A stretch of 64,000 nucleotides of DNA from Clostridia bacterium (GTDB taxonomy: Bacteria; Bacillota; Clostridia; Oscillospirales; Feifaniaceae): positions 145,764 to 209,763 of the forward strand of contig JAFWXR010000037.1 in the NCBI GenBank assembly GCA_017517965.1, written 5' to 3'. The notes beneath the pieces were generated by a model. The model did no database searches. It was not told the DNA's origin and saw only the letters and a list, made by a program, of their open reading frames with translations. Each line of letters begins with the position of its first letter. Position 1 is the stretch's first letter. Both the position numbers and the translations under genes were made by a program. Positions 1-64,000 of this stretch are shown piece by piece.

Positions 1-669
1 CTTGACAAAAACCCTATGAGGATAATCGACTGTAAGAGCCCCGTCTGCTCGGAAATTGCAAAGGGTGCACCCATTATGCTCGACTATCTTTGTGACGAGT
101 GTAGGGAGCATTTTGAAAAGGTTAAAAAGCTTCTCACCGAAATGGGCATTTCCTTTGAGGTTGACCCGACTATCGTGAGGGGACTTGACTACTACACCAA
201 GACCGTGTTTGAATTCGTTTCAAACGGCATCGGTGCTCAGGGCACCGTCTGCGGCGGCGGAAGATACGACGGGCTGTGTACACAGCTCGGCGGTGTGGAT
301 ATGCCGGCACTCGGCTTTGGTATGGGTATAGGCAGACTGCTTATGGTGCTCGGAGATTACGATTTCGGTATAGATAACGCACCTGCCGTTTATATAGGCA
401 GTATCGGTGACGAGGCGAAAGCAAAGGCAATGGTAATCTGCGACGCACTTCGTGCAAGCGGTGTTTCGGCACAGTGCGACATTATGGCAAGAAGCGTTAA
501 GGCACAGATGAAGTATGCCGACAAGGTCGGGGCAAAATACTCTGTCATTTTAGGTGAGCAGGAGTGTGCCGATAACAGAGCAAAAATAAAAAATATGAGT
601 GATAAGACCGAAAGGGAAATTTCACTTTCGAATTTCGTAAATGAATTTAAGGAGATATACAATGGCTGA
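1..669 (+). CDS. hisS: Histidyl-tRNA synthetase, C-terminal part (gene starts before the window)
   Basis: The reading frame is already open at base 1 and gives the last ~222 residues of a class II aminoacyl-tRNA synthetase that charges tRNA-His in the cytoplasm. Visible are the catalytic-core segment VRGLDYYTKTVFEF, the glycine-rich GAQGTVCGGGRYDGL, the class II motif 3 region GFGMGIGRLLMVLGDY, and then the C-terminal anticodon-binding alpha/beta domain. The stop overlaps the start of aspS by 8 bp, so the two genes are translationally coupled. A hisS-aspS pair is a common Firmicutes arrangement. Confidence 0.95.
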   Translation, partial: LDKNPMRIIDCKSPVCSEIAKGAPIMLDYLCDECREHFEKVKKLLTEMGISFEVDPTIVRGLDYYTKTVFEFVSNGIGAQGTVCGGGRYDGLCTQLGGVDMPALGFGMGIGRLLMVLGDYDFGIDNAPAVYIGSIGDEAKAKAMVICDALRASGVSAQCDIMARSVKAQMKYADKVGAKYSVILGEQECADNRAKIKNMSDKTEREISLSNFVNEFKEIYNG

Positions 670-2428
670 TTCAATGAAGGGTTTAAAGCGCACCTGCTAT
701 TGCGCCGAAGTTGAAGGTATAGGTAAAGAGGTGACAGTCGGCGGTTACGTGCAGAAGATTCGTGACCTCGGCAACCTTATATTTATCGATTTGAGGGACA
801 GAAGCGGTATCGTTCAGCTTTCCTTTAACGATAAGACGGATAAGGAAATTTTTGAAAAGGCGTCCACCTGCAGAAGTGAGGACGTTATCATGGCAAAGGG
901 CGTCGTAATCGAGCGTTCAAGCAAAAATCCCGACTTAAAGACGGGTGATATTGAAATTGACGTTACCGACCTTCGTATTCTTTCAAAGGCACAGACTCCG
1001 CCTTTTGAAGTGACGGCGGAAACCAACGTAAACGAGGAACTTCGTCTTAAATACCGCTATCTTGATTTGAGAAGAAAGCCTCTTGCCGACAACATTATGA
1101 TGCGTCACAAAATTGCGCAGGTGGCAAGAGAATATTATACGGAAAACGGCTTTATCGACATTGAAACGCCGATGCTTATGAAGTCTACACCCGAAGGTGC
1201 GAGGGACTATCTCGTTCCGTCAAGAGTGCACAACGGCAAGTTCTACGCTCTGCCTCAGTCACCCCAGATTTACAAACAGTTGCTTATGATTGCGGGCTTT
1301 GACCGCTATTTCCAGCTTGCACGTTGCTTCAGGGATGAGGACCTTCGTGCAGACAGACAGCCCGAATTTACACAGATTGACCTTGAAATGAGTTTCGTTG
1401 ACGTTGAGGACGTGCTCGAAATGAACGAGGGCTTTGTAAAGAGGCTCTTTAAAGAGGTGCTTGACGTAGATATTGCTCTGCCTCTGCCCAGACTTACCTA
1501 CAACGAGGCTATGGACCGCTACGGCTCGGACAAGCCCGACACTCGCTTCGGTATGGAAATTACCGATTTGTCCGAAATTGTTAAAAACTGCGGTTTTGGC
1601 GTATTCACGGGTGCGATTGAAGCAGGCGGTAGCGTAAGAGGTATTGTGGCTGAAAATGCCGCCGACAAACTTACGAGAAAGGTCATTGACAAACTCACCG
1701 AGACGGCAAAGGGCATCGGTGCAAAGGGTCTTGCATACATCAGATGGGTGGAGGATGCACCCAACTGCTCGTTTGCAAAATTTATGACCGAAGATGAAAT
1801 TTCCGCAATTATTGAAAAACTCGGTATGAAGAAGGGTGACGTTGCCCTCATCATTGCCGACAAAAATAAGGTTACACTTCCCGTTTTGGGCGCACTGCGT
1901 CTTAACGTGGCAAAACAGCTTGACATAATTCCCGACGGTTACAACTTCCTGTGGATAACCGATTTCCCCTTCTTCGAGTGGGATGAGGATGCAGGTGAAT
2001 GGGTTGCAATGCACCATCCTTTCACAATGCCTAATGACGATTGTATTCAGTATCTTGACACCGAGCCCGAAAAGGTTTATGCAAAGGCGTACGACCTCGT
2101 ACTTAACGGCATTGAGCTTTCCAGCGGTTCGATTAGAATTACCGACCCCGAGCTTCAGAACAGAATGTTTAGGGCGCTCAAACTCACCGATGAGGAAATT
2201 TCTGCGAAGTTCGGCTTCCTCGTTGACGCTTACAAATACGGTGCGGCACCCCACGGCGGTGCAGGCATCGGTCTTGACAGACTTGCGATGATTATGTGCG
2301 GTGCTGACAGCCTGCGTGACGTTATCGCATTCCCCAAGGTGCAGAATGCAAGCGAACTTATGAGTAACGCTCCCGACGTGGTTGACAAGGCATCACTCGA
2401 CGTGCTTGGAATAGAAATAAAGGAGTAA
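662..2428 (+). CDS. aspS: Aspartyl-tRNA synthetase
   Basis: A 588-residue bacterial-type AspRS. The N-terminal ~110 residues form the OB-fold anticodon-binding domain. The class II core carries motif 2 (FRDEDLRADRQPEFTQIDLE) and motif 3 (GAGIGLDRLAMIMCG). The extra ~110-residue GAD-type insertion typical of bacterial enzymes lies at about residues 290-400. The ATG at 662 is chosen over upstream in-frame codons because AAGGAG lies 7-8 nt before it and the protein begins in register with the family. It overlaps hisS by 8 bp and is followed 4 bp later by the ABC ATPase. Whether it is discriminating or also charges tRNA-Asn cannot be read from sequence alone. Confidence 0.97.
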   Translation: MADSMKGLKRTCYCAEVEGIGKEVTVGGYVQKIRDLGNLIFIDLRDRSGIVQLSFNDKTDKEIFEKASTCRSEDVIMAKGVVIERSSKNPDLKTGDIEIDVTDLRILSKAQTPPFEVTAETNVNEELRLKYRYLDLRRKPLADNIMMRHKIAQVAREYYTENGFIDIETPMLMKSTPEGARDYLVPSRVHNGKFYALPQSPQIYKQLLMIAGFDRYFQLARCFRDEDLRADRQPEFTQIDLEMSFVDVEDVLEMNEGFVKRLFKEVLDVDIALPLPRLTYNEAMDRYGSDKPDTRFGMEITDLSEIVKNCGFGVFTGAIEAGGSVRGIVAENAADKLTRKVIDKLTETAKGIGAKGLAYIRWVEDAPNCSFAKFMTEDEISAIIEKLGMKKGDVALIIADKNKVTLPVLGALRLNVAKQLDIIPDGYNFLWITDFPFFEWDEDAGEWVAMHHPFTMPNDDCIQYLDTEPEKVYAKAYDLVLNGIELSSGSIRITDPELQNRMFRALKLTDEEISAKFGFLVDAYKYGAAPHGGAGIGLDRLAMIMCGADSLRDVIAFPKVQNASELMSNAPDVVDKASLDVLGIEIKE

Positions 2429-2432
2429 ACAA

Positions 2433-3383
2433 ATGATTGAAGTATCCGGTCTTACCAAGAAATACGGTAAGAAATATGCCGTGGACGGTATTTCGTTTAC
2501 GGTAAATAAGGGTGAAATCGTCGGTCTGCTTGGCCCCAACGGCGCAGGTAAGACCACGACGATGAATATGATTACGGGGTATATTTCAGCGACCGCAGGT
2601 ACGGCAAAGGTCGGCGGACACGATATTTTAGAAGAGCCTGACGTGGTAAAGGGCAAGATAGGCTATCTGCCTGAACTTCCGCCTCTTTACCTTGATATGA
2701 CGGTTAAGGATTATCTTTATTTCGTGTTCGATTTAAAGAAAATCGGCAAAAAGGGCTTTGATAAGAAAAAGCACGTTCTTGAGGTTGCTGACGTCGTTAA
2801 AATAACCGACGTTATTGAAAGACCGATAAGAAACTTGTCCAAAGGCTACAAGCAGAGGGTTGGTCTTGCACAGGCACTGCTCGGCAGTCCCGACGTGCTT
2901 ATTTTGGACGAGCCGACGGTTGGTCTTGACCCGAAACAGATTATCGAAATCAGAAATCTTATTGAAAAGCTCGGCAAGTCGCACACGATAATTCTCTCCT
3001 CGCATATTCTCTCCGAGGTGCAGGCGGTGTGTGACCGTATTATCGTTATTGCAAAGGGCAAAAAGGTTGCCGACGCTCCGACAGAAGAACTGACGGCAAA
3101 CGCCGTTTCTTCAAAGGACGTTATTGCAAGAATTGCAGGTCCTTCAGTCGACGTTATGAAGGCGGTTGAAGGTCTTGAGGGTGTGAGAAAAATCTCACTT
3201 TCCTCGCAGACGGGTGACGATGAAGCAGAATATATCATCGAAACCGACGGTACCGTTGATATAAAGAAGCCTCTTTTCAAGCTCTGCGCCGATAATAACT
3301 GGTACCTGCTTGAAAGCAAGGCACCCGATATGAGTCTTGAGGACATCTTTATTCAGCTTACGGACAGGAGGGAAGAGAAATGA
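2433..3383 (+). CDS. ABC transporter ATP-binding protein (GldA/NatA-like)
   Basis: A 316-residue nucleotide-binding subunit of an ABC-2 type exporter. Walker A is GPNGAGKTT (residues ~33-41), the signature region is LSKGYKQRVGLAQAL, and Walker B is VLILDEPTVGLDP. The switch His lies in ILSSHILSEV. The last ~90 residues are an accessory domain seen in GldA/CcmA-like proteins. It starts 4 bp after aspS with AGGAG inside the aspS stop region, and its own end overlaps the permease start by 4 bp (ATGA). The four genes 2433-6896 form an operon. The substrate is unknown; the GldA/F/G resemblance does not imply gliding in this lineage. Confidence 0.93.
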   Translation: MIEVSGLTKKYGKKYAVDGISFTVNKGEIVGLLGPNGAGKTTTMNMITGYISATAGTAKVGGHDILEEPDVVKGKIGYLPELPPLYLDMTVKDYLYFVFDLKKIGKKGFDKKKHVLEVADVVKITDVIERPIRNLSKGYKQRVGLAQALLGSPDVLILDEPTVGLDPKQIIEIRNLIEKLGKSHTIILSSHILSEVQAVCDRIIVIAKGKKVADAPTEELTANAVSSKDVIARIAGPSVDVMKAVEGLEGVRKISLSSQTGDDEAEYIIETDGTVDIKKPLFKLCADNNWYLLESKAPDMSLEDIFIQLTDRREEK

Positions 3384-4120
3384 GTGCAATTTTCAAAAGA
3401 GAGATGAAGGCGTATTTTACTTCGCCTCTCGGCTACATCATTCTTGCGGTGTTTACCGTTATTTCCTCGGTTGTTTTCGTTATCAACAATGCGGGATTTA
3501 ATCCCTTTTCAGGTGCAACGGCACAGTACGTTCAGTCAAATGACTTAACGATGCTCTATTCGACACTTCTGTCGGTGCTTATTATCGCAGTTCCGCTTCT
3601 CACGATGAAACTTTTAAGTGAGGAGAAGAAACTCGGTACGGATCAGCTTCTTATAACAAGCCCTGTCGGCGTACTTGACATAGTGCTCGGAAAATATTTT
3701 TCCGCAGCCGCTATGTACGGTATGTCACTTAGCGTGACACTTATTTTCTGGGTGATTTCCGCAACCAACAGCCCGAGTTTTGACTTCGGCGTTGCCACAG
3801 GCAATTTCGTTGCCGTGCTTTTGGTCGGTATGGTGTTTATCGCTATCGGACTGTTCATTTCATCACTCACGGAAAGTCAGCTTATCTCGGCACTCGGCAC
3901 TTTTGTCGTAATGCTTCTTGCTATGCTTATGCCCACGTTTGCATCGAAAATATCAAGCACTTTCGTGGCAAAAGCCGTGTCTGCACTTTCTGTCTATGAC
4001 AGGTACTACAACTTCACGGTGGGCCTTTTTGATCTGCCTGCAGTTGTATTTTACGTAAGTCTTATTTCGGCGTTCGTTTTCCTGACTGCAAGAGTCATCG
4101 AAAAGAGACGCTATTCGTAA
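3380..4120 (+). CDS. ABC-2 type membrane permease (GldF-like)
   Basis: A 246-residue integral membrane protein with about six hydrophobic segments. It begins MSAIFKREMKAYFTSPLGYI, the typical start of ABC-2 permeases partnered with GldA-like ATPases. The LSEEKKLGTDQLLITSP stretch after the second membrane segment is a conserved cytoplasmic element of this family. It overlaps the ATPase gene by 4 bp and is followed 14 bp later by the GldG-like gene after a strong AAGGAGG site. It should form the membrane channel of the exporter encoded at 2433-6896. Confidence 0.88.
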   Translation: MSAIFKREMKAYFTSPLGYIILAVFTVISSVVFVINNAGFNPFSGATAQYVQSNDLTMLYSTLLSVLIIAVPLLTMKLLSEEKKLGTDQLLITSPVGVLDIVLGKYFSAAAMYGMSLSVTLIFWVISATNSPSFDFGVATGNFVAVLLVGMVFIAIGLFISSLTESQLISALGTFVVMLLAMLMPTFASKISSTFVAKAVSALSVYDRYYNFTVGLFDLPAVVFYVSLISAFVFLTARVIEKRRYS

Positions 4121-4134
4121 GGAGGGCATCATAA

Positions 4135-5556
4135 ATGAAAAGAAATTTTAAATACGGTGCCGCTTCTACGGTGTTTATCGTCGTTTTCCTTGCGGTGCTT
4201 ATCGCAGTAAATCTTATCGTGGGTCTTATCGGGGAGAGGGCGAATCTTCTGTTCGATATGACGATGGACAAACGTTCATCGGTAAGCGATACCACGTATC
4301 AGATTCTTGATTCTCTCGAAAAAGAGGTAAAGATTTATACTTTCGCTTCACCCGAAACGCTTGATCAGTGGTTTTCAACCGATTTTCCGATTCGTTTCGG
4401 TATGATGCCCGTTAACGGATTTTCGCTGTCCGAATATATGCAAAAATATGCGCTCTATTCCGACAAGGTTGAAATTGAGCAGCTCGACTTTGACGCTGAC
4501 CCCACTTTGCGTGAAAAATACGGTCTTACAAGCCAGTCCGACATTGTCGTTGAATGCGGTGACAGAAGTAAAGTAGTTACGTTTTACGATCTGTTTAAGG
4601 TGGATGCAAACGACAATGACGCGATGTATATCACGGGTCTGTCCGTTGAGCAGATGCTCACAAATGCCATTTCATACGTGGTAAGGGACGTTGGCACGAA
4701 AAAGCATGCCTACACGGTCAACCACAATGAAAACGTGGGTGCGGAGTATATCAATCTTCTTGAGATTGCAGGCTATGAAAGTCAGACGCTTGATTTGATG
4801 ACAGGCGACATTCCCGAGGACGTGACGTATATTACGGTAAATACGCCCGCTGCAGATTTCTCGCAGGATGAAATAAAGAAGCTTCAGCTCTGGCTTGACA
4901 GAGGCGATACCACGCTTGCGATTTATCTCTATGCAGGTGTTGAGGGACTTACCAATCTCTCGTCCTTCCTTGCAGATATAGGTATCGGCGTGACAAGCGG
5001 TATTACCAATGTCGTGGTAGACCAGTCACAGTACGTGGGTGAAGCATCGGCTATCATAACGGATTACGGCACTACGCAGTATACCGAAAATCTGTCCGAT
5101 GAGGTGCATCTTATTATGCCCTGGGCTACGCCCCTCGAGTTAAAGGAAACTCACGATTATAAGGTCAGCCCCGTGCTCTATTCGGCTGAAACCTCTTTGC
5201 TTAACGATAAATCGGCAAACGGTCCGTTTGTACTCGTCGCAGAGGCGAAAAAGAATGCTACGGCAACGGGTAATTCAAGTAAATCAAAGGTTATAGTCAG
5301 CACGGCAAGTATGGCAATAGGCGACAGTTATCTCAGCGGTGCAGGCATAAACAATGCTCAGTTTACACTCAACTGTCTTAATACGGGCGAGGATGCCCCC
5401 GAACTTACGCATATCGGCACTATATCTTTTGCTGACAACTATCTGCGTATGAGTTACAACGAAATGCGCATCTTCTCATACCTCTTCGTGTATATTATCC
5501 CCGTGGGACTTCTTGCATGCGGTCTTGCAGTATTTATCAGGAGAAAGCACAGATGA
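4135..5556 (+). CDS. GldG-like ABC exporter accessory protein
   Basis: A 473-residue protein with an N-terminal membrane segment (about residues 11-31), a long extracytoplasmic region and a C-terminal membrane segment (FVYIIPVGLLACGLAVFIRR). This is the architecture of the GldG family (ABC-type uncharacterised transport system subunit). The extracellular part is predicted to be an alpha/beta domain related to substrate-handling components, but no catalytic residues can be assigned. AAGGAGGG precedes the start. Its stop overlaps the following DUF4340 gene by 4 bp, so the two are coupled. Confidence 0.8.
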   Translation: MKRNFKYGAASTVFIVVFLAVLIAVNLIVGLIGERANLLFDMTMDKRSSVSDTTYQILDSLEKEVKIYTFASPETLDQWFSTDFPIRFGMMPVNGFSLSEYMQKYALYSDKVEIEQLDFDADPTLREKYGLTSQSDIVVECGDRSKVVTFYDLFKVDANDNDAMYITGLSVEQMLTNAISYVVRDVGTKKHAYTVNHNENVGAEYINLLEIAGYESQTLDLMTGDIPEDVTYITVNTPAADFSQDEIKKLQLWLDRGDTTLAIYLYAGVEGLTNLSSFLADIGIGVTSGITNVVVDQSQYVGEASAIITDYGTTQYTENLSDEVHLIMPWATPLELKETHDYKVSPVLYSAETSLLNDKSANGPFVLVAEAKKNATATGNSSKSKVIVSTASMAIGDSYLSGAGINNAQFTLNCLNTGEDAPELTHIGTISFADNYLRMSYNEMRIFSYLFVYIIPVGLLACGLAVFIRRKHR

Positions 5557-6896
5557 GAAAGAATTTCAAATATATTATTGTTGCACTTGTTTGCCTCGCA
5601 CTTCTTGCAGGGGTGTATATCGCCGTGTCGATGACCGACGTGCCTGAGGAATTGCCCGAAGAAGTTGTTTCTGCGACGGATCTGCTCTTTTTCGAGTTTG
5701 ACGAAGTGAAAAATATCGAAATAACGCCGGCAGGTGAGGAAACTATGGTGCTCGTTGCAGAAAATATGGGCACGGTCATTGCCGAAAACTGTGACCTGCC
5801 TCTTGATGCACAGGGCATCCTGAATGCTTTTGCAAGCGCTGTTAATCCCACCTATACGAAGAGATTTGACAACGTGGAAAATCTCTCTGACTACGGCTTT
5901 GATCAGCCTCTTGCAACCGTAAAAATAAACGAGAGTGACGGCAGTTATACCTCATATTCTCTCGGAAATCAGTCGGTTGGTGGCGGTTACTACCTCGTTT
6001 TTGAGGGGGAAAACACCGTTTACGTTACCGAAGGATATATGAGTAATGCAGTAAACTGTACGGCAGAGAATATGGCAGACCTTGCTATTGTTCCTGCGGT
6101 GACCGATATTGCAGGCTTTGAGCTTGAAAGCGAAACTCTCGGCAGGGTGGTTATCGGAAAAGGTGAGAAGGCAGAAGGCTCTCTTACTTATCAGGACTAC
6201 GTTATGACCTATCCCGACGGCGGTCTTTCACTCAGCCAGCATTATATGGAGGAGTACGTGCTCGTTTTTGATGAGGGCGTAACGGCAGGCAAAATGGTAA
6301 AGGCGTATCCGACCGATCTTTCGCAGTACGGTCTGTCGAAGCCTTACGGCACGTTCTCTTTTACGGCAAATGACGTAAAGCATAAGTTTACTCTGTCGGC
6401 ACCGACGAATGACGGTAAGTGTTTTGCGATTTTTGACGGTGTTAACGCCGTATATGAGATGGATTTTAACCGCTATTTCAAGGCGCTTTCACTTACAAAG
6501 ACCGAGCTTTGCGAACAGTATCTCTTTATCGAAATGCTTGACGATTTCTCGGAAATTTCATTTAAGGGAAGCGGTATTGACAAGACATTTGAGATAAAGG
6601 GCAAAATGTCGGACGAGGATTTTGCAGTCACTTTAAACGGTGAAGAATTTGACGCTTCACAGTTTAAGACGATATATTCAAACTTTATCGGAATTGCTGT
6701 TAAAGGCGAGGTTGCCGAAAACGAAAAGGCGGGCAATACTATTCTTAAGGTGGATATGACCTACCGTGACGGCAGGAAAAAGAGTATTTCCTACAATTAT
6801 ATAAACGTAACGAAAGCAGCCGTATCTGTCGATTCGTCGGACGGTGTATACTACGTTTATACGATGGATTTGGATAAACTTCTTGAGTTATTATAA
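5553..6896 (+). CDS. DUF4340 domain protein, exporter-associated
   Basis: A 447-residue protein with a single N-terminal membrane anchor (about residues 6-24) followed by a secreted beta-rich region matching the DUF4340 pattern: LFFEFDEVKNIEI, then YGFDQPLATVKI and later YGLSKPYGTFSF repeats. The ATG at 5553 is preferred to an upstream codon because it overlaps the previous stop as ATGA and places the membrane anchor at the N terminus. DUF4340 proteins regularly follow gldG-like genes in Clostridia; the function is unknown. A strong terminator follows at 6911, so the operon ends here. Confidence 0.8.
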   Translation: MRKNFKYIIVALVCLALLAGVYIAVSMTDVPEELPEEVVSATDLLFFEFDEVKNIEITPAGEETMVLVAENMGTVIAENCDLPLDAQGILNAFASAVNPTYTKRFDNVENLSDYGFDQPLATVKINESDGSYTSYSLGNQSVGGGYYLVFEGENTVYVTEGYMSNAVNCTAENMADLAIVPAVTDIAGFELESETLGRVVIGKGEKAEGSLTYQDYVMTYPDGGLSLSQHYMEEYVLVFDEGVTAGKMVKAYPTDLSQYGLSKPYGTFSFTANDVKHKFTLSAPTNDGKCFAIFDGVNAVYEMDFNRYFKALSLTKTELCEQYLFIEMLDDFSEISFKGSGIDKTFEIKGKMSDEDFAVTLNGEEFDASQFKTIYSNFIGIAVKGEVAENEKAGNTILKVDMTYRDGRKKSISYNYINVTKAAVSVDSSDGVYYVYTMDLDKLLELL

Positions 6897-6910
6897 AAAT
6901 TAACTGAAAT

Positions 6911-6946
6911 TGCCGTGTTTTTTTTGTAAAATACGGCATTTTTTTT
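6911..6946 (+). terminator. Intrinsic terminator of the ABC operon
   Basis: An inverted repeat TGCCGTGTTTT / AAAATACGGCA is followed directly by a run of T residues, 14 bp after the DUF4340 stop. Confidence 0.85.
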
Positions 6947-6957
6947 CGACAAAATTG

Positions 6958-6986
6958 TTGTGAAAAAGTCAATACAATGTTAAAAT
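6958..6986 (+). promoter_or_regulatory. Putative sigma-A promoter of prs
   Basis: TTGTGA (6958) and TAAAAT (6981) are separated by 17 bp, just after a terminator and 27 bp before the prs start. Four of six -35 bases and five of six -10 bases match the consensus. Confidence 0.5.
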
Positions 6987-7013
6987 AAGACATATTAGTG
7001 TTTTCAGGGGGAT

Positions 7014-8138
7014 ATGATGAACGCACAGGATGTTTTTAAATCATTTACACAGGCGGCACCTATCGGTCTTATCGTTATGAAAAGTGCTGAGGAACTCGGC
7101 AACAAAATTGACTGGTATTTAAGGCAGTGGGCAGGCACGGACAAATCATTTATTATCCCGTCAGACTGTCCGAGATTTCAGTCGGGTGACGGTAAGGGTC
7201 TTGTTAAGGAAAGCATAAGGGGTGACGATATTTATATCGTTACCGATATAGGCAATTACAGCAATACCTACAAAATGTTCGGTATGGAAAATCATATGTC
7301 GCCTGACGATCATTATATGGATCTTAAGCGTATTATTCAGGCGCTCAGCGGTAAGGCTCACAGAATCAACGTGATTATGCCTCAACTTTACGGTGCACGT
7401 CAGCACAGACGTGCGTACAGAGAGTCGCTTGACTGTGCGGCTGCTTTGCAGGAACTTCAGTCAATGGGCGTGGCCAACATCGTGACTTTTGATGCTCACG
7501 ACCCCCGTGTCGTAAATGCAGTTCCGCTTCTGGGCGTTGACAACGTTATGCCCACGTATCAGGTGCTTAAGGCGATGTTCCGCCGTTTCCCCGATATGAA
7601 GCCGTCAAAGGAAAATTTCCTTTGCGTAAGCCCTGACGAAGGTGCTATGACGAGAAATCTTTACTATTCATCGGTGCTCGGTGTAAACCTTGGTATGTTC
7701 TACAAGCGCCGTGACTATTCAAAGCTTGTAAACGGCAGAAACCCCATCGTTGCGCACGAGTATCTCGGTGAGTCGGTTGAAGGTCGTGACGTGTTTATTG
7801 CAGACGATATGATTGCTTCGGGCGACTCAATGCTTGATATCGCATATAAGCTCAAGGCTGAAGGTGCAAGAAACGTGTTCTGCTATGCAACCTACGCGCT
7901 CTTTACAAGCGGTCTTGCAAAGTTTGACGAGGCGTATGAAAAGGGCTTCATCAAAGGTGTGTTCGGCACGAATCTGACTTACAGAACGCCTGAACTTCTC
8001 ACGAGAGACTGGTTTATCGAGGTTGACTGCTCGAAATATATTTCATATATTATTGCGGCGCTCAATCACAATATGTCGGTAGGCAAGATTGTTGACCCCA
8101 TCGAAAAAATAAAGAGTTTGCTTGAAAAAAGAAAATAA
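7014..8138 (+). CDS. prs: Ribose-phosphate pyrophosphokinase (long form)
   Basis: A 374-residue cytoplasmic enzyme making PRPP from ribose 5-phosphate and ATP for nucleotide, His and Trp synthesis. The PRPP-binding loop DVFIADDMIASGDSM and the flexible-loop residues YKRRDY are present, as is the His-containing segment MPQLYGARQHRR. It is ~55 residues longer than the classical ~315-residue enzyme; the long variant is common in Clostridia. Two consecutive ATGs (7014 and 7017) follow an AGGGGG site, so the exact start is uncertain by one codon. The gene is monocistronic between a terminator-promoter pair and a bidirectional terminator. Confidence 0.93.
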   Translation: MMNAQDVFKSFTQAAPIGLIVMKSAEELGNKIDWYLRQWAGTDKSFIIPSDCPRFQSGDGKGLVKESIRGDDIYIVTDIGNYSNTYKMFGMENHMSPDDHYMDLKRIIQALSGKAHRINVIMPQLYGARQHRRAYRESLDCAAALQELQSMGVANIVTFDAHDPRVVNAVPLLGVDNVMPTYQVLKAMFRRFPDMKPSKENFLCVSPDEGAMTRNLYYSSVLGVNLGMFYKRRDYSKLVNGRNPIVAHEYLGESVEGRDVFIADDMIASGDSMLDIAYKLKAEGARNVFCYATYALFTSGLAKFDEAYEKGFIKGVFGTNLTYRTPELLTRDWFIEVDCSKYISYIIAALNHNMSVGKIVDPIEKIKSLLEKRK

Positions 8139-8141
8139 TAA

Positions 8142-8166
8142 AAAGCAGTCTGTAAAGACTGCTTTA
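8142..8166. terminator. Bidirectional terminator between prs and prmA
   Basis: A 10-bp perfect stem AAAGCAGTCT / AGACTGCTTT with loop GTAA. A-rich and T-rich flanks allow it to end both convergent genes; it overlaps the prmA stop codon. Confidence 0.85.
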
Positions 8167-9105
8167 TTTCATTATAAGGGCGTTCCAGCCACGGCGGTTG
8201 GTCGCTTTTATCAGTTTAAGTCCGTTTGCTTCAAGTGCGCTGAGAACTTCGTCTTTTCTCTCGTCTATAATGCCACTTGTTATAAATACGCCGTCATCGG
8301 CAAGAAAGCCTTTTATATACGGTGCAAGTGCAATTATAACGCCTGATACGATGTTTGCAAAAACTATATCGTAACCGCTGCCGAGTGTGGAACGGAACTC
8401 ATCGTCGGTCACGTCACCGACCTTTGCATCGTAGTTTCTGTGGATGCCGTTCATCAGGGCGTTTTCAAGCGCTATCTCGTAGGAGGCACGCTCAATGTCA
8501 ACCGCACATGCACGCTCTGCACCAAGCATCATCGAAATTACCGACAGAATACCGCTTCCGCTGCCAAGGTCGAGCACCTTGTCGCCTTTTTTTACGTATT
8601 TTTCTGCCGCTTCAAGACAGAGCTGTGTTGACTCGTGCGTTCCCGTGCCGAAGACCATACCCGGATTTACCTTGAATACCATTCGGTCGGTCTTGAAATC
8701 ATCCTCCCACTCGGGCACGATGAGAAGTTTGTCACCCACCTCGGTAGGCTTGAAGAAACGCTTCCACGTTTCTGCCCAATCCTCTTCATTCACACTTTCG
8801 TGTGCGAGTTCAAGACTGCCGAAAAATTCTTTGTCGAGACCTTCAAGCAGTGTCTTTACGGAAACAAGCGTCTCCATACCGTTTTCCGCTTCAAGATAAA
8901 AACTTATCTGCGGTGTTTCTGCAGGCTTGTTAAGAAGCTCCTCATCAATATAGTCGTACTTGTCACGACAGTTTTCGACAAAATCTTCAAAATCCGTCCT
9001 GTCCTCTATCACGAAACCGCCTATACCCAAATCGCCAAGAAGTGCGCACAGCGCATCTGCCGACTGTGTCGTCGTTTTAATTGTTACTTTGATATATTCA
9101 CTCAT
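8164..9105 (-). CDS. prmA: Ribosomal protein L11 methyltransferase
   Basis: A 313-residue SAM-dependent methyltransferase. An N-terminal substrate-recognition domain (about residues 1-120, with FVIEDRTDFEDF) is followed by a Rossmann fold with the SAM motif VLDLGSGSGILSV and the acceptor-side motif VFANIVSGVII. It trimethylates ribosomal protein L11. The start is supported by an AGGGGTG site 8 nt upstream. It is convergent with prs and divergent from spoIIE. Confidence 0.93.
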   Translation of the reverse strand: MSEYIKVTIKTTTQSADALCALLGDLGIGGFVIEDRTDFEDFVENCRDKYDYIDEELLNKPAETPQISFYLEAENGMETLVSVKTLLEGLDKEFFGSLELAHESVNEEDWAETWKRFFKPTEVGDKLLIVPEWEDDFKTDRMVFKVNPGMVFGTGTHESTQLCLEAAEKYVKKGDKVLDLGSGSGILSVISMMLGAERACAVDIERASYEIALENALMNGIHRNYDAKVGDVTDDEFRSTLGSGYDIVFANIVSGVIIALAPYIKGFLADDGVFITSGIIDERKDEVLSALEANGLKLIKATNRRGWNALIMK

Positions 9106-9125
9106 ATTTTCACCCCTTAGGAAAC

Positions 9126-9154
9126 ATTATAAACTATTTGGCAGAATATTGTAA
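9126..9154 (-). promoter_or_regulatory. Putative promoter of prmA
   Basis: On the minus strand a perfect TATAAT (9131 to 9126) lies 17 bp from a weak -35 TTACAA (9154 to 9149), about 20 bp before the prmA start. Confidence 0.45.
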
Positions 9155-9230
9155 AGCGATTTATGTTAACTTATGCCAATAAACGACTTTTTTATGATTT
9201 TTCTTTGGGTACAATGGGTGGGCGAGGTGT

Positions 9231-11069
9231 ATGGACGTGAAATTTGTAAGACGGAATATGTTAAAATACTGCGCCCTCTTTACAGGGTGCTTTTTATGCT
9301 CGAGAATTACGGCTTTTAAAATGACTCTGCCTGCAAGTGCGGCAATATGCTCTGCTTTTGCCTTTGACGTAACAGGCATTTCGGGTATGCTCGGCGCACT
9401 TTTGGGGCTTCTTTCGCTGGGCACGCTCTACGACAGCCTTAATATGTTTTGCTGCTGCCTCATTATAATCGGCGTGCGCATTGCACTTGACAACCTTGTA
9501 ACAAAGTATGCGCCTTTCGTTGCGTTTTTATCCGTTATGGTCACGGGCATTGCTTCTCTTCCGCGGTTTGGCGGTGCGTCATCGCTTGTGAAAGCGTTTT
9601 TACTTGCCCTGCTTGCAGGTGTAAGCACCGTTGCGATTGTAAATAATAAAAACAGATTTTCAAAAATTTTAATATACGCATATATTGTAACGGCAATCCT
9701 TATAAACGATTTTATGGGGGTCTCAATTGCACTAATCGCTCTGCTTGCAGGTGCATCCTACGGCGTGTGCGACGATTTGTCTTTTTCGGTGCTGACGGGT
9801 GCGGTGTGCGGACTTGCTACGTCACTCTGGACAAGCCCCGTAATATGTGCCTTATTGCCGATTCTGTCTGCAGTATGCCATTTTATTCAGAAAAAAAGCA
9901 GGGCGGTTGCAAAAGCACTCTTTTTCGGGACACTTTCCTTTACACTTGCCGTGAGTAACCCGTCTGAAGCCGTATACAGAATAATCGAGTGCGTAATCGC
10001 TTATCTTATAAGCCTTGCCCTGCCCGTGAGAAAGAAAAAGTCGAAAAGTGTCGAAAGTTTCGATAATCTTGCCGACGTTATCTGTGATTTGCAGAGCGAG
10101 TTTGAGGGCATATGCTCGGGCGTTACACCCGGGGGAGATGCGGATATATCAAAGCTGTGTGATGAAATTTGCGAAAATATATGTATCACCTGCCCACGCC
10201 GTGACGAGTGCTGGGTAGCTGAGTTTTCGGATACGACCGAGTGTGTTACCAAAGCACTGCATCACCTTAAATGCGGTACGGCAATGACGCCCGATTTACT
10301 GTCGGGCAGGCTTTACGGCTGTATCAGGGGAAGTGAAATCTGCGATTGTTTAAACGAGGCGTATCGCAGTAATACTTCAAAAAAGGTGCATATGCCGTCG
10401 GTGCTTTCTGCCGCAATTCTTCGGGATTTGGGTGCGGTCTATGAAAAGAAGGAGCCAAAAGCGACAATAACCGTCAATGAAGCAACAAGAACCAAGGGTG
10501 GCGAAGGCGTGTCGGGGGACAACGTGAGTGTTTTCTGCGACAGAGGCAGGCAGATTGTTCTGCTCTCCGACGGTATGGGCAGCGGTGAGGCGGCAAGACG
10601 GTACAGTGTATTCGTGTGCGATGCCGTAAAAAAACTCGTGGCAGGCGGTATATCACCCGAGACGGCTCTGCTTTTGGTCGGCGATATGTTAGGCTTTGCC
10701 GAGGGTGACTGGTTTGTTGCCGCCGATTTGCTCGTAATTGATATGGGGACTCTCAGGGCAGAGCTTATCAAGGCAGGCGGTGCCCCGTCGCTGTTACAGC
10801 GAAAAAACAAGTTTTTCGATCTGTCGGGAAGCACGCTTCCTCTCGGCATCGGCGGTAAAACCGAAAAAATCATCCTGAATTTAAAGGACGGCGATACCCT
10901 GCTTTTATTCTCCGACGGGGTGACCGATTTTGACGATAATTGTGCCGTTATTACCGGCATTGCCAAAAATTGTGAGGACAGCAAAAATCTGCCCGAAGAG
11001 GTGATTTCTTCGCTCTCGGGCATAGCCCACGACGATATGAGCGTAGTGGCGGTTACAATCAATTCGTAA
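9231..11069 (+). CDS. spoIIE: Stage II sporulation protein E, PP2C-type phosphatase
   Basis: A 612-residue protein with roughly ten hydrophobic segments in residues ~10-265, a cysteine-bearing middle region (ICITCPRRDECW) and a C-terminal PP2C phosphatase domain from ~residue 415. Phosphatase landmarks are LLSDGMGSGEAARRYS, KAGGAPSLL, STLPLGI and LLFSDGVTDFDD, which hold the metal-binding aspartates. In Bacillus the enzyme sits at the asymmetric septum and dephosphorylates SpoIIAA to release sigma F in the forespore. It is about 200 residues shorter than the Bacillus protein (827), mostly in the middle domain. GAGGTG precedes the ATG. Its last residues (TINS) are encoded by an AATTCGTAATTCGG repeat. 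Confidence 0.92.
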   Translation: MDVKFVRRNMLKYCALFTGCFLCSRITAFKMTLPASAAICSAFAFDVTGISGMLGALLGLLSLGTLYDSLNMFCCCLIIIGVRIALDNLVTKYAPFVAFLSVMVTGIASLPRFGGASSLVKAFLLALLAGVSTVAIVNNKNRFSKILIYAYIVTAILINDFMGVSIALIALLAGASYGVCDDLSFSVLTGAVCGLATSLWTSPVICALLPILSAVCHFIQKKSRAVAKALFFGTLSFTLAVSNPSEAVYRIIECVIAYLISLALPVRKKKSKSVESFDNLADVICDLQSEFEGICSGVTPGGDADISKLCDEICENICITCPRRDECWVAEFSDTTECVTKALHHLKCGTAMTPDLLSGRLYGCIRGSEICDCLNEAYRSNTSKKVHMPSVLSAAILRDLGAVYEKKEPKATITVNEATRTKGGEGVSGDNVSVFCDRGRQIVLLSDGMGSGEAARRYSVFVCDAVKKLVAGGISPETALLLVGDMLGFAEGDWFVAADLLVIDMGTLRAELIKAGGAPSLLQRKNKFFDLSGSTLPLGIGGKTEKIILNLKDGDTLLLFSDGVTDFDDNCAVITGIAKNCEDSKNLPEEVISSLSGIAHDDMSVVAVTINS

Positions 11070-11158
11070 TTCGGAATTAAAACAAAATTTGAGAATTGAA
11101 CATAAAAAGTATATCTTTTTTCTTTTCTGCCATACTACCTTTTGTGAGGTGTGCGGAT

Positions 11159-11320
11159 ATGAAGAAAAACGATATGCTCGCCGAAGCAGAGCGGATAATA
11201 AACAATTACTCAATAAAATATTATCGCAGACAATGCAGGAAAAGGCGTGCAAAACTTGCCTATCCGCTATGCCTGCTGTTTATAGGACTTGCGGTACTGA
11301 TATTTATAACAAAAGGATGA
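11159..11320 (+). CDS. Small single-pass membrane protein (53 aa), unknown
   Basis: The ATG at 11159 follows GAGGTG at 11145. The product has a charged, Arg/Lys-rich N-terminal half (AEAERIINNYSIKYYRRQCRKRRAK) and one C-terminal membrane helix (YPLCLLFIGLAVLIFI). The stop codon lies in the ascending arm of the downstream terminator. I recognise no family. The clear RBS and terminator make it a likely real gene, possibly transcribed with spoIIE. Confidence 0.5.
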   Translation: MKKNDMLAEAERIINNYSIKYYRRQCRKRRAKLAYPLCLLFIGLAVLIFITKG

Positions 11321-11343
11321 GAAAATTCTCATCCTTTTATTTA
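11311..11343. terminator. Bidirectional terminator between the small ORF and dus
   Basis: A 12-bp perfect stem AAAAGGATGAGA / TCTCATCCTTTT with a 4-nt loop, flanked by A- and T-rich sequence. It overlaps the stop codons of both convergent genes. Confidence 0.85.
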
Positions 11344-12284
11344 TTGTGAATTGAATTTATAAATTCGTCTGCTTCGTTGAGGGTGGATACCTTCGTTGCC
11401 TGTGCACGAAGGGCTGCACCGCCCCGAATGTCCCTTATATACCAGGCAAGCTGACCGCGCGCCTCTAAAATGCCTATTCGCTCGCCTTTGAGTGAAACGA
11501 GGGCGTGAACGTGCCTTCTTGCCGTGTCCATTATGAGCGAAAGTGACGGCTTTTCGTAAGGCTGACCTGACAGATACGCTTTTATTTCTTCAAAAACAAA
11601 GGGGTTGCCGAGTGCCGCCCTGCCCACCATTATACTGTCACAGCCCGTTTTTTCAAGCATTTCTTTCGCGCTTTTACCGTCCTTGACGTCGCCGTTGCCG
11701 ATTACGGGAATGCCCACTGCCTCTTTAACCTGTGCGATTATGTCGAGATTGACGGGAGGGGCGTACATCTGCGTCCGTGTTCTGCCGTGGACGGTGATTG
11801 CGGCAGCACCTGCACTTTCGGCTGAAAGCGCACATTCGACCGCATTTATTTTTTCAAAGCCTGCACGGATTTTGACCGTTACGGGCACGTCAACCGCCCC
11901 CGTTACCGCTTTGACTATGTCAAAAATCAAATCGGGATTTTTCATTAAGGCAGACCCGTCGCCCCCCGATATGACCTTGTGTACGGGACAGCCCATATTT
12001 ATGTCGATTGCAGGCGCACCCGTCAGTTCAAGCACTTTTTTGGCACTCGACGCCATAATTTCAGGGTCACTTCCGAATATCTGCGGTATGACGGGCTGTT
12101 CAGCCTCTGTGGTGTGAAGAAGTTGTGTCGATTTCTTGTCACCGTACCACAGAGCCTTCGCCGACACCATTTCACCGACCGACATATCCGCACCGAAATC
12201 CCTGCATATCTCACGGAATGCGCTGTTTGAGATACCTGCCATCGGCGCAAGTATAAGTTTTCCTTTAAAAAACGTGTTGTCCAT
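11337..12284 (-). CDS. dusB: tRNA-dihydrouridine synthase (DusB type)
   Basis: A 315-residue FMN-dependent enzyme that reduces uridines in tRNA D-loops. The TIM-barrel landmarks are APMAGISNSAFR at the N terminus, the catalytic-loop DINMGCPVHKV containing the active Cys, VTVKIRAGF, AITVHGRTRTQMY, VIGNGDV and MVGRAALGNPF. A small helical RNA-binding domain follows. DusB is the usual Firmicutes type, but assignment within the Dus family is by general resemblance. It is divergent from the NSS symporter. Confidence 0.92.
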   Translation of the reverse strand: MDNTFFKGKLILAPMAGISNSAFREICRDFGADMSVGEMVSAKALWYGDKKSTQLLHTTEAEQPVIPQIFGSDPEIMASSAKKVLELTGAPAIDINMGCPVHKVISGGDGSALMKNPDLIFDIVKAVTGAVDVPVTVKIRAGFEKINAVECALSAESAGAAAITVHGRTRTQMYAPPVNLDIIAQVKEAVGIPVIGNGDVKDGKSAKEMLEKTGCDSIMVGRAALGNPFVFEEIKAYLSGQPYEKPSLSLIMDTARRHVHALVSLKGERIGILEARGQLAWYIRDIRGGAALRAQATKVSTLNEADEFINSIHNK

Positions 12285-12328
12285 AAATATCCTCGTTTAT
12301 TATCGTCTGCTTCTATTATAACACAATG

Positions 12329-12357
12329 TTGTAATTTTTTGCTAATTATTGTATAAT
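12329..12357 (+). promoter_or_regulatory. Sigma-A promoter of the NSS symporter
   Basis: TTGTAA (12329) and a perfect TATAAT (12352) are spaced 17 bp apart, 33 bp before the start codon. A TATAAT in the other direction (12320 to 12315) probably serves dusB. Confidence 0.7.
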
Positions 12358-12389
12358 AAATGCAGTTACTTATAAATAAGGAGAAAAAC

Positions 12390-13706
12390 ATGAAAAAGAA
12401 ATTTACAAACCGTTGGGGTTTCGTTTTGTCGGCGGTGGGGTCGGCAGTCGGAATGGCTAACGTATGGGGTTTCCCCGCAAAAATGGGCGCAAACGGTGGC
12501 GGCGCATTTTTAGTCGCTTACCTTATTTTTATTGCACTTTTCAGTGTTGTCGGTCTGTCGGCTGAATACGCTATCGGCCGCCGTTCAAAGACGGGTACAC
12601 TCGGCTCATACAAAAATGCGTGGGAGTCAAGACACAAAAAACTCGGCACCGCAGGCGGTGTAGTCGGCTGGCTTCCGCTTGCTGGCTCTATGTGCATTGC
12701 AATCGGCTACGCCGTTATTATTTCTTACGTCTTTAAGGCGTTCTGGAACTCGATGACGGGCACTCTTATGCACGTTGATACGGGCAAGTGGTTTGATTCA
12801 TTCTCAACGACACATTTATCAGTCGTGCCCTTCCACGTTATCGTGGTTGTGGTTACACTTCTGACACTTCTTTTAGGCGCTAAGAGCATTGAAAAATCAA
12901 ACAAGGTTATGATGCCGATTTTCTTCCTCGTGTTCGTAGTGCTTGCAATCCGTGTGGCATTCCTGCCCGGCGCTGCTGCAGGCTATAAGTTTATGTTCAC
13001 GCCCGACTGGTCTATGCTCAAAAATCCGATGACGTGGGTGTGGGCTATGGGTCAGGCATTCTTCTCACTTTCTGTTACGGGAAGCGGTATGATTGTCTAC
13101 GGCGCATATCTTGATGAAAAAGAAAACGTTGTCGGCGTTGCCGTTCGTACGGCAGTTTTCGACACGATTGCGGCACTCGTTGCGGCACTCGTTATCATTC
13201 CTGCTTGCTTTGCATATAATCTTGACGTTGGTGCAGGCCCGTCACTTCTCTTCGTGACGCTGCCGAGAATTTTGCAGGACATTCCTTTTGGTCAGGGCTT
13301 TGCAATTTTCCTCTACGTTGCCATGATTTTTGCAGGTATCAGTTCGCTCCAGAATATGTTTGAGGCTGTCGGTGAATCGCTTGAAGCTAAATTCCCCAAA
13401 CTCAACCGTATCGCAGTGCTCGTTTTAATGGGCGTAATCTGCCTCGGCTTCGGTCTCACTATGGAGCCTATTTTCAAGTGGGGTCCCTGGATGGACATCG
13501 TTTCCATCTATATAATCCCGATTGGCGCAACGCTCGGTGCGATTTCTTGGTTCTGGATTATGAAGAAGGACGATTTGCTCGGCGAAATCAACAAGTCTGT
13601 GGAAAAGCCTTTTGGCAATCTGTGGTACTATTCGGGTAAATTCTTCTACGTTGCCTGCGCAATTATTCTGTGCACGGTGGCACTGGTTAATAAAATAGCA
13701 TTCTAA
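12390..13706 (+). CDS. Neurotransmitter:sodium symporter family transporter
   Basis: A 438-residue membrane protein of the SNF/LeuT fold with about 11 membrane segments. The family signature is at the N terminus: RWGFVLSAVGSAVGMANVWGFPAKMGANGGGAF, which holds the unwound TM1 sodium and substrate site, followed by AEYAIGRRSKTG. It probably imports an amino acid with Na+; the substrate is not readable. At this length it fits the 11-helix bacterial branch (MhsT/Tyt1-like) rather than 12-helix LeuT. The ATG at 12390 has AAGGAG 8 nt upstream. It is a single-gene unit with its own promoter and terminator. Confidence 0.9.
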   Translation: MKKKFTNRWGFVLSAVGSAVGMANVWGFPAKMGANGGGAFLVAYLIFIALFSVVGLSAEYAIGRRSKTGTLGSYKNAWESRHKKLGTAGGVVGWLPLAGSMCIAIGYAVIISYVFKAFWNSMTGTLMHVDTGKWFDSFSTTHLSVVPFHVIVVVVTLLTLLLGAKSIEKSNKVMMPIFFLVFVVLAIRVAFLPGAAAGYKFMFTPDWSMLKNPMTWVWAMGQAFFSLSVTGSGMIVYGAYLDEKENVVGVAVRTAVFDTIAALVAALVIIPACFAYNLDVGAGPSLLFVTLPRILQDIPFGQGFAIFLYVAMIFAGISSLQNMFEAVGESLEAKFPKLNRIAVLVLMGVICLGFGLTMEPIFKWGPWMDIVSIYIIPIGATLGAISWFWIMKKDDLLGEINKSVEKPFGNLWYYSGKFFYVACAIILCTVALVNKIAF

Positions 13707-13710
13707 GATA

Positions 13711-13746
13711 AAATACCGTAATGTTTCTGACATTGCGGTATTTTTT
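13711..13746 (+). terminator. Terminator of the NSS symporter gene
   Basis: A long stem AAATACCGTAATGT / ACATTGCGGTATTT (one G-T pair) followed by a run of T. Confidence 0.85.
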
Positions 13747-13780
13747 ATAAAAAAGTTAATCATTCCTAATCTAAATGTGT

Positions 13781-13828
13781 TATAATATAGGGTGGAAAAT
13801 GAAGCAAGGCGAAGTTTGTGAGGTAAAA
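13781..13828 (+). promoter_or_regulatory. polA leader: -10 box and R1-type ribosome binding region
   Basis: A perfect TATAAT at 13781 is preceded by TGTGT; no good -35 is visible at the right distance. The leader GAAGCAAGGCGAAGTTTGTGAGG matches the 3' end of the R1 repeat seen at 33319, 38974 and 40851, and supplies the polA RBS. Confidence 0.5.
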
Positions 13829-16321
13829 ATGAAACTTTTACTTATTGACGGCAACAGTATAATGAACAGAGCGTTTTACGGTATTCGTGCGCTCTCTACC
13901 AAGGACGGTGTTTTTACAAACGCCATTTTTGGCTTTATAAATATTCTCGAAAAAGAACTGGCAAACGAAAAGCCTGATGCTGCCGCAGTCGCTTTTGACC
14001 TGCGTGCACCGACTTTCAGGCATAAGGCGTACGAGCTTTACAAGGCTAACCGCAAGGGTATGCCTGACGAGCTTGCAATGCAGATGCCTCTTATAAAAGA
14101 GATACTCGGATATATGGGTATCTCCTGCCTTGAAAAAGAGGGCTACGAGGCTGACGACATTATCGGCACACTCTCTTCAATGTGCGATAAGGTGGGGGAT
14201 AAGTGCGTCATAATCACGGGGGATAAGGACGATTTACAGCTCGTAAGTGACACCGTTACCTGCAAACTCACCGTGACTAAGGGTGGCAGTAACGAAACGG
14301 TCGCCTATACGCCTGCGGTATTCTTTGAAAAATACGGCTTTGAACCCAAAAAACTCATTGATTTGAAGGCGCTGTGGGGTGATACGTCGGACAATATTCC
14401 GGGTGTTGCCAAGGTCGGTGAAAAGACGGCGACAGACCTCGTTTCAAGGTTTGGCACGGTTGAAGAAATTTATGAAAATATTGATACACTTGATATAAAG
14501 GACACCCTTAAAGCACGTCTTACCGAGGGGAAAGAGAGTGCGTTCTTGTCAAAGAGTCTTGCGACGATTATGCTTGATATGCCACTTGATTTGGCTGTTT
14601 CCGATCTCAAAATCAGGGAGAAGGATACGAAAAATCTGCTTGAAATATACACAAAACTCGAGCTTCGCAAATTTGCCGCCGCACTTATGGAGGAGACGCC
14701 GAGTGAGGCGGTCTTAACCGAATGTGTCAGCGTTATGACCGAAGATGAGGTTGCAAATTTTGTAAAAAACTCAAAAAGAGTTGCAGTTCTGGTTGAAAAC
14801 GAATCTGTTTTCGCATCCGACGGGAAAAAGGTTATCGAATTTTCATCTTCTCTCGCAACACCTTTACTTGAGTGTGAAACACCGCTCGTTTTAATCGGCG
14901 TCAAGGACTTTTTGGGGCAGATTGGAAAAATAGATGAAAGCAGGGTGGCGTTTGACATTCTGCTTGCAGGCTACCTGCTTGACCCGGGGGCATCCTCCTA
15001 CAAGGCGGAGGGGCTTGCTTTGGAATACCTCGGTGTAAATGCACCTGACGGTGCGTCCTGCGCTTTAAATATGATAAAACTTGCCGACGTTATGGGCAAA
15101 AAACTTGAAGAACTCGGTATGACGGCGCTCTACCGTGATATTGAACTGCCCCTTTCCTTCGTGCTTTACAATATGGAAAAACGTGGCGTGCTTGCCGACA
15201 GACAGGCACTTGAAACGTTAGGGCAGAGCCTTGAAAAAAGCATAAGCGAGCTTGAAAAGGCGATATACGATTTGTCGGGTGAGGAGTTTAACATCAATTC
15301 GCCCAAACAACTTGGCGAAGTCCTCTTTGACAAGCTCGGTTTACCGGGTGGTAAGAAAGGCAAAAACGGCGCGTATAAAACCGATGCTGACCGTTTGCAG
15401 AAACTTGCGGTAAATTACCCGATTGTCAAACTCGTGCTCGATTACAGACAACTTGCGAAATTAAAATCGACATATACAGACGGTCTTGTCAAGGTCATTG
15501 AGGAGGACGGAAGAATCCACTCCACCTTTAATCAGACCGTGACGGTTACGGGACGAATTTCATCCACCGAACCCAATTTACAGAACATCCCCGTGCGTAC
15601 CGAACTCGGCCGTGAACTGCGCAGAATGTTCGTGGCGGGTGAGGGCAACGTTTTGGTCGATGCCGATTACTCACAGATTGAACTCCGTGTGCTTGCACAT
15701 ATGGCTGAAGATGCTGTAATGGTGAAAGCCTTTACAGATGGTGAAGACATACATTCCATCACCGCTTCGCAGGTTTTCGGCATCGTAACGCCCGAGACGA
15801 GAAGTAAGGCAAAGGCGGTCAATTTCGGCATTGTCTACGGCATATCCGCCTTCGGTCTTGCCGATGATATAGGCGTTTCAAACAAGGAGGCGAGGGAGTA
15901 TATCGAGGCTTATTTTGACAAATATACGGGTATAAAGACCTTCCTTGACAAGACGGTTGAGGATGCAGTGAGTGACGGCTTCGTTACCACACTTTTCGGC
16001 AGAAGAAGGTATATGCCTGAACTTTCATCCTCAAACTTTATGGTGCGTTCATTCGGGGAGAGGGCGGCAAGAAACACGCCCATTCAGGGTACGGCTGCCG
16101 ACATTATCAAGTACGCCATGGTAAAAACCGAAAAGGCACTTGAGGGGCTTAATGCAAAACTCATTTTACAGGTGCACGACGAACTTATTATCGAGTGTCC
16201 CGAAAACGAGGTTGAAAAAGTCAAAGAAATCCTTTGTCGTGAGATGGAGGGGGCGGCTAAACTTAAAGTTCCGCTTAAAGTGGACGTCGGTGTCGGAAAG
16301 AGTTGGTATGATGCAAAATAA
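13829..16321 (+). CDS. polA: DNA polymerase I
   Basis: An 830-residue family A polymerase for gap filling and Okazaki fragment repair. The N-terminal ~290 residues are the 5'-3' exonuclease (LLIDGNSIMNRAFYG, YEADDIIGTLS, KDDLQLV, WGDTSDNIPGV). Residues ~300-460 are a degenerate 3'-5' exonuclease domain without the DxE metal motif, as in Bacillus PolA, so proofreading is probably absent. The polymerase domain has motif A (DADYSQIELRVLAH), motif B (KAVNFGIVYGISAFGL) and motif C (QVHDELIIE). The ATG at 13829 is chosen because of the GAGG site upstream and the family N terminus. rimI starts inside its last codons. Confidence 0.96.
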   Translation: MKLLLIDGNSIMNRAFYGIRALSTKDGVFTNAIFGFINILEKELANEKPDAAAVAFDLRAPTFRHKAYELYKANRKGMPDELAMQMPLIKEILGYMGISCLEKEGYEADDIIGTLSSMCDKVGDKCVIITGDKDDLQLVSDTVTCKLTVTKGGSNETVAYTPAVFFEKYGFEPKKLIDLKALWGDTSDNIPGVAKVGEKTATDLVSRFGTVEEIYENIDTLDIKDTLKARLTEGKESAFLSKSLATIMLDMPLDLAVSDLKIREKDTKNLLEIYTKLELRKFAAALMEETPSEAVLTECVSVMTEDEVANFVKNSKRVAVLVENESVFASDGKKVIEFSSSLATPLLECETPLVLIGVKDFLGQIGKIDESRVAFDILLAGYLLDPGASSYKAEGLALEYLGVNAPDGASCALNMIKLADVMGKKLEELGMTALYRDIELPLSFVLYNMEKRGVLADRQALETLGQSLEKSISELEKAIYDLSGEEFNINSPKQLGEVLFDKLGLPGGKKGKNGAYKTDADRLQKLAVNYPIVKLVLDYRQLAKLKSTYTDGLVKVIEEDGRIHSTFNQTVTVTGRISSTEPNLQNIPVRTELGRELRRMFVAGEGNVLVDADYSQIELRVLAHMAEDAVMVKAFTDGEDIHSITASQVFGIVTPETRSKAKAVNFGIVYGISAFGLADDIGVSNKEAREYIEAYFDKYTGIKTFLDKTVEDAVSDGFVTTLFGRRRYMPELSSSNFMVRSFGERAARNTPIQGTAADIIKYAMVKTEKALEGLNAKLILQVHDELIIECPENEVEKVKEILCREMEGAAKLKVPLKVDVGVGKSWYDAK

Positions 16322-16712
16322 AATACTTACCGATTATAAAAAAGGGGCTCAGTTTGAACGGCGTTTCTTTCCGTCAAGCTGGTGCGAAAGTGAAAATACC
16401 CTCTTTTTCGTGTGCGAGGATGAAGAAATAATAGGAATGGTCGGTCTTAAGATTATTCTTGATACTGCAGAGGTGCTCTGCGTTGCGACCGATGAAAATT
16501 ACCGTGGAAAAGGCATCGCCTTTACACTTATGAAAATGGCTGAAAATGAATGTCTAAAGCGGGGGATTACCGAAATAAATCTTGAGGTGCGTGTGTCAAA
16601 TCCTGCAGTTTACCTTTATAAAAAGTGCGGTTTTGATACCGTCGGCACGAGAAAAAATTACTACACGGCACCCACGGAGGATGCCCTGCTTATGACGAGG
16701 AGACTTAAATGA
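16308..16712 (+). CDS. rimI: GNAT N-acetyltransferase, RimI type
   Basis: A 134-residue GNAT protein with the acetyl-CoA loop YRGKGIAFTLM and the C-terminal pattern VSNPAVYLYKKCGFDTVGTRKNYY typical of RimI, the acetyltransferase of ribosomal protein S18. It overlaps polA by 14 bp; GGAAAGAG lies before two adjacent ATGs (16308, 16311), either of which may be used. It overlaps tsaD by 4 bp; rimI-tsaD pairing is very common in Firmicutes. Confidence 0.88.
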   Translation: MMQNKILTDYKKGAQFERRFFPSSWCESENTLFFVCEDEEIIGMVGLKIILDTAEVLCVATDENYRGKGIAFTLMKMAENECLKRGITEINLEVRVSNPAVYLYKKCGFDTVGTRKNYYTAPTEDALLMTRRLK

Positions 16713-17713
16713 GAATACTTGCAATTGAATCCTCCTGCGATGAGACCTGTGCGGCAATCGTCGAGGACGGAAGAAAAATTATATCAAATATCGTGGCTTC
16801 ACAGATAGAAACGCATAAAATCTACGGCGGTGTCGTGCCTGAAATTGCCTCCCGTCAGCATACGGAGGCTGTCTGCTACGTCACTGAGCAGGCTTTGGCT
16901 GAGGCGAATATGACGCTCGATGAGGTTGACGCCATTGCCGTGACCGCTTATCCCGGTCTTATAGGTGCGCTTTTGGTGGGTGTCAATTACGCCAAGGGGC
17001 TTGCGCTTGCAAGCGGTAAACCGCTTATTCCCGTGCATCACATAAGGGGACACGTGGCGGCAAACTACATAGCTTTTGAAGATCTGAAACCGCCGTTTCT
17101 GTGTCTTATCGTGTCGGGCGGTCACACCATGATTGCCGAAGTTTCGGATTATACCACCTTTAAACGCCTCGGCAGTACGCACGACGATGCGGCAGGTGAG
17201 TGCTTTGACAAGGTGGCAAGGGTGCTCGGTCTGTCATACCCCGGCGGTGTCAATTTAGATAAACTGTCGCAGGGAGGCAAGGTTGATGCCTTTACATTCC
17301 CCGACCCGAAGGTTACGGGTGAGCCGTTGTCCTTTAGTTTTTCGGGACTCAAGACGGCGGCGATAAACACCATTCACAATGCCGAGCAGAAGGGAATAGA
17401 GATAAACAAATGCGATTTTGCGGCATCATTTAACCGCTCGGTTGCCAATATTCTGTGCTCAAGGCTTATGGATGCGGCGAAAATGACGGGCTACAAAAAT
17501 ATCGTGCTTGCAGGCGGTGTTTCGGCAAATTCGCATCTGCGTGATGCCGTGCAGACGGCTTGTGATAAAAACGGATATAAATTGTATATGCCCCCTCTTT
17601 ACCTTTGCGGTGACAATGGTGCTATGATCGGGGCGCAAGCCTATTACGAATATCAGGCGGGTGCTTTGGCCGATATGTCGCTCAATGCGCAGGCGTATAA
17701 AGATATATTTTAA
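16709..17713 (+). CDS. tsaD: tRNA threonylcarbamoyladenosine transferase TsaD
   Basis: A 334-residue ASKHA-fold protein that transfers threonylcarbamoyl to A37 of ANN-decoding tRNAs. The family start MRILAIESSCDETCAA, the metal-binding HHIRGHVAAN and the nucleotide-binding SGGHTMI and LAGGVSANSHLR segments are present. It is coupled to rimI by an ATGA overlap. The next modification step is encoded by tcdA at 21163-21864. The TAA stop runs directly into an AATTCGGAATGCGGAATTCGG repeat. Confidence 0.96.
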   Translation: MRILAIESSCDETCAAIVEDGRKIISNIVASQIETHKIYGGVVPEIASRQHTEAVCYVTEQALAEANMTLDEVDAIAVTAYPGLIGALLVGVNYAKGLALASGKPLIPVHHIRGHVAANYIAFEDLKPPFLCLIVSGGHTMIAEVSDYTTFKRLGSTHDDAAGECFDKVARVLGLSYPGGVNLDKLSQGGKVDAFTFPDPKVTGEPLSFSFSGLKTAAINTIHNAEQKGIEINKCDFAASFNRSVANILCSRLMDAAKMTGYKNIVLAGGVSANSHLRDAVQTACDKNGYKLYMPPLYLCGDNGAMIGAQAYYEYQAGALADMSLNAQAYKDIF

Positions 17714-17789
17714 TTCGGAATGCGGAATTCGGAATTGTTGATGATTTTTGCTATCGCAAAAATCTACATTAAATAAAGGAAGTAATGAA
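17714..17789. repeat. AATTCGG repeat and short hairpin before luxS
   Basis: AATTCGGAATGCGGAATTCGG is followed by the mini-hairpin GATTTTTGC-TATC-GCAAAAATC (17742-17763) and then the luxS RBS AAGGAAG. Confidence 0.7.
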
Positions 17790-18218
17790 GTGAAAAAAAT
17801 TGCGAGTTTTACGGTGGATCACGATACTCTTGAAAGGGGTATCCACATTTCAAGGGTGGACGGTGACGTTATTACCTATGATATAAGAATGAAAATTCCA
17901 AACGGCGGTGATTATCTGCAAAATGCCGCTCTGCATACCTTTGAGCATCTGTTTGCAACCTTTGCGAGAAATTCAAGGTTTGAAAAAAGTGTCATTTACG
18001 TAGGCCCCATGGGCTGCAGGACGGGCTTTTATCTGCTTATGAGGGATGACGTGTCAAGGGATGAGGTTACCTCTCTTATAAAAGATACGTTTGCTTTCGT
18101 TGCGGATTTTGAGGGCGTAATCCCCGGCAGTTCAAGAAAAGAATGCGGTAATTACCTTGACCACGATTTAGATGGTGCCAAGGCTATAGCAAGGGAAATG
18201 CTTGAGGTTCTAAGATGA
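17790..18218 (+). CDS. luxS: S-ribosylhomocysteine lyase LuxS
   Basis: A 142-residue iron/zinc enzyme that splits S-ribosylhomocysteine into homocysteine and the AI-2 precursor DPD. The metal motif HTFEHLF (HxxEH), the catalytic-Cys segment GPMGCRTGFYL and the third metal ligand in ECGNYLDHD are all present. The start is GTG at 17790, the in-frame codon 7 nt after AAGGAAG; an ATG at 17785 is out of frame and runs into a stop. It overlaps copA by 4 bp, an unusual partner. Confidence 0.93.
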   Translation: MKKIASFTVDHDTLERGIHISRVDGDVITYDIRMKIPNGGDYLQNAALHTFEHLFATFARNSRFEKSVIYVGPMGCRTGFYLLMRDDVSRDEVTSLIKDTFAFVADFEGVIPGSSRKECGNYLDHDLDGAKAIAREMLEVLR

Positions 18219-20554
18219 AAAAGTATAACGTAACGGGTATGAGTTGTGCAGCCTGCTCGGCAAGGGTGGAAAAGGCGGTCTCCTCTCTGGAGGGGGTTAG
18301 CGCATGCTCGGTAAATCTTCTCACCAATTCGATGACCGTTGAGGGTGACGTTAAAGATGAAATCATAATTGAAGCGGTCAAACGTGCAGGCTACGGCGTT
18401 TCGGGATATGAAAGAAAAGTACAGAATTTTGATGAGCAGACGGGTAAACTCAAAAAGATACTTATCGCTTCAATCATTCTCACACTTATCCTGATGTATT
18501 TTTCAATGGGGCATATGGTGGGGCTTCCTCATCACAGCTTCGGCGGTGTGGTGCAACTTGTGTTGTCGGCTGCCGTACTTATTTTAAATAAGCGGTTTTT
18601 TATATCGGGCGTAAAGGGCATCATAAATAAAAGTCCGAATATGGACACCCTTGTTTCAATGGGCTCGGGCATTTCGTTTGTGTACAGCGTTTATCTGCTT
18701 ATTATGGGTGAAACGCACGCCCTCTATTTTGAGTCGGCGGCAATGATTTTAACACTCATTACCGTGGGTAAACTGCTTGAAGCACGCTCAAAGGGCAGGA
18801 CGGCGGACGCCGTAAACGGTCTTATGAAGCTTGCACCCGAGGTTGCAAACGTCATTCGTGACGGTAAAGAGGTTACCGTGACGGTGGATGAACTCGTTAT
18901 CGGCGATATAATTGCAATCCGTCCCGGTGAAAGTGTGCCGACAGATGCAGTTGTGATTTCGGGACACGGCTCGGTCGATGAATCGGCACTCACGGGTGAG
19001 AGTATTCCTGCCGACAAGGACGAGGGGGACAGAGTTTATGCAGGTACGGTTAACCGCTTTGGCTTTCTCAAATGCTCGGTAACGGGACTCGGTGAGGACA
19101 CGCTTTTATCGAGAATTATTCAGACTGTGACCGATGCCGCCGCAGAAAAGGCACCCGTTCAAAAACTTGCAGACAGGGTTTCGGGCGTATTCGTGCCCGT
19201 GGTAATCGCACTTGCGGTTATAACCACCGTAGCTCATCTGCTTTTGGGTGAACTTTTCGGATATGCTCTGTCAAGAGGCATTGCAGTGCTCGTTATAAGC
19301 TGTCCGTGTGCACTTGGTCTCGCAACGCCCGTTGCCGTTATGGTGGGCAGCGGTGTCGGTGCAAGACGTGGCATCCTTTTCAAGACGGCAACCTCACTTG
19401 AATACACGGGTAAGGTCAAAACCGTTGCGCTTGATAAGACGGGTACGGTCACCCTCGGTCAGCCGACCGTGACCGACGTGATAGAAAATGATACTATGCT
19501 TCTTCCCGTGGCGTACTCACTTGAAAATATGAGTGAGCATCCGCTTGCAAGGGCGGTTGTGGAACATTGTGATAATGTGCAAAGCCTTGATATTACTGAC
19601 TTTGAGACACTTGTGGGTAACGGTGTTACCGCTATGTGTGAAGGAAAACGCCTTTACGGTGGAAATCTTAAATTTATGTCGGAAAAAGTCAAAATTTCCG
19701 ATGAAATTATGGCTCAGGCAGACGGTCTTGCAAGGCAGGGTAAGACACCCATTCTCTTTTCGATGGGTGAAAAATATCTCGGTATGTTTGGCATTGCCGA
19801 TACCATTAAGCCCGACAGCCGTGAGGCGATTGAAAAGATAAAACGCCTCGGCATAAAGGTCGTCATGCTCACGGGTGACAATGAGGCGACTGCAGCTGCG
19901 ATAGGTGAGCAGGCGGGTGTGAGTGAAATTCGCGCATCCCTGCTTCCACAGGACAAGGAAAAGGTTATAAAGGAACTTGATGCACCCGTAATGATGGTGG
20001 GTGACGGCATAAACGATGCGCCTGCACTCACAAGGGCGGATATAGGCGTTGCAATCGGCGCAGGCACCGACATTGCCATTGATGCAGCCGACGTTGTTCT
20101 TATGAACAGTTCGCTTGCCGACGTTGAGGCAGCAATTCGTCTTTCAAAAAGGGTGCTCAGAATTATTAAGGAAAATCTGTTCTGGGCGTTTGTGTATAAT
20201 CTGATTGGTATTCCGCTTGCGGCAGGGCTTTTCGGGCTCACGCTTGACCCGATGTTTGCCGCAGGGGCAATGAGTTTGTCGAGTTTTTGCGTTGTGACCA
20301 ACGCACTCAGAATAAATCTATTCGACAGAAAAAAGGAGAAGAAAATTATGGAAAAGACACTTAATATCGAGGGTATGATGTGCCCCCATTGCGAAGCAAG
20401 AGTAAGAGATACGCTTCTTGCAATTGACGGCGTTATGAGTGCCGAGGTGAGTCACGAAAAGGGAACTGCGGTTGTGACGCTTTCCAAGGATATCGCAGTT
20501 GACGTGCTGGTTTCAGCAGTGGAAGCGCAGGGATATAAGACAAAGGCTCTGTAA
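18215..20554 (+). CDS. copA: Copper-translocating P1B-type ATPase with N- and C-terminal HMA domains
   Basis: A 779-residue ATPase. The N-terminal HMA domain has GMSCAACSARVE. About eight membrane segments follow, with the ion-binding SCPCALGLATP motif, the actuator TGES, the phosphorylation site DKTGTVT, the HP motif (SEHPLARA) and the hinge MVGDGINDAPALTRAD. Unlike standard CopA it ends with a second HMA domain (GMMCPHCEARV, last 68 residues). It exports Cu(I) from the cytoplasm. AAAAGGAGAA at 20331-20340 lies 8-9 nt before an in-frame ATG (20348), so the C-terminal HMA could also be made as a separate CopZ-like chaperone. No CsoR or CopY gene is nearby. Confidence 0.93.
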   Translation: MKKYNVTGMSCAACSARVEKAVSSLEGVSACSVNLLTNSMTVEGDVKDEIIIEAVKRAGYGVSGYERKVQNFDEQTGKLKKILIASIILTLILMYFSMGHMVGLPHHSFGGVVQLVLSAAVLILNKRFFISGVKGIINKSPNMDTLVSMGSGISFVYSVYLLIMGETHALYFESAAMILTLITVGKLLEARSKGRTADAVNGLMKLAPEVANVIRDGKEVTVTVDELVIGDIIAIRPGESVPTDAVVISGHGSVDESALTGESIPADKDEGDRVYAGTVNRFGFLKCSVTGLGEDTLLSRIIQTVTDAAAEKAPVQKLADRVSGVFVPVVIALAVITTVAHLLLGELFGYALSRGIAVLVISCPCALGLATPVAVMVGSGVGARRGILFKTATSLEYTGKVKTVALDKTGTVTLGQPTVTDVIENDTMLLPVAYSLENMSEHPLARAVVEHCDNVQSLDITDFETLVGNGVTAMCEGKRLYGGNLKFMSEKVKISDEIMAQADGLARQGKTPILFSMGEKYLGMFGIADTIKPDSREAIEKIKRLGIKVVMLTGDNEATAAAIGEQAGVSEIRASLLPQDKEKVIKELDAPVMMVGDGINDAPALTRADIGVAIGAGTDIAIDAADVVLMNSSLADVEAAIRLSKRVLRIIKENLFWAFVYNLIGIPLAAGLFGLTLDPMFAAGAMSLSSFCVVTNALRINLFDRKKEKKIMEKTLNIEGMMCPHCEARVRDTLLAIDGVMSAEVSHEKGTAVVTLSKDIAVDVLVSAVEAQGYKTKAL

Positions 20555-20565
20555 GCCTTTGTCAA

Positions 20566-20620
20566 TTCGTAATTCGGAATTTCGATTGGATGGCGGGACG
20601 GATAAATCCGTCCCCTACAA
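20566..20620. repeat. AATTCGG repeat and GGGACGG hairpin repeat
   Basis: AATTCGTAATTCGGAATTTCG is followed by the palindrome GGGACGGATAAATCCGTCCC, the same two repeat types that occur at 29096 and 52404. Confidence 0.75.
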
Positions 20621-20624
20621 TAAC

Positions 20625-20659
20625 AAAAAAAGAGATACCAAAATGGTATCTCTTTTTTT
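20625..20659. terminator. Strong bidirectional terminator between copA and tRNA-Thr
   Basis: A 16-bp stem (AAAAAAAGAGATACCA and its complement) with a 3-nt loop; T-runs form in both directions. It is almost the same sequence as the terminator after tRNA-Glu at 21018. Confidence 0.9.
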
Positions 20660-20660
20660 A

Positions 20661-20736
20661 TGGAGCTAGTGATCCGGCTCGAACGGACGACCTGCGCATT
20701 ACGAATGCGCTGCACTACCGACTGTGCTACACTAGC
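20661..20736 (-). tRNA. tRNA-Thr (anticodon CGT)
   Basis: The minus-strand 76-nt cloverleaf has acceptor stem GCTAGTG/CACTAGC, D-stem GCAC/GTGC and anticodon stem GCGCA/TGCGC with loop TTCGTAA, giving CGT for ACG codons. The T-arm contains GTTCGAG, and CCA is encoded. Confidence 0.93.
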
Positions 20737-20755
20737 AGATTTATCTTACTCAATG

Positions 20756-20784
20756 AGTATAGCACAAAAAAAAATATTAGTCAA
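20756..20784 (-). promoter_or_regulatory. Promoter of tRNA-Thr
   Basis: On the minus strand TTGACT (20784 to 20779), 17 bp, TATACT (20761 to 20756), 19 bp before the tRNA 5' end. Confidence 0.8.
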
Positions 20785-20798
20785 CTAAAAAATTTTTC

Positions 20799-20827
20799 TT
20801 GACATTTGTTTTTTTATAGTGTAGAAT
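20799..20827 (+). promoter_or_regulatory. Promoter of the tRNA-Met/tRNA-Glu unit
   Basis: A perfect TTGACA (20799), 17 bp, TAGAAT (20822), 33 bp before tRNA-Met. It is divergent from the tRNA-Thr promoter, with 14 bp between the two -35 boxes. Confidence 0.85.
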
Positions 20828-20860
20828 AATTCTTGCGCTAGGTAATAGCGCATCTAATGT

Positions 20861-20937
20861 GGCGGCGTAGCTCAGTTGGCTAGAGCAATCGGTTCATACC
20901 CGATCGGTCACCGGTTCAAGTCCTGTCGCCGCTACCA
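20861..20937 (+). tRNA. tRNA with anticodon CAT (probably elongator tRNA-Met)
   Basis: A 77-nt cloverleaf with acceptor GGCGGCG/CGCCGCT (first pair G-U), D-stem GCTC/GAGC, anticodon stem ATCGG/CCGAT and loop TTCATAC, with encoded ACCA. It lacks the three G-C pairs in the anticodon stem expected of the initiator. A lysidine-modified tRNA-Ile cannot be excluded from sequence alone. Confidence 0.9.
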
Positions 20938-20940
20938 TAA

Positions 20941-21015
20941 GGCCCGTTGGTCAAGCGGTTAAGACACGGCCCTTTCACGGCTGTAACATGGGTTCGATTC
21001 CCGTACGGGTCACCA
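20941..21015 (+). tRNA. tRNA-Glu (anticodon TTC)
   Basis: A 75-nt cloverleaf with acceptor GGCCCGT/ACGGGTC, anticodon stem CGGCC/GGCTG and loop CTTTCAC, giving TTC. The T-arm has GGTTCGATTCC and CCA is encoded. It lies 3 bp after tRNA-Met, so both come from one transcript. Confidence 0.94.
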
Positions 21016-21017
21016 AC

Positions 21018-21051
21018 AAAAAAGAGATACCATTTCGGTATCTCTTTTTTT
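21018..21051 (+). terminator. Terminator of the tRNA-Met/Glu unit
   Basis: Stem AAAAAAGAGATACC / GGTATCTCTTTTTT with a 5-nt loop and T-run. It is nearly identical to the terminator at 20625. Confidence 0.9.
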
Positions 21052-21060
21052 GTTATTTAA

Positions 21061-21180
21061 CGGCAGGAGCAAGCCCCTGCCCTACAATAAATAATGAACA
21101 GGATTGGGATTTTCGGGACGTAGGGGACGGCGTCCCCTACAAATTTAATTACGAATTACGCATTACGAATTACGAATTAA
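21061..21180. repeat. Cluster of three small repeat types between tRNA-Glu and tcdA
   Basis: GGCAGGAGCAAGCCCCTGCC (hairpin), GTAGGGGACGGCGTCCCCTAC (palindrome) and a run of ATTACGAATTACGCATTACGAATT. The last of these encodes the C-terminal residues and stop of tcdA on the minus strand. Confidence 0.75.
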
Positions 21181-21864
21181 ATCTTTTATTACTTCTCCTG
21201 CGAGGATGAGGCCTGCGACGGACGGGACGAAGGAGACGCTTCCCGGAATGGAACGCCTTACACCTTTGTCTTCATCACTCTCGGTCGGTTTTATCGGCTC
21301 TTCCTTTGAATATACTACCTTGAGGCGTTTTACGCCTCTTTTTTTAAGCTCGCAGCGCATTACACGGGCGAGGGGACAGACCGATGTTTTGTAAATGTCG
21401 GTCACCTCAAATTTAGTCGGGTCGAGTTTATTGCCCGTGCCCATTGAACTGATTATCGGCACGCCTGCCTTTTGACACAATTCGACAAGGGCGATTTTTG
21501 ACGTTACCGTATCGATTGCATCTATCACGTAGTCAAACTGCGAAAAATCAAATTCCGTGTCGGGCGTAAAAAACAGATTGTGGGAATTGATTTTTACGTC
21601 GGGATTTATATCGCAAAGCCTTTCTTTTGCAACCTCAACCTTCGGTCTGCCGAGTGTGCTGTGAAGGGCAAATATCTGGCGGTTTAAGTTGGTCAGCGAG
21701 ACCGTGTCATTGTCGATAATATCGATTTCGCCGACACCGCACCGCACCAGCGCCTCTACGGCGTGACCGCCGACACCGCCTATGCCGAATACGGCTACAC
21801 GACAGTTTTTAAGTTTATTTATATCACCGAGCAGAAGTTCTGTTCTTGCAAATTGATGTGACAT
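21163..21864 (-). CDS. tcdA: tRNA threonylcarbamoyladenosine dehydratase (TcdA/CsdL)
   Basis: A 233-residue E1-like (ThiF/MoeB fold) enzyme that cyclises t6A37 of tRNA to ct6A using ATP. The nucleotide-binding loop VFGIGGVGGHAVEAL, the conserved DNDTVSLTNLNRQ and the segment DAIDTVTSK are typical. The C-terminal part SIPGSVSFVPSVAGLILAGEVI matches the family end. ATG 21864 is preferred over an upstream frame extension because GAGGTG sits 7 nt before it. It acts directly after TsaD (16709-17713). The last residues IRNS and the stop are made by repeat DNA. Confidence 0.93.
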   Translation of the reverse strand: MSHQFARTELLLGDINKLKNCRVAVFGIGGVGGHAVEALVRCGVGEIDIIDNDTVSLTNLNRQIFALHSTLGRPKVEVAKERLCDINPDVKINSHNLFFTPDTEFDFSQFDYVIDAIDTVTSKIALVELCQKAGVPIISSMGTGNKLDPTKFEVTDIYKTSVCPLARVMRCELKKRGVKRLKVVYSKEEPIKPTESDEDKGVRRSIPGSVSFVPSVAGLILAGEVIKDLIRNS

Positions 21865-21882
21865 TTTTTTCACCTCGACAAT

Positions 21883-21911
21883 ATTATAATTGAAATGCGG
21901 GGGCATTTCAA
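21883..21911 (-). promoter_or_regulatory. Promoter of tcdA with inverted repeat in the spacer
   Basis: Minus-strand TTGAAA (21911 to 21906), 17 bp, TATAAT (21888 to 21883). A near-palindrome TTGAAATGC / GCATTTCAA spans the -35 and spacer (21890-21911) and could be an operator or one more mini-hairpin. Confidence 0.65.
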
Positions 21912-21913
21912 AT

Positions 21914-22010
21914 AAATTCGGAATTCGGAATGCGGAATTCGGAATTGTGGTGGAAATTCCTTGCGGAATTTCAATTGGATGGATACCTTCTCCTCAAGGA
22001 GAAGGAATTG
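21914..22010. repeat. AATTCGG repeat and short hairpins
   Basis: AATTCGGAATTCGGAATGCGG and neighbours, GAAATTCC-TTGC-GGAATTTC, and CCTTCTCCTCAAGGAGAAGG. These are the same families as elsewhere in the window. Confidence 0.7.
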
Positions 22011-22055
22011 GGGGGTGGTGATACTTCAGGGAGGACGGTTTTTTTGGGAAAGAGG

Positions 22056-22142
22056 TTGACTTTCGGGTGAAATTAGTGTACGATTAGGGTGTACCCTAAA
22101 TATAACCTAAAAAGGTTAAGTGAAGTTCTGCTTACAGCAGAA
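22056..22142 (+). promoter_or_regulatory. Promoter and inverted-repeat leader of the tetR/adhesin unit
   Basis: TTGACT (22056), 17 bp, TACGAT (22079). The -10 is immediately followed by the inverted repeat TTAGGGT-GT-ACCCTAA (22084-22099), then TAACCT-AAAA-AGGTTA (22103-22118) and TTCTGC-TTACA-GCAGAA (22126-22142). The first repeat is well placed as an operator for the TetR protein encoded downstream. Confidence 0.6.
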
Positions 22143-22199
22143 ATATGGTGTTTATGAATTTAACAGTTATTATATTAAGGAAAGAAGGGGTGGAATTAT

Positions 22200-22883
22200 T
22201 TGATAGAGAGCATAGTTGAACGGAGCAGAATGCTTGCTCCCTTATCGGAAACCGAAAAAACGATTATACGCTCGGCGATAAAACTGTTTCTTGAAAACGG
22301 TTTTACCGAGACGACGCTCAAAATGATTAGTGACGACACGGGTATACGTCAGGGAACGCTGTGTTATCACTTTCATACCAAGGAGGAAATGCTCTATCTG
22401 CTCATACAGGAGGTTATGGACTATCATTTAGAAATAATCGAGGAAATTCTCGGCGAAACGGAGGATAAACTTTTTGCCTATGCGATGGAGATTTCTATCC
22501 AGATAGCCTTGTGTGAGCAGTATGACAAGGTAAACGACATTTATCGCTCCGCGTATAATCATCAGGGAACGCTCGATTTTATAAGGGCGTGGGGAGCAAA
22601 GAAAAATCACGATTTACTCGGCGACTGGCTGCCCGAATGGTCGCTTTCGGATTTCGTGGTACAGGAAAATCTTGCTATCGGGCTTGAAAATTCATCCTTT
22701 ATAATGAAATGTAACGACGAGATTACTCTTGATGACAAGGTGTCAAAGATACTTGAAGCGCTTATGCTCGTCTACAGAATACCCGAGGATGAAAGAAATA
22801 AAACGATAAAAAGGGTTCTTGCAACCAATTTGCCCGACGTGGCAAAGAAGGTTTATGCGAGATTTATGCAAAGGATTGAATAA
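22200..22883 (+). CDS. TetR/AcrR family transcriptional regulator
   Basis: About 227 residues. Residues ~22-70 form the TetR helix-turn-helix: RSAIKLFLENGFTETTLKMISDDTG, then IRQGTLCYHFHTKEEML. The rest is an all-helical ligand domain without a recognisable subgroup. The start is uncertain: TTG at 22200 follows AAAGAAGGGG, while ATG at 22230 has only a close GGAG. The gene ends 15 bp before the giant surface-protein gene, so the two are probably co-transcribed and the regulator may control adhesin expression through the inverted repeat at 22084 (inference). Confidence 0.88.
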   Translation: MIESIVERSRMLAPLSETEKTIIRSAIKLFLENGFTETTLKMISDDTGIRQGTLCYHFHTKEEMLYLLIQEVMDYHLEIIEEILGETEDKLFAYAMEISIQIALCEQYDKVNDIYRSAYNHQGTLDFIRAWGAKKNHDLLGDWLPEWSLSDFVVQENLAIGLENSSFIMKCNDEITLDDKVSKILEALMLVYRIPEDERNKTIKRVLATNLPDVAKKVYARFMQRIE

Positions 22884-22898
22884 GAAAGGAAGGATCGT

Positions 22899-25800
22899 AT
22901 GAAAAAAACTTGGAAAAGAGCGGCGGCAATTGCGCTTGCACTATGCATGATGTTCAATATGCTCGTGTTTGCCGACACGGTTGACGACGGTATCGAATTT
23001 ACCAAGACGGCAACGGTAAATACTGACAACTCGCTCAACGTACATATGGAGGCGTATACGACGGGGCAGGTGAGAAATACCTCGACTACAACGCCGACTG
23101 ATATTATTCTTCTGCTCGATATGTCGGGCTCGATGAATGATAACAGTAACGTGTACGAAATGGCGGAGGTTAAGGGTTCGTCATACCGGTACGGCTTCTT
23201 CAGAACGGGATACGGCTTTAACAGCAGTACGCAGTATTATATTAAGAACGGTGAGGACTACGTTCCCGTTTCAAACAGTACACGTGACGACAACGGCTTC
23301 GAATATTACAGCGCAAACGGTGTGAGCTACTATCCGATTCTTGAAGACGGCACCTCAACGAACAGAGAAAACAGTTACGCCGTGGTGCAGTTCTACATGG
23401 CGGATTATAAATCACACATGGAAGTGCTCTACCAGGGTGCGAGCGACTTTATTGCACACACTGCACAGAAGAACGAGTCTATCACAGACCCTGCTTTAAA
23501 GCACAGAATTTCAATTATAAAGTTTGCTGACGACTCGTATTACGACGGCTCGGAAATGACGAGTGATTACACTCAGGCGGTAATCGGTAACAACAGACAG
23601 GACAACGGCTACAACTATACGCAGGTTGTTTCCGACTTTACGGTTGTTGACAATACGGGAAAGACCGCACTTACAAATGCACTCGGCGCTCTTCAGGCAG
23701 GCGGTGCAACGTCGGTTGACTACGGTATGCAACTTGCCATTTCACAGTTTGGTAAGAGAACGGATGCCGAGGGCAGAAACGAAGTTTTAATCCTCTTTAC
23801 AGACGGTGAACCTAACCATTCAAGCGGTTACAGCGCTTCGGTTGCAGGCTCTTCGATAAATCACGCCAAGAACCTTAAGGACACGGGCGTTGTGATTTAT
23901 TCTATCGGCGGTGAGAACTCTGCCGACAGTTCACAGATTGGTGACAACTACAACGCATTCATGCATTATATGTCAAACAACTTCCCGTCGGCTTCCTACT
24001 CGGACGGTACGATAACGGCAGGTACGGGTGACGTTAACGGCGGTTACTATATGACGGCAACCGACGATAAGGACCTTTCTGACATATTTGATGAAATTTT
24101 AAGTAAAATCAACTTCCCGACCATAGAACTCGGCCCTGAGGCAAGAGTTATTGATACGATTTCGGAATATTTCCACATTCCCGACGGGGCAAACAGCGTA
24201 ACACTCACGGTTGCGGATAAGACGGCAAGCGGATGGGGCACACCCTATGCGGCAACGGGCGTTACCGCTACCGTAAACGGACAGACGCTTTCGGTTTCGG
24301 GCTTTGATTTTGATGCAAACCACGTTTCTGCAGACGGCAGAGGCGATAACGGTGACTTCTACGGAAGAAAACTCATTATTGACGTTAAGATTACACCCGA
24401 CTACGCCGATATTGATGCGGCTGGTCTTACAGACGGCAAAATGCCCACAAACCTCGGTGCAGCACTCGTCGTAAACAGCAACGGCGACACGGTTGACACG
24501 GCAGAGCCTCCCATAGTTGAGGCAAAAAAAGTTACCTACAAGGTTGACGGCGTCGAAACAAAGCATTTCTACCGCTTCGAAGGTGCTGAAGTGACGGTTG
24601 ATGCCGAACCTACCAAGGTTGGACACACCTTCTCGGGCTGGAGTCAGACGGGTACGTTTACAATGCCCGATGCTGACGTTGTAATCTCGGGTAACTTTAC
24701 GGCGGATGAATATTTTGTAAGTTACACCTACTCGGGTGAAGTGCCTGCAGGTGCAACAGACCTATTGCCCGACACTGAAAAGTATGCTTACGGCGATACG
24801 GTTACCGTGGCAGATCCCGTTACCGTTACGGGCTACACCTTCTCGGGCTGGACACCCAGACAGACGGGTCTTGACGTGACGGGCGGTACTTTCTCGATGC
24901 CTGCAAATAACGTTGAGTTTATCGGCCACTTCGTGCCGAGTACGGGTACGAAATACACGGTTGAGCATTACTTGATGGACGAAAACGGTCAGTATCCGAC
25001 GAATCCTGCCAAGACGGAAGAACTTAAAGGTACGACGGGTCATACGGCTACGGCGACACCGCTTCCCGAATATGCAGAACTGTATAACTTCGATCCGATG
25101 AAATCGACGGAAATGGGTGTCATAAGGAGTGACGGCTCGACAGTACTTAAACTCTACTACGCGAGAAACAAGTTTGACGTGGTTTACAAGTATGAGGGTG
25201 ACGTTCCGTCAACTGCACCGATTGTGCCTGCGACGGTATCCTACTACCACGGTGCGACCGTGACGGTTGACACGACACCCGTTGTTGTCGAGGGTTACGA
25301 CTTTGAAATCTGGCACCACCACGCAACAGAGGGTGAAATCGACATTGTCGGCGGTCAGTTCGTGATGCCGACGAGAGAGGTAACACTCTACGGAAGATTT
25401 GCCGCAAAGACGGATATTCCGTACAAGGTTGAACACTACATTGCAAACGCCGACAACACGGGCTACGAGTCGACACCCTATCAGACCAATGACCACACGG
25501 GTACAACGGGTGAAACGGTTACGGCACAGCCTATAACGATAACAGGCTTTACCTACAACGATGCAGACAGTGCTCTTACAAAGACGGGCGTTATAACTGC
25601 TGACGGTCAGCTTGTTCTCAAACTCTACTACAACAGAAACAAGTATAACGTTTCCTACGATTACGAGGGTGACACACAAGGTCTCACACTTCCCACACTT
25701 CCGACTGGTGATTCGTACTACTACGGACAGACGGTTACCGTGGCAGGTAAGGTGAGCATAAATGATTACGAATTCCACGGCTGGTACATAGATACTGAAA

Positions 25801-28800
25801 GCAACATGGTTACCGACTTTGAAATGCCTGCAAGAGACGTTGTGCTGCTCGGCCACTTCGTAGCGAATACGGCGACACCCTACACGGTTGAGCATTATCT
25901 GATGGGTATCGACGGTCAGTACCCCTCGACACCTGAAGATACCGAAACCTTCAAGGGTACGACGGGACACACGGTTACAGCAACACCGCTTCTCAAGTAC
26001 GACGGCTTTACCTATGACGACGTAAAGAGCGCACTGACAAAGACGGGCGTTATCGGAAACGACCTCGTGCTCAAGCTCTACTATGAGAGAAACAGGTACG
26101 ACGTTATTTATCAGTATGAACGTACGGTGCCGACAGAGGCAGAGCCCGTTCCTGCAACAGAATCCTACTACCACGGTGAGACGGTTGAAGTTGCAGACGA
26201 TTACGTGCTTGCAGGATATACCTTCTCGGGCTGGCACAGACACGAAATGACGGTTACCGATTCCTTCGTGATGCCGACTGCAGACGTGACGTTATACGGC
26301 TACTATGAGGCAAAGACCGATACCAAGTACACGGTTGAGCATTATATTGCTAATCTCGACAATACGACCTATCCCGATACTCCGTATCAGTCACAGATTC
26401 TGACGGGTACGTCGGGTGCGGAAATTACGGCAACGCCCATAACGATTGACGGCTTTACCTACAACGATGCAGACAGCGCTCTGACAAAGACGGGCGTTAT
26501 CAAGGGTGACGGCACACTCGTGCTCAAGCTCTACTACAAGAGAAACGAATACACCGTATCCTACGCTTACGAGGGTGATACCATGGGACTCACACCTCCG
26601 CCGCGTCCTGCAACGGAAACCTACGTAAAGGGCGAAAAGGTTACGGTTGCACCGACGGTGACACTCCAGGGCTACGTATTCGTAGGCTGGTACTTCGGTG
26701 ACGTAAACAGTCCCGCAACGGGCACGTTTACGATGCCTGCAAGAAACGTCGTTCTCGTCGGTCACTTCCAGCCGAGTGAGGATAACGGTTACAAGGTGTC
26801 ACACTGGTTGCAGGGTACTGACGGTCAGTATCCGACAACACCCACAGAGTCCGAATACAGAAACGGTGCGACGGGTACTTTCGTATCTGCGGTGAGCAAG
26901 GTTTACGACGGCTTTGACTTCGATCCCGCTCATCCCGATACACTCACAAGCGCCAACATCAAGGCTGACGGCTCACTTGAGCTTAAGTTCTTCTACAAGA
27001 GACTCTCCTACGACGTGAAATACGTCCTTGACGGTACTCAGCCCTACGGTGTGACGGCTACGGTGCCGACAGACTACAACACTACCGAGCTTTACGGCAC
27101 TTCCGTTTCGGTTAAACCCGACCTCTCACAGATCGGCTACACCTTCTCAGGCTGGTCAACGGAGGATGCACAGGTTTCGGGCGGTAACTTCGATATGCCT
27201 GCAAAGACCGTTACCTTCAAGGGCAAGTTTGTTGCAAACACGAACAATCACTACAAAGTTGAGTACTATCTGCAGAAACTCGACAATGCAAACGAGTACG
27301 AGCTCGCCTTAGACGATACGATTACCGCAACGACAGGTCAGCTCGTAACGGCTGAAGTAAAGAATTTCGAAGGCTTTACGCCGAGAAACGACAACGTCAT
27401 CTCCGCTTACGTGGCGGGTGACGGCTCGACGGTTATTAAAATCTACTACGACAGAATTATCTACAACGTTGAATATCGCTACTACGGTGAGGCTCCGTCC
27501 TGCGCGTCGGCTCTGCCTGCAACAAAGACGGGTGTTCCCTTCGGTGCAAAGCTTACAGTTGAGCCCGATGCGATATGTACGGACGGCAAACACGTCTTTG
27601 ACGGCTGGAAGTCTCCCCACGTGACGCCCGTAAACGGTGAGTACACGATTCCGCTTCTCCCCAACAATGCGAGAACGGTTGTATTCTACGGTATGTTTGA
27701 GGATCTGCACGATGTTATCTACGACTTAAACGGCGGTACGGGTGCTGACGGTGTCGATTATTCGACGGTTAAGTACGAACACGGCACGGTTGTTACTATC
27801 AAGGATGCTCCCACAAAGGCAAGACACACATTTACGGGCTGGAAGGCTGAAAATGCCGATTATCAGCCGGGTGATGACCATACCGTTACGGCAGACATCA
27901 CCTTCGTTGCTCAGTGGAGATCAAACGGCGGTGGTGGCGGTGTGACACCCGTCACAAGATACACGCTTACCTATGAATCAAACGGCGGTACGAAGTATTC
28001 GCCCGAAAGATATGCAGAGGGCACACTCGTAAATCTTACCAAGGTTCCCATGAAGGAAGGCTTCGTATTTGATGGCTGGCATCTTGATGAAGGGCTCACT
28101 CAGTACGTGACCGAGGTTAAGATGGACAAGGACATCACCGTTTACGCCCACTGGGTTGAGGATAACGGCGGTGCAGGCAACGGCTCACCGACTCCGTCTA
28201 TGCTCAACGGTGACGACCACTTTGCTTACATCGTAGGCTACGAGGACGGTACGCTTCGTCCCGAAAACAACATCACGAGGGCTGAGGTTACTACCATATT
28301 CTTCAGACTTCTCAAGGACGACGTGAGAAAAGATAGTCTCACAAGCAACAACTCTTACACGGATATACCCGCTGACGCGTGGTACAACACCTCAATCTCC
28401 ACAATGTCCGCTATGGGCATCGTCGGCGGTAAGTCGGCAGGCAAGTTCGCACCGGGTGCATTTATCACCCGTGCCGAGTTTGCGGTTATCTGTGCAAGAT
28501 TTGACGACTCTGACTTCGAAATCGTCGACCATTTCGGCGATGTCGCAGGTCACTGGGCTGAGGCTGAAATTCACGAAGCAGCGGCTCACGGCTGGATAAA
28601 AGGCTACGAGGACGGTTCGTTCAGACCCGACGCTCTTATCACACGTGCCGAAGCGGTTACGATGATTAACAGAGTGCTCAACCGTATCCCCGAAACCAAG
28701 GCAGATTTGCTTGCAAATATGATTATCTGGCCCGACAACGACGAGGACGACTGGTTCTACCTTGCAATGTGCGAGGCGACCAACAGCCACAATTTCGATA

Positions 28801-28868
28801 TGAAGAATCACGTTTACGAAAAGTGGACGTCACTTCGCGAAAATCCCGACTGGGCACAGTATCAGTAA
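22899..28868 (+). CDS. Giant SLH-anchored surface protein with vWA, MucBP-like and InlB-type repeats
   Basis: 1989 residues. A signal peptide ends near FA (residue 25). The vWA domain, ~residues 68-400, has the MIDAS motif DMSGS (74-78). After a linker, about six composite repeats of ~153 residues (545-1690) each combine a MucBP-like half (YTVEHYLM..., ...VLKLYY.RN) with an InlB-B-like half (GYTFSGW..., F.MPA..V..GHF). Two Listeria-Bacteroides-type repeats follow (FTGWKAE, FDGWHLD), then three SLH domains (~1772-1930: YIVGYEDGTLRPENNITRAE, GKFAPGAFITRAEF, IKGYEDGSFRPDALITRAE) that should bind cell-wall polysaccharide. It is probably an adhesin. Long antisense ORFs across the repeats are not genes. 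Confidence 0.92.
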   Translation: MKKTWKRAAAIALALCMMFNMLVFADTVDDGIEFTKTATVNTDNSLNVHMEAYTTGQVRNTSTTTPTDIILLLDMSGSMNDNSNVYEMAEVKGSSYRYGFFRTGYGFNSSTQYYIKNGEDYVPVSNSTRDDNGFEYYSANGVSYYPILEDGTSTNRENSYAVVQFYMADYKSHMEVLYQGASDFIAHTAQKNESITDPALKHRISIIKFADDSYYDGSEMTSDYTQAVIGNNRQDNGYNYTQVVSDFTVVDNTGKTALTNALGALQAGGATSVDYGMQLAISQFGKRTDAEGRNEVLILFTDGEPNHSSGYSASVAGSSINHAKNLKDTGVVIYSIGGENSADSSQIGDNYNAFMHYMSNNFPSASYSDGTITAGTGDVNGGYYMTATDDKDLSDIFDEILSKINFPTIELGPEARVIDTISEYFHIPDGANSVTLTVADKTASGWGTPYAATGVTATVNGQTLSVSGFDFDANHVSADGRGDNGDFYGRKLIIDVKITPDYADIDAAGLTDGKMPTNLGAALVVNSNGDTVDTAEPPIVEAKKVTYKVDGVETKHFYRFEGAEVTVDAEPTKVGHTFSGWSQTGTFTMPDADVVISGNFTADEYFVSYTYSGEVPAGATDLLPDTEKYAYGDTVTVADPVTVTGYTFSGWTPRQTGLDVTGGTFSMPANNVEFIGHFVPSTGTKYTVEHYLMDENGQYPTNPAKTEELKGTTGHTATATPLPEYAELYNFDPMKSTEMGVIRSDGSTVLKLYYARNKFDVVYKYEGDVPSTAPIVPATVSYYHGATVTVDTTPVVVEGYDFEIWHHHATEGEIDIVGGQFVMPTREVTLYGRFAAKTDIPYKVEHYIANADNTGYESTPYQTNDHTGTTGETVTAQPITITGFTYNDADSALTKTGVITADGQLVLKLYYNRNKYNVSYDYEGDTQGLTLPTLPTGDSYYYGQTVTVAGKVSINDYEFHGWYIDTESNMVTDFEMPARDVVLLGHFVANTATPYTVEHYLMGIDGQYPSTPEDTETFKGTTGHTVTATPLLKYDGFTYDDVKSALTKTGVIGNDLVLKLYYERNRYDVIYQYERTVPTEAEPVPATESYYHGETVEVADDYVLAGYTFSGWHRHEMTVTDSFVMPTADVTLYGYYEAKTDTKYTVEHYIANLDNTTYPDTPYQSQILTGTSGAEITATPITIDGFTYNDADSALTKTGVIKGDGTLVLKLYYKRNEYTVSYAYEGDTMGLTPPPRPATETYVKGEKVTVAPTVTLQGYVFVGWYFGDVNSPATGTFTMPARNVVLVGHFQPSEDNGYKVSHWLQGTDGQYPTTPTESEYRNGATGTFVSAVSKVYDGFDFDPAHPDTLTSANIKADGSLELKFFYKRLSYDVKYVLDGTQPYGVTATVPTDYNTTELYGTSVSVKPDLSQIGYTFSGWSTEDAQVSGGNFDMPAKTVTFKGKFVANTNNHYKVEYYLQKLDNANEYELALDDTITATTGQLVTAEVKNFEGFTPRNDNVISAYVAGDGSTVIKIYYDRIIYNVEYRYYGEAPSCASALPATKTGVPFGAKLTVEPDAICTDGKHVFDGWKSPHVTPVNGEYTIPLLPNNARTVVFYGMFEDLHDVIYDLNGGTGADGVDYSTVKYEHGTVVTIKDAPTKARHTFTGWKAENADYQPGDDHTVTADITFVAQWRSNGGGGGVTPVTRYTLTYESNGGTKYSPERYAEGTLVNLTKVPMKEGFVFDGWHLDEGLTQYVTEVKMDKDITVYAHWVEDNGGAGNGSPTPSMLNGDDHFAYIVGYEDGTLRPENNITRAEVTTIFFRLLKDDVRKDSLTSNNSYTDIPADAWYNTSISTMSAMGIVGGKSAGKFAPGAFITRAEFAVICARFDDSDFEIVDHFGDVAGHWAEAEIHEAAAHGWIKGYEDGSFRPDALITRAEAVTMINRVLNRIPETKADLLANMIIWPDNDEDDWFYLAMCEATNSHNFDMKNHVYEKWTSLRENPDWAQYQ

Positions 28869-28907
28869 AAATAAAGCCTCCCGACGAAAGTCGGGGGGTT
28901 TATTTTT
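28867..28907 (+). terminator. Terminator of the adhesin gene
   Basis: A long stem AAAATAAAGCCTCCCGAC / GTCGGGGGGTTTATTTT with a GAAA tetraloop and T-run, directly overlapping the stop codon. Confidence 0.92.
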
Positions 28908-28908
28908 A

Positions 28909-29068
28909 ATGAATTGCCTTACGGCATGAATTGAAATATGAAATTTCATGAATTGAAGTCTGTGACTTCGTGAATTGCACTAAAGTGCATTAAGGCAATT
29001 CAATTCATGGAGCGAAGCGAGAATTCATGGCGATAGCCAATTAATGACAACGACAGTTGTCAATTCAT
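28909..29068 (+). repeat. Hairpin-string repeat, copy A (ATGAATT joiner)
   Basis: Successive short stems joined by ATGAATT/AATTCAT: GCC-GGC, GAAAT-ATTTC, GAAGTC-GACTTC, GCACT-AGTGC, GGC-GCC and GACAAC-GTTGTC. The outer arms GAATTGCC and GGCAATTC can also pair with each other. This copy lacks the leading GATGATGAAAC hairpin and its fifth stem is degenerate. Confidence 0.85.
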
Positions 29069-29496
29069 TATTATGCGGAAGTTTCAATTAAACTGCGGGA
29101 CGGATAAATCCGTCCCGTTTTACTTAAATTCGGGGATTTAGTGCAATTTAAGACACGGTTTTACTTAAATCGACAGAAAAATAACCTTTACGGTTTTGCC
29201 TTTTTTGTGTGGTTATGTCTACCTCGAAACTAAAATTCAAAAAACGGTTTTACTGGCTTTGCAGAGTTGTCGAAAGTTCGGTAAGATTTACAAAAAAGTC
29301 TGTTACGGTAAGGGCTTGAAGGCTGTTGATAACTCTGTTGAAAATGTTTATAACATTTGTACTGAAATCGGTTATTTGCCTAAGTTATGTAAATGGTAAA
29401 CTTTTGCCCGTTACTTAAATTAAGATAATTTTGTGCAAGACTTCTTTATATAAATATATTTTATGTGTTTTTTTTTATTTGCGTTTGTAGTATAAT
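29069..29496. other. Intergenic stretch with GGGACGG palindrome, no convincing gene
   Basis: Contains GGGACGGATAAATCCGTCCC at 29096, three ACTTAAAT boxes (29122, 29162, 29411), and an AT-rich tail with a perfect TATAAT at 29491 but no good -35. A 67-codon frame (29196-29399) starts at TTG with no RBS and I do not call it. Confidence 0.5.
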
Positions 29497-29682
29497 ATGA
29501 TGATGAAACTTCTGTTTCATCATCAATGAATTGCCTTACGGCATGAATTGAAATTAAAATTTCATGAATAGAGCCTACGGCTCATGAATTGCACTGAGTG
29601 CATTAAGGCAATTCAATTCATGTTGTGATAACAACAATTCATGGCTTTAGCCAATTTATGACAACGTCAGTTGTCAATTCAT
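29497..29682 (+). repeat. Hairpin-string repeat, copy B
   Basis: Full-length form beginning GATGATGAAAC-TTCT-GTTTCATCATC. Then stems GCC-GGC, GAAATT-AATTTC, GAGCC-GGCTC, GCACT-AGTGC, TTGT-ACAA, GGC-GCC and GACAAC-GTTGTC, separated by ATGAATT or AATTCAT. Confidence 0.9.
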
Positions 29683-29691
29683 TTGATTGAC

Positions 29692-29745
29692 AATTCCTCC
29701 ACCACCTTCGGTGGTCCCCCTCCCTTTAGGCAAGGAAGGTTATGT
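29692..29745. repeat. CACCTTCGGTG-type repeat before the hydrolase
   Basis: ACAATTCCTCCACCACCTTCGGTGGTC followed by CCCTCCCTTTAGGCAAGGAAGG. Related copies lie at 40787-40836 and 43690-43725. Confidence 0.65.
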
Positions 29746-29766
29746 GAGGACAACGAAAGGATTTTT

Positions 29767-30519
29767 ATGTTTACTTATAAAAATATGAACGTAAATTACA
29801 TAACCGAAGGTGTGGGGGAGGATGTTGTTATCCTTCACGGCTGGGGCGCGTCTATCGGTGCGGTTATGCCGATTGTACGGCTTCTCACGCCTCATTTTCG
29901 TGTCACGGCGATTGATTTGCCCGGCTGTGGTAAAACCTCTGACCCGACTGAGCCCTTTACCGTAAAGGATTATGCTTCTTTCGTGCTTGAAATATGCAGG
30001 CGTGAAAATATAAAATCCTGCGTCATTATCGCACATTCAAACGGCGGCAGAATTGCCGTTGAACTCAATACAAATTCAAATTTAAAGGTTACAAAAAACA
30101 TATTCGTTGATACGGCAGGCGTACCTGCTAAAAAAAGTTTTAAGGTTAAATGCAGAATAAGGCTTTTTAAAATCGGAAAGAGGGTGCTATCCCTCGTCGG
30201 CGCGAAGAAGGCGCTTGAAAGGCTTGTCAGCAAATCGGGCAGTGAGGATTACCGTAACGCCTCGACCGTTATGAAAAAAACCATGGTCAATATGCTCTCA
30301 CTCGATATGCGTGAGCAGATGAAGGATATTTCTGCCCCCACGCTTTTAATATGGGGTGAAAACGACACGGCTACACCTCTTTACACGGCGCAGGAGATGG
30401 AAAAAATTATCCCCGATGCAGGTCTTGTAGTGCTTAAGGGGGCAGGGCATTTCTCCTACCTCGACTGTCCTGCGGTATTTAATGCTGCGGTGGAAAGCTT
30501 TATGGGAATTCGGAATTAG
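29767..30519 (+). CDS. Alpha/beta hydrolase
   Basis: A 250-residue hydrolase. The oxyanion-hole HG is in ILHGWGA, the nucleophile elbow is AHSNGG (Ser), and the likely acid and base are in WGENDTATP and GAGHFSY. The ATG at 29767 is chosen over an upstream frame extension that runs through repeat DNA; AAAGG precedes it. It is first in an operon with a MurF-like ligase and Ddl, which hints at a cell-wall link, but the substrate is unknown. The final residues GIRN and the stop are encoded by an AATTCGGAATT repeat. Confidence 0.85.
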   Translation: MFTYKNMNVNYITEGVGEDVVILHGWGASIGAVMPIVRLLTPHFRVTAIDLPGCGKTSDPTEPFTVKDYASFVLEICRRENIKSCVIIAHSNGGRIAVELNTNSNLKVTKNIFVDTAGVPAKKSFKVKCRIRLFKIGKRVLSLVGAKKALERLVSKSGSEDYRNASTVMKKTMVNMLSLDMREQMKDISAPTLLIWGENDTATPLYTAQEMEKIIPDAGLVVLKGAGHFSYLDCPAVFNAAVESFMGIRN

Positions 30520-30536
30520 ACGAAAGGATTTGAGAT

Positions 30537-32081
30537 ATGAACAGGTTATTCTTAAATATTGCTTTTGTTTGTGTGATTGCGGCGTTTTTGATACTGCTCA
30601 GGCATCAGTTTCACATGCTTCAGCTGTCATCCTACCGCAATGACCGATACAAAAAATGGGCTAAGGAAAACTTCGGGAAAGAACTTACCGTGTGGTATAT
30701 TTTCCCCGTCTTAGTGCCCTGCATTATCGTTATGACCTCGCTTCCGTTATGGGTGTTTACCGCCTGCTTTGCGGTCACACTTGCGCTTGCCGTCATCTTC
30801 ACACCGAGAAAGGCGGAAAAGAAAAAACTCGTCATCACGGCAAGGGTCAAAAGACTGTATGTGACGGCAACTGTGCTGTCGCTTATAATGCTCACACTGC
30901 TCAATCTCGTTATGGGAAGAAATCTTTTCGGCTACTCCGACAGATTCTGGGTTTTCGTGCTCTTCTGGATAAGCGTTTTTGCAGTCTGCTACAGGACGGT
31001 TGCCACAAGGCTTATCAACTTTATAAATGCACCTATTGAAAAGGCGGTTGCAAGGTATTATATTAACGATGCAAAAAAGGTGCTTGCATCATCCTCCGTC
31101 ACCGTTATCGGCATTACGGGAAGTTACGGTAAGACGAGTACCAAATACATTTTGGAAAAATTCTTATCGCAGAAATTCAATACCCTTATGACGCCCGAAA
31201 GTTACAACACGCCTCTCGGTGCGGTCAGAACGGTGAGGGAACATCTGTTGCCCACCCACAAGTATTTTATCTGCGAAATGGGTGCAAAGCAGGTCGGCGA
31301 CATCAAGGAAATCTGCGATATCGTGCATCCCACCCACTGTATAATCACGTCGATCGGGCCGTGTCATCTTGAGAATTTCGGCTCGATGGAAAATATCGTA
31401 AAAACCAAATTCGAGCTTTACGATGCCTGCGACGGTATTAAAATAATCGGTGCAGACATTGAAAAAGAGTGTGAGGGTATCAGGGCAGGTACGTCGGGTG
31501 ACTATTTTGCAAAAGATATTTCTTACAATGAAAACGGTATGACCTTTACGCTTGTTGCCAAGGGCAAGGAAATCGAAATTTCGACCTCTCTGCTCGGTAT
31601 GTCGGGCGTTAAAAATATCGTTACTGCAGCCGCAATGGCTATGGAACTCGGCGTTCCTGCCGAGGATATACGCTTTGCTTGTGCAAGGCTTAAGGCCGTT
31701 CCGCACAGGCTTGAAATTAACAGAAAAAGTGCAAATTATATCGTAATTGACGATGCCTTTAACTCAAATCCCGCAGGGGCGAGTGAGGCGCTTTCCGTGC
31801 TCTCCTCGTTTGAGGGGTATACGAGGGTGGTAATAACGCCCGGTATGGTCGAGCTTGGGGAAAAGACGTATGAACTTAACCGTGAGCTCGGTGTAAAGGC
31901 AAAAGAATGTGCAGATTATATTATCGCCGTCGGCAAAAATGCCGAGGCTATTAAAGAGGGTGCCGATAACGCAATCGTCGTTAAGAATTTAAATGAGGCA
32001 CTCGGCAAATTACAGACTTTAATGGGTGAAAAAACGGTCGTGCTCTTTGAAAACGACCTGCCCGACAACTATGAGGAGTGA
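30537..32081 (+). CDS. MurF-like Mur ligase with N-terminal membrane domain
   Basis: 514 residues. The first ~155 hold about four hydrophobic segments. The Mur ligase core follows: P-loop GITGSYGKTSTK (~residue 192), the ligase segment CEMGAKQVGDIKEI, SIGPCHLENFGS and the C-terminal-domain motif VIDDAFNSNPAGA. It probably joins D-Ala-D-Ala (made by the next gene) to a UDP-MurNAc-peptide or a related acceptor. Standard MurF is soluble and ~450 residues, so this membrane-tethered form may be a specialised paralogue; a normal murF may exist outside the window. It is 17 bp after the hydrolase and 7 bp before ddl. Confidence 0.82.
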   Translation: MNRLFLNIAFVCVIAAFLILLRHQFHMLQLSSYRNDRYKKWAKENFGKELTVWYIFPVLVPCIIVMTSLPLWVFTACFAVTLALAVIFTPRKAEKKKLVITARVKRLYVTATVLSLIMLTLLNLVMGRNLFGYSDRFWVFVLFWISVFAVCYRTVATRLINFINAPIEKAVARYYINDAKKVLASSSVTVIGITGSYGKTSTKYILEKFLSQKFNTLMTPESYNTPLGAVRTVREHLLPTHKYFICEMGAKQVGDIKEICDIVHPTHCIITSIGPCHLENFGSMENIVKTKFELYDACDGIKIIGADIEKECEGIRAGTSGDYFAKDISYNENGMTFTLVAKGKEIEISTSLLGMSGVKNIVTAAAMAMELGVPAEDIRFACARLKAVPHRLEINRKSANYIVIDDAFNSNPAGASEALSVLSSFEGYTRVVITPGMVELGEKTYELNRELGVKAKECADYIIAVGKNAEAIKEGADNAIVVKNLNEALGKLQTLMGEKTVVLFENDLPDNYEE

Positions 32082-32088
32082 TTTTTAA

Positions 32089-33267
32089 GTGAAAACTACC
32101 GTTGGTCTTTTTATGGGCGGTGTGTCGGTTGAACATGAGATTTCCGTCATTTCCGCAATTCAGGCGTTCCACGCTATTAACAAGGATAAATATGACGTGC
32201 TTCCGATATACATAACCAAAGAGGGCGTTATGTATACGGGTGAAAAACTCACCGACACCGAAAATTTTGCCGATATGCAGGCGCTCGTTTCTTCGTGTGA
32301 AAGGGTGCTTTTATCCAGGGAAAAGGACGGTGTGCACGTCGTTTCGGCGTCGAAGGGTATGTTCAAAAAGGGCTTTGATGCACGTATCGACGTCGCTTTC
32401 CCCGTCGTTCACGGCACCAACTGTGAGGACGGTACGCTTGCAGGCGTTTTTGAAAGCTTATCGCTGCCCTACGTTGGATGTGACATCCTTTCGTCTGCAC
32501 TCGGAATGGATAAATATATAATGAAAAAGGTGCTTGAGGCAAACGGTCTGCCCGTTGTGCCCCATATCGCTTTCACGGCGAGAGAATTTGTCGAAAAAAG
32601 AAATATTTTGGCGACGGAAGTCGAAAAGAAGCTCGGCTTTCCCGTTATCGTAAAGCCTGCAAATCTCGGCTCCAGCGTCGGAATCAAGAGGGCGGATGAC
32701 GTGATTTCCTTTATCGCTGCCGTTGAATACGCCTCGGATTTTGCATCGAAGATACTCGTTGAGCATGCGGTGACCTCTCTTCGTGAAATCAACTGTGCAG
32801 CACTCGGCGATGCTGACAGCGTTCAGACGTCGGTGTGCGAAGAGCCCGTTCAGTGTGACGAGATTTTAAGCTACGAAGACAAGTATATGGGTGGCTCAAA
32901 AGGCTCGAAGGGTATGAGTTCTCTCAAGAGAAAGTGCCCTGCCGAGATTTCTCCCGAAAAGGAAAAGGAAATAAGGGATTTAACCGAGAAAACCTTTAAG
33001 GCACTCGGCTGCGGCGGCGTGTCCAGAGTCGATTTTCTTATGGATACCGCTGATAATGACAAGGTATATGTAAATGAGATAAACACCATTCCCGGCTCGC
33101 TCTCCTTCTATCTGTGGGAGGCGGCAGGCAAGCCCTTTGAAACGCTGTGTGACGAGCTTATCGACCTCGCTTTCAAGCGTGACAGAGAGAAAAAGGCGCT
33201 CACCTTCAGTTTTAAGGAAAACGTGTTCGCAATCAAGGGCACGAAGGGACTGACGGGCAAGAAGTGA
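32089..33267 (+). CDS. ddl: D-alanine--D-alanine ligase
   Basis: A 392-residue ATP-grasp ligase. The N-terminal motif is GGVSVEHEISVISA, the ATP-binding region is FPVIVKPANLGSSVGI, the omega-loop segment YEDKYM and the metal-binding end YVNEINTIPGSLS are present. It makes the D-Ala-D-Ala dipeptide for peptidoglycan in the cytoplasm. It starts with GTG at 32089 after AGGAG in the end of the previous gene. It is a little longer than the usual ~350-370 residues. The C-terminal tail FAIKGTKGLTGKK is extra. Confidence 0.92.
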   Translation: MKTTVGLFMGGVSVEHEISVISAIQAFHAINKDKYDVLPIYITKEGVMYTGEKLTDTENFADMQALVSSCERVLLSREKDGVHVVSASKGMFKKGFDARIDVAFPVVHGTNCEDGTLAGVFESLSLPYVGCDILSSALGMDKYIMKKVLEANGLPVVPHIAFTAREFVEKRNILATEVEKKLGFPVIVKPANLGSSVGIKRADDVISFIAAVEYASDFASKILVEHAVTSLREINCAALGDADSVQTSVCEEPVQCDEILSYEDKYMGGSKGSKGMSSLKRKCPAEISPEKEKEIRDLTEKTFKALGCGGVSRVDFLMDTADNDKVYVNEINTIPGSLSFYLWEAAGKPFETLCDELIDLAFKRDREKKALTFSFKENVFAIKGTKGLTGKK

Positions 33268-33274
33268 TGAAACA

Positions 33275-33318
33275 CTTCTTGCAATGCGGAATTCGGAATT
33301 AAATTGAGGGACGGATAG
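33275..33318. repeat. AATTCGG repeat and left half of a GGGACGG repeat
   Basis: AATGCGGAATTCGGAATTAAATTGAGGGACGGATAG. The right half (GCCGTCCCCTACG) reappears at 33436 after the R1 element. Confidence 0.7.
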
Positions 33319-33434
33319 ACAGGGTTCCCAACACAAGGCAGAACGAAGTGCGTTGTGTTGGGAAGAGGACGAGCAACGAAGCAAGTGAAATTTTGCGGAT
33401 AGCAAAATGGAACTAAGCGAAGTTTGTGAGGACG
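33319..33434 (+). repeat. R1 repeat, nested inside a GGGACGG repeat
   Basis: From ACAGGGTTCCC to GAGGACGA. It contains the stem CCCAACACAA / TTGTGTTGGG, the mini-hairpin ATTTTGC-GGATA-GCAAAAT and the 3' box GCGAAGTTTGTGAGGACGA. Confidence 0.85.
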
Positions 33435-33484
33435 ACGCCGTCCCCTACGTTTTATAAGAAATTTCGGAAATATGAAAATAAGGG

Positions 33485-33513
33485 TTGACAAAACCGAAAT
33501 TTCCGAGTATAAT
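33485..33513 (+). promoter_or_regulatory. Consensus promoter at the start of the phage-like block
   Basis: A perfect TTGACA (33485), 17 bp, perfect TATAAT (33508). The spacer AAACCGAAATTTCCGAG is shared, but for one base, with the promoter at 41268. An inverted repeat GAAATTTCGG / CCGAAATTTC lies upstream and in the spacer. Confidence 0.85.
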
Positions 33514-33559
33514 ACAGATGATGAAACGAGAAGTTTCATTTTTTAAACTTAAAAAAACA

Positions 33560-33571
33560 GAACAAATGTAC
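33560..33571. promoter_or_regulatory. LexA-like half-matching site 1
   Basis: GAACAAATGTAC, one base from the Gram-positive SOS operator core GAAC-N4-GTTC. The same AACAGAACAAATGTA context recurs at 38864 and 41540, only in the phage-like block. Confidence 0.3.
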
Positions 33572-33682
33572 GATAAAGAAACAATCGCTTCTTTATCGGC
33601 GATATAAATTCCGTTGGAATTTGCGATATATACTGCGTATGCGATATATCCCTTCGGGATGCGATATGTTGGCTTCGCCAAC
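33571..33682 (+). repeat. Second hairpin-string repeat (GCGATAT joiner)
   Basis: CGATAAAGAA/TTCTTTATCG is followed by four mini-hairpins, AAATTCC-GTT-GGAATTT, ATAC-TGC-GTAT, ATCCC-TTC-GGGAT and GTTGGC-TTC-GCCAAC. Each is preceded by the identical heptamer GCGATAT (33599, 33623, 33641, 33661). It ends in an AAAGGAGG site. Confidence 0.9.
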
Positions 33683-33749
33683 GAGAAAGGAGGATAACAT
33701 CATTAATATTTACGATTGGTATGAACTGTGGGGTGGGCAGGAGAGAGAA

Positions 33750-33905
33750 ATGAGAAAAATAAACTGTCCCGTATGCGATACGGAGCTTTGTGAGGATGAC
33801 GACGTCTATTTGAACGGCCGTGACATTATCGGCTGTGCCTTCTGCGTGGACGAGCTGACCGTCTACGACCATCTCGAAAGAGAGGCGTACTATGGCTCGA
33901 ATTAA
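33750..33905 (+). CDS. Small zinc-ribbon-like protein (51 aa), phage-associated
   Basis: ATG 33750 after AGGAGAGAG. Two CxxC pairs (NCPVCD near the N terminus and GCAFCVD) suggest a structural zinc site. A strong AAAGGAGG at 33687 has no normal start codon at the right distance in this frame (only ATC/ATT), so an extended form is possible but unproven. It overlaps the DUF4373 gene by 14 bp. Confidence 0.55.
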   Translation: MRKINCPVCDTELCEDDDVYLNGRDIIGCAFCVDELTVYDHLEREAYYGSN

Positions 33906-34485
33906 GCTCGACGGGCTTTCCTATTTTCCGCTGGATACGTCTTTCTTCGATTCGAGAAAAATCAAGGTGCTTCGCTCTAAATTCGGGTGTGAGGGTATAT
34001 GCCTTTATATCTATCTTTTGGCTGAAATCTATCGGGACAGAGGCTATTATCTGTCCGTTGACGAGGATTTTTACGCCATCGTTGCCGATGACAACGGTCT
34101 TGATGAGGATAGGGTCAGGCAGATTGTCGCCTATTTTTGCAGAAACGATTTTTTTAATCCGACACTTTTTGATAAAAATATACTCACTTCAAGCGAGATT
34201 CAAAAACAGTATCAGGAGTGTGTGAAAGTAAGAGGTCAAAAGCGTCTGATTGAGGTCAGGAGCGACGTCTGGTTGCTTTCTGAGTGTGATTCAAAGGACT
34301 ATATCTGCAATGAATTACAAAATAAATCCGAGATTTATCCCACAAAGAAAAGTAAAGAAAATAAAAGTAAAGTAAATAAAAGTAAAGAAAAGTATTCTTA
34401 CCTCAAAGGAAAGACGGGGGACAAAACCTTTGATGCCGAAAGCTTTGCTAAATGGGAATTTGAAAATACCTATGGTGCTAAATAA
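33892..34485 (+). CDS. DUF4373 / Lin1244-type phage protein
   Basis: 197 residues. The N-terminal ~110 residues (LSYFPLDTSFFDSRKIKVLRSKFGCEGICLYIYLLAEIY..., then EDRVRQIVAYFCRNDFF) match the Lin1244/Lin1753-like N-terminal domain of phage and mobile-element replication-type proteins. A lysine/serine-rich linker follows with KSKENKSK repeats and a short conserved tail (FDAESFAKWEF). It is the only replication-type gene in the phage-like block; there is no helicase loader or DnaC partner next to it. Confidence 0.6.
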   Translation: MARIKLDGLSYFPLDTSFFDSRKIKVLRSKFGCEGICLYIYLLAEIYRDRGYYLSVDEDFYAIVADDNGLDEDRVRQIVAYFCRNDFFNPTLFDKNILTSSEIQKQYQECVKVRGQKRLIEVRSDVWLLSECDSKDYICNELQNKSEIYPTKKSKENKSKVNKSKEKYSYLKGKTGDKTFDAESFAKWEFENTYGAK

Positions 34486-34502
34486 CCTATGGTTCTTTAG
34501 CA

Positions 34503-34660
34503 ATGAATTGCCTTACGGCATGAATTGAAATTAAAATTTCATGAATAGAGCCTACGGCTCATGAATTGCACTAAAGTGCATTAAGGCAATTCAATTCATG
34601 TTGAGATAACAACAATTCATGGCTTTAGCCAATTCATGACAACGACAGTTGTCAATTCAT
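34503..34660 (+). repeat. Hairpin-string repeat, copy C
   Basis: The same stem order as copy B without the leading GATGATGAAAC hairpin; the fifth stem reads TTG-AGATAA-CAA. It sits between the DUF4373 gene and terL. Confidence 0.9.
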
Positions 34661-34714
34661 CGTAATGACGAAATTTCATTGGATTATGGTGAAGCATTTA
34701 TGATGCACCGTTAA

Positions 34715-34751
34715 AAACAAAGCGAAGTTTGCGAGGACGAAAGGAGAATAT
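34715..34751 (+). repeat. R1 3'-end fragment supplying the terL ribosome binding site
   Basis: AAAGCGAAGTTTGCGAGGACGAAAGGAG directly before the terL ATG matches the last ~25 bp of R1. Confidence 0.65.
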
Positions 34752-36035
34752 ATGAAAATTGAAATTAAGCGAAACGAGGTGTTTGCGCCGTGTTGGGAGG
34801 CTAAAACAAGATACGTCGTTATGAAGGGCAGTGCCGGCAGCGGTAAAAGCTTTGACTCGGCTATGTTTTATATCGTGAGGCTCTTGTCACAGCAGGGCAG
34901 AAATCTGCTCTGCATACGAAAAACCGCCGAAAGTAACGAGCGCTCGACCTTCCGTGAACTGCAAAAGGCGGTTAAACGTATGGGACTGTCCGACTATTTC
35001 ACCTTTACGCTGAGACCGCTTCTTATTCGATGTGTAAACGGTAACGAGGTGCTTTTTGGTGGCGTAAATGACGACACTCAGCGAGAACGCCTCAAATCAA
35101 TTACGGCGACAAGCGGAAACATAACAGACATCTGGATTGAGGAGGCGACAGAACTCTCCCGTGACGACTTTGAAATTATTGACGACCGTCTGCGAGGCAT
35201 TTTGCCCGAAGGTTTGTTCTATCAGATCAGACTCACCTTTAATCCCGTGTCGGCAGGTCATTGGATTAAAAAGGTTTTCTTTGACATCGACCGTGACGAC
35301 GTCACACTTTCCCATTCTACGTATCTCGACAATGCCTTCTGCGATGAAGGCTATCACCGCCGTATGATGAAAAGAAAGGAGCTCGACCCCGAGGGCTACC
35401 TCATTTACGGTCTGGGCGAGTGGGGTGAACGGGGAGGTCTCATTTTTACGAATTATCAGATTAAGGACGTATCGAAAAATATCGAAAATTACGACTACGT
35501 CCGATATGGGCAGGACTTTGGCTTCAATCACGCCAATGCTCTGCTTGAAATCGGCATCAGGGACGGGGACATCTATATTCTGCGTGAACTCTACGTTAAG
35601 GAAAAAACGACGGATGATATCATCGCCCTTGCGGGAGATTTCGATAAAAAGACACTTATGTGGTGCGACTGCGCCGAGCCCGACCGTATCGTTATGTGGC
35701 GAAGGGCAGGTTTTAATGCGAGAGGCGTTGTCAAAAAGCCCGTTGCTTTCTGCAACGACTGGCTCAAAAGACGAAGGATTTTTATTCATCCCGATTGCGA
35801 GAATACCATTGATGAAATATCAAGCTGGCGTTATCAGAAGGACAAAAACGGCGACTATACCGACGAGCCCGTGCCCTTCCACGATGACGCTATGGCGGCG
35901 CTTCGCTATGCCTGCTGTGAGTGGTATTCCAAGGAAGCCGTTACACCACCTGCTTTGACGAGTGTAAAGAAGTACAACTTTACAGCGGAAAAGCCGAGAA
36001 ACAATACGGTAAGAGGGAGAGTGACGGTGGTGTGA
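34752..36035 (+). CDS. terL: Phage terminase large subunit (PBSX type)
   Basis: A 427-residue DNA-packaging motor. The ATPase part has the P-loop GSAGSGKSFDSAMF (~residues 26-39), the Walker B-like segment DIWIEEATELS and the coupling segment LTFNPVSAGHWI. The C-terminal RNase H-like nuclease starts at YGQDFGFNHANALLEIGI, with further acidic residues in MWCDCAEPDRI and FHDDAMAALRYA. It packages DNA into the prohead through the portal encoded at 39105. Length is normal. No small terminase is recognised next to it. Confidence 0.92.
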   Translation: MKIEIKRNEVFAPCWEAKTRYVVMKGSAGSGKSFDSAMFYIVRLLSQQGRNLLCIRKTAESNERSTFRELQKAVKRMGLSDYFTFTLRPLLIRCVNGNEVLFGGVNDDTQRERLKSITATSGNITDIWIEEATELSRDDFEIIDDRLRGILPEGLFYQIRLTFNPVSAGHWIKKVFFDIDRDDVTLSHSTYLDNAFCDEGYHRRMMKRKELDPEGYLIYGLGEWGERGGLIFTNYQIKDVSKNIENYDYVRYGQDFGFNHANALLEIGIRDGDIYILRELYVKEKTTDDIIALAGDFDKKTLMWCDCAEPDRIVMWRRAGFNARGVVKKPVAFCNDWLKRRRIFIHPDCENTIDEISSWRYQKDKNGDYTDEPVPFHDDAMAALRYACCEWYSKEAVTPPALTSVKKYNFTAEKPRNNTVRGRVTVV

Positions 36036-36086
36036 ATTCAATTCGGAATGCGGAATTGTTGAAAGGACGAGAAAGGAGGAATATTT

Positions 36087-36260
36087 ATGACTGAGCTTAT
36101 TGCGGCTGTGCTTGCGGTGCTTATATACCGTCTCGGTGTGTACGATGCAGGTGTCAAAACAAAGAAAAAGAAAAGCGAAAACGGTTACGACGTTTTAATG
36201 GCGAACATCGAACGCTACGACGGCACGGCGGACGGACAGAAAGAAATTCGGAATTCGTAA
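36087..36260 (+). CDS. Small protein with N-terminal membrane helix (57 aa)
   Basis: ATG 36087 follows GAAAGGAGGA. The product begins with a hydrophobic helix (LIAAVLAVLIYRLGVY), then a basic stretch (KTKKKKS) and a polar tail. The last codons EIRNS and the stop come from an AATTCGTAATTCGG repeat, so the original C terminus may have been replaced. It lies 51 bp after terL. No known family. Confidence 0.55.
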   Translation: MTELIAAVLAVLIYRLGVYDAGVKTKKKKSENGYDVLMANIERYDGTADGQKEIRNS

Positions 36261-36352
36261 TTCGGAATTGCGGGACGGCGTCCTCGACGTCCTGTTAGAA
36301 AACAGAGTTCCTGTTGTGAAAATGAGATAGGAAATGGATAATTAGATTGATG

Positions 36353-36381
36353 TTGTCATAAAAAAGGAACTATTATATAAT
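36353..36381 (+). promoter_or_regulatory. Promoter of the 36400 membrane-protein gene
   Basis: TTGTCA (36353), 17 bp, perfect TATAAT (36376), 18 bp before the ATG. An individual promoter is typical of moron (cargo) genes. Confidence 0.7.
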
Positions 36382-36399
36382 TAAACGGGGTGGTTTATA

Positions 36400-36990
36400 A
36401 TGTGGTGGATGCTGTTAGTTGGTCTGGTGGCTTATTTGTTTTTGTTGAGCAGGAGAGGTGTACTGCTTTATGGTGAAAGTTTGATATCTGTCTTTAAAGA
36501 TGCAAATACGAAAATCAGTCCGTTTGCACTTCTTCCTGCGATACCTGCAGTGTTTACGGTATACAGGTTGATGGTTCGTTTTATAGTAAGCATTACGATG
36601 CTGGAAGATGACAATAAGATACTTAAAGATTATGAAAAGGTTTCAGAGAAAAGCGAAGCTTTGGTGATACTTAGTATCACACTTACGCTTGCTATGATGC
36701 TTTTGCTTGCTTTGTGGTATATTAAACGAATGGACTATGTTTTCTATGACGGTCTTGTCTATGAGAAACCTGTCAACATGCTCAAATTCAATCTTGAGGT
36801 TTTGGTGATTGTACTTGTATTCTCACTGTTAATGTGGATTATTTTCTGTGTTGTACCTATGGCGGATACATACAACGGTTTTATGTTTCAGTGTATATGG
36901 CAATGGGATATTGTTATTCCTGTTTCGGCGTATGCTCTGCACAGACTTCTGACGGTATGGCTTGAGAAAAGTTTTGATATGATAAAGTAG
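36400..36990 (+). CDS. AT-rich multi-pass membrane protein, cargo gene
   Basis: A 196-residue protein with about five hydrophobic segments (residues ~2-16, 41-66, 86-107, 125-147, 160-180) and few charged residues between them. I recognise no family. Its base composition is more AT-rich than the flanking packaging genes and it has its own promoter, so it is probably a moron inserted between terL and portal. A partial copy of its 5' end lies downstream at 37006-37095. Confidence 0.7.
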   Translation: MWWMLLVGLVAYLFLLSRRGVLLYGESLISVFKDANTKISPFALLPAIPAVFTVYRLMVRFIVSITMLEDDNKILKDYEKVSEKSEALVILSITLTLAMMLLLALWYIKRMDYVFYDGLVYEKPVNMLKFNLEVLVIVLVFSLLMWIIFCVVPMADTYNGFMFQCIWQWDIVIPVSAYALHRLLTVWLEKSFDMIK

Positions 36991-37005
36991 TCTGTATGAT
37001 TGAAA

Positions 37006-37095
37006 ATATAATTAAACAGGGTGATTTATAATGTGGTGGAGGCCTGGTGGATTATTTGTTTTTGTTGAGCAGGAGAGGTACACTGCCGGTGATGG
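37006..37095 (+). pseudogene. Truncated duplicate of the 36400 gene 5' end
   Basis: The leader TATAATTAAAC-GGGTG-TTTATAATGTGGTGG and the next ~60 bp match 36376-36485 with a ~15-bp internal gap. After GAGAGGT the similarity fades and the frame is lost. It is a remnant of a tandem duplication. Confidence 0.75.
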
Positions 37096-37163
37096 CAAAA
37101 CGGCATTTGACAGATATATGCAAGGACGAGGAAATTCAATGACACTTTATAAGGTGGGGTAGT

Positions 37164-37598
37164 ATGAAAAAGTTTTTTAAAATACTTTTCTGGTCGGTGC
37201 TTATCTTTGAATTGATTGTAAACGTCTTTCTTGTGTCTCTTGATTTGATATTTACTCACTCGCAGAGGCTTTACGACCTGCCCGACAGCGTGTGGTACAG
37301 CGAGGAAACCAATATGAAGGCAACTGTTTATGCTGATTACGGAGAGACGCCGTATTATATGCTGATAACTGATCTTGACGACGGAAGAGAGTATAAGATG
37401 ATTTTGTACGGTCGTGACGAAGCGGTATTTTGCGAGGGTGACTCCGACAACGGTAACGACCTTTACTGTAAATGCGGAACAAGCCTTGAGGTAAAAAGGA
37501 TATTTCTCAAGGTGAGAGGATTTGAGATAGACGTTGCAGACGGCTGTACGCATTTTCCGTGTGATGCTGAGTTCAGACGCGGTAATATCAATTCGTAA
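37164..37598 (+). CDS. Membrane-anchored extracellular protein, short paralogue (144 aa)
   Basis: An N-terminal membrane anchor (KKFFKILFWSVLIFELIVNVFLVSL) is followed by an outside domain with YDLPDSVWYSEETNMKATVY, a CKCG motif and VADGCTHFPCDAEF, suggesting disulfides. It is clearly a paralogue of the next gene over residues 1-140. The C-terminal NINS and stop are provided by repeat sequence. Unknown function; probable cargo gene. Confidence 0.7.
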   Translation: MKKFFKILFWSVLIFELIVNVFLVSLDLIFTHSQRLYDLPDSVWYSEETNMKATVYADYGETPYYMLITDLDDGREYKMILYGRDEAVFCEGDSDNGNDLYCKCGTSLEVKRIFLKVRGFEIDVADGCTHFPCDAEFRRGNINS

Positions 37599-37628
37599 TG
37601 GTAGACGTGTGGTAAGTGAGGTGGAGTT

Positions 37629-38786
37629 ATGAAAAAGTTTTTTAAAATACTGTTCGGTACTGCGCTTATATTTGCATTGCTTATAAATGCTCTTATTGTG
37701 CACCTTACTCTGTGCTGGAATCATACTCAGTATCTTTACGACCTGCCGGGTAGTGTGTGGTACTGTGAGGAAACCAATATGAAGGCGACGGTTTATGATC
37801 CGTACGGCGAGATGCCGTATATGCTGATAGTCGACCTTGACGACGGCAGAGAATATAAGGTTTCTCTGCCCGGCCGTGATGATACGTATCTTCACAAGGG
37901 CAATCCCGATACCGAAAATGACCTTATGCATGCAAACGGATACTGTAAATGCGGTACGGAAGTTGTGGTAAAAAGGATATTTCTCAATATAAAACGCTTT
38001 ACGATAAAGGTTGCAGACGGATGTTGGCATTTTCCGTGTGATGCCACCTTCGTACCCGATAAGGACGGTATCACGGAAAATATTTCCGTGACCGAGTTGC
38101 CCGAACCGCCTGTTATAAAGCCGAATCCGCATATCGAAAAAAGGCAGGCTTTGCCTCTTGCGAAAGAGGATGAATATCTGCTTGAGGCATTTAAGCAAAG
38201 TAAAGAAGAAAATATCGCTCACTTTGAAGTGCTCGAAATTGAAGGGGAAAAGTACGTCTTTGCGAAAGCTTACGACCGGGATTTCGGCTATTTGTATAGA
38301 GTTATAGAAAACGAAGCGGAAATCGAGTTTGAATATGCCGATTTATACGGTCATCCCGACTGGTTTGAACTTGGAGTTGCAGAAATGTCGCAGGGCAGGT
38401 TTTTAACGGCGGTAAGTGCCTCGTATGCGGGAAACGGTGGGCTTTTGCTCGTCTCGGACGAAGCAGAATACGGCGATTGGCGCACGATTGGCATATGCGG
38501 TTCGATGTACGACAACGAGTGGATTGAAGGCTTCAATTACGTTGATGAATACGGTGCAAACGCCGTAGGCTATTACGGTGGGCATATGACGCCGAATTAT
38601 AGGGACGTTGACGGTGACGGGAATACCGACATCGTGCTCACGGGTGTACAGTTTGTGCGAAACCGTGCCAGAACGGGAATTGTAGCAGAGTACGACTGTG
38701 AATACGTCTATATCTACGACGTGGACGAAGATGAGTTTATACTCGACGTGTCAAGAAGCAGACATGATGATATACACGGCACCTGA
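37629..38786 (+). CDS. Membrane-anchored extracellular protein, long paralogue (385 aa)
   Basis: The first ~140 residues repeat the previous protein (same KKFFKILF anchor, YDLPGSVWYCEETNMKATVY, GYCKCGTE, VADGCWHFPCDATF). A Pro-rich linker (PEPPVIKPNPH) and a second domain of ~220 residues follow. The latter contains DVDGDGNTDIVLTG, a DxDxDGxxD calcium-loop pattern like those of FG-GAP/EF-hand-like secreted proteins. Function unknown. The stop codon sits in the loop of a 15-bp hairpin (38770-38803). Confidence 0.72.
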   Translation: MKKFFKILFGTALIFALLINALIVHLTLCWNHTQYLYDLPGSVWYCEETNMKATVYDPYGEMPYMLIVDLDDGREYKVSLPGRDDTYLHKGNPDTENDLMHANGYCKCGTEVVVKRIFLNIKRFTIKVADGCWHFPCDATFVPDKDGITENISVTELPEPPVIKPNPHIEKRQALPLAKEDEYLLEAFKQSKEENIAHFEVLEIEGEKYVFAKAYDRDFGYLYRVIENEAEIEFEYADLYGHPDWFELGVAEMSQGRFLTAVSASYAGNGGLLLVSDEAEYGDWRTIGICGSMYDNEWIEGFNYVDEYGANAVGYYGGHMTPNYRDVDGDGNTDIVLTGVQFVRNRARTGIVAEYDCEYVYIYDVDEDEFILDVSRSRHDDIHGT

Positions 38787-38803
38787 AAAGGTGCTGTGTA
38801 TAT
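38770..38803 (+). other. 15-bp hairpin spanning the stop codon
   Basis: ATATACACGGCACCT-GAAA-AGGTGCTGTGTATAT with one G-U pair; the TGA stop lies at the loop. There is no T-run, so it is not a standard terminator. Confidence 0.75.
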
Positions 38804-38973
38804 CAATTCGGAATTAAGGAAAGAAATTCCTGACGGAATTTCATTATTTTTAAAATAAAAACAGAACAAATGTACTTAAAATAATTCGGAATGCGGAATG
38901 CGTAATTCGGAATTATGGTAGAAACTTCTGTGGAAGTTTCGATTGAAAGTAATTTTAATTATGGAACGAAAAA
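38804..38973. repeat. Repeat-filled gap: AATTCGG runs, GAAATTCC hairpin and a LexA-like site
   Basis: AATTCGG runs at 38805 and 38883-38914; hairpins GAAATTCC/GGAATTTC (38824) and GAAACTTC/GAAGTTTC (38921). GAACAAATGTAC at 38864-38875 is the second LexA-like site, in the same AACAGAACAAATGTA context as at 33560. Confidence 0.6.
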
Positions 38974-39090
38974 ACAGGGCTCCCGTTGCAAGGCAGAACG
39001 AAGTGCGTTGCAATGGGAAGAGGACGAGCAACGAAGCAAGTGAAATTTTGCGAATAGCAAAATGAAGCAAAGCGAAGTTTGTGAGGACGA
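38974..39090 (+). repeat. R1 repeat upstream of the portal gene
   Basis: Same outline as the copy at 33319, but the main stem reads CCCGTTGCAA / TTGCAATGGG, a compensated change. Its end GTGAGGACGA is followed by GAGAGGAG and the portal ATG. Confidence 0.88.
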
Positions 39091-39104
39091 GAGAGGAGAT
39101 TTAT

Positions 39105-40625
39105 ATGAAAATAAGAGATATTCAGGCTTGGGACCTTTATACCCAGATTAAAAATCAGCACGAACAGACGGGTCTGTTTACCATGACTGACCGCTGTCAC
39201 AATTTCTACGTCGGCGACCAGTGGCGTGGCTGCGAGACGGGCGGTGAAAAATTGCCCGTACTCAACCTGATAAAGCCTATCGTTGACCACAAGGTCGCAA
39301 CCGTCGCACAGAACAAGCTGTCCATTGCGATAAATCCGCTCAACGTGGGCGAGGATTTCCCCAGCGCACAGATGATATGCTCAAAGCTTACCGAGCATAT
39401 GGCGCAGATGTGGGAACAGCACAAAATGGACAGACGTCTCTGGGACGTATGCCGTAATGCCGCCATTACGGGCGACAGTTATATGCTTTTCTACGACGGC
39501 AAGGGAAACGGTCAGATTCTTGACCGTACACAGATTTATCTTGCCGATGAGCAGAACCGCTCTCTGCAGGAGCAGAAATTTATAATTATCAAGGAACGAC
39601 GTTTTGTCGAGGACGTAAAGCGTGTCGCAAAGGCTAACGGTGTCGATGCATCCTTTGTCACGGCGGACTCGGATACGAACGACGAGCTCGGCAACACCAA
39701 AGAGGTAAAGGGCGATTTCGGCAAGGTGTCCTGTATTCTCATGCTCTGGCGTGACGAGGACGGCTTTATTCACCGTTGCCGTGCCTGCAAGCTCTGCGTT
39801 TTTGAGCCCGACTCGAATACGGGACTGACGCTCTATCCGATTGCATCGTTCCTGTGGAACGAGAAAAAGGGCTCGGCTCGTGGCATAGGCGAGGTTGAGC
39901 CGATTATCGCCAATCAGATTGAAATCAACAAGCAGAATGCCCGTATGATTATGGCGTCAAAACTTGCAAGTTATCCCAAAATTGCCTACCGCAAGGGTAC
40001 GGTAACCAATCCTGCTCAGCTTGAAAGCGTCGGCGGTGCTATCGAGGTTGACGACGTGAGTGTATCCGCACTCTCGGATATGGTGACATATCTCTACCCG
40101 GCGTCGATGTCCTCCGACGTGCTTAACATATGGTCGAATCTATACCAGCGTACCAAGGACCTTGCAGGTGCTTCGGATGCCGCACTCGGTATGATTGACC
40201 CGTCCAAAGCATCGGGTACGGCGATTATTGCCGTAAAATCGCAGGCGGCACTTCCGTTAAGCAGTCAGATGGCGGGCTTTAAGCAGTTTGTAGAGGACGT
40301 CGCTCACATATGGTGGGACCAGTTTCTTGCATACAATCCGCAGGGTATGAAAATTACCGTTACGTACAACGGTCTTCCCCGTGAGGAACTTGTCACGGCA
40401 GAGACCTTGAAGGCTCTTCGCATCAGAACGAGGGTTGATGCAACGCCTGACAGCCCCTTTGACAAATATGCCCAGGAGCAGAGCGTTGAACGTGCGCTCA
40501 CCTCGGGTATGATTACCTTTGAGGAATACGTTTCTACCCTTGACGGCAGCAGTATCGCACCCAAGGCGAAGTTTGAAGCGGTACTTGCAAAAAGGGCGGA
40601 GAATAATGCGGAATTCGGACAATAG
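39105..40625 (+). CDS. Phage portal protein (P22-like short-tailed type)
   Basis: 506 residues; ATG 39105 follows GAGAGGAG. Portal features include an early MTDRCHNFYVGDQW, LPVLNLIKPIVDHKVATVAQNKLSI, GDSYMLFYDGKGNGQI, SARGIGEVEPIIANQIEINKQNARMIMASKLASYPKI and the C-terminal helical stem region. A twelvefold portal is the gate for DNA entry into the head. It is ~200 residues shorter than P22 gp1. The final codons NAEFGQ and stop come from AATTCGG repeat DNA, so the C terminus may be altered. Confidence 0.78.
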   Translation: MKIRDIQAWDLYTQIKNQHEQTGLFTMTDRCHNFYVGDQWRGCETGGEKLPVLNLIKPIVDHKVATVAQNKLSIAINPLNVGEDFPSAQMICSKLTEHMAQMWEQHKMDRRLWDVCRNAAITGDSYMLFYDGKGNGQILDRTQIYLADEQNRSLQEQKFIIIKERRFVEDVKRVAKANGVDASFVTADSDTNDELGNTKEVKGDFGKVSCILMLWRDEDGFIHRCRACKLCVFEPDSNTGLTLYPIASFLWNEKKGSARGIGEVEPIIANQIEINKQNARMIMASKLASYPKIAYRKGTVTNPAQLESVGGAIEVDDVSVSALSDMVTYLYPASMSSDVLNIWSNLYQRTKDLAGASDAALGMIDPSKASGTAIIAVKSQAALPLSSQMAGFKQFVEDVAHIWWDQFLAYNPQGMKITVTYNGLPREELVTAETLKALRIRTRVDATPDSPFDKYAQEQSVERALTSGMITFEEYVSTLDGSSIAPKAKFEAVLAKRAENNAEFGQ

Positions 40626-40970
40626 GGCTCCCGACACAAGGCAGAACGAAGTGCGTTGTGTTGGGAAAAGGAGGAACAAGGGAGCAGGCGAAATTTTGCG
40701 AATAGCAAAATGAAGCAAAGCGTACTTTGTGACGACGCAATGCGTAATTATGGTAGATTTTTGCATTGCAAAAATCATTGAATTGACAATCCCTCCGTCA
40801 CTTCGTGACACCTCCCTTTACACAAGGGAGGCTTTTGGGGTGGAACGAAAACAGGGCTCCCGACACAAGGCAGAACGAAGTGCGTTGTGTTGGGATAGAG
40901 GACGAGCAACGAAGCAGATGAAATTTTTGCGGATAGCAAAAATGGAATTAAGCGAAGTTTGTGAGGACGG
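40622..40970 (+). repeat. Two R1 copies flanking a CACTTCGTGACA-type repeat
   Basis: R1 copies at 40622-40737 and 40851-40970, both with the stem CCCGACACAA / TTGTGTTGGG. Between them at 40787-40836 lies CCCTCCGTCACTTCGTGACACCTCCC with CACAAGGGAGG. The first copy has a mutated 3' box (GTGACGACG) and no gene directly behind it; the second leads into the gene at 40976. Confidence 0.85.
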
Positions 40971-40975
40971 GAGTT

Positions 40976-41242
40976 ATGGCTAAAAAGAAGAATAAGAATT
41001 TAAAAGAATGTATGCAGTTTCTGCTGTCGGCTCAGTGCTCGGGTGAGGCGGTGCAGGCAATTAAAGAAAGGTTCTCCTTGAGCGATGACGAGGCTACGGG
41101 CACTATGCTCGTTGCCGCTGCTCTGCTCAGCAGGGCGCAAAACGGCGGTGACGTGTCGGCGGTAAAAGAAATCCGCTCTATTATCGACAACTCGGCTGAA
41201 CTTAAGGATAATAAACTTGAAATCGTTATTAAAAATGCGTGA
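40976..41242 (+). CDS. Small helical phage protein (88 aa)
   Basis: ATG 40976 follows GTGAGGACGGGAG from the R1 repeat. The product has a basic N terminus (AKKKNKNLKE), then LSDDEATGTMLVAAALLSRAQNGGDVSAVKEIRSIID. This resembles small conserved Clostridia-phage proteins that often lie near terminase genes, possibly a small terminase or scaffold helper. The assignment is weak; position between portal and scaffold supports a head-assembly role. Confidence 0.5.
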   Translation: MAKKKNKNLKECMQFLLSAQCSGEAVQAIKERFSLSDDEATGTMLVAAALLSRAQNGGDVSAVKEIRSIIDNSAELKDNKLEIVIKNA

Positions 41243-41267
41243 AATTTAGGAAAATCGAAAAAAGGTA

Positions 41268-41296
41268 TTGACAAAACCGAAAATTCCGAGTATACT
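41268..41296 (+). promoter_or_regulatory. Twin of the 33485 promoter, before the head genes
   Basis: TTGACA (41268), 17 bp, TATACT (41291). The spacer AAACCGAAAATTCCGAG differs by one base from that at 33485. It precedes the Cys-rich, scaffold and coat genes. Confidence 0.82.
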
Positions 41297-41485
41297 GATG
41301 ATGATGAAACGAAAGTTTCATCATCAATGAATTGCCTTACGGCATGAATTGAAATTGAAATTTCATGAATTGAACCTTACGGTTCATGAATTGCACTAAA
41401 GTGCATTAAGGCAATTCAATTCATGTTGCGATAACAACAATTCATGGCTTTAGCCAATTCATGACAACGATAGTTGTCAATTCAT
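41297..41485 (+). repeat. Hairpin-string repeat, copy D
   Basis: Full length. The fourth stem reads GAACC-TTAC-GGTTC instead of GAGCC-TAC-GGCTC, and the fifth TTGCGATAACAA: compensated or neutral changes relative to other copies. Confidence 0.9.
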
Positions 41486-41539
41486 TATTATGCCGTAGAA
41501 ATTCCTTTGCGGAATTTCATTTTTAAAACACAAAAAACA

Positions 41540-41551
41540 GAACAAATGTAT
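41540..41551. promoter_or_regulatory. LexA-like half-matching site 3
   Basis: GAACAAATGTAT in the context AAAACAGAACAAATGTA, 15 bp before the Cys-rich gene start. Confidence 0.25.
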
Positions 41552-41565
41552 GGAAAGTGAGCAAA

Positions 41566-41745
41566 ATGACAGAGGTTAAATCAGGCTGCAAGGGCTGTTT
41601 TTACTGGCGGGAGTTATACGACGATTTGTTTGCCTGCCACTATATGCTTCATACCGGGAAAAGACGTCCGTGTGAAGCGGGAAAGAAATGCAAGGTGATG
41701 ATGAAACGAGGAGTTTCATCATCAATGAATTGCCTCACGGCATGA
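41566..41745 (+). CDS. Small Cys-rich phage protein with a repeat-derived C terminus
   Basis: 59 residues from ATG 41566 (GGAAAGTGAG upstream). The core SGCKGCFYWRELYDDLFACHYMLHTGKRRPCEAGKKC is the pattern of small conserved zinc-finger-like proteins in Clostridia prophages. From ~41697 the frame runs into hairpin-string copy E, so the last ~15 residues (MMKRGVSSSMNCLTA) and the stop are encoded by the repeat. The native end was probably near KKCKV. Confidence 0.6.
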   Translation: MTEVKSGCKGCFYWRELYDDLFACHYMLHTGKRRPCEAGKKCKVMMKRGVSSSMNCLTA

Positions 41746-41883
41746 ATTGAAATTTAAAATTTCATGAATAGAGCCTACGGCTCATGAATTGCACTAAAGT
41801 GCATTAAGGCAATTCAATTCATGTTGTGATAACAACAATTCATGGCTTTAGCCAATTCATGACAACGACAGTTGTCAATTCAT
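41697..41883 (+). repeat. Hairpin-string repeat, copy E
   Basis: Full length, with first stem GATGATGAAAC / GTTTCATCATC and second GCC-TCAC-GGC. It begins inside the preceding gene. Confidence 0.9.
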
Positions 41884-41963
41884 CGTAATGACGGAATTTC
41901 ATTGAATTGTAGGGGAGGGGCTTGCTCCTCCCGTAAAGAAATAAATAAGAAAGGAAGAATATT

Positions 41964-42575
41964 ATGAATACAGAAAATTTTAATGCAGTGAACGATGCAC
42001 AGGGTGGAGTCGTGGACACCCACAACACAACGACTGATTCAGGCGTAGATAATGGGGAGGTCGCCGTACCCCGTCAGAGCGTAGAAACAAACGCCGCTTT
42101 TGCGTCCATGCGACGCAGTATGCAGCAGGCACAGCGTGAAAAGAATGAGGCTATCAAGGAGATGAACAGAATCAAGTGGCAAAACGATAATGCCGTTAGC
42201 ATTGAAAGAGATAATGCCGAAACGTCATCACTTAAGGCTCAGCTTGAAGCGTACAAAAGCAGGGAGTGTCAGAGGCAGTTTGCATCCGACCTTGAGGAAA
42301 TCAAAAACGAGTTTCCGAATGAAAATGCTAAAAGCATTGAGGACCTCGGTCTTACCTTTATTAAACTTCGCGCTTGTGGAGTTGACAACCTCACCGCTTA
42401 CCGTGCCATTGCATCACAAAGGCATTTGCCTGCCGATATAGGCAGAGTTGGGGCTGATGCCTCACAGGGTGAAAGACTGTTCTCATCGGAGGAGCTGGAC
42501 GCCCTTTCAAAAGAACAGCTTGACAATCCGGGTGTTTTAAAGCTTGCGATAAAATCGATGAGAAGAATGAGATAA
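41964..42575 (+). CDS. Phage scaffolding protein
   Basis: 203 residues. A disordered acidic N terminus, then AAFASMRRSMQQAQREKNEAIKEMNRIKWQ..., a long coiled-coil region to ~residue 110, and a C-terminal helical segment ending in basic KSMRRMR. This is the build of capsid scaffolds, and it lies directly upstream of the coat gene. AGAAAGGAAG gives the RBS. The stop codon is inside a mini-hairpin GATAAAGC-TTTC-GCTTTATC. Confidence 0.7.
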   Translation: MNTENFNAVNDAQGGVVDTHNTTTDSGVDNGEVAVPRQSVETNAAFASMRRSMQQAQREKNEAIKEMNRIKWQNDNAVSIERDNAETSSLKAQLEAYKSRECQRQFASDLEEIKNEFPNENAKSIEDLGLTFIKLRACGVDNLTAYRAIASQRHLPADIGRVGADASQGERLFSSEELDALSKEQLDNPGVLKLAIKSMRRMR

Positions 42576-42582
42576 AGCTTTC

Positions 42583-42655
42583 GCTTTATCAATTCGGAAT
42601 TCGGAATGCGGAATTCGGAATTATGGAAGAAATTTCTTACGAAATTTCAATTGTA
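42583..42655. repeat. AATTCGG repeat and GAAATTTC hairpin between scaffold and coat
   Basis: AATTCGGAATTCGGAATGCGGAATTCGG, then GAAATTTC-TTAC-GAAATTTC. Confidence 0.7.
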
Positions 42656-42675
42656 AATAAGAAAGGAAAATTATT

Positions 42676-43500
42676 ATGGCTTATAGCAAATTTAAAGCGA
42701 CGATATGGAGCAAATTTATCGAGCAGACGCTCGGAAAGTACACAGTTTTTGAAAATGACTGCAATTACAGATTCAAGGGCGAGGTAGGCAAGGGAAAGAC
42801 AGTTAAGATTCTCGGCGTTACACGTCCCACAATCGGCGATTACACGGGTGCTGAAATTGATGATCCCGAAGTTTTTGACGGTGTGGAGCAGGAACTTAAA
42901 ATCGACCAGGCAAAATACTTCAACTTTATGATTGACGACGTCGACGAGGCGCAGTCAGTTGAAGGCGTTATGGAGGCATTCATTGAAGAGGCCTCAAAGG
43001 CAATGGCTGAATGCCGTGACTCATACATCGCTCAGCTTATCGCTGAGGGTGTGGAGGAGGATATGGTGTCCGAATACACGCTTGCGGGTATGGACAAGAC
43101 CGCAGTCAAGGCGGCTATCGACAAGGGCATTCAGAAGCTCTGGGAAAACGGCGTTTCACAGAAGGATGACATTACAATTTACTTAAATCCTGCAATGTAC
43201 CTTCTTTTCCAGGAGTACATCACCGAAACCAAGACCGACAACGACAAGGCTATCGAAACGGGCATTCTCGGCAACTATGCAGGTGCAAAGGTCAAGATGT
43301 CAAACAACTTCTTCAAGGATGAAGACGGTGCTGAGCATCTTTTCATCAAGACCAAGAAGGCGGTTGCCTTTGCAAGCGGTATTGACGAAACAGAGGCTTA
43401 CAGACCTGAACATCGTTTCTCCGATGCCATCAAGGGCCTCAACACTTACGGCGGCAAGGTCATCAGACCCCGTGAAATGTACGTTATTAAGGTGGCGTAG
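42676..43500 (+). CDS. Major capsid protein (P22 coat-like / HK97 fold)
   Basis: 274 residues; AGAAAGGAAA precedes the ATG. The pattern FIEQTLGKYTVFENDCNYRFKGEVGKGKTVKILGV, QAKYFNFMIDDVDEAQS, IYLNPAMYLLFQEYI, ILGNYAGAKVKMSNNFF and the end VIRPREMYVIKVA is that of the P22 coat-like family used by small phages of Clostridia. It would form the icosahedral shell. There is no protease gene nearby, consistent with a P22-type head that uses scaffold release instead of cleavage. Confidence 0.83.
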   Translation: MAYSKFKATIWSKFIEQTLGKYTVFENDCNYRFKGEVGKGKTVKILGVTRPTIGDYTGAEIDDPEVFDGVEQELKIDQAKYFNFMIDDVDEAQSVEGVMEAFIEEASKAMAECRDSYIAQLIAEGVEEDMVSEYTLAGMDKTAVKAAIDKGIQKLWENGVSQKDDITIYLNPAMYLLFQEYITETKTDNDKAIETGILGNYAGAKVKMSNNFFKDEDGAEHLFIKTKKAVAFASGIDETEAYRPEHRFSDAIKGLNTYGGKVIRPREMYVIKVA

Positions 43501-43753
43501 ATGATGATGAAACGAGAGTTTCATCATCAATGAATTGCCTTACGGCATGAATTGAAATTGAAATTTCATGAATAGAGCCTACGGCTCATGAATTGCACTA
43601 AAGTGCATTAAGGCAATTCAATTCGTGTTGTGATAACAACAATTCATGGTGGTACACCAATTCATGACAACGAAGTTGTCAATTCATCTAACAATCCCTC
43701 CATCACCTTCGGTGTTGGAGGGAAGTGAAAACAGGGTTCCCATTGCGAGAACG
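43501..43753 (+). repeat. Hairpin-string repeat copy F plus short repeats and a deleted R1
   Basis: Copy F (43501-43687) starts one base after the coat stop and has the stem GGTG-GTA-CACC in the GGC-GCC position. It is followed by CCCTCCATCACCTTCGGTG (43695) and by an internally deleted R1 (43731-43753), ACAGGGTTCCC...GAGAACGA, which leads into the next gene. Confidence 0.85.
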
Positions 43754-43769
43754 AGAAAGGAACGATGAT

Positions 43770-44279
43770 ATGACTTTAACAGAGGCGAAAAAGAAGGTTT
43801 ACTCTCTGCTTGACGAGTATTCGGTCGGCGGAGAGGTTGAACTTGATAAAGATATAGAAATACGGCTTAACTGTCTTTTTGATATGTGTCAGAAGAATCT
43901 TGCCTCACTTGCACCGATACGAAAACTGATTGAAGTGCCTGCGGGCGAGTGGAAAAAGGGTGTAAAAATCATAAAATATCTGGCAGCCTTTGATATGCAG
44001 GGAAAGAGGATTTATCCGCAGATTATGGGAGATATACTCATTCTTCCGTGTGAGGCAAGGCTTGACGTATTGACTCTGCCCGAGGATATAACCGACGACA
44101 CCTGCGAATTTGAAATTAAAGAGGCTTTGCAGGAGTGTATGCCCTACTGGGTGGCGGCATCGCTCTGCACGGTTGATATGGTGACGTCACCCTCAAATCT
44201 TATGGCACAGTTTAACACTATGGTGGCATCGGCGATAAAGGCGTCGTCACCGTATACGGGGACGGTGAACGTCATATGA
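43770..44279 (+). CDS. Putative head-tail connector (adaptor) protein
   Basis: 169 residues from ATG 43770 after GAAAGGAACG. MTLTEAKKKVYSLLDEYSVGGEVELDKDIEIRLNCLFDMCQKNLA and a C-terminal helical end suit a small connector that docks under the portal, the P22 gp4 position. The family name is inferred from gene order more than sequence. It overlaps the next gene by 4 bp. Confidence 0.55.
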   Translation: MTLTEAKKKVYSLLDEYSVGGEVELDKDIEIRLNCLFDMCQKNLASLAPIRKLIEVPAGEWKKGVKIIKYLAAFDMQGKRIYPQIMGDILILPCEARLDVLTLPEDITDDTCEFEIKEALQECMPYWVAASLCTVDMVTSPSNLMAQFNTMVASAIKASSPYTGTVNVI

Positions 44280-46249
44280 AAAGAACGAAATATACGCCAA
44301 TGAAGGGTGCAGACTTTACTAATGAGCCTGCACTCGTTGACAATGACAGGGCACCGATATGTGAAAATATTATCCCCGACCATGCAGGCTATCCCGAAAA
44401 ACGACCGGGATGGAGAGAGGAAAATGCGTACGAAGGTAAAATCTACGGTCTGCACAAGTATACCTTCGGCGGTGTTACGAAAATGCTTGTCCACGAGGGC
44501 ACAAGGCTGTGGTGTGAAGATACTCTTCTCTGTGAGGATATGGCAGAGAATGTGAGCAGGTCGTATCAGAATGCGGATGACCTTATCATTTTGGACGGGC
44601 AGAATTACCGTGTTTACAGCGACGGCACACTCAAAAAAATAGGCTGGAATGATACGATAGATAATTTAAAAAGCGGTGATAAATATACCGACGGCGGTGC
44701 GTACATTCCGACGACGTCAATAAGCAATCTGACGGCAGAATCCGGCAAAAGCACGACGGCAGGTGTTGCCTATGAAAAGGTAAATAAACTCTCGGCGTGG
44801 CGCAGAATGACGGCAGTCGGGATTGATACCACGATGAGCAAAATAGTCACGCTTGATGATAATTACTGCGGAGAGGTTATCGGGGACGCGATAACCTTCT
44901 ATGACGGAGCTGATAATTGGATAATCAAACAGACGCAGGCAGTTGTTTTCGTAAACGGCACGAAATACAACGTTACGGCATTTATCGACGAAAACAACGG
45001 GATGGTTTTTCCGAAATATAACTTTTCAATCGTCAGTTACACGGGATATCACTGTTATTTCGTGAATAAAAATACGATTTTGATTACGGACGTTGATGCA
45101 AAACCGCCCGTTGTGGGCAGGGACAATATCGAGGTATATTACGTTGCCGAATCAGACGAGGATACCGATATTGCAAAATGTACCGTCATTTCCGAATATG
45201 ACAACAGCCTCTTTGTGACGGGCAATCCCGACAAGCCCAATTTCGACTGGCACAGTTACGTCGAAAACCCGTATTATTTTCCTGATCTGAATTATCAGAA
45301 ATTCGGTGACAATACCGCCGTGCTCGGCTATGTAAACACGGGTGAATATCAGGCGATTGTCAAGGCTGACGGTGCCGCAGGCGGCAGCATTTACATAAGA
45401 AGCGTTGCCGAGTTTAACGGTGAACGTGCATACCCCGTAAAACAGATGGCGTCAGGCGTCGGCGGTGTGAGTAAGGACGGTTTCTGTTCACTCATCGGGG
45501 ATGACCTTATGCTCACAAAACAGGGCATTTTTGCCTTTACAACCATAGATATGACGGGTGAGAAAACGCTCTCAAACCGAAGCTGGTACGTTGACGGCAA
45601 ACTTACTAAAGAAAATCTTTCAAATGCAAATATGTTCGTGTGGCAGGGCAAGTGTATGTGTGCGGTAGAGGACAGAGTTTACATACTCAATGCGGAAAGC
45701 TCAATGTCGAGAAATCACAAATATGATACTTTGTACGACTGCTACTTCTGGACGGGTATACCGATGGAGAGGGTGCTTGTTATAAGTGATGAACTCTATT
45801 TTTCAAACGGTTGCAGGTTGTGTAAACTCAATACCGACCTTGATGAAAAAGCCCGTTACAGCGATGACGGGGCACCGATTGTTGCACGTTGGGGAACGAA
45901 ACTTGACGATGACGGTGACATAACGAGATATAAAACTATGATAAAAAAGGGAAACACCGTTACGGTGAAGCCGTATGCAAGGTCGTCGGCAAAGGTCTAC
46001 GTGCGTACCGAAAACGACGTCGAAAAAGAGGTAAAATACGGCACCGCCGACATATTCAGTTGGGAAAATATCGACTTTTCCAGACTTACCTTTTTAACGA
46101 GCAAGACGCTTCGTGAAATCATAGTAAATTCAAAGGTGAAAAAATATAAGCGATTGCAGTTTATCATTGAAAACGATGCTTTGTATGAAGGCTTCGGCGT
46201 TATCGAGATAAACAAGCATTTCGCTTATCAGAACTTTATAAAGAGGTGA
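44276..46249 (+). CDS. Putative P22 gp10-like DNA stabilisation / tail hub protein
   Basis: 657 residues, mostly beta-strands, with recurring blade-like segments (KIYGLHKYTFGG, LIILDGQNYRVYSDGTLKKI, NSLFVTGNPDKPN, DLMLTKQGIFAFTTID, DRVYILNAESSM) that suggest a beta-propeller. In P22 such a protein (gp10) caps the portal after packaging and connects to the tail needle. Position after the connector fits. No enzymatic motif is seen. Confidence 0.5.
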   Translation: MKRTKYTPMKGADFTNEPALVDNDRAPICENIIPDHAGYPEKRPGWREENAYEGKIYGLHKYTFGGVTKMLVHEGTRLWCEDTLLCEDMAENVSRSYQNADDLIILDGQNYRVYSDGTLKKIGWNDTIDNLKSGDKYTDGGAYIPTTSISNLTAESGKSTTAGVAYEKVNKLSAWRRMTAVGIDTTMSKIVTLDDNYCGEVIGDAITFYDGADNWIIKQTQAVVFVNGTKYNVTAFIDENNGMVFPKYNFSIVSYTGYHCYFVNKNTILITDVDAKPPVVGRDNIEVYYVAESDEDTDIAKCTVISEYDNSLFVTGNPDKPNFDWHSYVENPYYFPDLNYQKFGDNTAVLGYVNTGEYQAIVKADGAAGGSIYIRSVAEFNGERAYPVKQMASGVGGVSKDGFCSLIGDDLMLTKQGIFAFTTIDMTGEKTLSNRSWYVDGKLTKENLSNANMFVWQGKCMCAVEDRVYILNAESSMSRNHKYDTLYDCYFWTGIPMERVLVISDELYFSNGCRLCKLNTDLDEKARYSDDGAPIVARWGTKLDDDGDITRYKTMIKKGNTVTVKPYARSSAKVYVRTENDVEKEVKYGTADIFSWENIDFSRLTFLTSKTLREIIVNSKVKKYKRLQFIIENDALYEGFGVIEINKHFAYQNFIKR

Positions 46250-46253
46250 GAAA

Positions 46254-46889
46254 ATGTTTGAAAAAATAAATGCAAATGATTTGGATACCTACGGTGTGGT
46301 TTCGGCAAAGAGCGTATTAAACGGTACGGCAGAGGAAAACAAGCAGGTCTTTGACCGTGCGGCTAAAGAATTTCTGATACCTGCATTCAATGCGCTTGCA
46401 GGCGACTGCGGAGATATGCACGAAACCGTGTCGAACATTGTCGAAGACTTGAGCAACACACACGACGGTATGAAGAAGCTTTGCGAGGTAACACTTGACG
46501 AAGTGAAAAACAAGATTCCCATACAGAATGTTTCTCTTTCGAAGGGATACGTAAGGCTTTCCTATCCCACGGAAACGAGAGAGGTCTCGGGAAAGCCCAT
46601 AGGTTATATTTTTGACGCAACGGGCAAGACACGTGCGATAACGGCGTATCCGTCGGGTATCGGAAGAGACGTGACGGCACATTTTATTATGGATTTTGAG
46701 GTGTTCGGAACCGTTGCAAAGACGCTGTCCTTTGCGGTTTTTGCAAATGCAGACAGTGTCGTGGGCGACAAAACCACGGTCACCGAGACCGCAGGTGCAA
46801 TAAATATCGGCGGTAAGGTCACGGGTGTGCAGTTCTACTTTGACAGTGGCTTCCCGATAGGCACAAAGCTTGAGGTGTGGGGTGAATAA
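46254..46889 (+). CDS. Putative tail / receptor-binding structural protein
   Basis: 211 residues. The N-terminal part is helical (DLDTYGVVSAKSVLNGTAEENKQVFDRAAKEFLIPAFNAL), followed by a beta-rich C-terminal half ending GTKLEVWGE, an arrangement common in tail fibre or baseplate proteins. It starts 4 bp after the gp10-like gene. No family is assigned. Confidence 0.45.
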   Translation: MFEKINANDLDTYGVVSAKSVLNGTAEENKQVFDRAAKEFLIPAFNALAGDCGDMHETVSNIVEDLSNTHDGMKKLCEVTLDEVKNKIPIQNVSLSKGYVRLSYPTETREVSGKPIGYIFDATGKTRAITAYPSGIGRDVTAHFIMDFEVFGTVAKTLSFAVFANADSVVGDKTTVTETAGAINIGGKVTGVQFYFDSGFPIGTKLEVWGE

Positions 46890-46890
46890 T

Positions 46891-47094
46891 ATGCTTAAAG
46901 AATACTGGAAAAATCCAAATTACGATGCCGAAATCGTAACCCTCATAAGAGAGCGTTACAGCGAAAATGACGAGCTTGCCATCCTTCGTCAGAGGGACGT
47001 AAAAAGTGACGAATTTGCGCAGTATAACGCCTACTGTGAGGAGTGTAAGGCGAAAATAAAGGCGCTCATCGAAAAAGCGGGTGGCGTAGTGTGA
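46891..47094 (+). CDS. Small conserved phage protein (67 aa)
   Basis: MLKEYWKNPNYDAEIVTLIRERYSENDELAILRQRD then EFAQYNAYCEECKAKIKAL. This pattern is familiar from small helical proteins that sit upstream of holin genes in Clostridia phages. Function unknown. GGGGTG precedes the start; the end overlaps the next GTG by 4 bp. Confidence 0.55.
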   Translation: MLKEYWKNPNYDAEIVTLIRERYSENDELAILRQRDVKSDEFAQYNAYCEECKAKIKALIEKAGGVV

Positions 47095-47309
47095 GCATCG
47101 GCAACATAATTACCATTTTAAGCGTCGTTGCCACGCTCATTGCCGTGATGACGCCCATAATAAATCTCAACACGTCAATTACCAAGCTCAACTGCACGAT
47201 AGACAATTTAAGCACGTCGGTCGGCAGGAGTGACGACAGGCTTGACTCACACTCAAAACGCCTCGATGACCACGAAACGAGAATTTCACATCTTGAAGGA
47301 CAGAACTAA
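47091..47309 (+). CDS. Membrane/coiled-coil protein, XhlA- or spanin-like
   Basis: 72 residues from GTG 47091. One N-terminal membrane helix (IITILSVVATLIAVMTPIINL) is followed by a heptad-rich region (LSTSVGRSDDRLDSHSKRLDDHETRISHLEG). Proteins of this shape next to holins act in lysis. The stop TAA leads directly into an AATTCGG repeat. Confidence 0.55.
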   Translation: MSIGNIITILSVVATLIAVMTPIINLNTSITKLNCTIDNLSTSVGRSDDRLDSHSKRLDDHETRISHLEGQN

Positions 47310-47324
47310 TTCGGAATGCGGACA

Positions 47325-47368
47325 ATAGGGCTCCCGACACAAGGGAGCCTTTGCAGAGGCGAGGACGA
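47325..47368 (+). repeat. Truncated R1 repeat before the holin gene
   Basis: ATAGGGCTCCCGACACAAGGGAGCC joined to GAGGCGAGGACGA; the middle ~75 bp of R1 are missing. The box GAGGACGAGAAAGGAG serves as RBS for 47382. Confidence 0.75.
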
Positions 47369-47381
47369 GAAAGGAGAAATT

Positions 47382-47570
47382 ATGAAAGAAAAATTTGCAA
47401 AACTTATAAACGTTAAATCAATGGTTACGATTCTTTTAACACTTCTGTTTGTGTTTCTCGGTATACGGGGAAGCATTTCTCAGGAAGTGATGACGATATA
47501 TACAACCGTAATAGCATTCTATTTCGGAACACAGTTTGAAAAGAGGGAGAAGGACGATGTATCCCGTTAA
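47382..47570 (+). CDS. Phage holin
   Basis: 62 residues from ATG 47382. It has two short hydrophobic segments (SMVTILLTLLFVFLGIRG and VMTIYTTVIAFYFGTQ) and a charged tail (FEKREKDDVSR). It overlaps the endolysin gene, as holins commonly do. It probably forms the membrane lesion that lets the endolysin out. Confidence 0.7.
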   Translation: MKEKFAKLINVKSMVTILLTLLFVFLGIRGSISQEVMTIYTTVIAFYFGTQFEKREKDDVSR

Positions 47571-48099
47571 AAATTACAAAATCACCTGCGAATACGGCGT
47601 CAAAGGTGGCTGGAAGTGCGGTTACCACTGCGGTGTCGACCTTATTCCCACCGATAAGGACTACAACATTTACTCTCCTGTAAAGGCAACTGTCTTTACA
47701 GTGAAAAAGAACCATTCGTCCTACGGAAACTACGTCGTTTTAAAGCATACGGACGGCTATTTTTCGCGTTATGCGCATCTTGACAGCATTGCCGTCAAAA
47801 AGGGGCAGACGGTGAGTGAGGGTACGGTGCTCGGCGTAATGGGAAACACGGGTAATTCGTCGGGCAGACACTTACATTTTGAGGTGCACCGTGGCACGTC
47901 AATGGCGTACCCTGCAAATACCGACCCTATGAAATATATTCAGCCGACCGACATAGCCGACATAGCAAAAGAACTTGCCACACTCGGCATTGTGAGTGAT
48001 ACGGAAGGTCTTATCAACGAAGTAAAAAAAGAGCCGTGTGGCAGACTCTACTGGGTTTGTCGTAAGGCACTCGCATACATAAGGAGGAATAATTTATGA
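47557..48099 (+). CDS. M23-family endolysin (peptidoglycan endopeptidase)
   Basis: 180 residues from ATG 47557 after GGGAGAAGG. The LytM/M23 zinc site is complete: HCGVDL (H...D), RYAHLD and GRHLHFEV (HxH). A C-terminal ~50-residue tail (IAKELATLGIVSD...LYWVCRKALAYIRRN) resembles the small C-terminal module of Clostridia phage lysins. There is no signal peptide, consistent with holin-dependent release. The stop overlaps the next ATG by 4 bp. Confidence 0.85.
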   Translation: MYPVKNYKITCEYGVKGGWKCGYHCGVDLIPTDKDYNIYSPVKATVFTVKKNHSSYGNYVVLKHTDGYFSRYAHLDSIAVKKGQTVSEGTVLGVMGNTGNSSGRHLHFEVHRGTSMAYPANTDPMKYIQPTDIADIAKELATLGIVSDTEGLINEVKKEPCGRLYWVCRKALAYIRRNNL

Positions 48100-49013
48100 C
48101 ATTAGAAGACGCTTTAAATGCAAAAGTACCCGAAGCGAATGCAACTGCATACGGTACGGGCATCGGTAACGTGAGGGTATACGTTGACCCCAAAACAAAC
48201 AGAACGCAGGCAAGCGGATTTGAGCCCGGCAAGGGCGTTACGATAGTGCCCGACGGCAGTAAAGTAGGCTGGGAGATAACGGGTGTCAATCCCGACGGAA
48301 CGTATCAGAGTAAAAAGGTTGATATAAGCGGTGGTATAACCTCAGGCGGAGGCGGAATAACCTCCGCAGGCACACAGACGGTCGAGGATATGTACGGCAG
48401 AGCCTTGAATGATATGACCGTCGGGCAGAATAATCTGACGAGAATGGCGGTAAATCAGCTTGAAAGTCAGAAAAAGGGCGTTCACGGTGCATTCGACGCC
48501 TCTGCAAGAAACGCCTACACCAACTATATGATGAACAACAAGAATTTAAATGAGGCGCTTATCCGTGCAGGTCTGTCCGAGGGCGGTATGAGCGAAAGCT
48601 CACAGGTTGCCTCAAACGCCGCATACGGTGCCGAGCTTACGGCAAATGAAATCGGCAGAAATCAGGCAATAAGCGACATCGACTCGCAGATAGCCGACGT
48701 TCGTTACAAGGGCGAAGCGGCACTTCTTGATGCGAAAAACAAGCTGAGTCTCGACAAAATAGAGTATCTCACCGACAAGGAAGAAAAAGCGCAGGACAGA
48801 GCGTGGGCGGTTGAAGACATCAACCGAAGCAGAGCGTGGGCAAATGAGGACCGTGCCGACACGAATTATCACGCATATCAGAAAGATGCACTCGGAACGT
48901 TGCAGGAATATGCACAAATGGGCATTACAACTCCGCCGAAAGGGCTTCTAAATGCACTCGGTCTCACTCCCGAGCAGTACAAGCAAATGCTGAAATACTA
49001 CAAAGAGAAGTAA
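48096..49013 (+). CDS. Putative internal/ejection protein
   Basis: 305 residues. The N-terminal ~70 residues are beta-rich (GIGNVRVYVDPKTNRTQASGFEPG), then a Gly-rich linker and a long alpha-helical, Gln/Ala-rich region (NNLTRMAVNQLESQKKGVHGAFDASARNAYTNYMMNNKNLNEAL...). This recalls proteins that are packed in the head and injected with DNA. It follows endolysin with an AAGGAGG site. Function inferred from position and composition. Confidence 0.45.
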   Translation: MTLEDALNAKVPEANATAYGTGIGNVRVYVDPKTNRTQASGFEPGKGVTIVPDGSKVGWEITGVNPDGTYQSKKVDISGGITSGGGGITSAGTQTVEDMYGRALNDMTVGQNNLTRMAVNQLESQKKGVHGAFDASARNAYTNYMMNNKNLNEALIRAGLSEGGMSESSQVASNAAYGAELTANEIGRNQAISDIDSQIADVRYKGEAALLDAKNKLSLDKIEYLTDKEEKAQDRAWAVEDINRSRAWANEDRADTNYHAYQKDALGTLQEYAQMGITTPPKGLLNALGLTPEQYKQMLKYYKEK

Positions 49014-49038
49014 GAGAGGGGAAATTCCCCTCTCTTTC
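49012..49038 (+). terminator. Hairpin after the ejection-like gene
   Basis: AAGAGAGGGGAA / TTCCCCTCTCTT, perfect, overlapping the stop codon, followed by only a short pyrimidine tract; possible weak terminator. Confidence 0.55.
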
Positions 49039-49089
49039 GGGAAAGGACTTTAAAATGAAACAAAATAATGCTAAAATAAAGGAGAACAA

Positions 49090-50535
49090 ATGAGAAAATA
49101 TCAAAATACCAGCAACGTTATAGCCGATACGAAAGATTATTTCAGAGGCTATGGACAAATCGGATATTCGAAATATGATAATTCCACCTCATCGGTGGAA
49201 ATCGGTGAAGGGTTAAGAGATTTGATTTACGAGCTTTCCTATCTCAATTCTTTGTATGACAGACTTGAACCGCAGGCGTACAGAGCAGGTGCTTTCGAAG
49301 ATGCACAGGAACTTATACCTGCGGTGGAAAAAAGAATAAAACTGCTTGAAGAAACCAAGAAAAAGTTGGAGAATAAAAGAGAAAAGGCTGTCATACTTGA
49401 AGAAGCGGAGGAGGTTGTAAATTATCCCGATTTTATAGAGAAAGCACAGTACAACGAAGATGCAGAAGATGTGGGAAAACATTTCTGGAGTGTTAATTCG
49501 GGAAACAGTGCAGTCGATATGGGATTCCTCAGTGAAGAACAGGCGGAAAATCTTCCTGCAACGAGAGCAAGCGAAACGGACCGTACATACGGGGATTTTG
49601 TCGAGGCACTTGATTATGCCGCACTCGGCGGTAACGTTAGAACGGCTTGGTTTATGACGCCCAAAGAGGTGGGTATATACAATTATCTTACCGAAACGAG
49701 AGGCGGAAAATATGCTGACAAGTATTTTGAAAGCATTGAGCAGGAACTTAATGACCGCAGAACAGGCTGGAGCACCCGTGAAGCACAACGAGTGGCAAAT
49801 GAGGATGAATTTGCCTCATCTCTTGCAACGGTTGTCGCCACCCCTGCACGTGATATCACGGCATTGGCAGGAAACGTCAATGATATGATAAAAACTGCAC
49901 AAGGCAAAGAAATAAGTGCAAATGATGCTTTTAAGCAGAATAACCTTGCCACAAGAGAAATCAGAGGAACGGTTTCCGAGGATATGGGCTGGCTTGGTAA
50001 AAAGGCATACAAATTTGCCATGAATGCAGGCGACGGGTTAATGCGTACGGCAAGTACGAAGTTTTTACCTGCAGGCAATATTATAAATACCGGTTTATCT
50101 GCCTCGTCTGCTATGCAGGACGGCATCATTGATGCAAAGGAAATAGGCATGTCTGATGAAGGATCACTTCTGTACGGGGGAACAATGGGCGGTGTTGATG
50201 GCTTAGCAGGTGGCTTAGCATCTGTAGGTGGGATGTTAATTAAAACACCCGATACAATTAACAATTCTATAGCATCGCATATATCGGCAAGGTCAAGAGG
50301 CGGAATAACCAATAAGATTAAAGAGAATCGTTTGCAGAACAAAAAAGACGAACTTTATTCGCTTGTCAGAGGAACTGACGGTGAAAATTACGTGAATAAT
50401 TTGTTCAGAAGCAATTCGTTCAGGTGGATGAATGATGATGACAAAATTGAAGTGGTCAGCGGACTTACCGATTATTGCAGAGGCAATATATCGGAAGATA
50501 ATATGAAAAACATATTGCAGATTAATCTTAAGTAA
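49090..50535 (+). CDS. Large phage-associated structural or effector protein (481 aa)
   Basis: ATG 49090 follows AAAGGAG. An N-terminal coiled-coil part (RDLIYELSYLNSLYDRLEPQAYRAGA to ~residue 120), a middle region (AALGGNVRTAWFMTPKEVGIYNYL), and a glycine-rich hydrophobic stretch near residues 290-390 (NIINTGLSASSAMQDGIID..., GGTMGGVDGLAGGLASVGG). Such stretches occur in very large phage internal proteins of Clostridia, of which this may be a shortened relative. Three small membrane-protein genes follow, so a secreted effector with immunity proteins is an alternative (speculative). Confidence 0.5.
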   Translation: MRKYQNTSNVIADTKDYFRGYGQIGYSKYDNSTSSVEIGEGLRDLIYELSYLNSLYDRLEPQAYRAGAFEDAQELIPAVEKRIKLLEETKKKLENKREKAVILEEAEEVVNYPDFIEKAQYNEDAEDVGKHFWSVNSGNSAVDMGFLSEEQAENLPATRASETDRTYGDFVEALDYAALGGNVRTAWFMTPKEVGIYNYLTETRGGKYADKYFESIEQELNDRRTGWSTREAQRVANEDEFASSLATVVATPARDITALAGNVNDMIKTAQGKEISANDAFKQNNLATREIRGTVSEDMGWLGKKAYKFAMNAGDGLMRTASTKFLPAGNIINTGLSASSAMQDGIIDAKEIGMSDEGSLLYGGTMGGVDGLAGGLASVGGMLIKTPDTINNSIASHISARSRGGITNKIKENRLQNKKDELYSLVRGTDGENYVNNLFRSNSFRWMNDDDKIEVVSGLTDYCRGNISEDNMKNILQINLK

Positions 50536-50554
50536 ACGTAAAAGGGGCGGTTTT

Positions 50555-51085
50555 GTGAATTGGAATGTAATTTTTATAAGTTTAGTTGGTGTTATTGCTT
50601 TTATTTTGATTGCAATGGAAAGAGCCTATGTTTCAAACGAAAATTCACTTCCCGCATACTATGAAAAGTATCTTCGGCCTATATCGACAACAGTAATTTT
50701 ATTGCTTTCGTTGGGGTTTTGCACCTTTTTCGTGTATGATATTCGAAAAACGCTGATATTGCTTGGCAATAACTTTAAGTTGCAAACAGGATTAGCGATA
50801 GGTATAGTTTTGACGGTAATAATAATCTGCATTACTGTTGGTATATCATTGAGACTAAGTAAGAAAATGTCCTGCGGGCAAGGAATAAAAAATAAATATA
50901 TTTTTTGTGTGAACAGTGTATCTTATACGTTGTGTATATGCACGTTCTTCACCTTTTTTACAGAGGACATGATGTTTAATCGTTTGTATCGGGCAGTAAA
51001 GTGGCTTGTAATTTTTCCGTTGGTTTTGTGTGTGGCTTATTGGATGATTAAAAAGAGAGCATCACAAATAAAAACTGTAAATTAA
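50555..51085 (+). CDS. Four-helix membrane protein, cargo array member 1
   Basis: 176 residues from GTG 50555; the leader AAACGTAAAAGGGGCGGTTTTGTG contains the RBS. About four membrane segments (residues 1-20, 45-66, 77-97, 120-165). The gene is AT-rich. It is similar in layout and start (MNWNVIFISLVGVIAFIL) to the next gene (MNWKVVLLVVFVILPYL). No known family. Confidence 0.65.
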   Translation: MNWNVIFISLVGVIAFILIAMERAYVSNENSLPAYYEKYLRPISTTVILLLSLGFCTFFVYDIRKTLILLGNNFKLQTGLAIGIVLTVIIICITVGISLRLSKKMSCGQGIKNKYIFCVNSVSYTLCICTFFTFFTEDMMFNRLYRAVKWLVIFPLVLCVAYWMIKKRASQIKTVN

Positions 51086-51105
51086 ACGTAAAAGGGGGCG
51101 GTTTT

Positions 51106-51678
51106 GTGAATTGGAAAGTAGTATTGTTAGTAGTATTTGTAATACTGCCTTATCTTACATTGGGAGTCTTGGCAAAAGCTTATGCTATGAGCAATAAAAC
51201 ACCCCCCAAGTTCTACATAAAGCATTTGGAACCGTATGCAGAAACTCTATTATTAGTAACCGGTTTTATTATTGGCGGAATATTTTTTGTGGGTGATGTG
51301 GCTGTCTCGTACTATACCTTGACGGAATATTTCGGTTATGGAATAGGAGTTATTCTTGGTATAGTAGTATTTACGATATTGCTAATCCGAGGTGTTGTAC
51401 AATCTGCTCGCATATGTAAGAAAAAATTTGCCGATGCAGGATTTAAGCCGAAATACGTATTAGTCGTTAAAACACTTACAGATATGGCATGGCATTGCTT
51501 GGGGTTTACGCTTGTTACTAATTACATTTTACGGGAAATCAGTTTCTTTAAACATAACGTATTTTGGTTTCTTGCACTGAAATGGCTTGTGGTTTTCCCT
51601 TTAGTGCTTTGGTATACTAATGACACATCTGAATATTTGTCCAATGAAATAGAAAATCATCTAAAACTGTACGACTGA
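51106..51678 (+). CDS. Four-helix membrane protein, cargo array member 2
   Basis: 190 residues from GTG 51106 with the same AAACGTAAAAGGGGGCGGTTTTGTG leader. It shares with member 1 the order short cytosolic start, ERAYVSNENSLPAYYEKYLRP-like segment (AYAMSNKTPPKFYIKHLEP), and C-terminal KWLVVFPLVLWY. They are distant paralogues. Function unknown. Confidence 0.65.
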   Translation: MNWKVVLLVVFVILPYLTLGVLAKAYAMSNKTPPKFYIKHLEPYAETLLLVTGFIIGGIFFVGDVAVSYYTLTEYFGYGIGVILGIVVFTILLIRGVVQSARICKKKFADAGFKPKYVLVVKTLTDMAWHCLGFTLVTNYILREISFFKHNVFWFLALKWLVVFPLVLWYTNDTSEYLSNEIENHLKLYD

Positions 51679-51731
51679 TTTATACGATTTGTGCAATATA
51701 AACTTAAGTAAAACGTAAAGGGGGCGGTTTT

Positions 51732-52391
51732 GTGTTTTTGTTTTTTTTCTTGATAGAGCATGCAGAAATTATGATCATTATTATAATATTGCTTGCATTT
51801 CACGGTATATGTAAAGAATATGAAAGAAAAAGCTTACTGCCCTCTGAGTTTTTTTTGAGATATATTAAACCGTGTGCAAATGTTGCATGGCTCATATGTG
51901 AATTCGTTTTTTCCTTTATTTTTTTCGATTTAAGTGTTTTTAAAGCGGGCGAGGATTATGTTACTTTTTTACATCATGAGGTAATAGGGCATCTCTTTTA
52001 TGTTGAAGCAAAGAAAAATAGGTATGCGGTAAGTAAAAATTACCCTGTTCGTGATTTTGTGAACATCGCATATCCAAATGACATAAAAATGGGTGAAAGA
52101 ATTGCGACCTGTGTAATAGTGGCTTTGATTATTATGATTGCCATAAAGTTTGTGTATACCTATATAAAAGACGAAAGAAAAAATCTTATAAGCAGTCTGA
52201 CAGATTTTATGCTCACAGTTTTAGGACTTGAAATGCTTATTGCCGGTGACGAGTTTCTGCATGTTTTCTTTGCCTATACGGATATACGGTATTTTATTGT
52301 TACAAAATGGGTGTTTGTGATTTTGTACTTGCCGATATGGTGGTATGTGTCTTCAAAGTTGGCAAAAAGGAAAAAAGCAATTAAAACGTAA
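51732..52391 (+). CDS. Four-helix membrane protein, cargo array member 3
   Basis: 219 residues from GTG 51732 with the leader AAACGTAAAGGGGGCGGTTTTGTG. Very AT-rich with runs of T. It shares KESLLPSEFFLRYIKPCANVAW with the matching segment of members 1 and 2 and ends with TKWVFVILYLPIWWY. A degenerate fourth leader AAACGTAAGGGGCGGG (52386) follows with no gene behind it. Confidence 0.62.
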   Translation: MFLFFFLIEHAEIMIIIIILLAFHGICKEYERKSLLPSEFFLRYIKPCANVAWLICEFVFSFIFFDLSVFKAGEDYVTFLHHEVIGHLFYVEAKKNRYAVSKNYPVRDFVNIAYPNDIKMGERIATCVIVALIIMIAIKFVYTYIKDERKNLISSLTDFMLTVLGLEMLIAGDEFLHVFFAYTDIRYFIVTKWVFVILYLPIWWYVSSKLAKRKKAIKT

Positions 52392-52403
52392 GGGGCGGGG
52401 AGT

Positions 52404-52485
52404 GCAATTCGGAATTCATTGAATTGCGGGACGGATAAATCCGTCCCCTACGTCCCGAAAAAACGAGGCAAAGAAGCCCTCTTTT
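52404..52485. repeat. Right-flank repeats of the phage-like block
   Basis: AATTCGGAATTCATTGAATTGCGGGACGGATAAATCCGTCCCC, then a small imperfect hairpin GAGGC-AAAGAA-GCCCTC with a T-run that may act as a terminator. The same AATTCGG + GGGACGGAT combination lies at the left flank (33275-33318). Confidence 0.65.
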
Positions 52486-52488
52486 TTA

Positions 52489-52517
52489 TTGCAAAAATAT
52501 ATATAATGTGATAGAAT
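52489..52517 (+). promoter_or_regulatory. Promoter of the DUF1846 gene
   Basis: TTGCAA (52489), 17 bp, TAGAAT (52512), 34 bp before the ATG; a good T-tract hairpin precedes it. Confidence 0.6.
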
Positions 52518-52550
52518 AAAGAATAGTTTTTTTAAATGAGGTAGTAAGCA

Positions 52551-54038
52551 ATGTGGCAGATAGGTTTTGATAACGAGGCGTATATACAAAAGCAGTCCGA
52601 GCAGATTCGTAAGCGTATAAAGGAATTCGGCGGCAAGCTTTATCTTGAGTTCGGCGGCAAGCTTTTTGACGATTATCATGCCTCCCGTGTTCTGCCGGGA
52701 TTCAAGCCCGACAGTAAGGTGCTCATGCTTAAAAATCTCGGTGAGGACGTTGAGGTTGTTATCGTAATCAGCGCACTTGACATAGAAAAAAACAAGGTGC
52801 GTGGCGACCTTGGTATCACGTATGACAGTGACGTGCTTCGTCTTATAGACGCTTTCCGTGAAATCGGGCTCTACGTGGGCAGCGTCGTTATATCAAAATT
52901 CAAGGAACAGCCGTCTGCAATGGCTTTCAAGAAGAAACTTGAAAGTCTCGGTATGAAGGTCTATCTCCACAGGCTTATTGACGGTTATCCGCTCAACGTG
53001 TCCCACGTTGTGAGTGAGGAAGGCTTTGGAAAGAACGAATTTATCGAAACGTCAAGACCGCTCGTAGTTGTGACCGCACCCGGTCCCGGCAGCGGAAAGA
53101 TGGCGACCTGTCTTTCACAGTTATATCACGATTATCTTCACGGTGTTTCGGCAGGCTATGCCAAGTTTGAGACATTCCCGATATGGAATATTCCCTTAAA
53201 GCACCCCGTAAATCTTGCTTACGAGGCGGCAACTGCCGATCTTGACGACGTCAATATGATTGACCCGTATCATCTTGAAGCATACGGTGAAACAACGGTA
53301 AATTACAACAGGGACGTTGAGGTTTTCCCCGTACTTCGCACGATGTTTGAAAAGATTCTCGGACAGAGTCCGTATAAATCACCCACGGATATGGGTGTAA
53401 ATATGGCAGGCAACTGCATTGTTGATGATGAGGCGGTTAAAAAAGCCTCAAGGGATGAGATTGTACGCCGTTATTTCTCGGCTCTGTGCGAACAGCGTAT
53501 GGGCAGGGGAAGTAAAGAGGCGGTTAATAAAATTGAATTGCTTATGAATCAGGCAGGCGTCTGCGTTTCCGACCGTGCGGTAGTAACCGCCGCTTATGAA
53601 AAGACGAAGGCGTCGGATATGCAACCCGTCGTTGCCATAGAACTTCCTGACGGACAGATTGTGACGGGCAGGAACAAAAATCTGCTCGGTGCGTCTGCGG
53701 CGGCACTTCTCAATGCGGTAAAGGTGCTCGGCGGTATTGACGATGACGTATATTTAATATCACCCGAGGTTATCGAGCCGATACAGAAGCTCAAGACCGA
53801 GATACTCGGCAACCATAATCCGAGGCTTCATTCGGACGAGGTGCTCATAGCGCTTACCGTGTCAGCGGCGCAGAGCGAGGTTGCATCACTTGCCACAAAA
53901 CAGCTTAAAAAGCTTCGTAACTGTGAGGCACATTCAACGGTCATTCTCTCACAGGTTGACCTTGACGTATACAGAAAACTGGGCATCAACGTAACGTGTG
54001 AGCCCAAGCACCAGACGAAAAAACTTTACCATAAATAA
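52551..54038 (+). CDS. DUF1846 family protein
   Basis: 495 residues. The whole protein matches the DUF1846 pattern: GFDNEAYIQKQSEQIRKRI, LYLEFGGKLFDDYHASRVLPGF, VTAPGPGSGKMATCLSQLYHD (a P-loop-like stretch), FPIWNIPLKHPVNLAYEAATADL, GVNMAGNCI and QVDLDVYRKLGINVTCEP. It is a conserved cytoplasmic protein of Firmicutes and Actinobacteria with unknown biochemical role. It marks the return to core chromosome after the phage-like block. Its own promoter and terminator make it monocistronic. Confidence 0.93.
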   Translation: MWQIGFDNEAYIQKQSEQIRKRIKEFGGKLYLEFGGKLFDDYHASRVLPGFKPDSKVLMLKNLGEDVEVVIVISALDIEKNKVRGDLGITYDSDVLRLIDAFREIGLYVGSVVISKFKEQPSAMAFKKKLESLGMKVYLHRLIDGYPLNVSHVVSEEGFGKNEFIETSRPLVVVTAPGPGSGKMATCLSQLYHDYLHGVSAGYAKFETFPIWNIPLKHPVNLAYEAATADLDDVNMIDPYHLEAYGETTVNYNRDVEVFPVLRTMFEKILGQSPYKSPTDMGVNMAGNCIVDDEAVKKASRDEIVRRYFSALCEQRMGRGSKEAVNKIELLMNQAGVCVSDRAVVTAAYEKTKASDMQPVVAIELPDGQIVTGRNKNLLGASAAALLNAVKVLGGIDDDVYLISPEVIEPIQKLKTEILGNHNPRLHSDEVLIALTVSAAQSEVASLATKQLKKLRNCEAHSTVILSQVDLDVYRKLGINVTCEPKHQTKKLYHK

Positions 54039-54043
54039 AAAAT

Positions 54044-54068
54044 GCTCTCCGATAAGGAGAGCTTTTTT
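54044..54068 (+). terminator. Terminator of the DUF1846 gene
   Basis: GCTCTCC-GATAA-GGAGAGC followed by six T. Confidence 0.88.
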
Positions 54069-54073
54069 ATTTA

Positions 54074-54190
54074 ATTCGGAATGCGTAATGCGGAATTCGG
54101 AATTATGGTAGAAATTCCTTGACGGAATTTCATTTAAATAATTTTTGATGCAATCAAAAATTTTCCTTAATTACGAATTACGAATTCCTA
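54074..54190. repeat. AATTCGG runs and two mini-hairpins
   Basis: AATTCGGAATGCGTAATGCGG, GAAATTCC/GGAATTTC, AATTTTTGAT-GCA-ATCAAAAATT, and a reverse AATTACGAATTACGAATTCC run that encodes the end of larA. Confidence 0.75.
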
Positions 54191-55459
54191 ATTCCGAATT
54201 ACAACCGACACTCCGTCGGGGATTGCTGTTATAGATGCATTTTCGCCGACAAGTTTTTTAGCCATTTCGAGTGCTTCGGGGAGTGAGTGTGCAGGCGTCA
54301 TATGGAATGACTTTATGAGGCTGTCGGGCGCATCCGAAATATAGATGACCGTTGCCTTGAGCAGTATACGGCATAAAATCTGCGATTCCCACTGGTCAGC
54401 GATAGTTTCGTCCCTGTCACGCTTTAAAATGGAGTCGTAAATTTTCTGTGTATCGGGCTCGTCATTGAAGGTATTATAGAAGCCTTCACCGCCGTGACCG
54501 TCACTTGACGATGCAAGCATTATGATGACACCGCCGTCTTTTACGGTAGCCTCAGCCGCCGTCATACCCTTAACAGCCTGATATATATTCTGGTCAAGCG
54601 GATAACCGCCGTTTGTTGTAATTACGATGTCGGAGGGGACAGCCTTTGCACCGCACAGACCTGATAAGAATTCAACACCCTTTGCGTGAGCAGCCTCAAG
54701 GTCACCCGCAACGGCGTAGATAGCATCCTTTTTCTCGTTTATGACCACGTTTACGATGTAACACAGACCTGCCGTTTTAGCGGCGTAGAGCATATCAATG
54801 TGAAGGGGATTGCCCTCGATTATACCCGTTCTCGCCTTATCCGAAGCGATAAACTCGGCACAGTGGTTTGCAAGCACCGTTCTGCGTGCCGCAACGCCGG
54901 GCAGAACGCTCTTTCTTCCGCCCGAGAAGCCTGCGAAAAAGTGAGGCTCGATAAAGCCTTCGGATACGAGCAGGTCAGCCTCATAGGCGATTTTATTTAT
55001 GACACATTCACCGCCCGAGGGGAGTGTGCCGATATTTACAAGCATATCCTCGTCAAGACAGTCGTGGACGTATATTTTTTCGTTGTTTACAATGTCCTCA
55101 CCGAACTTGAAAACGAGTTCATCCCTCGTCGTGCCTCTGTGAAAGCCCGTTGCAATGAGTATCGTTATGTCGGCATCGGGGTTGCCCTGCCTGATTTCTT
55201 CAAGCATGGAGGGCATAATCACCTTGCTCGGTACAGGGCGAGTATGGTCGGAGGCGATGATGCAGACCTTTTTCTTGCCCTTTGCAAGTTCACAAAGCCT
55301 CGGTGAGCCGATGGGGTTAGCCATAGCCTCACGCACGAGTGTCGTACCGTCCTTTTCGCATTTGTAGTCGTGAATGCCCGACGTCAGAACGGCGGCAAGA
55401 TTTTCGTTTTCGAAATCGTAGGTAACGGTGTCTTTACCGTAAGGAAAATTAACTTTCAT
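54188..55459 (-). CDS. larA: Lactate racemase family protein (LarA-like, nickel-pincer type)
   Basis: 423 residues. The LarA landmarks are SDHTRPVPSKVIMPSML, ATGFHRGTTRDE, HDCLDEDML, IEPHFFAGFSGGRKSVLPG and GHGGEGFY. The family isomerises lactate or other 2-hydroxy acids with a nickel-pincer nucleotide. Several LarA homologues act on other substrates, so specificity is open. The cofactor genes larB, larC and larE are not in the window. ATG 55459, with AAAGGA upstream, is preferred to a TTG two codons earlier. It overlaps rluD-type by 11 bp. The final VIRN and stop are repeat-encoded. Confidence 0.85.
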   Translation of the reverse strand: MKVNFPYGKDTVTYDFENENLAAVLTSGIHDYKCEKDGTTLVREAMANPIGSPRLCELAKGKKKVCIIASDHTRPVPSKVIMPSMLEEIRQGNPDADITILIATGFHRGTTRDELVFKFGEDIVNNEKIYVHDCLDEDMLVNIGTLPSGGECVINKIAYEADLLVSEGFIEPHFFAGFSGGRKSVLPGVAARRTVLANHCAEFIASDKARTGIIEGNPLHIDMLYAAKTAGLCYIVNVVINEKKDAIYAVAGDLEAAHAKGVEFLSGLCGAKAVPSDIVITTNGGYPLDQNIYQAVKGMTAAEATVKDGGVIIMLASSSDGHGGEGFYNTFNDEPDTQKIYDSILKRDRDETIADQWESQILCRILLKATVIYISDAPDSLIKSFHMTPAHSLPEALEMAKKLVGENASITAIPDGVSVVIRN

Positions 55460-56327
55460 AAACAAGTCCTTTCATATCTTCAGGCAGCGGTGCCTCAAAG
55501 GTGACACGTTTGCCTCTGTAATCAAATTCTATTTTGCAGGCGTGCAGAGCAGGCCGTGAAATGAGGCTTTTATCCTCCGTTCCGTAGAGGAAATCGCCCG
55601 TTATTGAGTGCCCGATATAAGCCGAGTGCACCCTTATCTGATGCGTTCTTCCCGTCGTTATCGTAAAACGCACGAGAGAGCGGTTATTATGCTCTTTTAC
55701 TACCTCAAAAAAGGTTTTTGCACTTTTACCGTCAGAACGCACCTCACGTTTTATGACCGAGCCTTCGACTCTTCCAATAGGTGCGTCAATGACACCGCTT
55801 TTCTGCTCAAAAATCCCGTCACAAATGCCGAGATACTCTTTTGTAAAGGTCGTGTGAAGTTGCGAAGAAAGCCGTGCGCATATATCGGCATTCTTTGCAA
55901 TCACCATAAGACCCGAAGTGCCCTTGTCAAGACGGTTTACGGGACGGAAAATCATATTTTTATACCTGTAGGCGACAATGTTTGCCACCGAGTCGGTATG
56001 ATGATTCTGCGAAGGGTGAACGGGCATACCGCCCTCCTTGTTGATGACTAAAATTTCATCATCTTCAAAAATTATATCAAGATTGCCGTCTACCGCCTCA
56101 ACGCCCGAAGAAAACTCGTCATCACTTTCGGTTGTGAGCGTAAGCTTTTCACCGCCGCGGAGAATATAGTCGGTATGAACTTCTCTGCCGTCAATGCAGA
56201 TACCGCCTTCTCTGTACTTGGCACGTTTCACAAGCCCTGCCGAGAGCGAGAGATTATATCTTAAATAATCACGAAGTGCCGTTCCTGCACAGTCAGACGG
56301 GACGGTAAATTCCATTAAATGTTTCAT
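55449..56327 (-). CDS. RluA-family pseudouridine synthase
   Basis: 292 residues. An N-terminal S4-like RNA-binding part, then the catalytic motif RPVNRLDKGTSGLMVIAKN (catalytic Asp in RLD), TFTKEYLGIC and TTGRTHQIRVHSAYIGHSI. It converts uridine to pseudouridine in rRNA or tRNA; the RluA, RluC or RluD site cannot be fixed. Neither ATG 56327 nor ATG 56315 has a clear Shine-Dalgarno sequence, and a TATAAT lies only 8 bp before the first, so a very short or leaderless mRNA is possible. Confidence 0.9.
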   Translation of the reverse strand: MKHLMEFTVPSDCAGTALRDYLRYNLSLSAGLVKRAKYREGGICIDGREVHTDYILRGGEKLTLTTESDDEFSSGVEAVDGNLDIIFEDDEILVINKEGGMPVHPSQNHHTDSVANIVAYRYKNMIFRPVNRLDKGTSGLMVIAKNADICARLSSQLHTTFTKEYLGICDGIFEQKSGVIDAPIGRVEGSVIKREVRSDGKSAKTFFEVVKEHNNRSLVRFTITTGRTHQIRVHSAYIGHSITGDFLYGTEDKSLISRPALHACKIEFDYRGKRVTFEAPLPEDMKGLVYES

Positions 56328-56386
56328 AGACTCAATTATACACTAAACGATAACATATTTCTACACCATATTTAATAAACTGTACT

Positions 56387-57811
56387 ATGAATAAGATTTT
56401 GAAAAGTACGTTTATTTTATTTATAGGTACACTCGTTGTCAAGAGCATAGGAATGTATTTTCGCAGTACGCTTTCGGTTTCACTCGGCAGCGAGGGTATG
56501 GGCATTTATGAAATGATATTTTCGGTATATCTGCTCATCGTCACACTTGCCTATTCGGGAGTCAATATTGCGGTGGTAAGGCTGTCAGGTGAGGGTAAAA
56601 TTTACGGGCGGAGCCTTGTTTTCACGGCACAAAGACTTATCGTGCCGTTATCCGTTGCCGTGGGTGGAGTTTTGTTTGCGGTTGCACCGTTTGTCGCAGA
56701 AACTCTGCTCAAAGCGCAGGCTGCTACGGCACCGCTTAAAATACTTTCGTTTTCCGTGCCCTTTATGTCGCTGTCGATATGCTTTTCGTCGTGGTATATC
56801 GGGCAGGGGAATACGGCAGTGCCCGTTCTCTGCCAGATAGCAGAGCAGACACTTCGCATAATCATACTCAAAACCATGCTTAAAATGGGGGCACTACCGC
56901 TTGTGGCGTGTGCCTGGGCGATGAGTATGGGAGAGGTGCTTTCCTGCATCTTCATAGGTGCGGTATTTTTAAGAAGCGGCGGCAGACGTGGTCGTGTAAA
57001 GAGGGGCATAGTGCCCAAAATTCTTGAAATTTGCGTCCCTGTCGGACTTGGCAATTATCTCTCGTCGGGTATCGGCACGGCTGAAAACATTCTTTTTCCG
57101 AGAATGCTCTCTCGCCATTCGGACAATGCCCTTTCACAGTACGGTATGCTCAGCGGTATGGTAATGCCCATGATAACCTTTCCGTCGGCACTGCTGACCT
57201 CGCTTTCGACGGTGCTTATGCCGTCGGTCGCCAAAAGCGGTGACGGGAGGGAGGTAAAGCCCTATCTTGATTTCACACTCAAAGCAAGTGTGCTCATTGC
57301 ATCAATTTTTTTATTTTTTCCGTACCGACTCGGTTCTGCAATATACTCGTCCGTAAGGGTGGGACAGTATGTGGGCAGACTCTCTTTTATCGTGCCTCTT
57401 ATGTATACCGAAAGCATAATTTCCTCTGCCTTAAACGGTCTTGGCAAACAGCGATTTCTGGTTATTATAAACAGTGCAGAGCAGGTTGCAATGCTTTTCG
57501 TAATACTGTTTTTGGTGCCAAAGTGGGGGCTTACCGCCTATATCGGTGCGATGTTTGCAGGTGCAGGCATTACCTGCTTTATAAAACTGTGTGTGATGCT
57601 TAAAATTTCCGACTTTTCTTTTGATATAGCAGGTATGCTTGTAATCCCCGTGCTCTGTGCGGCATTTTCGGGCATCACCGCAAAGGCTGTGTGTGCTCAT
57701 TTTCTGTGGGGCAGGGTGAGCCTTGTTCTCGACCTTGTAATCGGTATCATCATCCACGCCACCGTGTATCTTATTTTGATGAAAATATTTAATAAAAAAA
57801 GAACCTCGTAA
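56387..57811 (+). CDS. MOP-superfamily flippase, SpoVB / oligosaccharide flippase type
   Basis: 474 residues with ~14 membrane segments. The start LKSTFILFIGTLVVKSIGMYFRSTLSVSLGSEGMGIYEM and the middle VPVGLGNYLSSGIGTAENILFPRML with MPMITFPSALLTSLSTVLMPSVA match SpoVB-like polysaccharide biosynthesis proteins of Clostridia. These flip lipid-linked wall precursors, in sporulation for the spore cortex. A role in sporulation is plausible given spoIIE but not proven. It is divergent from rluD and ends in a terminator. Confidence 0.88.
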   Translation: MNKILKSTFILFIGTLVVKSIGMYFRSTLSVSLGSEGMGIYEMIFSVYLLIVTLAYSGVNIAVVRLSGEGKIYGRSLVFTAQRLIVPLSVAVGGVLFAVAPFVAETLLKAQAATAPLKILSFSVPFMSLSICFSSWYIGQGNTAVPVLCQIAEQTLRIIILKTMLKMGALPLVACAWAMSMGEVLSCIFIGAVFLRSGGRRGRVKRGIVPKILEICVPVGLGNYLSSGIGTAENILFPRMLSRHSDNALSQYGMLSGMVMPMITFPSALLTSLSTVLMPSVAKSGDGREVKPYLDFTLKASVLIASIFLFFPYRLGSAIYSSVRVGQYVGRLSFIVPLMYTESIISSALNGLGKQRFLVIINSAEQVAMLFVILFLVPKWGLTAYIGAMFAGAGITCFIKLCVMLKISDFSFDIAGMLVIPVLCAAFSGITAKAVCAHFLWGRVSLVLDLVIGIIIHATVYLILMKIFNKKRTS

Positions 57812-57823
57812 GGAGGTTCTTTT
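57797..57823. terminator. Terminator between the flippase and mscL
   Basis: AAAAGAACCTC / GAGGTTCTTTT with a short loop and T-run; suited to stop the flippase transcript. Confidence 0.82.
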
Positions 57824-57844
57824 CCTTAATTCCGAATTTTTGAA

Positions 57845-58237
57845 TTATAATTCCGAAGTGCAGTGAGCGCAACGTGTTGCTTCAATGGCAATCTCACTCT
57901 TGCAGTAGGGACATACCTTCGTCGTGGGTTCTGCAGGTGCTTCTTCCTTCTTCTTGCCCGAAACAAGCTTGTTTATAAAGCGGATAAGGCAGAAGAGGAT
58001 GAATGCCATTATAACGAAATTGATAACGGCTGAAAGAAAGTTTGTTGCGAATGTTGCAATGTCAGCACCCGTGAAGTCTGCCTGTCTTGTGATAAACTGG
58101 ATAAGCGGATTGATGAAGTTGTCAATAAGTGCCGTTACGATGCCTGAGAATGCACCGCCGATGATGATACCGACAGCCATGTCGATAACGTTGCCACGAA
58201 GGGCAAACGCCTTGAATTCTGCTAAAAACTTTTTCAT
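57845..58237 (-). CDS. mscL: Large-conductance mechanosensitive channel with C-terminal zinc ribbon
   Basis: 130 residues. The N-terminal MKKFLAEFKAFALRGNVIDMAVGIIIGGAFSGIVTALI is the MscL pore helix; a second membrane helix lies at ~residues 67-88. In place of the usual helical bundle end there is CPYCKSEIAIEATRCAHC, a small zinc-ribbon. The channel releases osmolytes on hypo-osmotic shock. It is 5 bp after mscS in the same operon. The residues SEL and the stop are encoded by an AATTATAATTC repeat. Confidence 0.93.
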   Translation of the reverse strand: MKKFLAEFKAFALRGNVIDMAVGIIIGGAFSGIVTALIDNFINPLIQFITRQADFTGADIATFATNFLSAVINFVIMAFILFCLIRFINKLVSGKKKEEAPAEPTTKVCPYCKSEIAIEATRCAHCTSEL

Positions 58238-58242
58238 AATGT

Positions 58243-59049
58243 TTACTCCTTATTTATTTTTATATCCATATGAGGATACGGAATTTCAACGCCGTTTTCG
58301 TCAAACGCCTTTTTGACGTTTTCGGTAAGGTCAAAATAGGTCGTCCAGTAATCTCCTGCATCAACCCACACACGAAGCACGAAGTCGAGCGAACTGTCGC
58401 TGTGTGCCGAAAGGCGTGTAAAGGGTGCAGGGTCTTTTTTTATCTGCGGTAATTTGTCACATTCGGCAAGCAAAAGTGATTTTACCTTTTCAATGTCGCT
58501 GTCGTATGCCACCGAGAAGGTGAGGTCAACACGTCTGTCGGATTTGCCGTTGTAGTTTACAACCGTAGAATTCGTGAGTGCGCCGTTAGGCAACGTAACC
58601 GTCTTGTTGTCAACCGTCACAATCACGGTGTAGAAAATGGAAATGCTTTCAACGACACCGCTGTACGCACCGTTTTCGATGAAATCACCCACCTTGAAGG
58701 GCTTGAAAAGAAGCAGCATAATACCGCCTGCAAGGTTTGAGAGTGAGCCCTGAAGTGCAAGACCGATAGCAACACCTGCCGAAGCAATCATGGTGATAAA
58801 GGTCGAGCCGGGGATGCCCAGCGTCATAGCCGCCGTGATTACGACGAGGATTTTAAGTGCAATACGAAGAAAACTCTTAAGAAACGTACGCACCGTAACG
58901 TCGATTTTGGCAAAGCCCTTTGATTTTTCGATTGATTTTGTAAGCACCTTGGTAAGTTTAAAGCCCACTACGAGAATGAGCACCGCATAAAGCAGTTTAA
59001 GACCGACCGTGGTTGCAAGTTGTGTGAGATAATGGATAAATTCTGACAT
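58243..59049 (-). CDS. mscS: Small-conductance mechanosensitive channel
   Basis: 268 residues with three N-terminal membrane helices; the pore-lining third helix has GVAIGLALQGSLSNLAGGIMLLLFKPFKVGD, followed by the beta domain (ENGAYSGVVESISIFYTVI, VTLPNGALTNSTVVNY) and the C-terminal domain ending PYPHMDIKI. It has a good AGGAG site. It is transcribed first in an mscS-mscL operon, an economical pairing for osmotic safety. Confidence 0.95.
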   Translation of the reverse strand: MSEFIHYLTQLATTVGLKLLYAVLILVVGFKLTKVLTKSIEKSKGFAKIDVTVRTFLKSFLRIALKILVVITAAMTLGIPGSTFITMIASAGVAIGLALQGSLSNLAGGIMLLLFKPFKVGDFIENGAYSGVVESISIFYTVIVTVDNKTVTLPNGALTNSTVVNYNGKSDRRVDLTFSVAYDSDIEKVKSLLLAECDKLPQIKKDPAPFTRLSAHSDSSLDFVLRVWVDAGDYWTTYFDLTENVKKAFDENGVEIPYPHMDIKINKE

Positions 59050-59094
59050 AACCGATTACTCCTTTAATCTGTATTGTAAATTTTGTTATGATTT

Positions 59095-59265
59095 GCACAT
59101 TTGTGCATGAATTGGCTTTGCCATGAATTGTGCTGACGCACATGAATTGAATTGCCACAATGCACCGTCAGGTGCAATTCATGAGCCGTTTGGCTCAATT
59201 CACGAAATCGTAGATTTCAATTCACGCCGTAAGGCAATTCATTGATGAAAACGAAAGTTTTCATC
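59095..59265 (-). repeat. Hairpin-string repeat, copy G (minus strand, most divergent)
   Basis: Read on the minus strand: GATGAAAAC-GTTTTCATC, GCC-GGC, GAAATC-GATTTC, GAGCC-GGCTC, GCACC-GGTGC, TGTGC-GCACA, TGGC-GCCA and TGCACA-TGTGCA, with (A/G)TGAATT or AATTCATG joiners. Most stems differ from the plus-strand copies but stay paired. It starts at the radical SAM stop codon. Confidence 0.88.
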
Positions 59266-59875
59266 AATCTGTATATTTTCTTACACGAAGCGGGATACCC
59301 ATTTCGTCTGCAAGTTTTTTACATTCCTCTATATCCTCTGCAGGAATCACGTCAACGACAGAGAGGACTACCTTTACATTATCGCATGTTTTACATTCTT
59401 TTGCAAATTTAAGCATTGCATCAAACGCCTTTTCACCGAAAGCAGGTACACACAGCTCGTTATATTTTTCTGCCGTATGCTGATTTAAACTGATGCTGAC
59501 CGTGTCAACGAGTGAGCAGATTTCCTCTGCCGTCGGCTTTCCGTTTAAAAGGTCGGACAGACCGTTGGTGTTAAGGCGAATGGGCAGACCCAGTTTTTCT
59601 TTGATGTAACTGCAGGTCATAACAAAATTTTTGTAGGCCGCCGTCGGCTCACCGTAACCGCAGAAGATTATTTCACCCTTGTAGTCGGAAAAATCAAAAG
59701 CGTCTATTGCCGATTTTATCTCGTCAAACGAGGGGGCGTGCCCCTCAAACCAGAGGGTAGAAGCATCACCCACCGAGTCACCGTTGTTTCGTATGCAGAA
59801 TTTGCATTTGCAGGGACAGGTGTTGGTTATGTTGAGATAAACGGAATTTTCAAATGTGTATAAAATATCAGCCAT
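59264..59875 (-). CDS. Radical SAM protein, TatD-associated type
   Basis: 203 residues. The N-terminal VYLNITNTCPCKCKFCIRNNGD holds the CxxxCxxC cluster motif of radical SAM enzymes. It is followed by IIFCGYGEPTAAY and LNTNGLSD, and the sequence ends soon after the barrel (no extra C-terminal cluster domain). It resembles the short family often found near tatD genes in Firmicutes. The substrate is unknown. Here it is third in an operon with pyridoxal kinase and an ECF S component, 2 bp after the latter. The TGA stop is part of the neighbouring repeat. Confidence 0.8.
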   Translation of the reverse strand: MADILYTFENSVYLNITNTCPCKCKFCIRNNGDSVGDASTLWFEGHAPSFDEIKSAIDAFDFSDYKGEIIFCGYGEPTAAYKNFVMTCSYIKEKLGLPIRLNTNGLSDLLNGKPTAEEICSLVDTVSISLNQHTAEKYNELCVPAFGEKAFDAMLKFAKECKTCDNVKVVLSVVDVIPAEDIEECKKLADEMGIPLRVRKYTD

Positions 59876-59877
59876 AA

Positions 59878-60333
59878 TTAAACTCTCCTGTGTTTGAGAA
59901 ACGTTGAAAAAATGTAGTAGATTATCGCACTTCCCACCGCCTGTACAAGCGAAAAGGGAAGGCTCAAAAGCGCACTTTCTGTCGAGAAAAGCATTGCTTC
60001 GGCAAGAAAATAGCCTGCCACCGTGATGACACCCGATAAAACGGGTGCAATTTTTTTATTTAAAATGAAGGGCAAAACATTCAGTGCCTTTATTATTGCC
60101 GTTGCAGGTGCCCACAGCGTTGCACCAGCCATAATGTCGGCAAATGCACCGCCGATTGCCGCCGCCGTCACCGCATAGGGCAGGGGAAGCATGGTCGATG
60201 CGAGATAAATCAGTGCGTCACCAAAGTGAACGTAGCCTGCATTTATCCCCGTCGGAATTTTTATAAAGGCGGTACAAACAGCAATAAGTGATGCAAAAAG
60301 TGCCGCCGTTACAAGTTTTTTCGTTTTGTTCAT
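59878..60333 (-). CDS. ECF transporter S component, probably for a B6 vitamer
   Basis: 151 residues with about five to six membrane segments; the N-terminal KKLVTAALFASLIAVCTAFIKIP and GYVHFGDALIYLASTMLPLPYAVTAAAIGGAFADIMAG are typical of ECF substrate-binding subunits. It overlaps the pyridoxal kinase gene by 4 bp, a context that supports a pyridoxine-type substrate (PdxU-like; inference). The shared EcfA and EcfT energising subunits are not in the window. Confidence 0.8.
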   Translation of the reverse strand: MNKTKKLVTAALFASLIAVCTAFIKIPTGINAGYVHFGDALIYLASTMLPLPYAVTAAAIGGAFADIMAGATLWAPATAIIKALNVLPFILNKKIAPVLSGVITVAGYFLAEAMLFSTESALLSLPFSLVQAVGSAIIYYIFSTFLKHRRV

Positions 60334-61139
60334 ATGAGCATCCCCAAATATTTCTGAAAATTCACACCGTCGTTTCTGTCGGTATTCTCGGCGTAGGTGT
60401 CGGCAACCGCTTTGCTTATGAAATCACCTGCAAGACGTGTTGCGCTGATAACGTCAAGCCCCTTTACGACGCCGCCACACAGCGTTGATGAAAACAAGTC
60501 ACCCGTACCCGAGTAACTGCCCCCGTACATAACGTTGGTGACGGGTGTAATTTCATCCTTTGTGACAACGAGGTTTGTTGCGTGATCACCGTCACGCAGT
60601 CCCGTCACGATAACAGTATGAAGCGGTCCTGATATGAGCTTTTTTGCACTCTGTCCTATTATATCAAGATTACTGAGAGTGGTGTAATCCTCACCCGTCA
60701 TGATTGCAAGCTCGGTTAAATTCGGTGTGATAATATTTGCATGCTTTGCAAGGGCACACACCTTTTTGCACATTTCGTCGTTATACGTGGAATAGATTTT
60801 GCCGTCATCAGCCATAACGGGGTCGCACACGAAAAGGGTGTCCTCTTTCATAAATGCCGTTACAAAATGGCGTATTTTTTCAATCTGCTCGGCACTTGCG
60901 CAGTAGCCCGTTAAAATGGCGTCAAAATGGGCATCAAGTTTTTTCCACTCGTCGATAAAACCGTCCATAAGGTCGGTACAGTCGTGGCACAGAAAACTCT
61001 CATACCCCGTCTGATTTGACAGCACCGCAGTAGGCAGGGGATTGCACTCAATACCCATTGCGGATATGACGGGAAGAGCCGCCGTCAGCGAACAGCGCCC
61101 AAACCCCGATATGTCGTTTATAACTGCAATTTTCTTCAT
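60330..61139 (-). CDS. pdxY: Pyridoxal/pyridoxamine kinase
   Basis: 269 residues of the ribokinase-like fold: N-terminal INDISGFGRCSLTAALPVISAMGIEC, the segment FVCDPVMADDGKIY, ITPNLTELAIMTGE and the anion-hole/catalytic GGSYSGTGDLFSS with the catalytic Asp. It phosphorylates B6 vitamers to make PLP. The gene is preceded by a minus-strand R1 repeat whose end GTGAGGACGC gives the RBS directly before ATG. PdxK versus PdxY naming is by resemblance. Confidence 0.88.
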   Translation of the reverse strand: MKKIAVINDISGFGRCSLTAALPVISAMGIECNPLPTAVLSNQTGYESFLCHDCTDLMDGFIDEWKKLDAHFDAILTGYCASAEQIEKIRHFVTAFMKEDTLFVCDPVMADDGKIYSTYNDEMCKKVCALAKHANIITPNLTELAIMTGEDYTTLSNLDIIGQSAKKLISGPLHTVIVTGLRDGDHATNLVVTKDEITPVTNVMYGGSYSGTGDLFSSTLCGGVVKGLDVISATRLAGDFISKAVADTYAENTDRNDGVNFQKYLGMLI

Positions 61140-61140
61140 G

Positions 61141-61257
61141 CGTCCTCACAAGTTCCGTATCAATCGCTTCCGTGTAAACACGGAAGCTTAATCACTCCAC
61201 TGCTCGTCCTTTTTCCCGTCACGACGCGTTTCACTTGCTTCGTGTCGGGAGCCCTGT
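61141..61257 (-). repeat. R1 repeat (minus strand), leader of the pyridoxal kinase operon
   Basis: Read on the minus strand it runs from ACAGGGCTCCC to GTGAGGACGC. Its internal stems differ (GCTTCCGTG-TTTA-CACGGAAGC), but start and end match the plus-strand R1 copies. Confidence 0.82.
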
Positions 61258-61300
61258 TTTGCTCACTTACAGACTTTGCAGTTGTTAATTGGTCTTGAAA

Positions 61301-62470
61301 TTATTTTAATATATTGCTTTCTTTTATCGCATTTACTGCTTCGTTAAGTTTTTCGGGAGGTAAAACGAGCGCAAAACGCACGTAACCCTCACCCCTCGGG
61401 CCGAAGGATATGCCGGGCGTTGCGATAACGCCTGCTTTTTTTGCAAGTTCTTCACAGAAAAGCTTTGAATCGGTATAACCGCAGGGCAACGGTGCCCATA
61501 CGAACATCGTGCCGTCACTGTCGGGTATATCCCAGCCAAGTTTTCTCAACCCTCCGCACAGGGCGTCACGCCTGCACTGATATTCTGCACACTGCTCCTT
61601 AACACACTCTCTCGGGCCTTTAAGTGCGGCGATTGCCGCCTTCTGAATGGGTGTAAACATACCGAAATCGTACTGTGAACGGAGTAACTTCATAGCGTCA
61701 ATTATCTGCTTGTTGCCGATAAGGAACGATATTCTCGCCCCCGTCACGTTAAACGACTTTGAAAGTGAGAAAAATTCGGCACCAACCTCCATAGCACCGT
61801 CAAGTGACAGGAAGGAAAAACCCTCTCTTCCGTCAAATATGATGTCGGAGTAGGCGTTGTCGTTTATGACGATAAAATTATACTTTTTGGCATAGCGTAT
61901 AACCTCCTCATACACCTCTCTGGGTGCTGCCGCACCGACGGGGTTTGAGGGGTAGGAGAGCACGATATAACGCGTTCTCTTTAACAAATCTTCGGGGAGT
62001 AAGTCGAGCCTCGGCATAAAGCCGTATTCCTTTACAATCGGATAATACTGAATATCCGCCTCACCGAAATATGCACCTGCCTCGAATGCGGGATACCCAG
62101 GGTCGGGCAGAAGCACAACGTCGTCCTTATTGCAGATTGCCATACCGAGATGGCCCATACCCTCCTGCGAACCGTTGACCGCCGTGATAATGTCGGGCGT
62201 CAGCGTAACGCCGAAGCGGTCTTTATAGTAAGAGCATACCGCCTCCAAAAGCTCGTCACTCTCACGAAGGGAATAACGCCAGTTTACAGGGTCTTTCGCA
62301 CTTTCGGTAAGAGCATCGATAACGTGCTGAGGTGGCGTAAAATCGGGCGTACCGATAAAGAGGTTGTAAACCTTCCTTCCCTCTTTTTCGAGGCCTTCAC
62401 GAACTTCGTTAAGTGAGGCAAATATGCCTGTTTCAAAATGATTTAATCTTTTTGCGGGTCTGATTTCCAT
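61301..62470 (-). CDS. PLP-dependent aminotransferase, class I/II
   Basis: 389 residues of fold type I. The PLP-lysine lies in SLSKSFNVTGARISF; other conserved parts are NLFIGTPDFTPPQHV, NGSQEGMGHLGMA, DPGYPAFEAGAYF, SYPSNPVGA, NDNAYSDIIFDG and the substrate-carboxylate Arg in GYVRFALV. It resembles LL-diaminopimelate and related aminotransferases, but the true substrate is uncertain. It is divergent from deoD across a shared inverted repeat. Confidence 0.85.
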   Translation of the reverse strand: MEIRPAKRLNHFETGIFASLNEVREGLEKEGRKVYNLFIGTPDFTPPQHVIDALTESAKDPVNWRYSLRESDELLEAVCSYYKDRFGVTLTPDIITAVNGSQEGMGHLGMAICNKDDVVLLPDPGYPAFEAGAYFGEADIQYYPIVKEYGFMPRLDLLPEDLLKRTRYIVLSYPSNPVGAAAPREVYEEVIRYAKKYNFIVINDNAYSDIIFDGREGFSFLSLDGAMEVGAEFFSLSKSFNVTGARISFLIGNKQIIDAMKLLRSQYDFGMFTPIQKAAIAALKGPRECVKEQCAEYQCRRDALCGGLRKLGWDIPDSDGTMFVWAPLPCGYTDSKLFCEELAKKAGVIATPGISFGPRGEGYVRFALVLPPEKLNEAVNAIKESNILK

Positions 62471-62499
62471 AATAATTTCCTTAAAATAAAATATATATA

Positions 62500-62546
62500 A
62501 GTATAAAACTCTATTATTTATTTGTCAAATGATTTATAATAGAGTT
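62500..62546. promoter_or_regulatory. Divergent promoter region with an 11-bp inverted repeat
   Basis: Minus strand: TTGACA (62528 to 62523), 17 bp, TATACT (62505 to 62500) for the aminotransferase. Plus strand: TATAAT at 62535 for deoD, -35 unclear. The perfect repeat AACTCTATTAT (62507-62517) / ATAATAGAGTT (62536-62546) overlaps both promoters and could be an operator. Confidence 0.6.
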
Positions 62547-62563
62547 ATAAAGGAGGAATGATT

Positions 62564-63271
62564 ATGAATTATCCTACACCTCATATAAATGCTTCGCCCG
62601 ATGATTTTGCAAAAACCGTGCTTATGCCGGGCGATCCGCTTCGTGCAAAATTCATTGCGGAGAATTTTCTCCAAAATGCAAAACTTGTAAATAACGTTCG
62701 TGGCATACAGGGCTATACGGGCGACTATAACGGCACAAGGGTGTCTGTTATGGCAAGCGGTATGGGTATGCCGTCAATGGGCATATACAGTTATGAACTT
62801 TATAACTTTTTCGGCGTTGACAATATAATCAGAATAGGCTCTGCAGGTGCGATGCAGGAAAATATCAGGGTGCGTGACATCGTTATCGGAATGGGTGCCT
62901 GCACCAATTCAAACTATGCCTCACAGTATAATCTGCCGGGCACGTTTGCACCCGTCTGCAGTTATGAACTTTTGAAAAAATGCACCGAAACGGCGCAGGA
63001 TATGGGTTTAAGATACCACGTGGGCAACCTTCTTTCGTCAGACACCTTCTACGGCGGCGATTCTTCTGCCTTTGCAAAAATGGGCGTAATGGCGGTTGAA
63101 ATGGAGGCGGCGGCACTCTATATGAATGCGCTTGCCTGCGGTAAAAATGCACTTGCAATATGCACCGTTTCCGACCATCTTATAACAGGCGAGGCAACTA
63201 CTGCAGAAGAAAGGCAGACTTCGTTTACCGATATGATGACGCTTGCACTCAAAACGGTGGAAAAACTATGA
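62564..63271 (+). CDS. deoD: Purine nucleoside phosphorylase (DeoD type)
   Basis: 235 residues of the hexameric PNP family: TPHINASPDDFAKTVLMPGDPLRAKFIAE (phosphate-binding GDP.R), MGMPSMGIYSYEL, RIGSAGAMQ, the substrate-site VMAVEMEAAALYM and CTVSDHLITGE. It splits purine nucleosides with phosphate. ATG 62564 is preferred to ATG 62558 because AGGAGG lies 7 nt before the former and only 1-2 nt before the latter. It overlaps deoB by 4 bp, forming a nucleoside catabolism unit. Confidence 0.95.
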   Translation: MNYPTPHINASPDDFAKTVLMPGDPLRAKFIAENFLQNAKLVNNVRGIQGYTGDYNGTRVSVMASGMGMPSMGIYSYELYNFFGVDNIIRIGSAGAMQENIRVRDIVIGMGACTNSNYASQYNLPGTFAPVCSYELLKKCTETAQDMGLRYHVGNLLSSDTFYGGDSSAFAKMGVMAVEMEAAALYMNALACGKNALAICTVSDHLITGEATTAEERQTSFTDMMTLALKTVEKL

Positions 63272-64000
63272 AAAGGGTATTTATAATCGTGCTTGATTCG
63301 CTTGGGATAGGTCAGCTTCCCGACTGTGAGGCGTTTGGCGACAAAAACTGTAATACGCTTGCGAGGATTGCAAAATCAGAATATTTTAAAGCAGATAATC
63401 TTATAAAAATGGGGCTCGGCAATATTGACGGGGTGGATTTGACAAAATGCGAAAATCCGACTGCGGCGGTGGCACGTCTTGCCGAAAAGTCAATGGGAAA
63501 GGATACTACAATCGGCCATTGGGAGATAGCGGGTATTGTATCCCCGACACCGATGCCGACTTATCCTGACGGCTTTCCTGACGAGATAATAAAAGAGTTT
63601 TCACAAAAAACAGGTCGTGGTATACTCTGCAACAAGCCATATTCGGGCACCGAAGCGATAAAGGACTACGGACGTGAGCATATAAAAACGGGGGATCTTA
63701 TAGTTTACACCTCGGCAGACAGCGTTTTTCAGATAGCGGCACACGAGGACGTAATCCCCATTGAAACGCTTTACGAATATTGCCGTATTGCCCGTGAAAT
63801 GCTTGTTGGTGAGCATGCGGTAGGGCGTGTAATAGCAAGGCCCTTTACAGGCAAATATCCCGATTTTACGAGGACTTCCAACAGACACGACTTTTCGCTT
63901 GTGCCACCCCGTGAAACCCTGCTTGATGCGGTAAGTTCTGCGGGGATGACGGTCTACGCAATAGGCAAGATAAACGACATTTTTGCAGGAAAAGGCGTTA
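63268..64000 (+). CDS. deoB: Phosphopentomutase, N-terminal part (runs off the window)
   Basis: 244 codons are visible. The alkaline phosphatase-superfamily start RVFIIVLDSLGIGQLPDCEAFGD holds the first metal Asp, and the phospho-acceptor Thr lies in MGKDTTIGHWEIAGI. It also shows CNKPYSGTEAIKDYG, VYTSADSVFQIAAHE and RTSNRHDFSL. It interconverts (deoxy)ribose 1- and 5-phosphates, following DeoD. The C-terminal metal-site residues lie beyond base 64000. Confidence 0.95.
   Translation, partial: MKRVFIIVLDSLGIGQLPDCEAFGDKNCNTLARIAKSEYFKADNLIKMGLGNIDGVDLTKCENPTAAVARLAEKSMGKDTTIGHWEIAGIVSPTPMPTYPDGFPDEIIKEFSQKTGRGILCNKPYSGTEAIKDYGREHIKTGDLIVYTSADSVFQIAAHEDVIPIETLYEYCRIAREMLVGEHAVGRVIARPFTGKYPDFTRTSNRHDFSLVPPRETLLDAVSSAGMTVYAIGKINDIFAGKGV

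Follow-up and report, generated by a model that had tools for sequence, protein, structure and literature searches.

A string of heptamers and hairpins in a clostridial genome

In the 64-kb window (the whole stretch of DNA analysed here), the heptamer GCGATAT recurs at short intervals upstream of a small gene, with hairpins lying between its occurrences. What is this string, and what places it where it is? An earlier note on this DNA described four short hairpins, each preceded by an exact GCGATAT, and a motif search of the window bears this out, locating four exact heptamers on the + strand and a perfect hairpin directly 3' of every one (Table 1). Over the window as a whole, GCGATAT is seen 16 times versus 8.4 expected. 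Heptamers that occur four times within 110 bp on one strand are confined to GCGATAT, ATGAATT/TGAATTG and AATTCGG-type tandem repeats, along with a few low-complexity stretches rich in A, T or AAGTA.

The string is flanked by a ddl-like ORF (named from its sequence) and by prophage genes, and does not lie inside a 23S rRNA gene. In a Pfam search, the downstream order was a small ORF without a match, a Lin1244_N protein, and a phage terminase; no gene of family PF05635, to which we return below, was found among the ORFs directly downstream. Searches for DNA similarity between the feature and phages or plasmids returned nothing. Given the position of the consensus promoter, the string would make up most of a leader of ~190 nt. 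The frame of the small ORF stays open upstream as far as the Shine-Dalgarno sequence, with in-frame ATC and ATT codons at 33699 and 33702. This strong Shine-Dalgarno sequence is thus followed within 8 nt by ATC/ATT codons and only at 33750 by a first ATG, and a non-AUG start or a silent leader is possible at 33683-33704. Separately, a segment AAAAACAGAACAAATGTA at 33560-33571, which resembles a LexA/SOS box (GAAC-N4-GTWC), appears again near 38868 and 41543, downstream of a consensus promoter.

Table 1. Features of the GCGATAT string and of related elements in the window.
Feature	Position	Strand	Remark
sigma-70 promoter TTGACA-17-TATAAT	33485..33513	+	12/12 consensus match; promoter with hairpin recurs at 41240-41321
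GATGATGAAAC-hairpin-GTTTCAT and T run	33517..33544	+	identical hairpin is the flank hairpin of ATGAATT elements
Flank hairpin, arms CGATAAAGAA...TTCTTTATCG	33571..33598	+	10 bp, abuts first heptamer; a flank hairpin here is the rule in relatives
Joiner 1, GCGATAT	33599..33605	+	exact match
Hairpin 1, AAATTCC-GTT-GGAATTT	33606..33622	+	perfect; relatives with identical arms
Joiner 2, GCGATAT	33623..33629	+	exact match
Hairpin 2, ATAC-TGC-GTAT	33630..33640	+	perfect
Joiner 3, GCGATAT	33641..33647	+	exact match
Hairpin 3, ATCCC-TTC-GGGAT	33648..33660	+	perfect
Joiner 4, GCGATAT	33661..33667	+	exact match
Hairpin 4, GTTGGC-TTC-GCCAAC	33668..33682	+	perfect
GAGAAAGGAGG, first part of the middle segment, acting as Shine-Dalgarno sequence	33683..33693	+	from anatomy of relatives
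Left half matched by covariance model R1	33599..33691	+	75.4 bits, E 2e-14
Small ORF, first ATG (MRKINCPVCDTELCEDDD...)	33750..33905	+	no Pfam match
Mirrored ATGAATT...AATTCAT elements (seven)	28909-29068, 29526-29682, 34503-34660, 41327-41485, 41725-41883, 43530-43687, 59107-59242		
Tandem heptamer arrays without hairpins (AATTCGG/AATGCGG/AATTACG type)	21141-21189, 21910-21952, 38880-38918, 42584-42630, 54070-54108, 54164-54206		

Relatives of the string

The earlier note proposed a genome search for such arrays and named uniqueness of the site, with absence from related genomes, as grounds for giving up its reading. No second copy of the array was found in the window's own genome (75.7% complete) or in seven other genomes of the host family, but a pattern search that included the first hairpin recovered more than 119 exact-pattern stretches in other gut Clostridia, so that the string is abundant in relatives. 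All of the matches listed derive from Clostridia/Oscillospiraceae-type MAGs, nearly all of animal-gut origin, apart from one viral contig; in the loci gathered with this pattern (L130-L248), conservation of the first hairpin is partly by construction. A covariance model (R1), built from 48 left halves with the window left out, recovered the window copy (score in Table 1), which on sequence grounds is a member of the GCGATAT hairpin-string family. A search of a phylum sample with the GCGATAT array alone returned coding repeats and one hairpin match and was set aside as an unhelpful route to relatives. A first viral scan likewise gave mostly coding repeats, with a single true relative (L036). 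An empty site for the window was sought among viral contigs, where the one relative (L379) breaks off before the position of the array.

The sole relevant match in Rfam was Gut-1 RNA (RF01706), reported as a noncoding RNA of the human gut (PMC2864571); the window covers the whole model at 34.1 bits (E 2e-4) and misses the cut-off of 50. Gut-1 RNA is the nearest described relative of the string. RF01706 matches 125 of 295 genomes of the window's order, with up to 15 scored copies each, and many of these copies lie no more than 150 nt from a contig end, where dispersed repeats, which break assemblies, would be expected.

Complete copies are mirrored

Complete copies consist, in order, of a flank hairpin, four GCGATAT-hairpin units, a middle segment GAGAAAAGGAATTTATATC, and three to four ATATCGC-hairpin units. 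This mirrored form was found in 79 of 129 elements, 60 of the 129 carry four GCGATAT and four ATATCGC heptamers, and about 40 consist of the left half only. Pairing is possible between the heptamers of the left and right halves and likewise between the start GATATAAATTCC and the middle GGAATTTATATC, and the end of the middle segment complements the start of the element. In the region of the window string, no ATATCGC right half was found 3' of 33667, and the window copy is therefore a left half only. The earlier note correctly ended the string in a ribosome-binding site but did not recognise this as the beginning of the element's own middle segment, which starts GAGAAAAGGA in complete copies; that the string is half of a palindromic element, and that such elements are linked to PF05635 genes, likewise escaped it.

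It proposed to test whether the intervening segments are always palindromic, and most of them are: of 304 distinct inter-joiner segments, 79% have a perfect stem, 3 bp or longer, that abuts both joiners, versus 2.3% of shuffles. In the R1-family alignment, two-sided compensatory changes occur at 9 of 21 consensus pairs while the heptamers are fixed. Stem mismatches in left halves, read on the + (transcript) strand, are mostly A.C (15, versus 2 G.T), and those in right halves mostly G.T (11, versus 2 A.C), so that in both halves it is the ATATCGC-reading strand that accepts wobble. The loops of this strand frequently have the form GNA or GNNA, and loops of these forms are stable in DNA. The asymmetry speaks against a single sense-strand RNA and would suit single-stranded DNA, but it is only suggestive because the segments share ancestry.

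The elements are dispersed and intergenic, their usual sites being 5' leaders or gene ends, and 17 of 39 half elements end in a Shine-Dalgarno sequence with a start codon after it, as half copies will often do because the element middle contains AAGGA. Half copies such as that of the window look like ends co-opted as leaders. The same leader features could be taken as the signature of a cis-acting or free regulatory RNA of the Gut-1 type, whose task would be to stabilise or regulate the mRNA downstream, the string having spread on account of a host function instead of mobility. A perfect promoter upstream, a Shine-Dalgarno sequence at the end of the string, a leader that folds better than shuffles (z = -2.6), the half elements running into start codons, and the listing of Gut-1 as a noncoding RNA are all in keeping with such a role, yet genomes differ in copy number, from 0 to 15 or more, and many copies lie at contig ends, the only gene family that recurs downstream is PF05635, and the excess of A.C over G.T in left-half stems is the opposite of what a sense RNA would lead one to expect. 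A regulatory RNA is thus an unlikely explanation of the string.

A four-helix-bundle gene often accompanies complete copies

Of the ORFs whose start lies no more than 140 nt from an element, 21 fall into one protein cluster, whereas other clusters hold at most two, and 18 of these 21 ORFs start 5-19 nt past the last heptamer. The cluster corresponds to PF05635 (23S_rRNA_IVP; the S23/IVP four-helix bundle, hereafter 4HB; E 2.7e-23 in Pfam), for which 2rld is a related solved structure, and the gene is under purifying selection (median dN/dS 0.08 over 41 pairs). DNA homology between loci mostly spans from about the first heptamer to the 4HB stop codon, with unrelated flanks; L134 and L166 share 86% identity over 536 bp, and loci with a common insertion site, e.g., at rlmD, align further upstream too. 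To judge from these alignments, element and gene are one inherited unit that recurs in unrelated flanks. In the window's order, an inverted 6-mer array lies in the 300 bp upstream of 46 of 67 PF05635 genes, compared with 19 of 399 control windows (odds ratio 44, p 6e-32).

The only PF05635 gene of the window's own genome (L349; G000:C43:115005-115319) has a complete ATGAATT element on its 5' side and a prfB-like gene on its 3' side; gene and element sit inserted between a promoter and the prfB-like gene. A 4HB gene of the GCGATAT class was not found in this assembly, which is 76% complete.

Another reading is that the string is a MITE or REP-like sequence moved by a DNA transposase (DDE or Y1/RAYT), with the 4HB gene as a passenger. 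The elements are dispersed, palindromic, multi-copy, and intergenic with a REP-like anatomy, and their hairpins are strand-asymmetric with GNA/GNNA-type loops on one strand; however, PF05635 is the only recurring linked gene, a target-site duplication was not found, and Y1 transposases do not co-occur with PF05635. The 76% complete genome of the window (G000) yielded no Y1 transposase, and Y1 is present in 14 of 34 PF05635-positive versus 12 of 25 PF05635-negative genomes (p 0.79). For reverse transcriptase, the corresponding numbers are 10 of 34 and 9 of 25, and two genomes with 6-7 PF05635 copies (G417 and G439) have neither enzyme. A transposase-driven repeat with a passenger gene is accordingly quite unlikely, and a Y1 transposase or reverse transcriptase as obligate helper was rejected for want of co-occurrence with PF05635. 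The lack of co-occurrence and the multi-copy genomes without both enzymes imply that spread would rely on replication or on another helper.

Heptamer classes and a common insertion site

Across genomes, the heptamers of these elements include ATGAATT, GTGATGT, GTGATGC, GTGATAT, AATGAAG, GTGAAGT, RTGAAAT, AGCTAAA, and TGATATA, and within each element the heptamer equals that of its mirror partner. Identity among 4HB proteins is 76% within versus 54% between heptamer classes (0 of 5000 permutations, mostly with one locus per genome), indicating that each family's heptamer is paired with its own 4HB clade. Such co-variation is expected from linkage alone and is therefore no proof of recognition.

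The joiners GCGATAT, TCGATAT, GTGATAT, GTGAAAT (of Gut-1), and ATGAATT all match NYGAWWT, as if a single unit had diverged into several, and the earlier note finds no support where it calls the joiner of the window string unrelated to ATGAATT. It was right that the two share a design, since ATGAATT and GCGATAT elements are alike in mirrored anatomy, in an insertion hotspot at the 3' end of rlmD, and in the kind of companion gene. Its broader idea, that one process operates with family-specific joiners, was largely right: there is one kind of element with a different heptamer in each family, although the joiners look related.

At the 3' end of rlmD, GCGATAT, ATGAATT, TCGATAT, or GTGATAT elements occupy the same place in different genomes. 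In these insertions the left arm of the flank hairpin is rlmD coding sequence, and empty sites (L279 and L311) lack the extended hairpin. These gene ends were rejected as a clean insertion assay: the boundary is ambiguous because the right arm overlaps pre-existing codons, and no clean target-site duplication was found in the empty/filled comparisons. On one contig (L310/L311; G546:C29), two rlmD paralogues lie 3.5 kb apart and a GCGATAT string is present at the 3' end of one only.

Several of the ATGAATT elements in the window carry a flank hairpin TGATGATGAAAC...GTTTCATCATCA, and their class is that found before the PF05635 gene of the same genome. The promoter cassettes at 33457-33539 and 41240-41321 are paralogous (83% identity), and in the latter two TTTCAT copies enclose an ATGAATT element, whereas the former has no element. 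Their use as an empty/filled pair was abandoned, since a deletion between the TTTCAT repeats fits equally well; like the rlmD ends, the pair gives no unique insertion boundary or direction. Tandem arrays without hairpins are also present in the window, with six at lag 7 and none or one at each of the other lags from 5 to 12.

PF05635 genes and heptamers in other phyla

Heptamer repeats also accompany PF05635 genes far from the Clostridia. At 24 PF05635 loci sampled from plasmids of Cyanobacteriota, Bacteroidota, Spirochaetota, and Chloroflexota and from two gut phage contigs, lag-7 repeats are present in 13 upstream and 15 downstream flanks, with no other lag from 4 to 12 represented; for annotated genes on three of these plasmids, the counts were 1 of 115 upstream and 1 of 114 downstream. 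Inverted 9-mers are common to the upstream and downstream arrays at 17 of the 24 loci, many of which are from Nostocales and hence not independent. The arrays in these phyla are tandem heptamers without hairpins. In plasmids of Anabaena, Nostoc, and Pseudanabaena (L436, L438, and L439), the PF05635 gene lies between cas2 and cas1 or beside cas1.

A mutational by-product, in which template switching perfects palindromes and slippage multiplies heptamers with no element and no protein involved, would be consistent with near-perfect stems and with the polymerase slippage to which two reports ascribe heptamer over-representation (PMC4679880; PMC4692102), but it is very improbable because mirrored halves with matching heptamers, a middle segment conserved across many genomes, and a close link with a single protein family across several phyla would all be unexpected.

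A model for the window string

The explanation that we favor, and consider rather likely, is that the window string is a left half, itself non-autonomous, of a palindromic element that is dispersed, is probably mobile and often carries a 4HB (PF05635) companion gene. The 4HB protein would bind the heptamer/hairpin string in the form of RNA or single-stranded DNA and would help to spread the unit, via host replication or another trans-acting enzyme. Nucleic-acid binding by the 4HB protein is plausible by analogy, given that Xanthomonas S23p forms a pentameric ring from four-helix bundles (as cited in PMC4990558) and that Avd of diversity-generating retroelements is a PF05635 relative (PMC10053308). 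The window copy would either have lost the right half and the gene or never have possessed them, and may now act as 5' leader to a small gene of prophage type, supplying the Shine-Dalgarno sequence of that leader.

More tentatively, and with slightly less than even confidence, we suggest that minimal mobile elements, each a lone S23/IVP gene flanked by inverted arrays of its cognate heptamer without a transposase or reverse transcriptase of its own, form a class that spans several phyla, that this class is a main source of unexplained bacterial heptamer repeats, and that the window string is an orphan end of one such element. Its arrays would be tandem in Cyanobacteria, Bacteroidota, and Spirochaetota and hairpin-interspersed in gut Clostridia. 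Two old puzzles, namely the function of the S23/IVP four-helix bundle and the origin of abundant bacterial heptamer repeats, would be joined in this way, and the consistent physical link, the heptamer-protein co-variation, and the lag of exactly 7 render both testable. Further, the Gut-1 RNA of Rfam would be recast as one family of a dispersed element instead of an isolated noncoding RNA.

Comparison with known systems

Gut-1 (RF01706), from the same gut-Clostridia order, has three hairpins with a UGAAAU joiner, and its full model is matched by the window. The string, which lies in a leader with a promoter and a Shine-Dalgarno sequence, differs from it in scoring below the cut-off and in having GCGATAT in place of Gut-1's GUGAAAU; moreover, Gut-1 was described as a stand-alone noncoding RNA of the human gut, whereas the copies here are dispersed repeats whose complete form is palindromic and 4HB-linked. 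The intervening sequences of 23S rRNA with an S23p ORF are similar in their selfish appearance, inverted-repeat structure, and PF05635 ORF, and PMC4990558 treats their origin and function as unexplained and mobility as proposed. The elements described here lie in leaders and gene ends and not in rRNA, and heptamer-hairpin strings do not feature in the descriptions of intervening sequences consulted. Heptanucleotide repeats (TAACTGA of Beggiatoaceae, GGGNATC of Xanthomonas and Nostoc, and cyanobacterial STRR) share the 7-base unit, intergenic placement, and frequent position before start codons; in the portions of the literature consulted they are ascribed to slippage or regulation, with neither hairpins between units nor a PF05635 link described. 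A partial search found no literature that joins S23p elements with heptamer repeats, which is weak evidence.

REP sequences and BIMEs, with their RAYT proteins, are inverted hairpin repeats, dispersed and intergenic, as are the elements here, which differ in having no Y1 association and a 4HB protein as the product of the companion gene. Diversity-generating retroelements resemble them through Avd and differ in that no reverse transcriptase co-occurs here (10/34 versus 9/25, as above).
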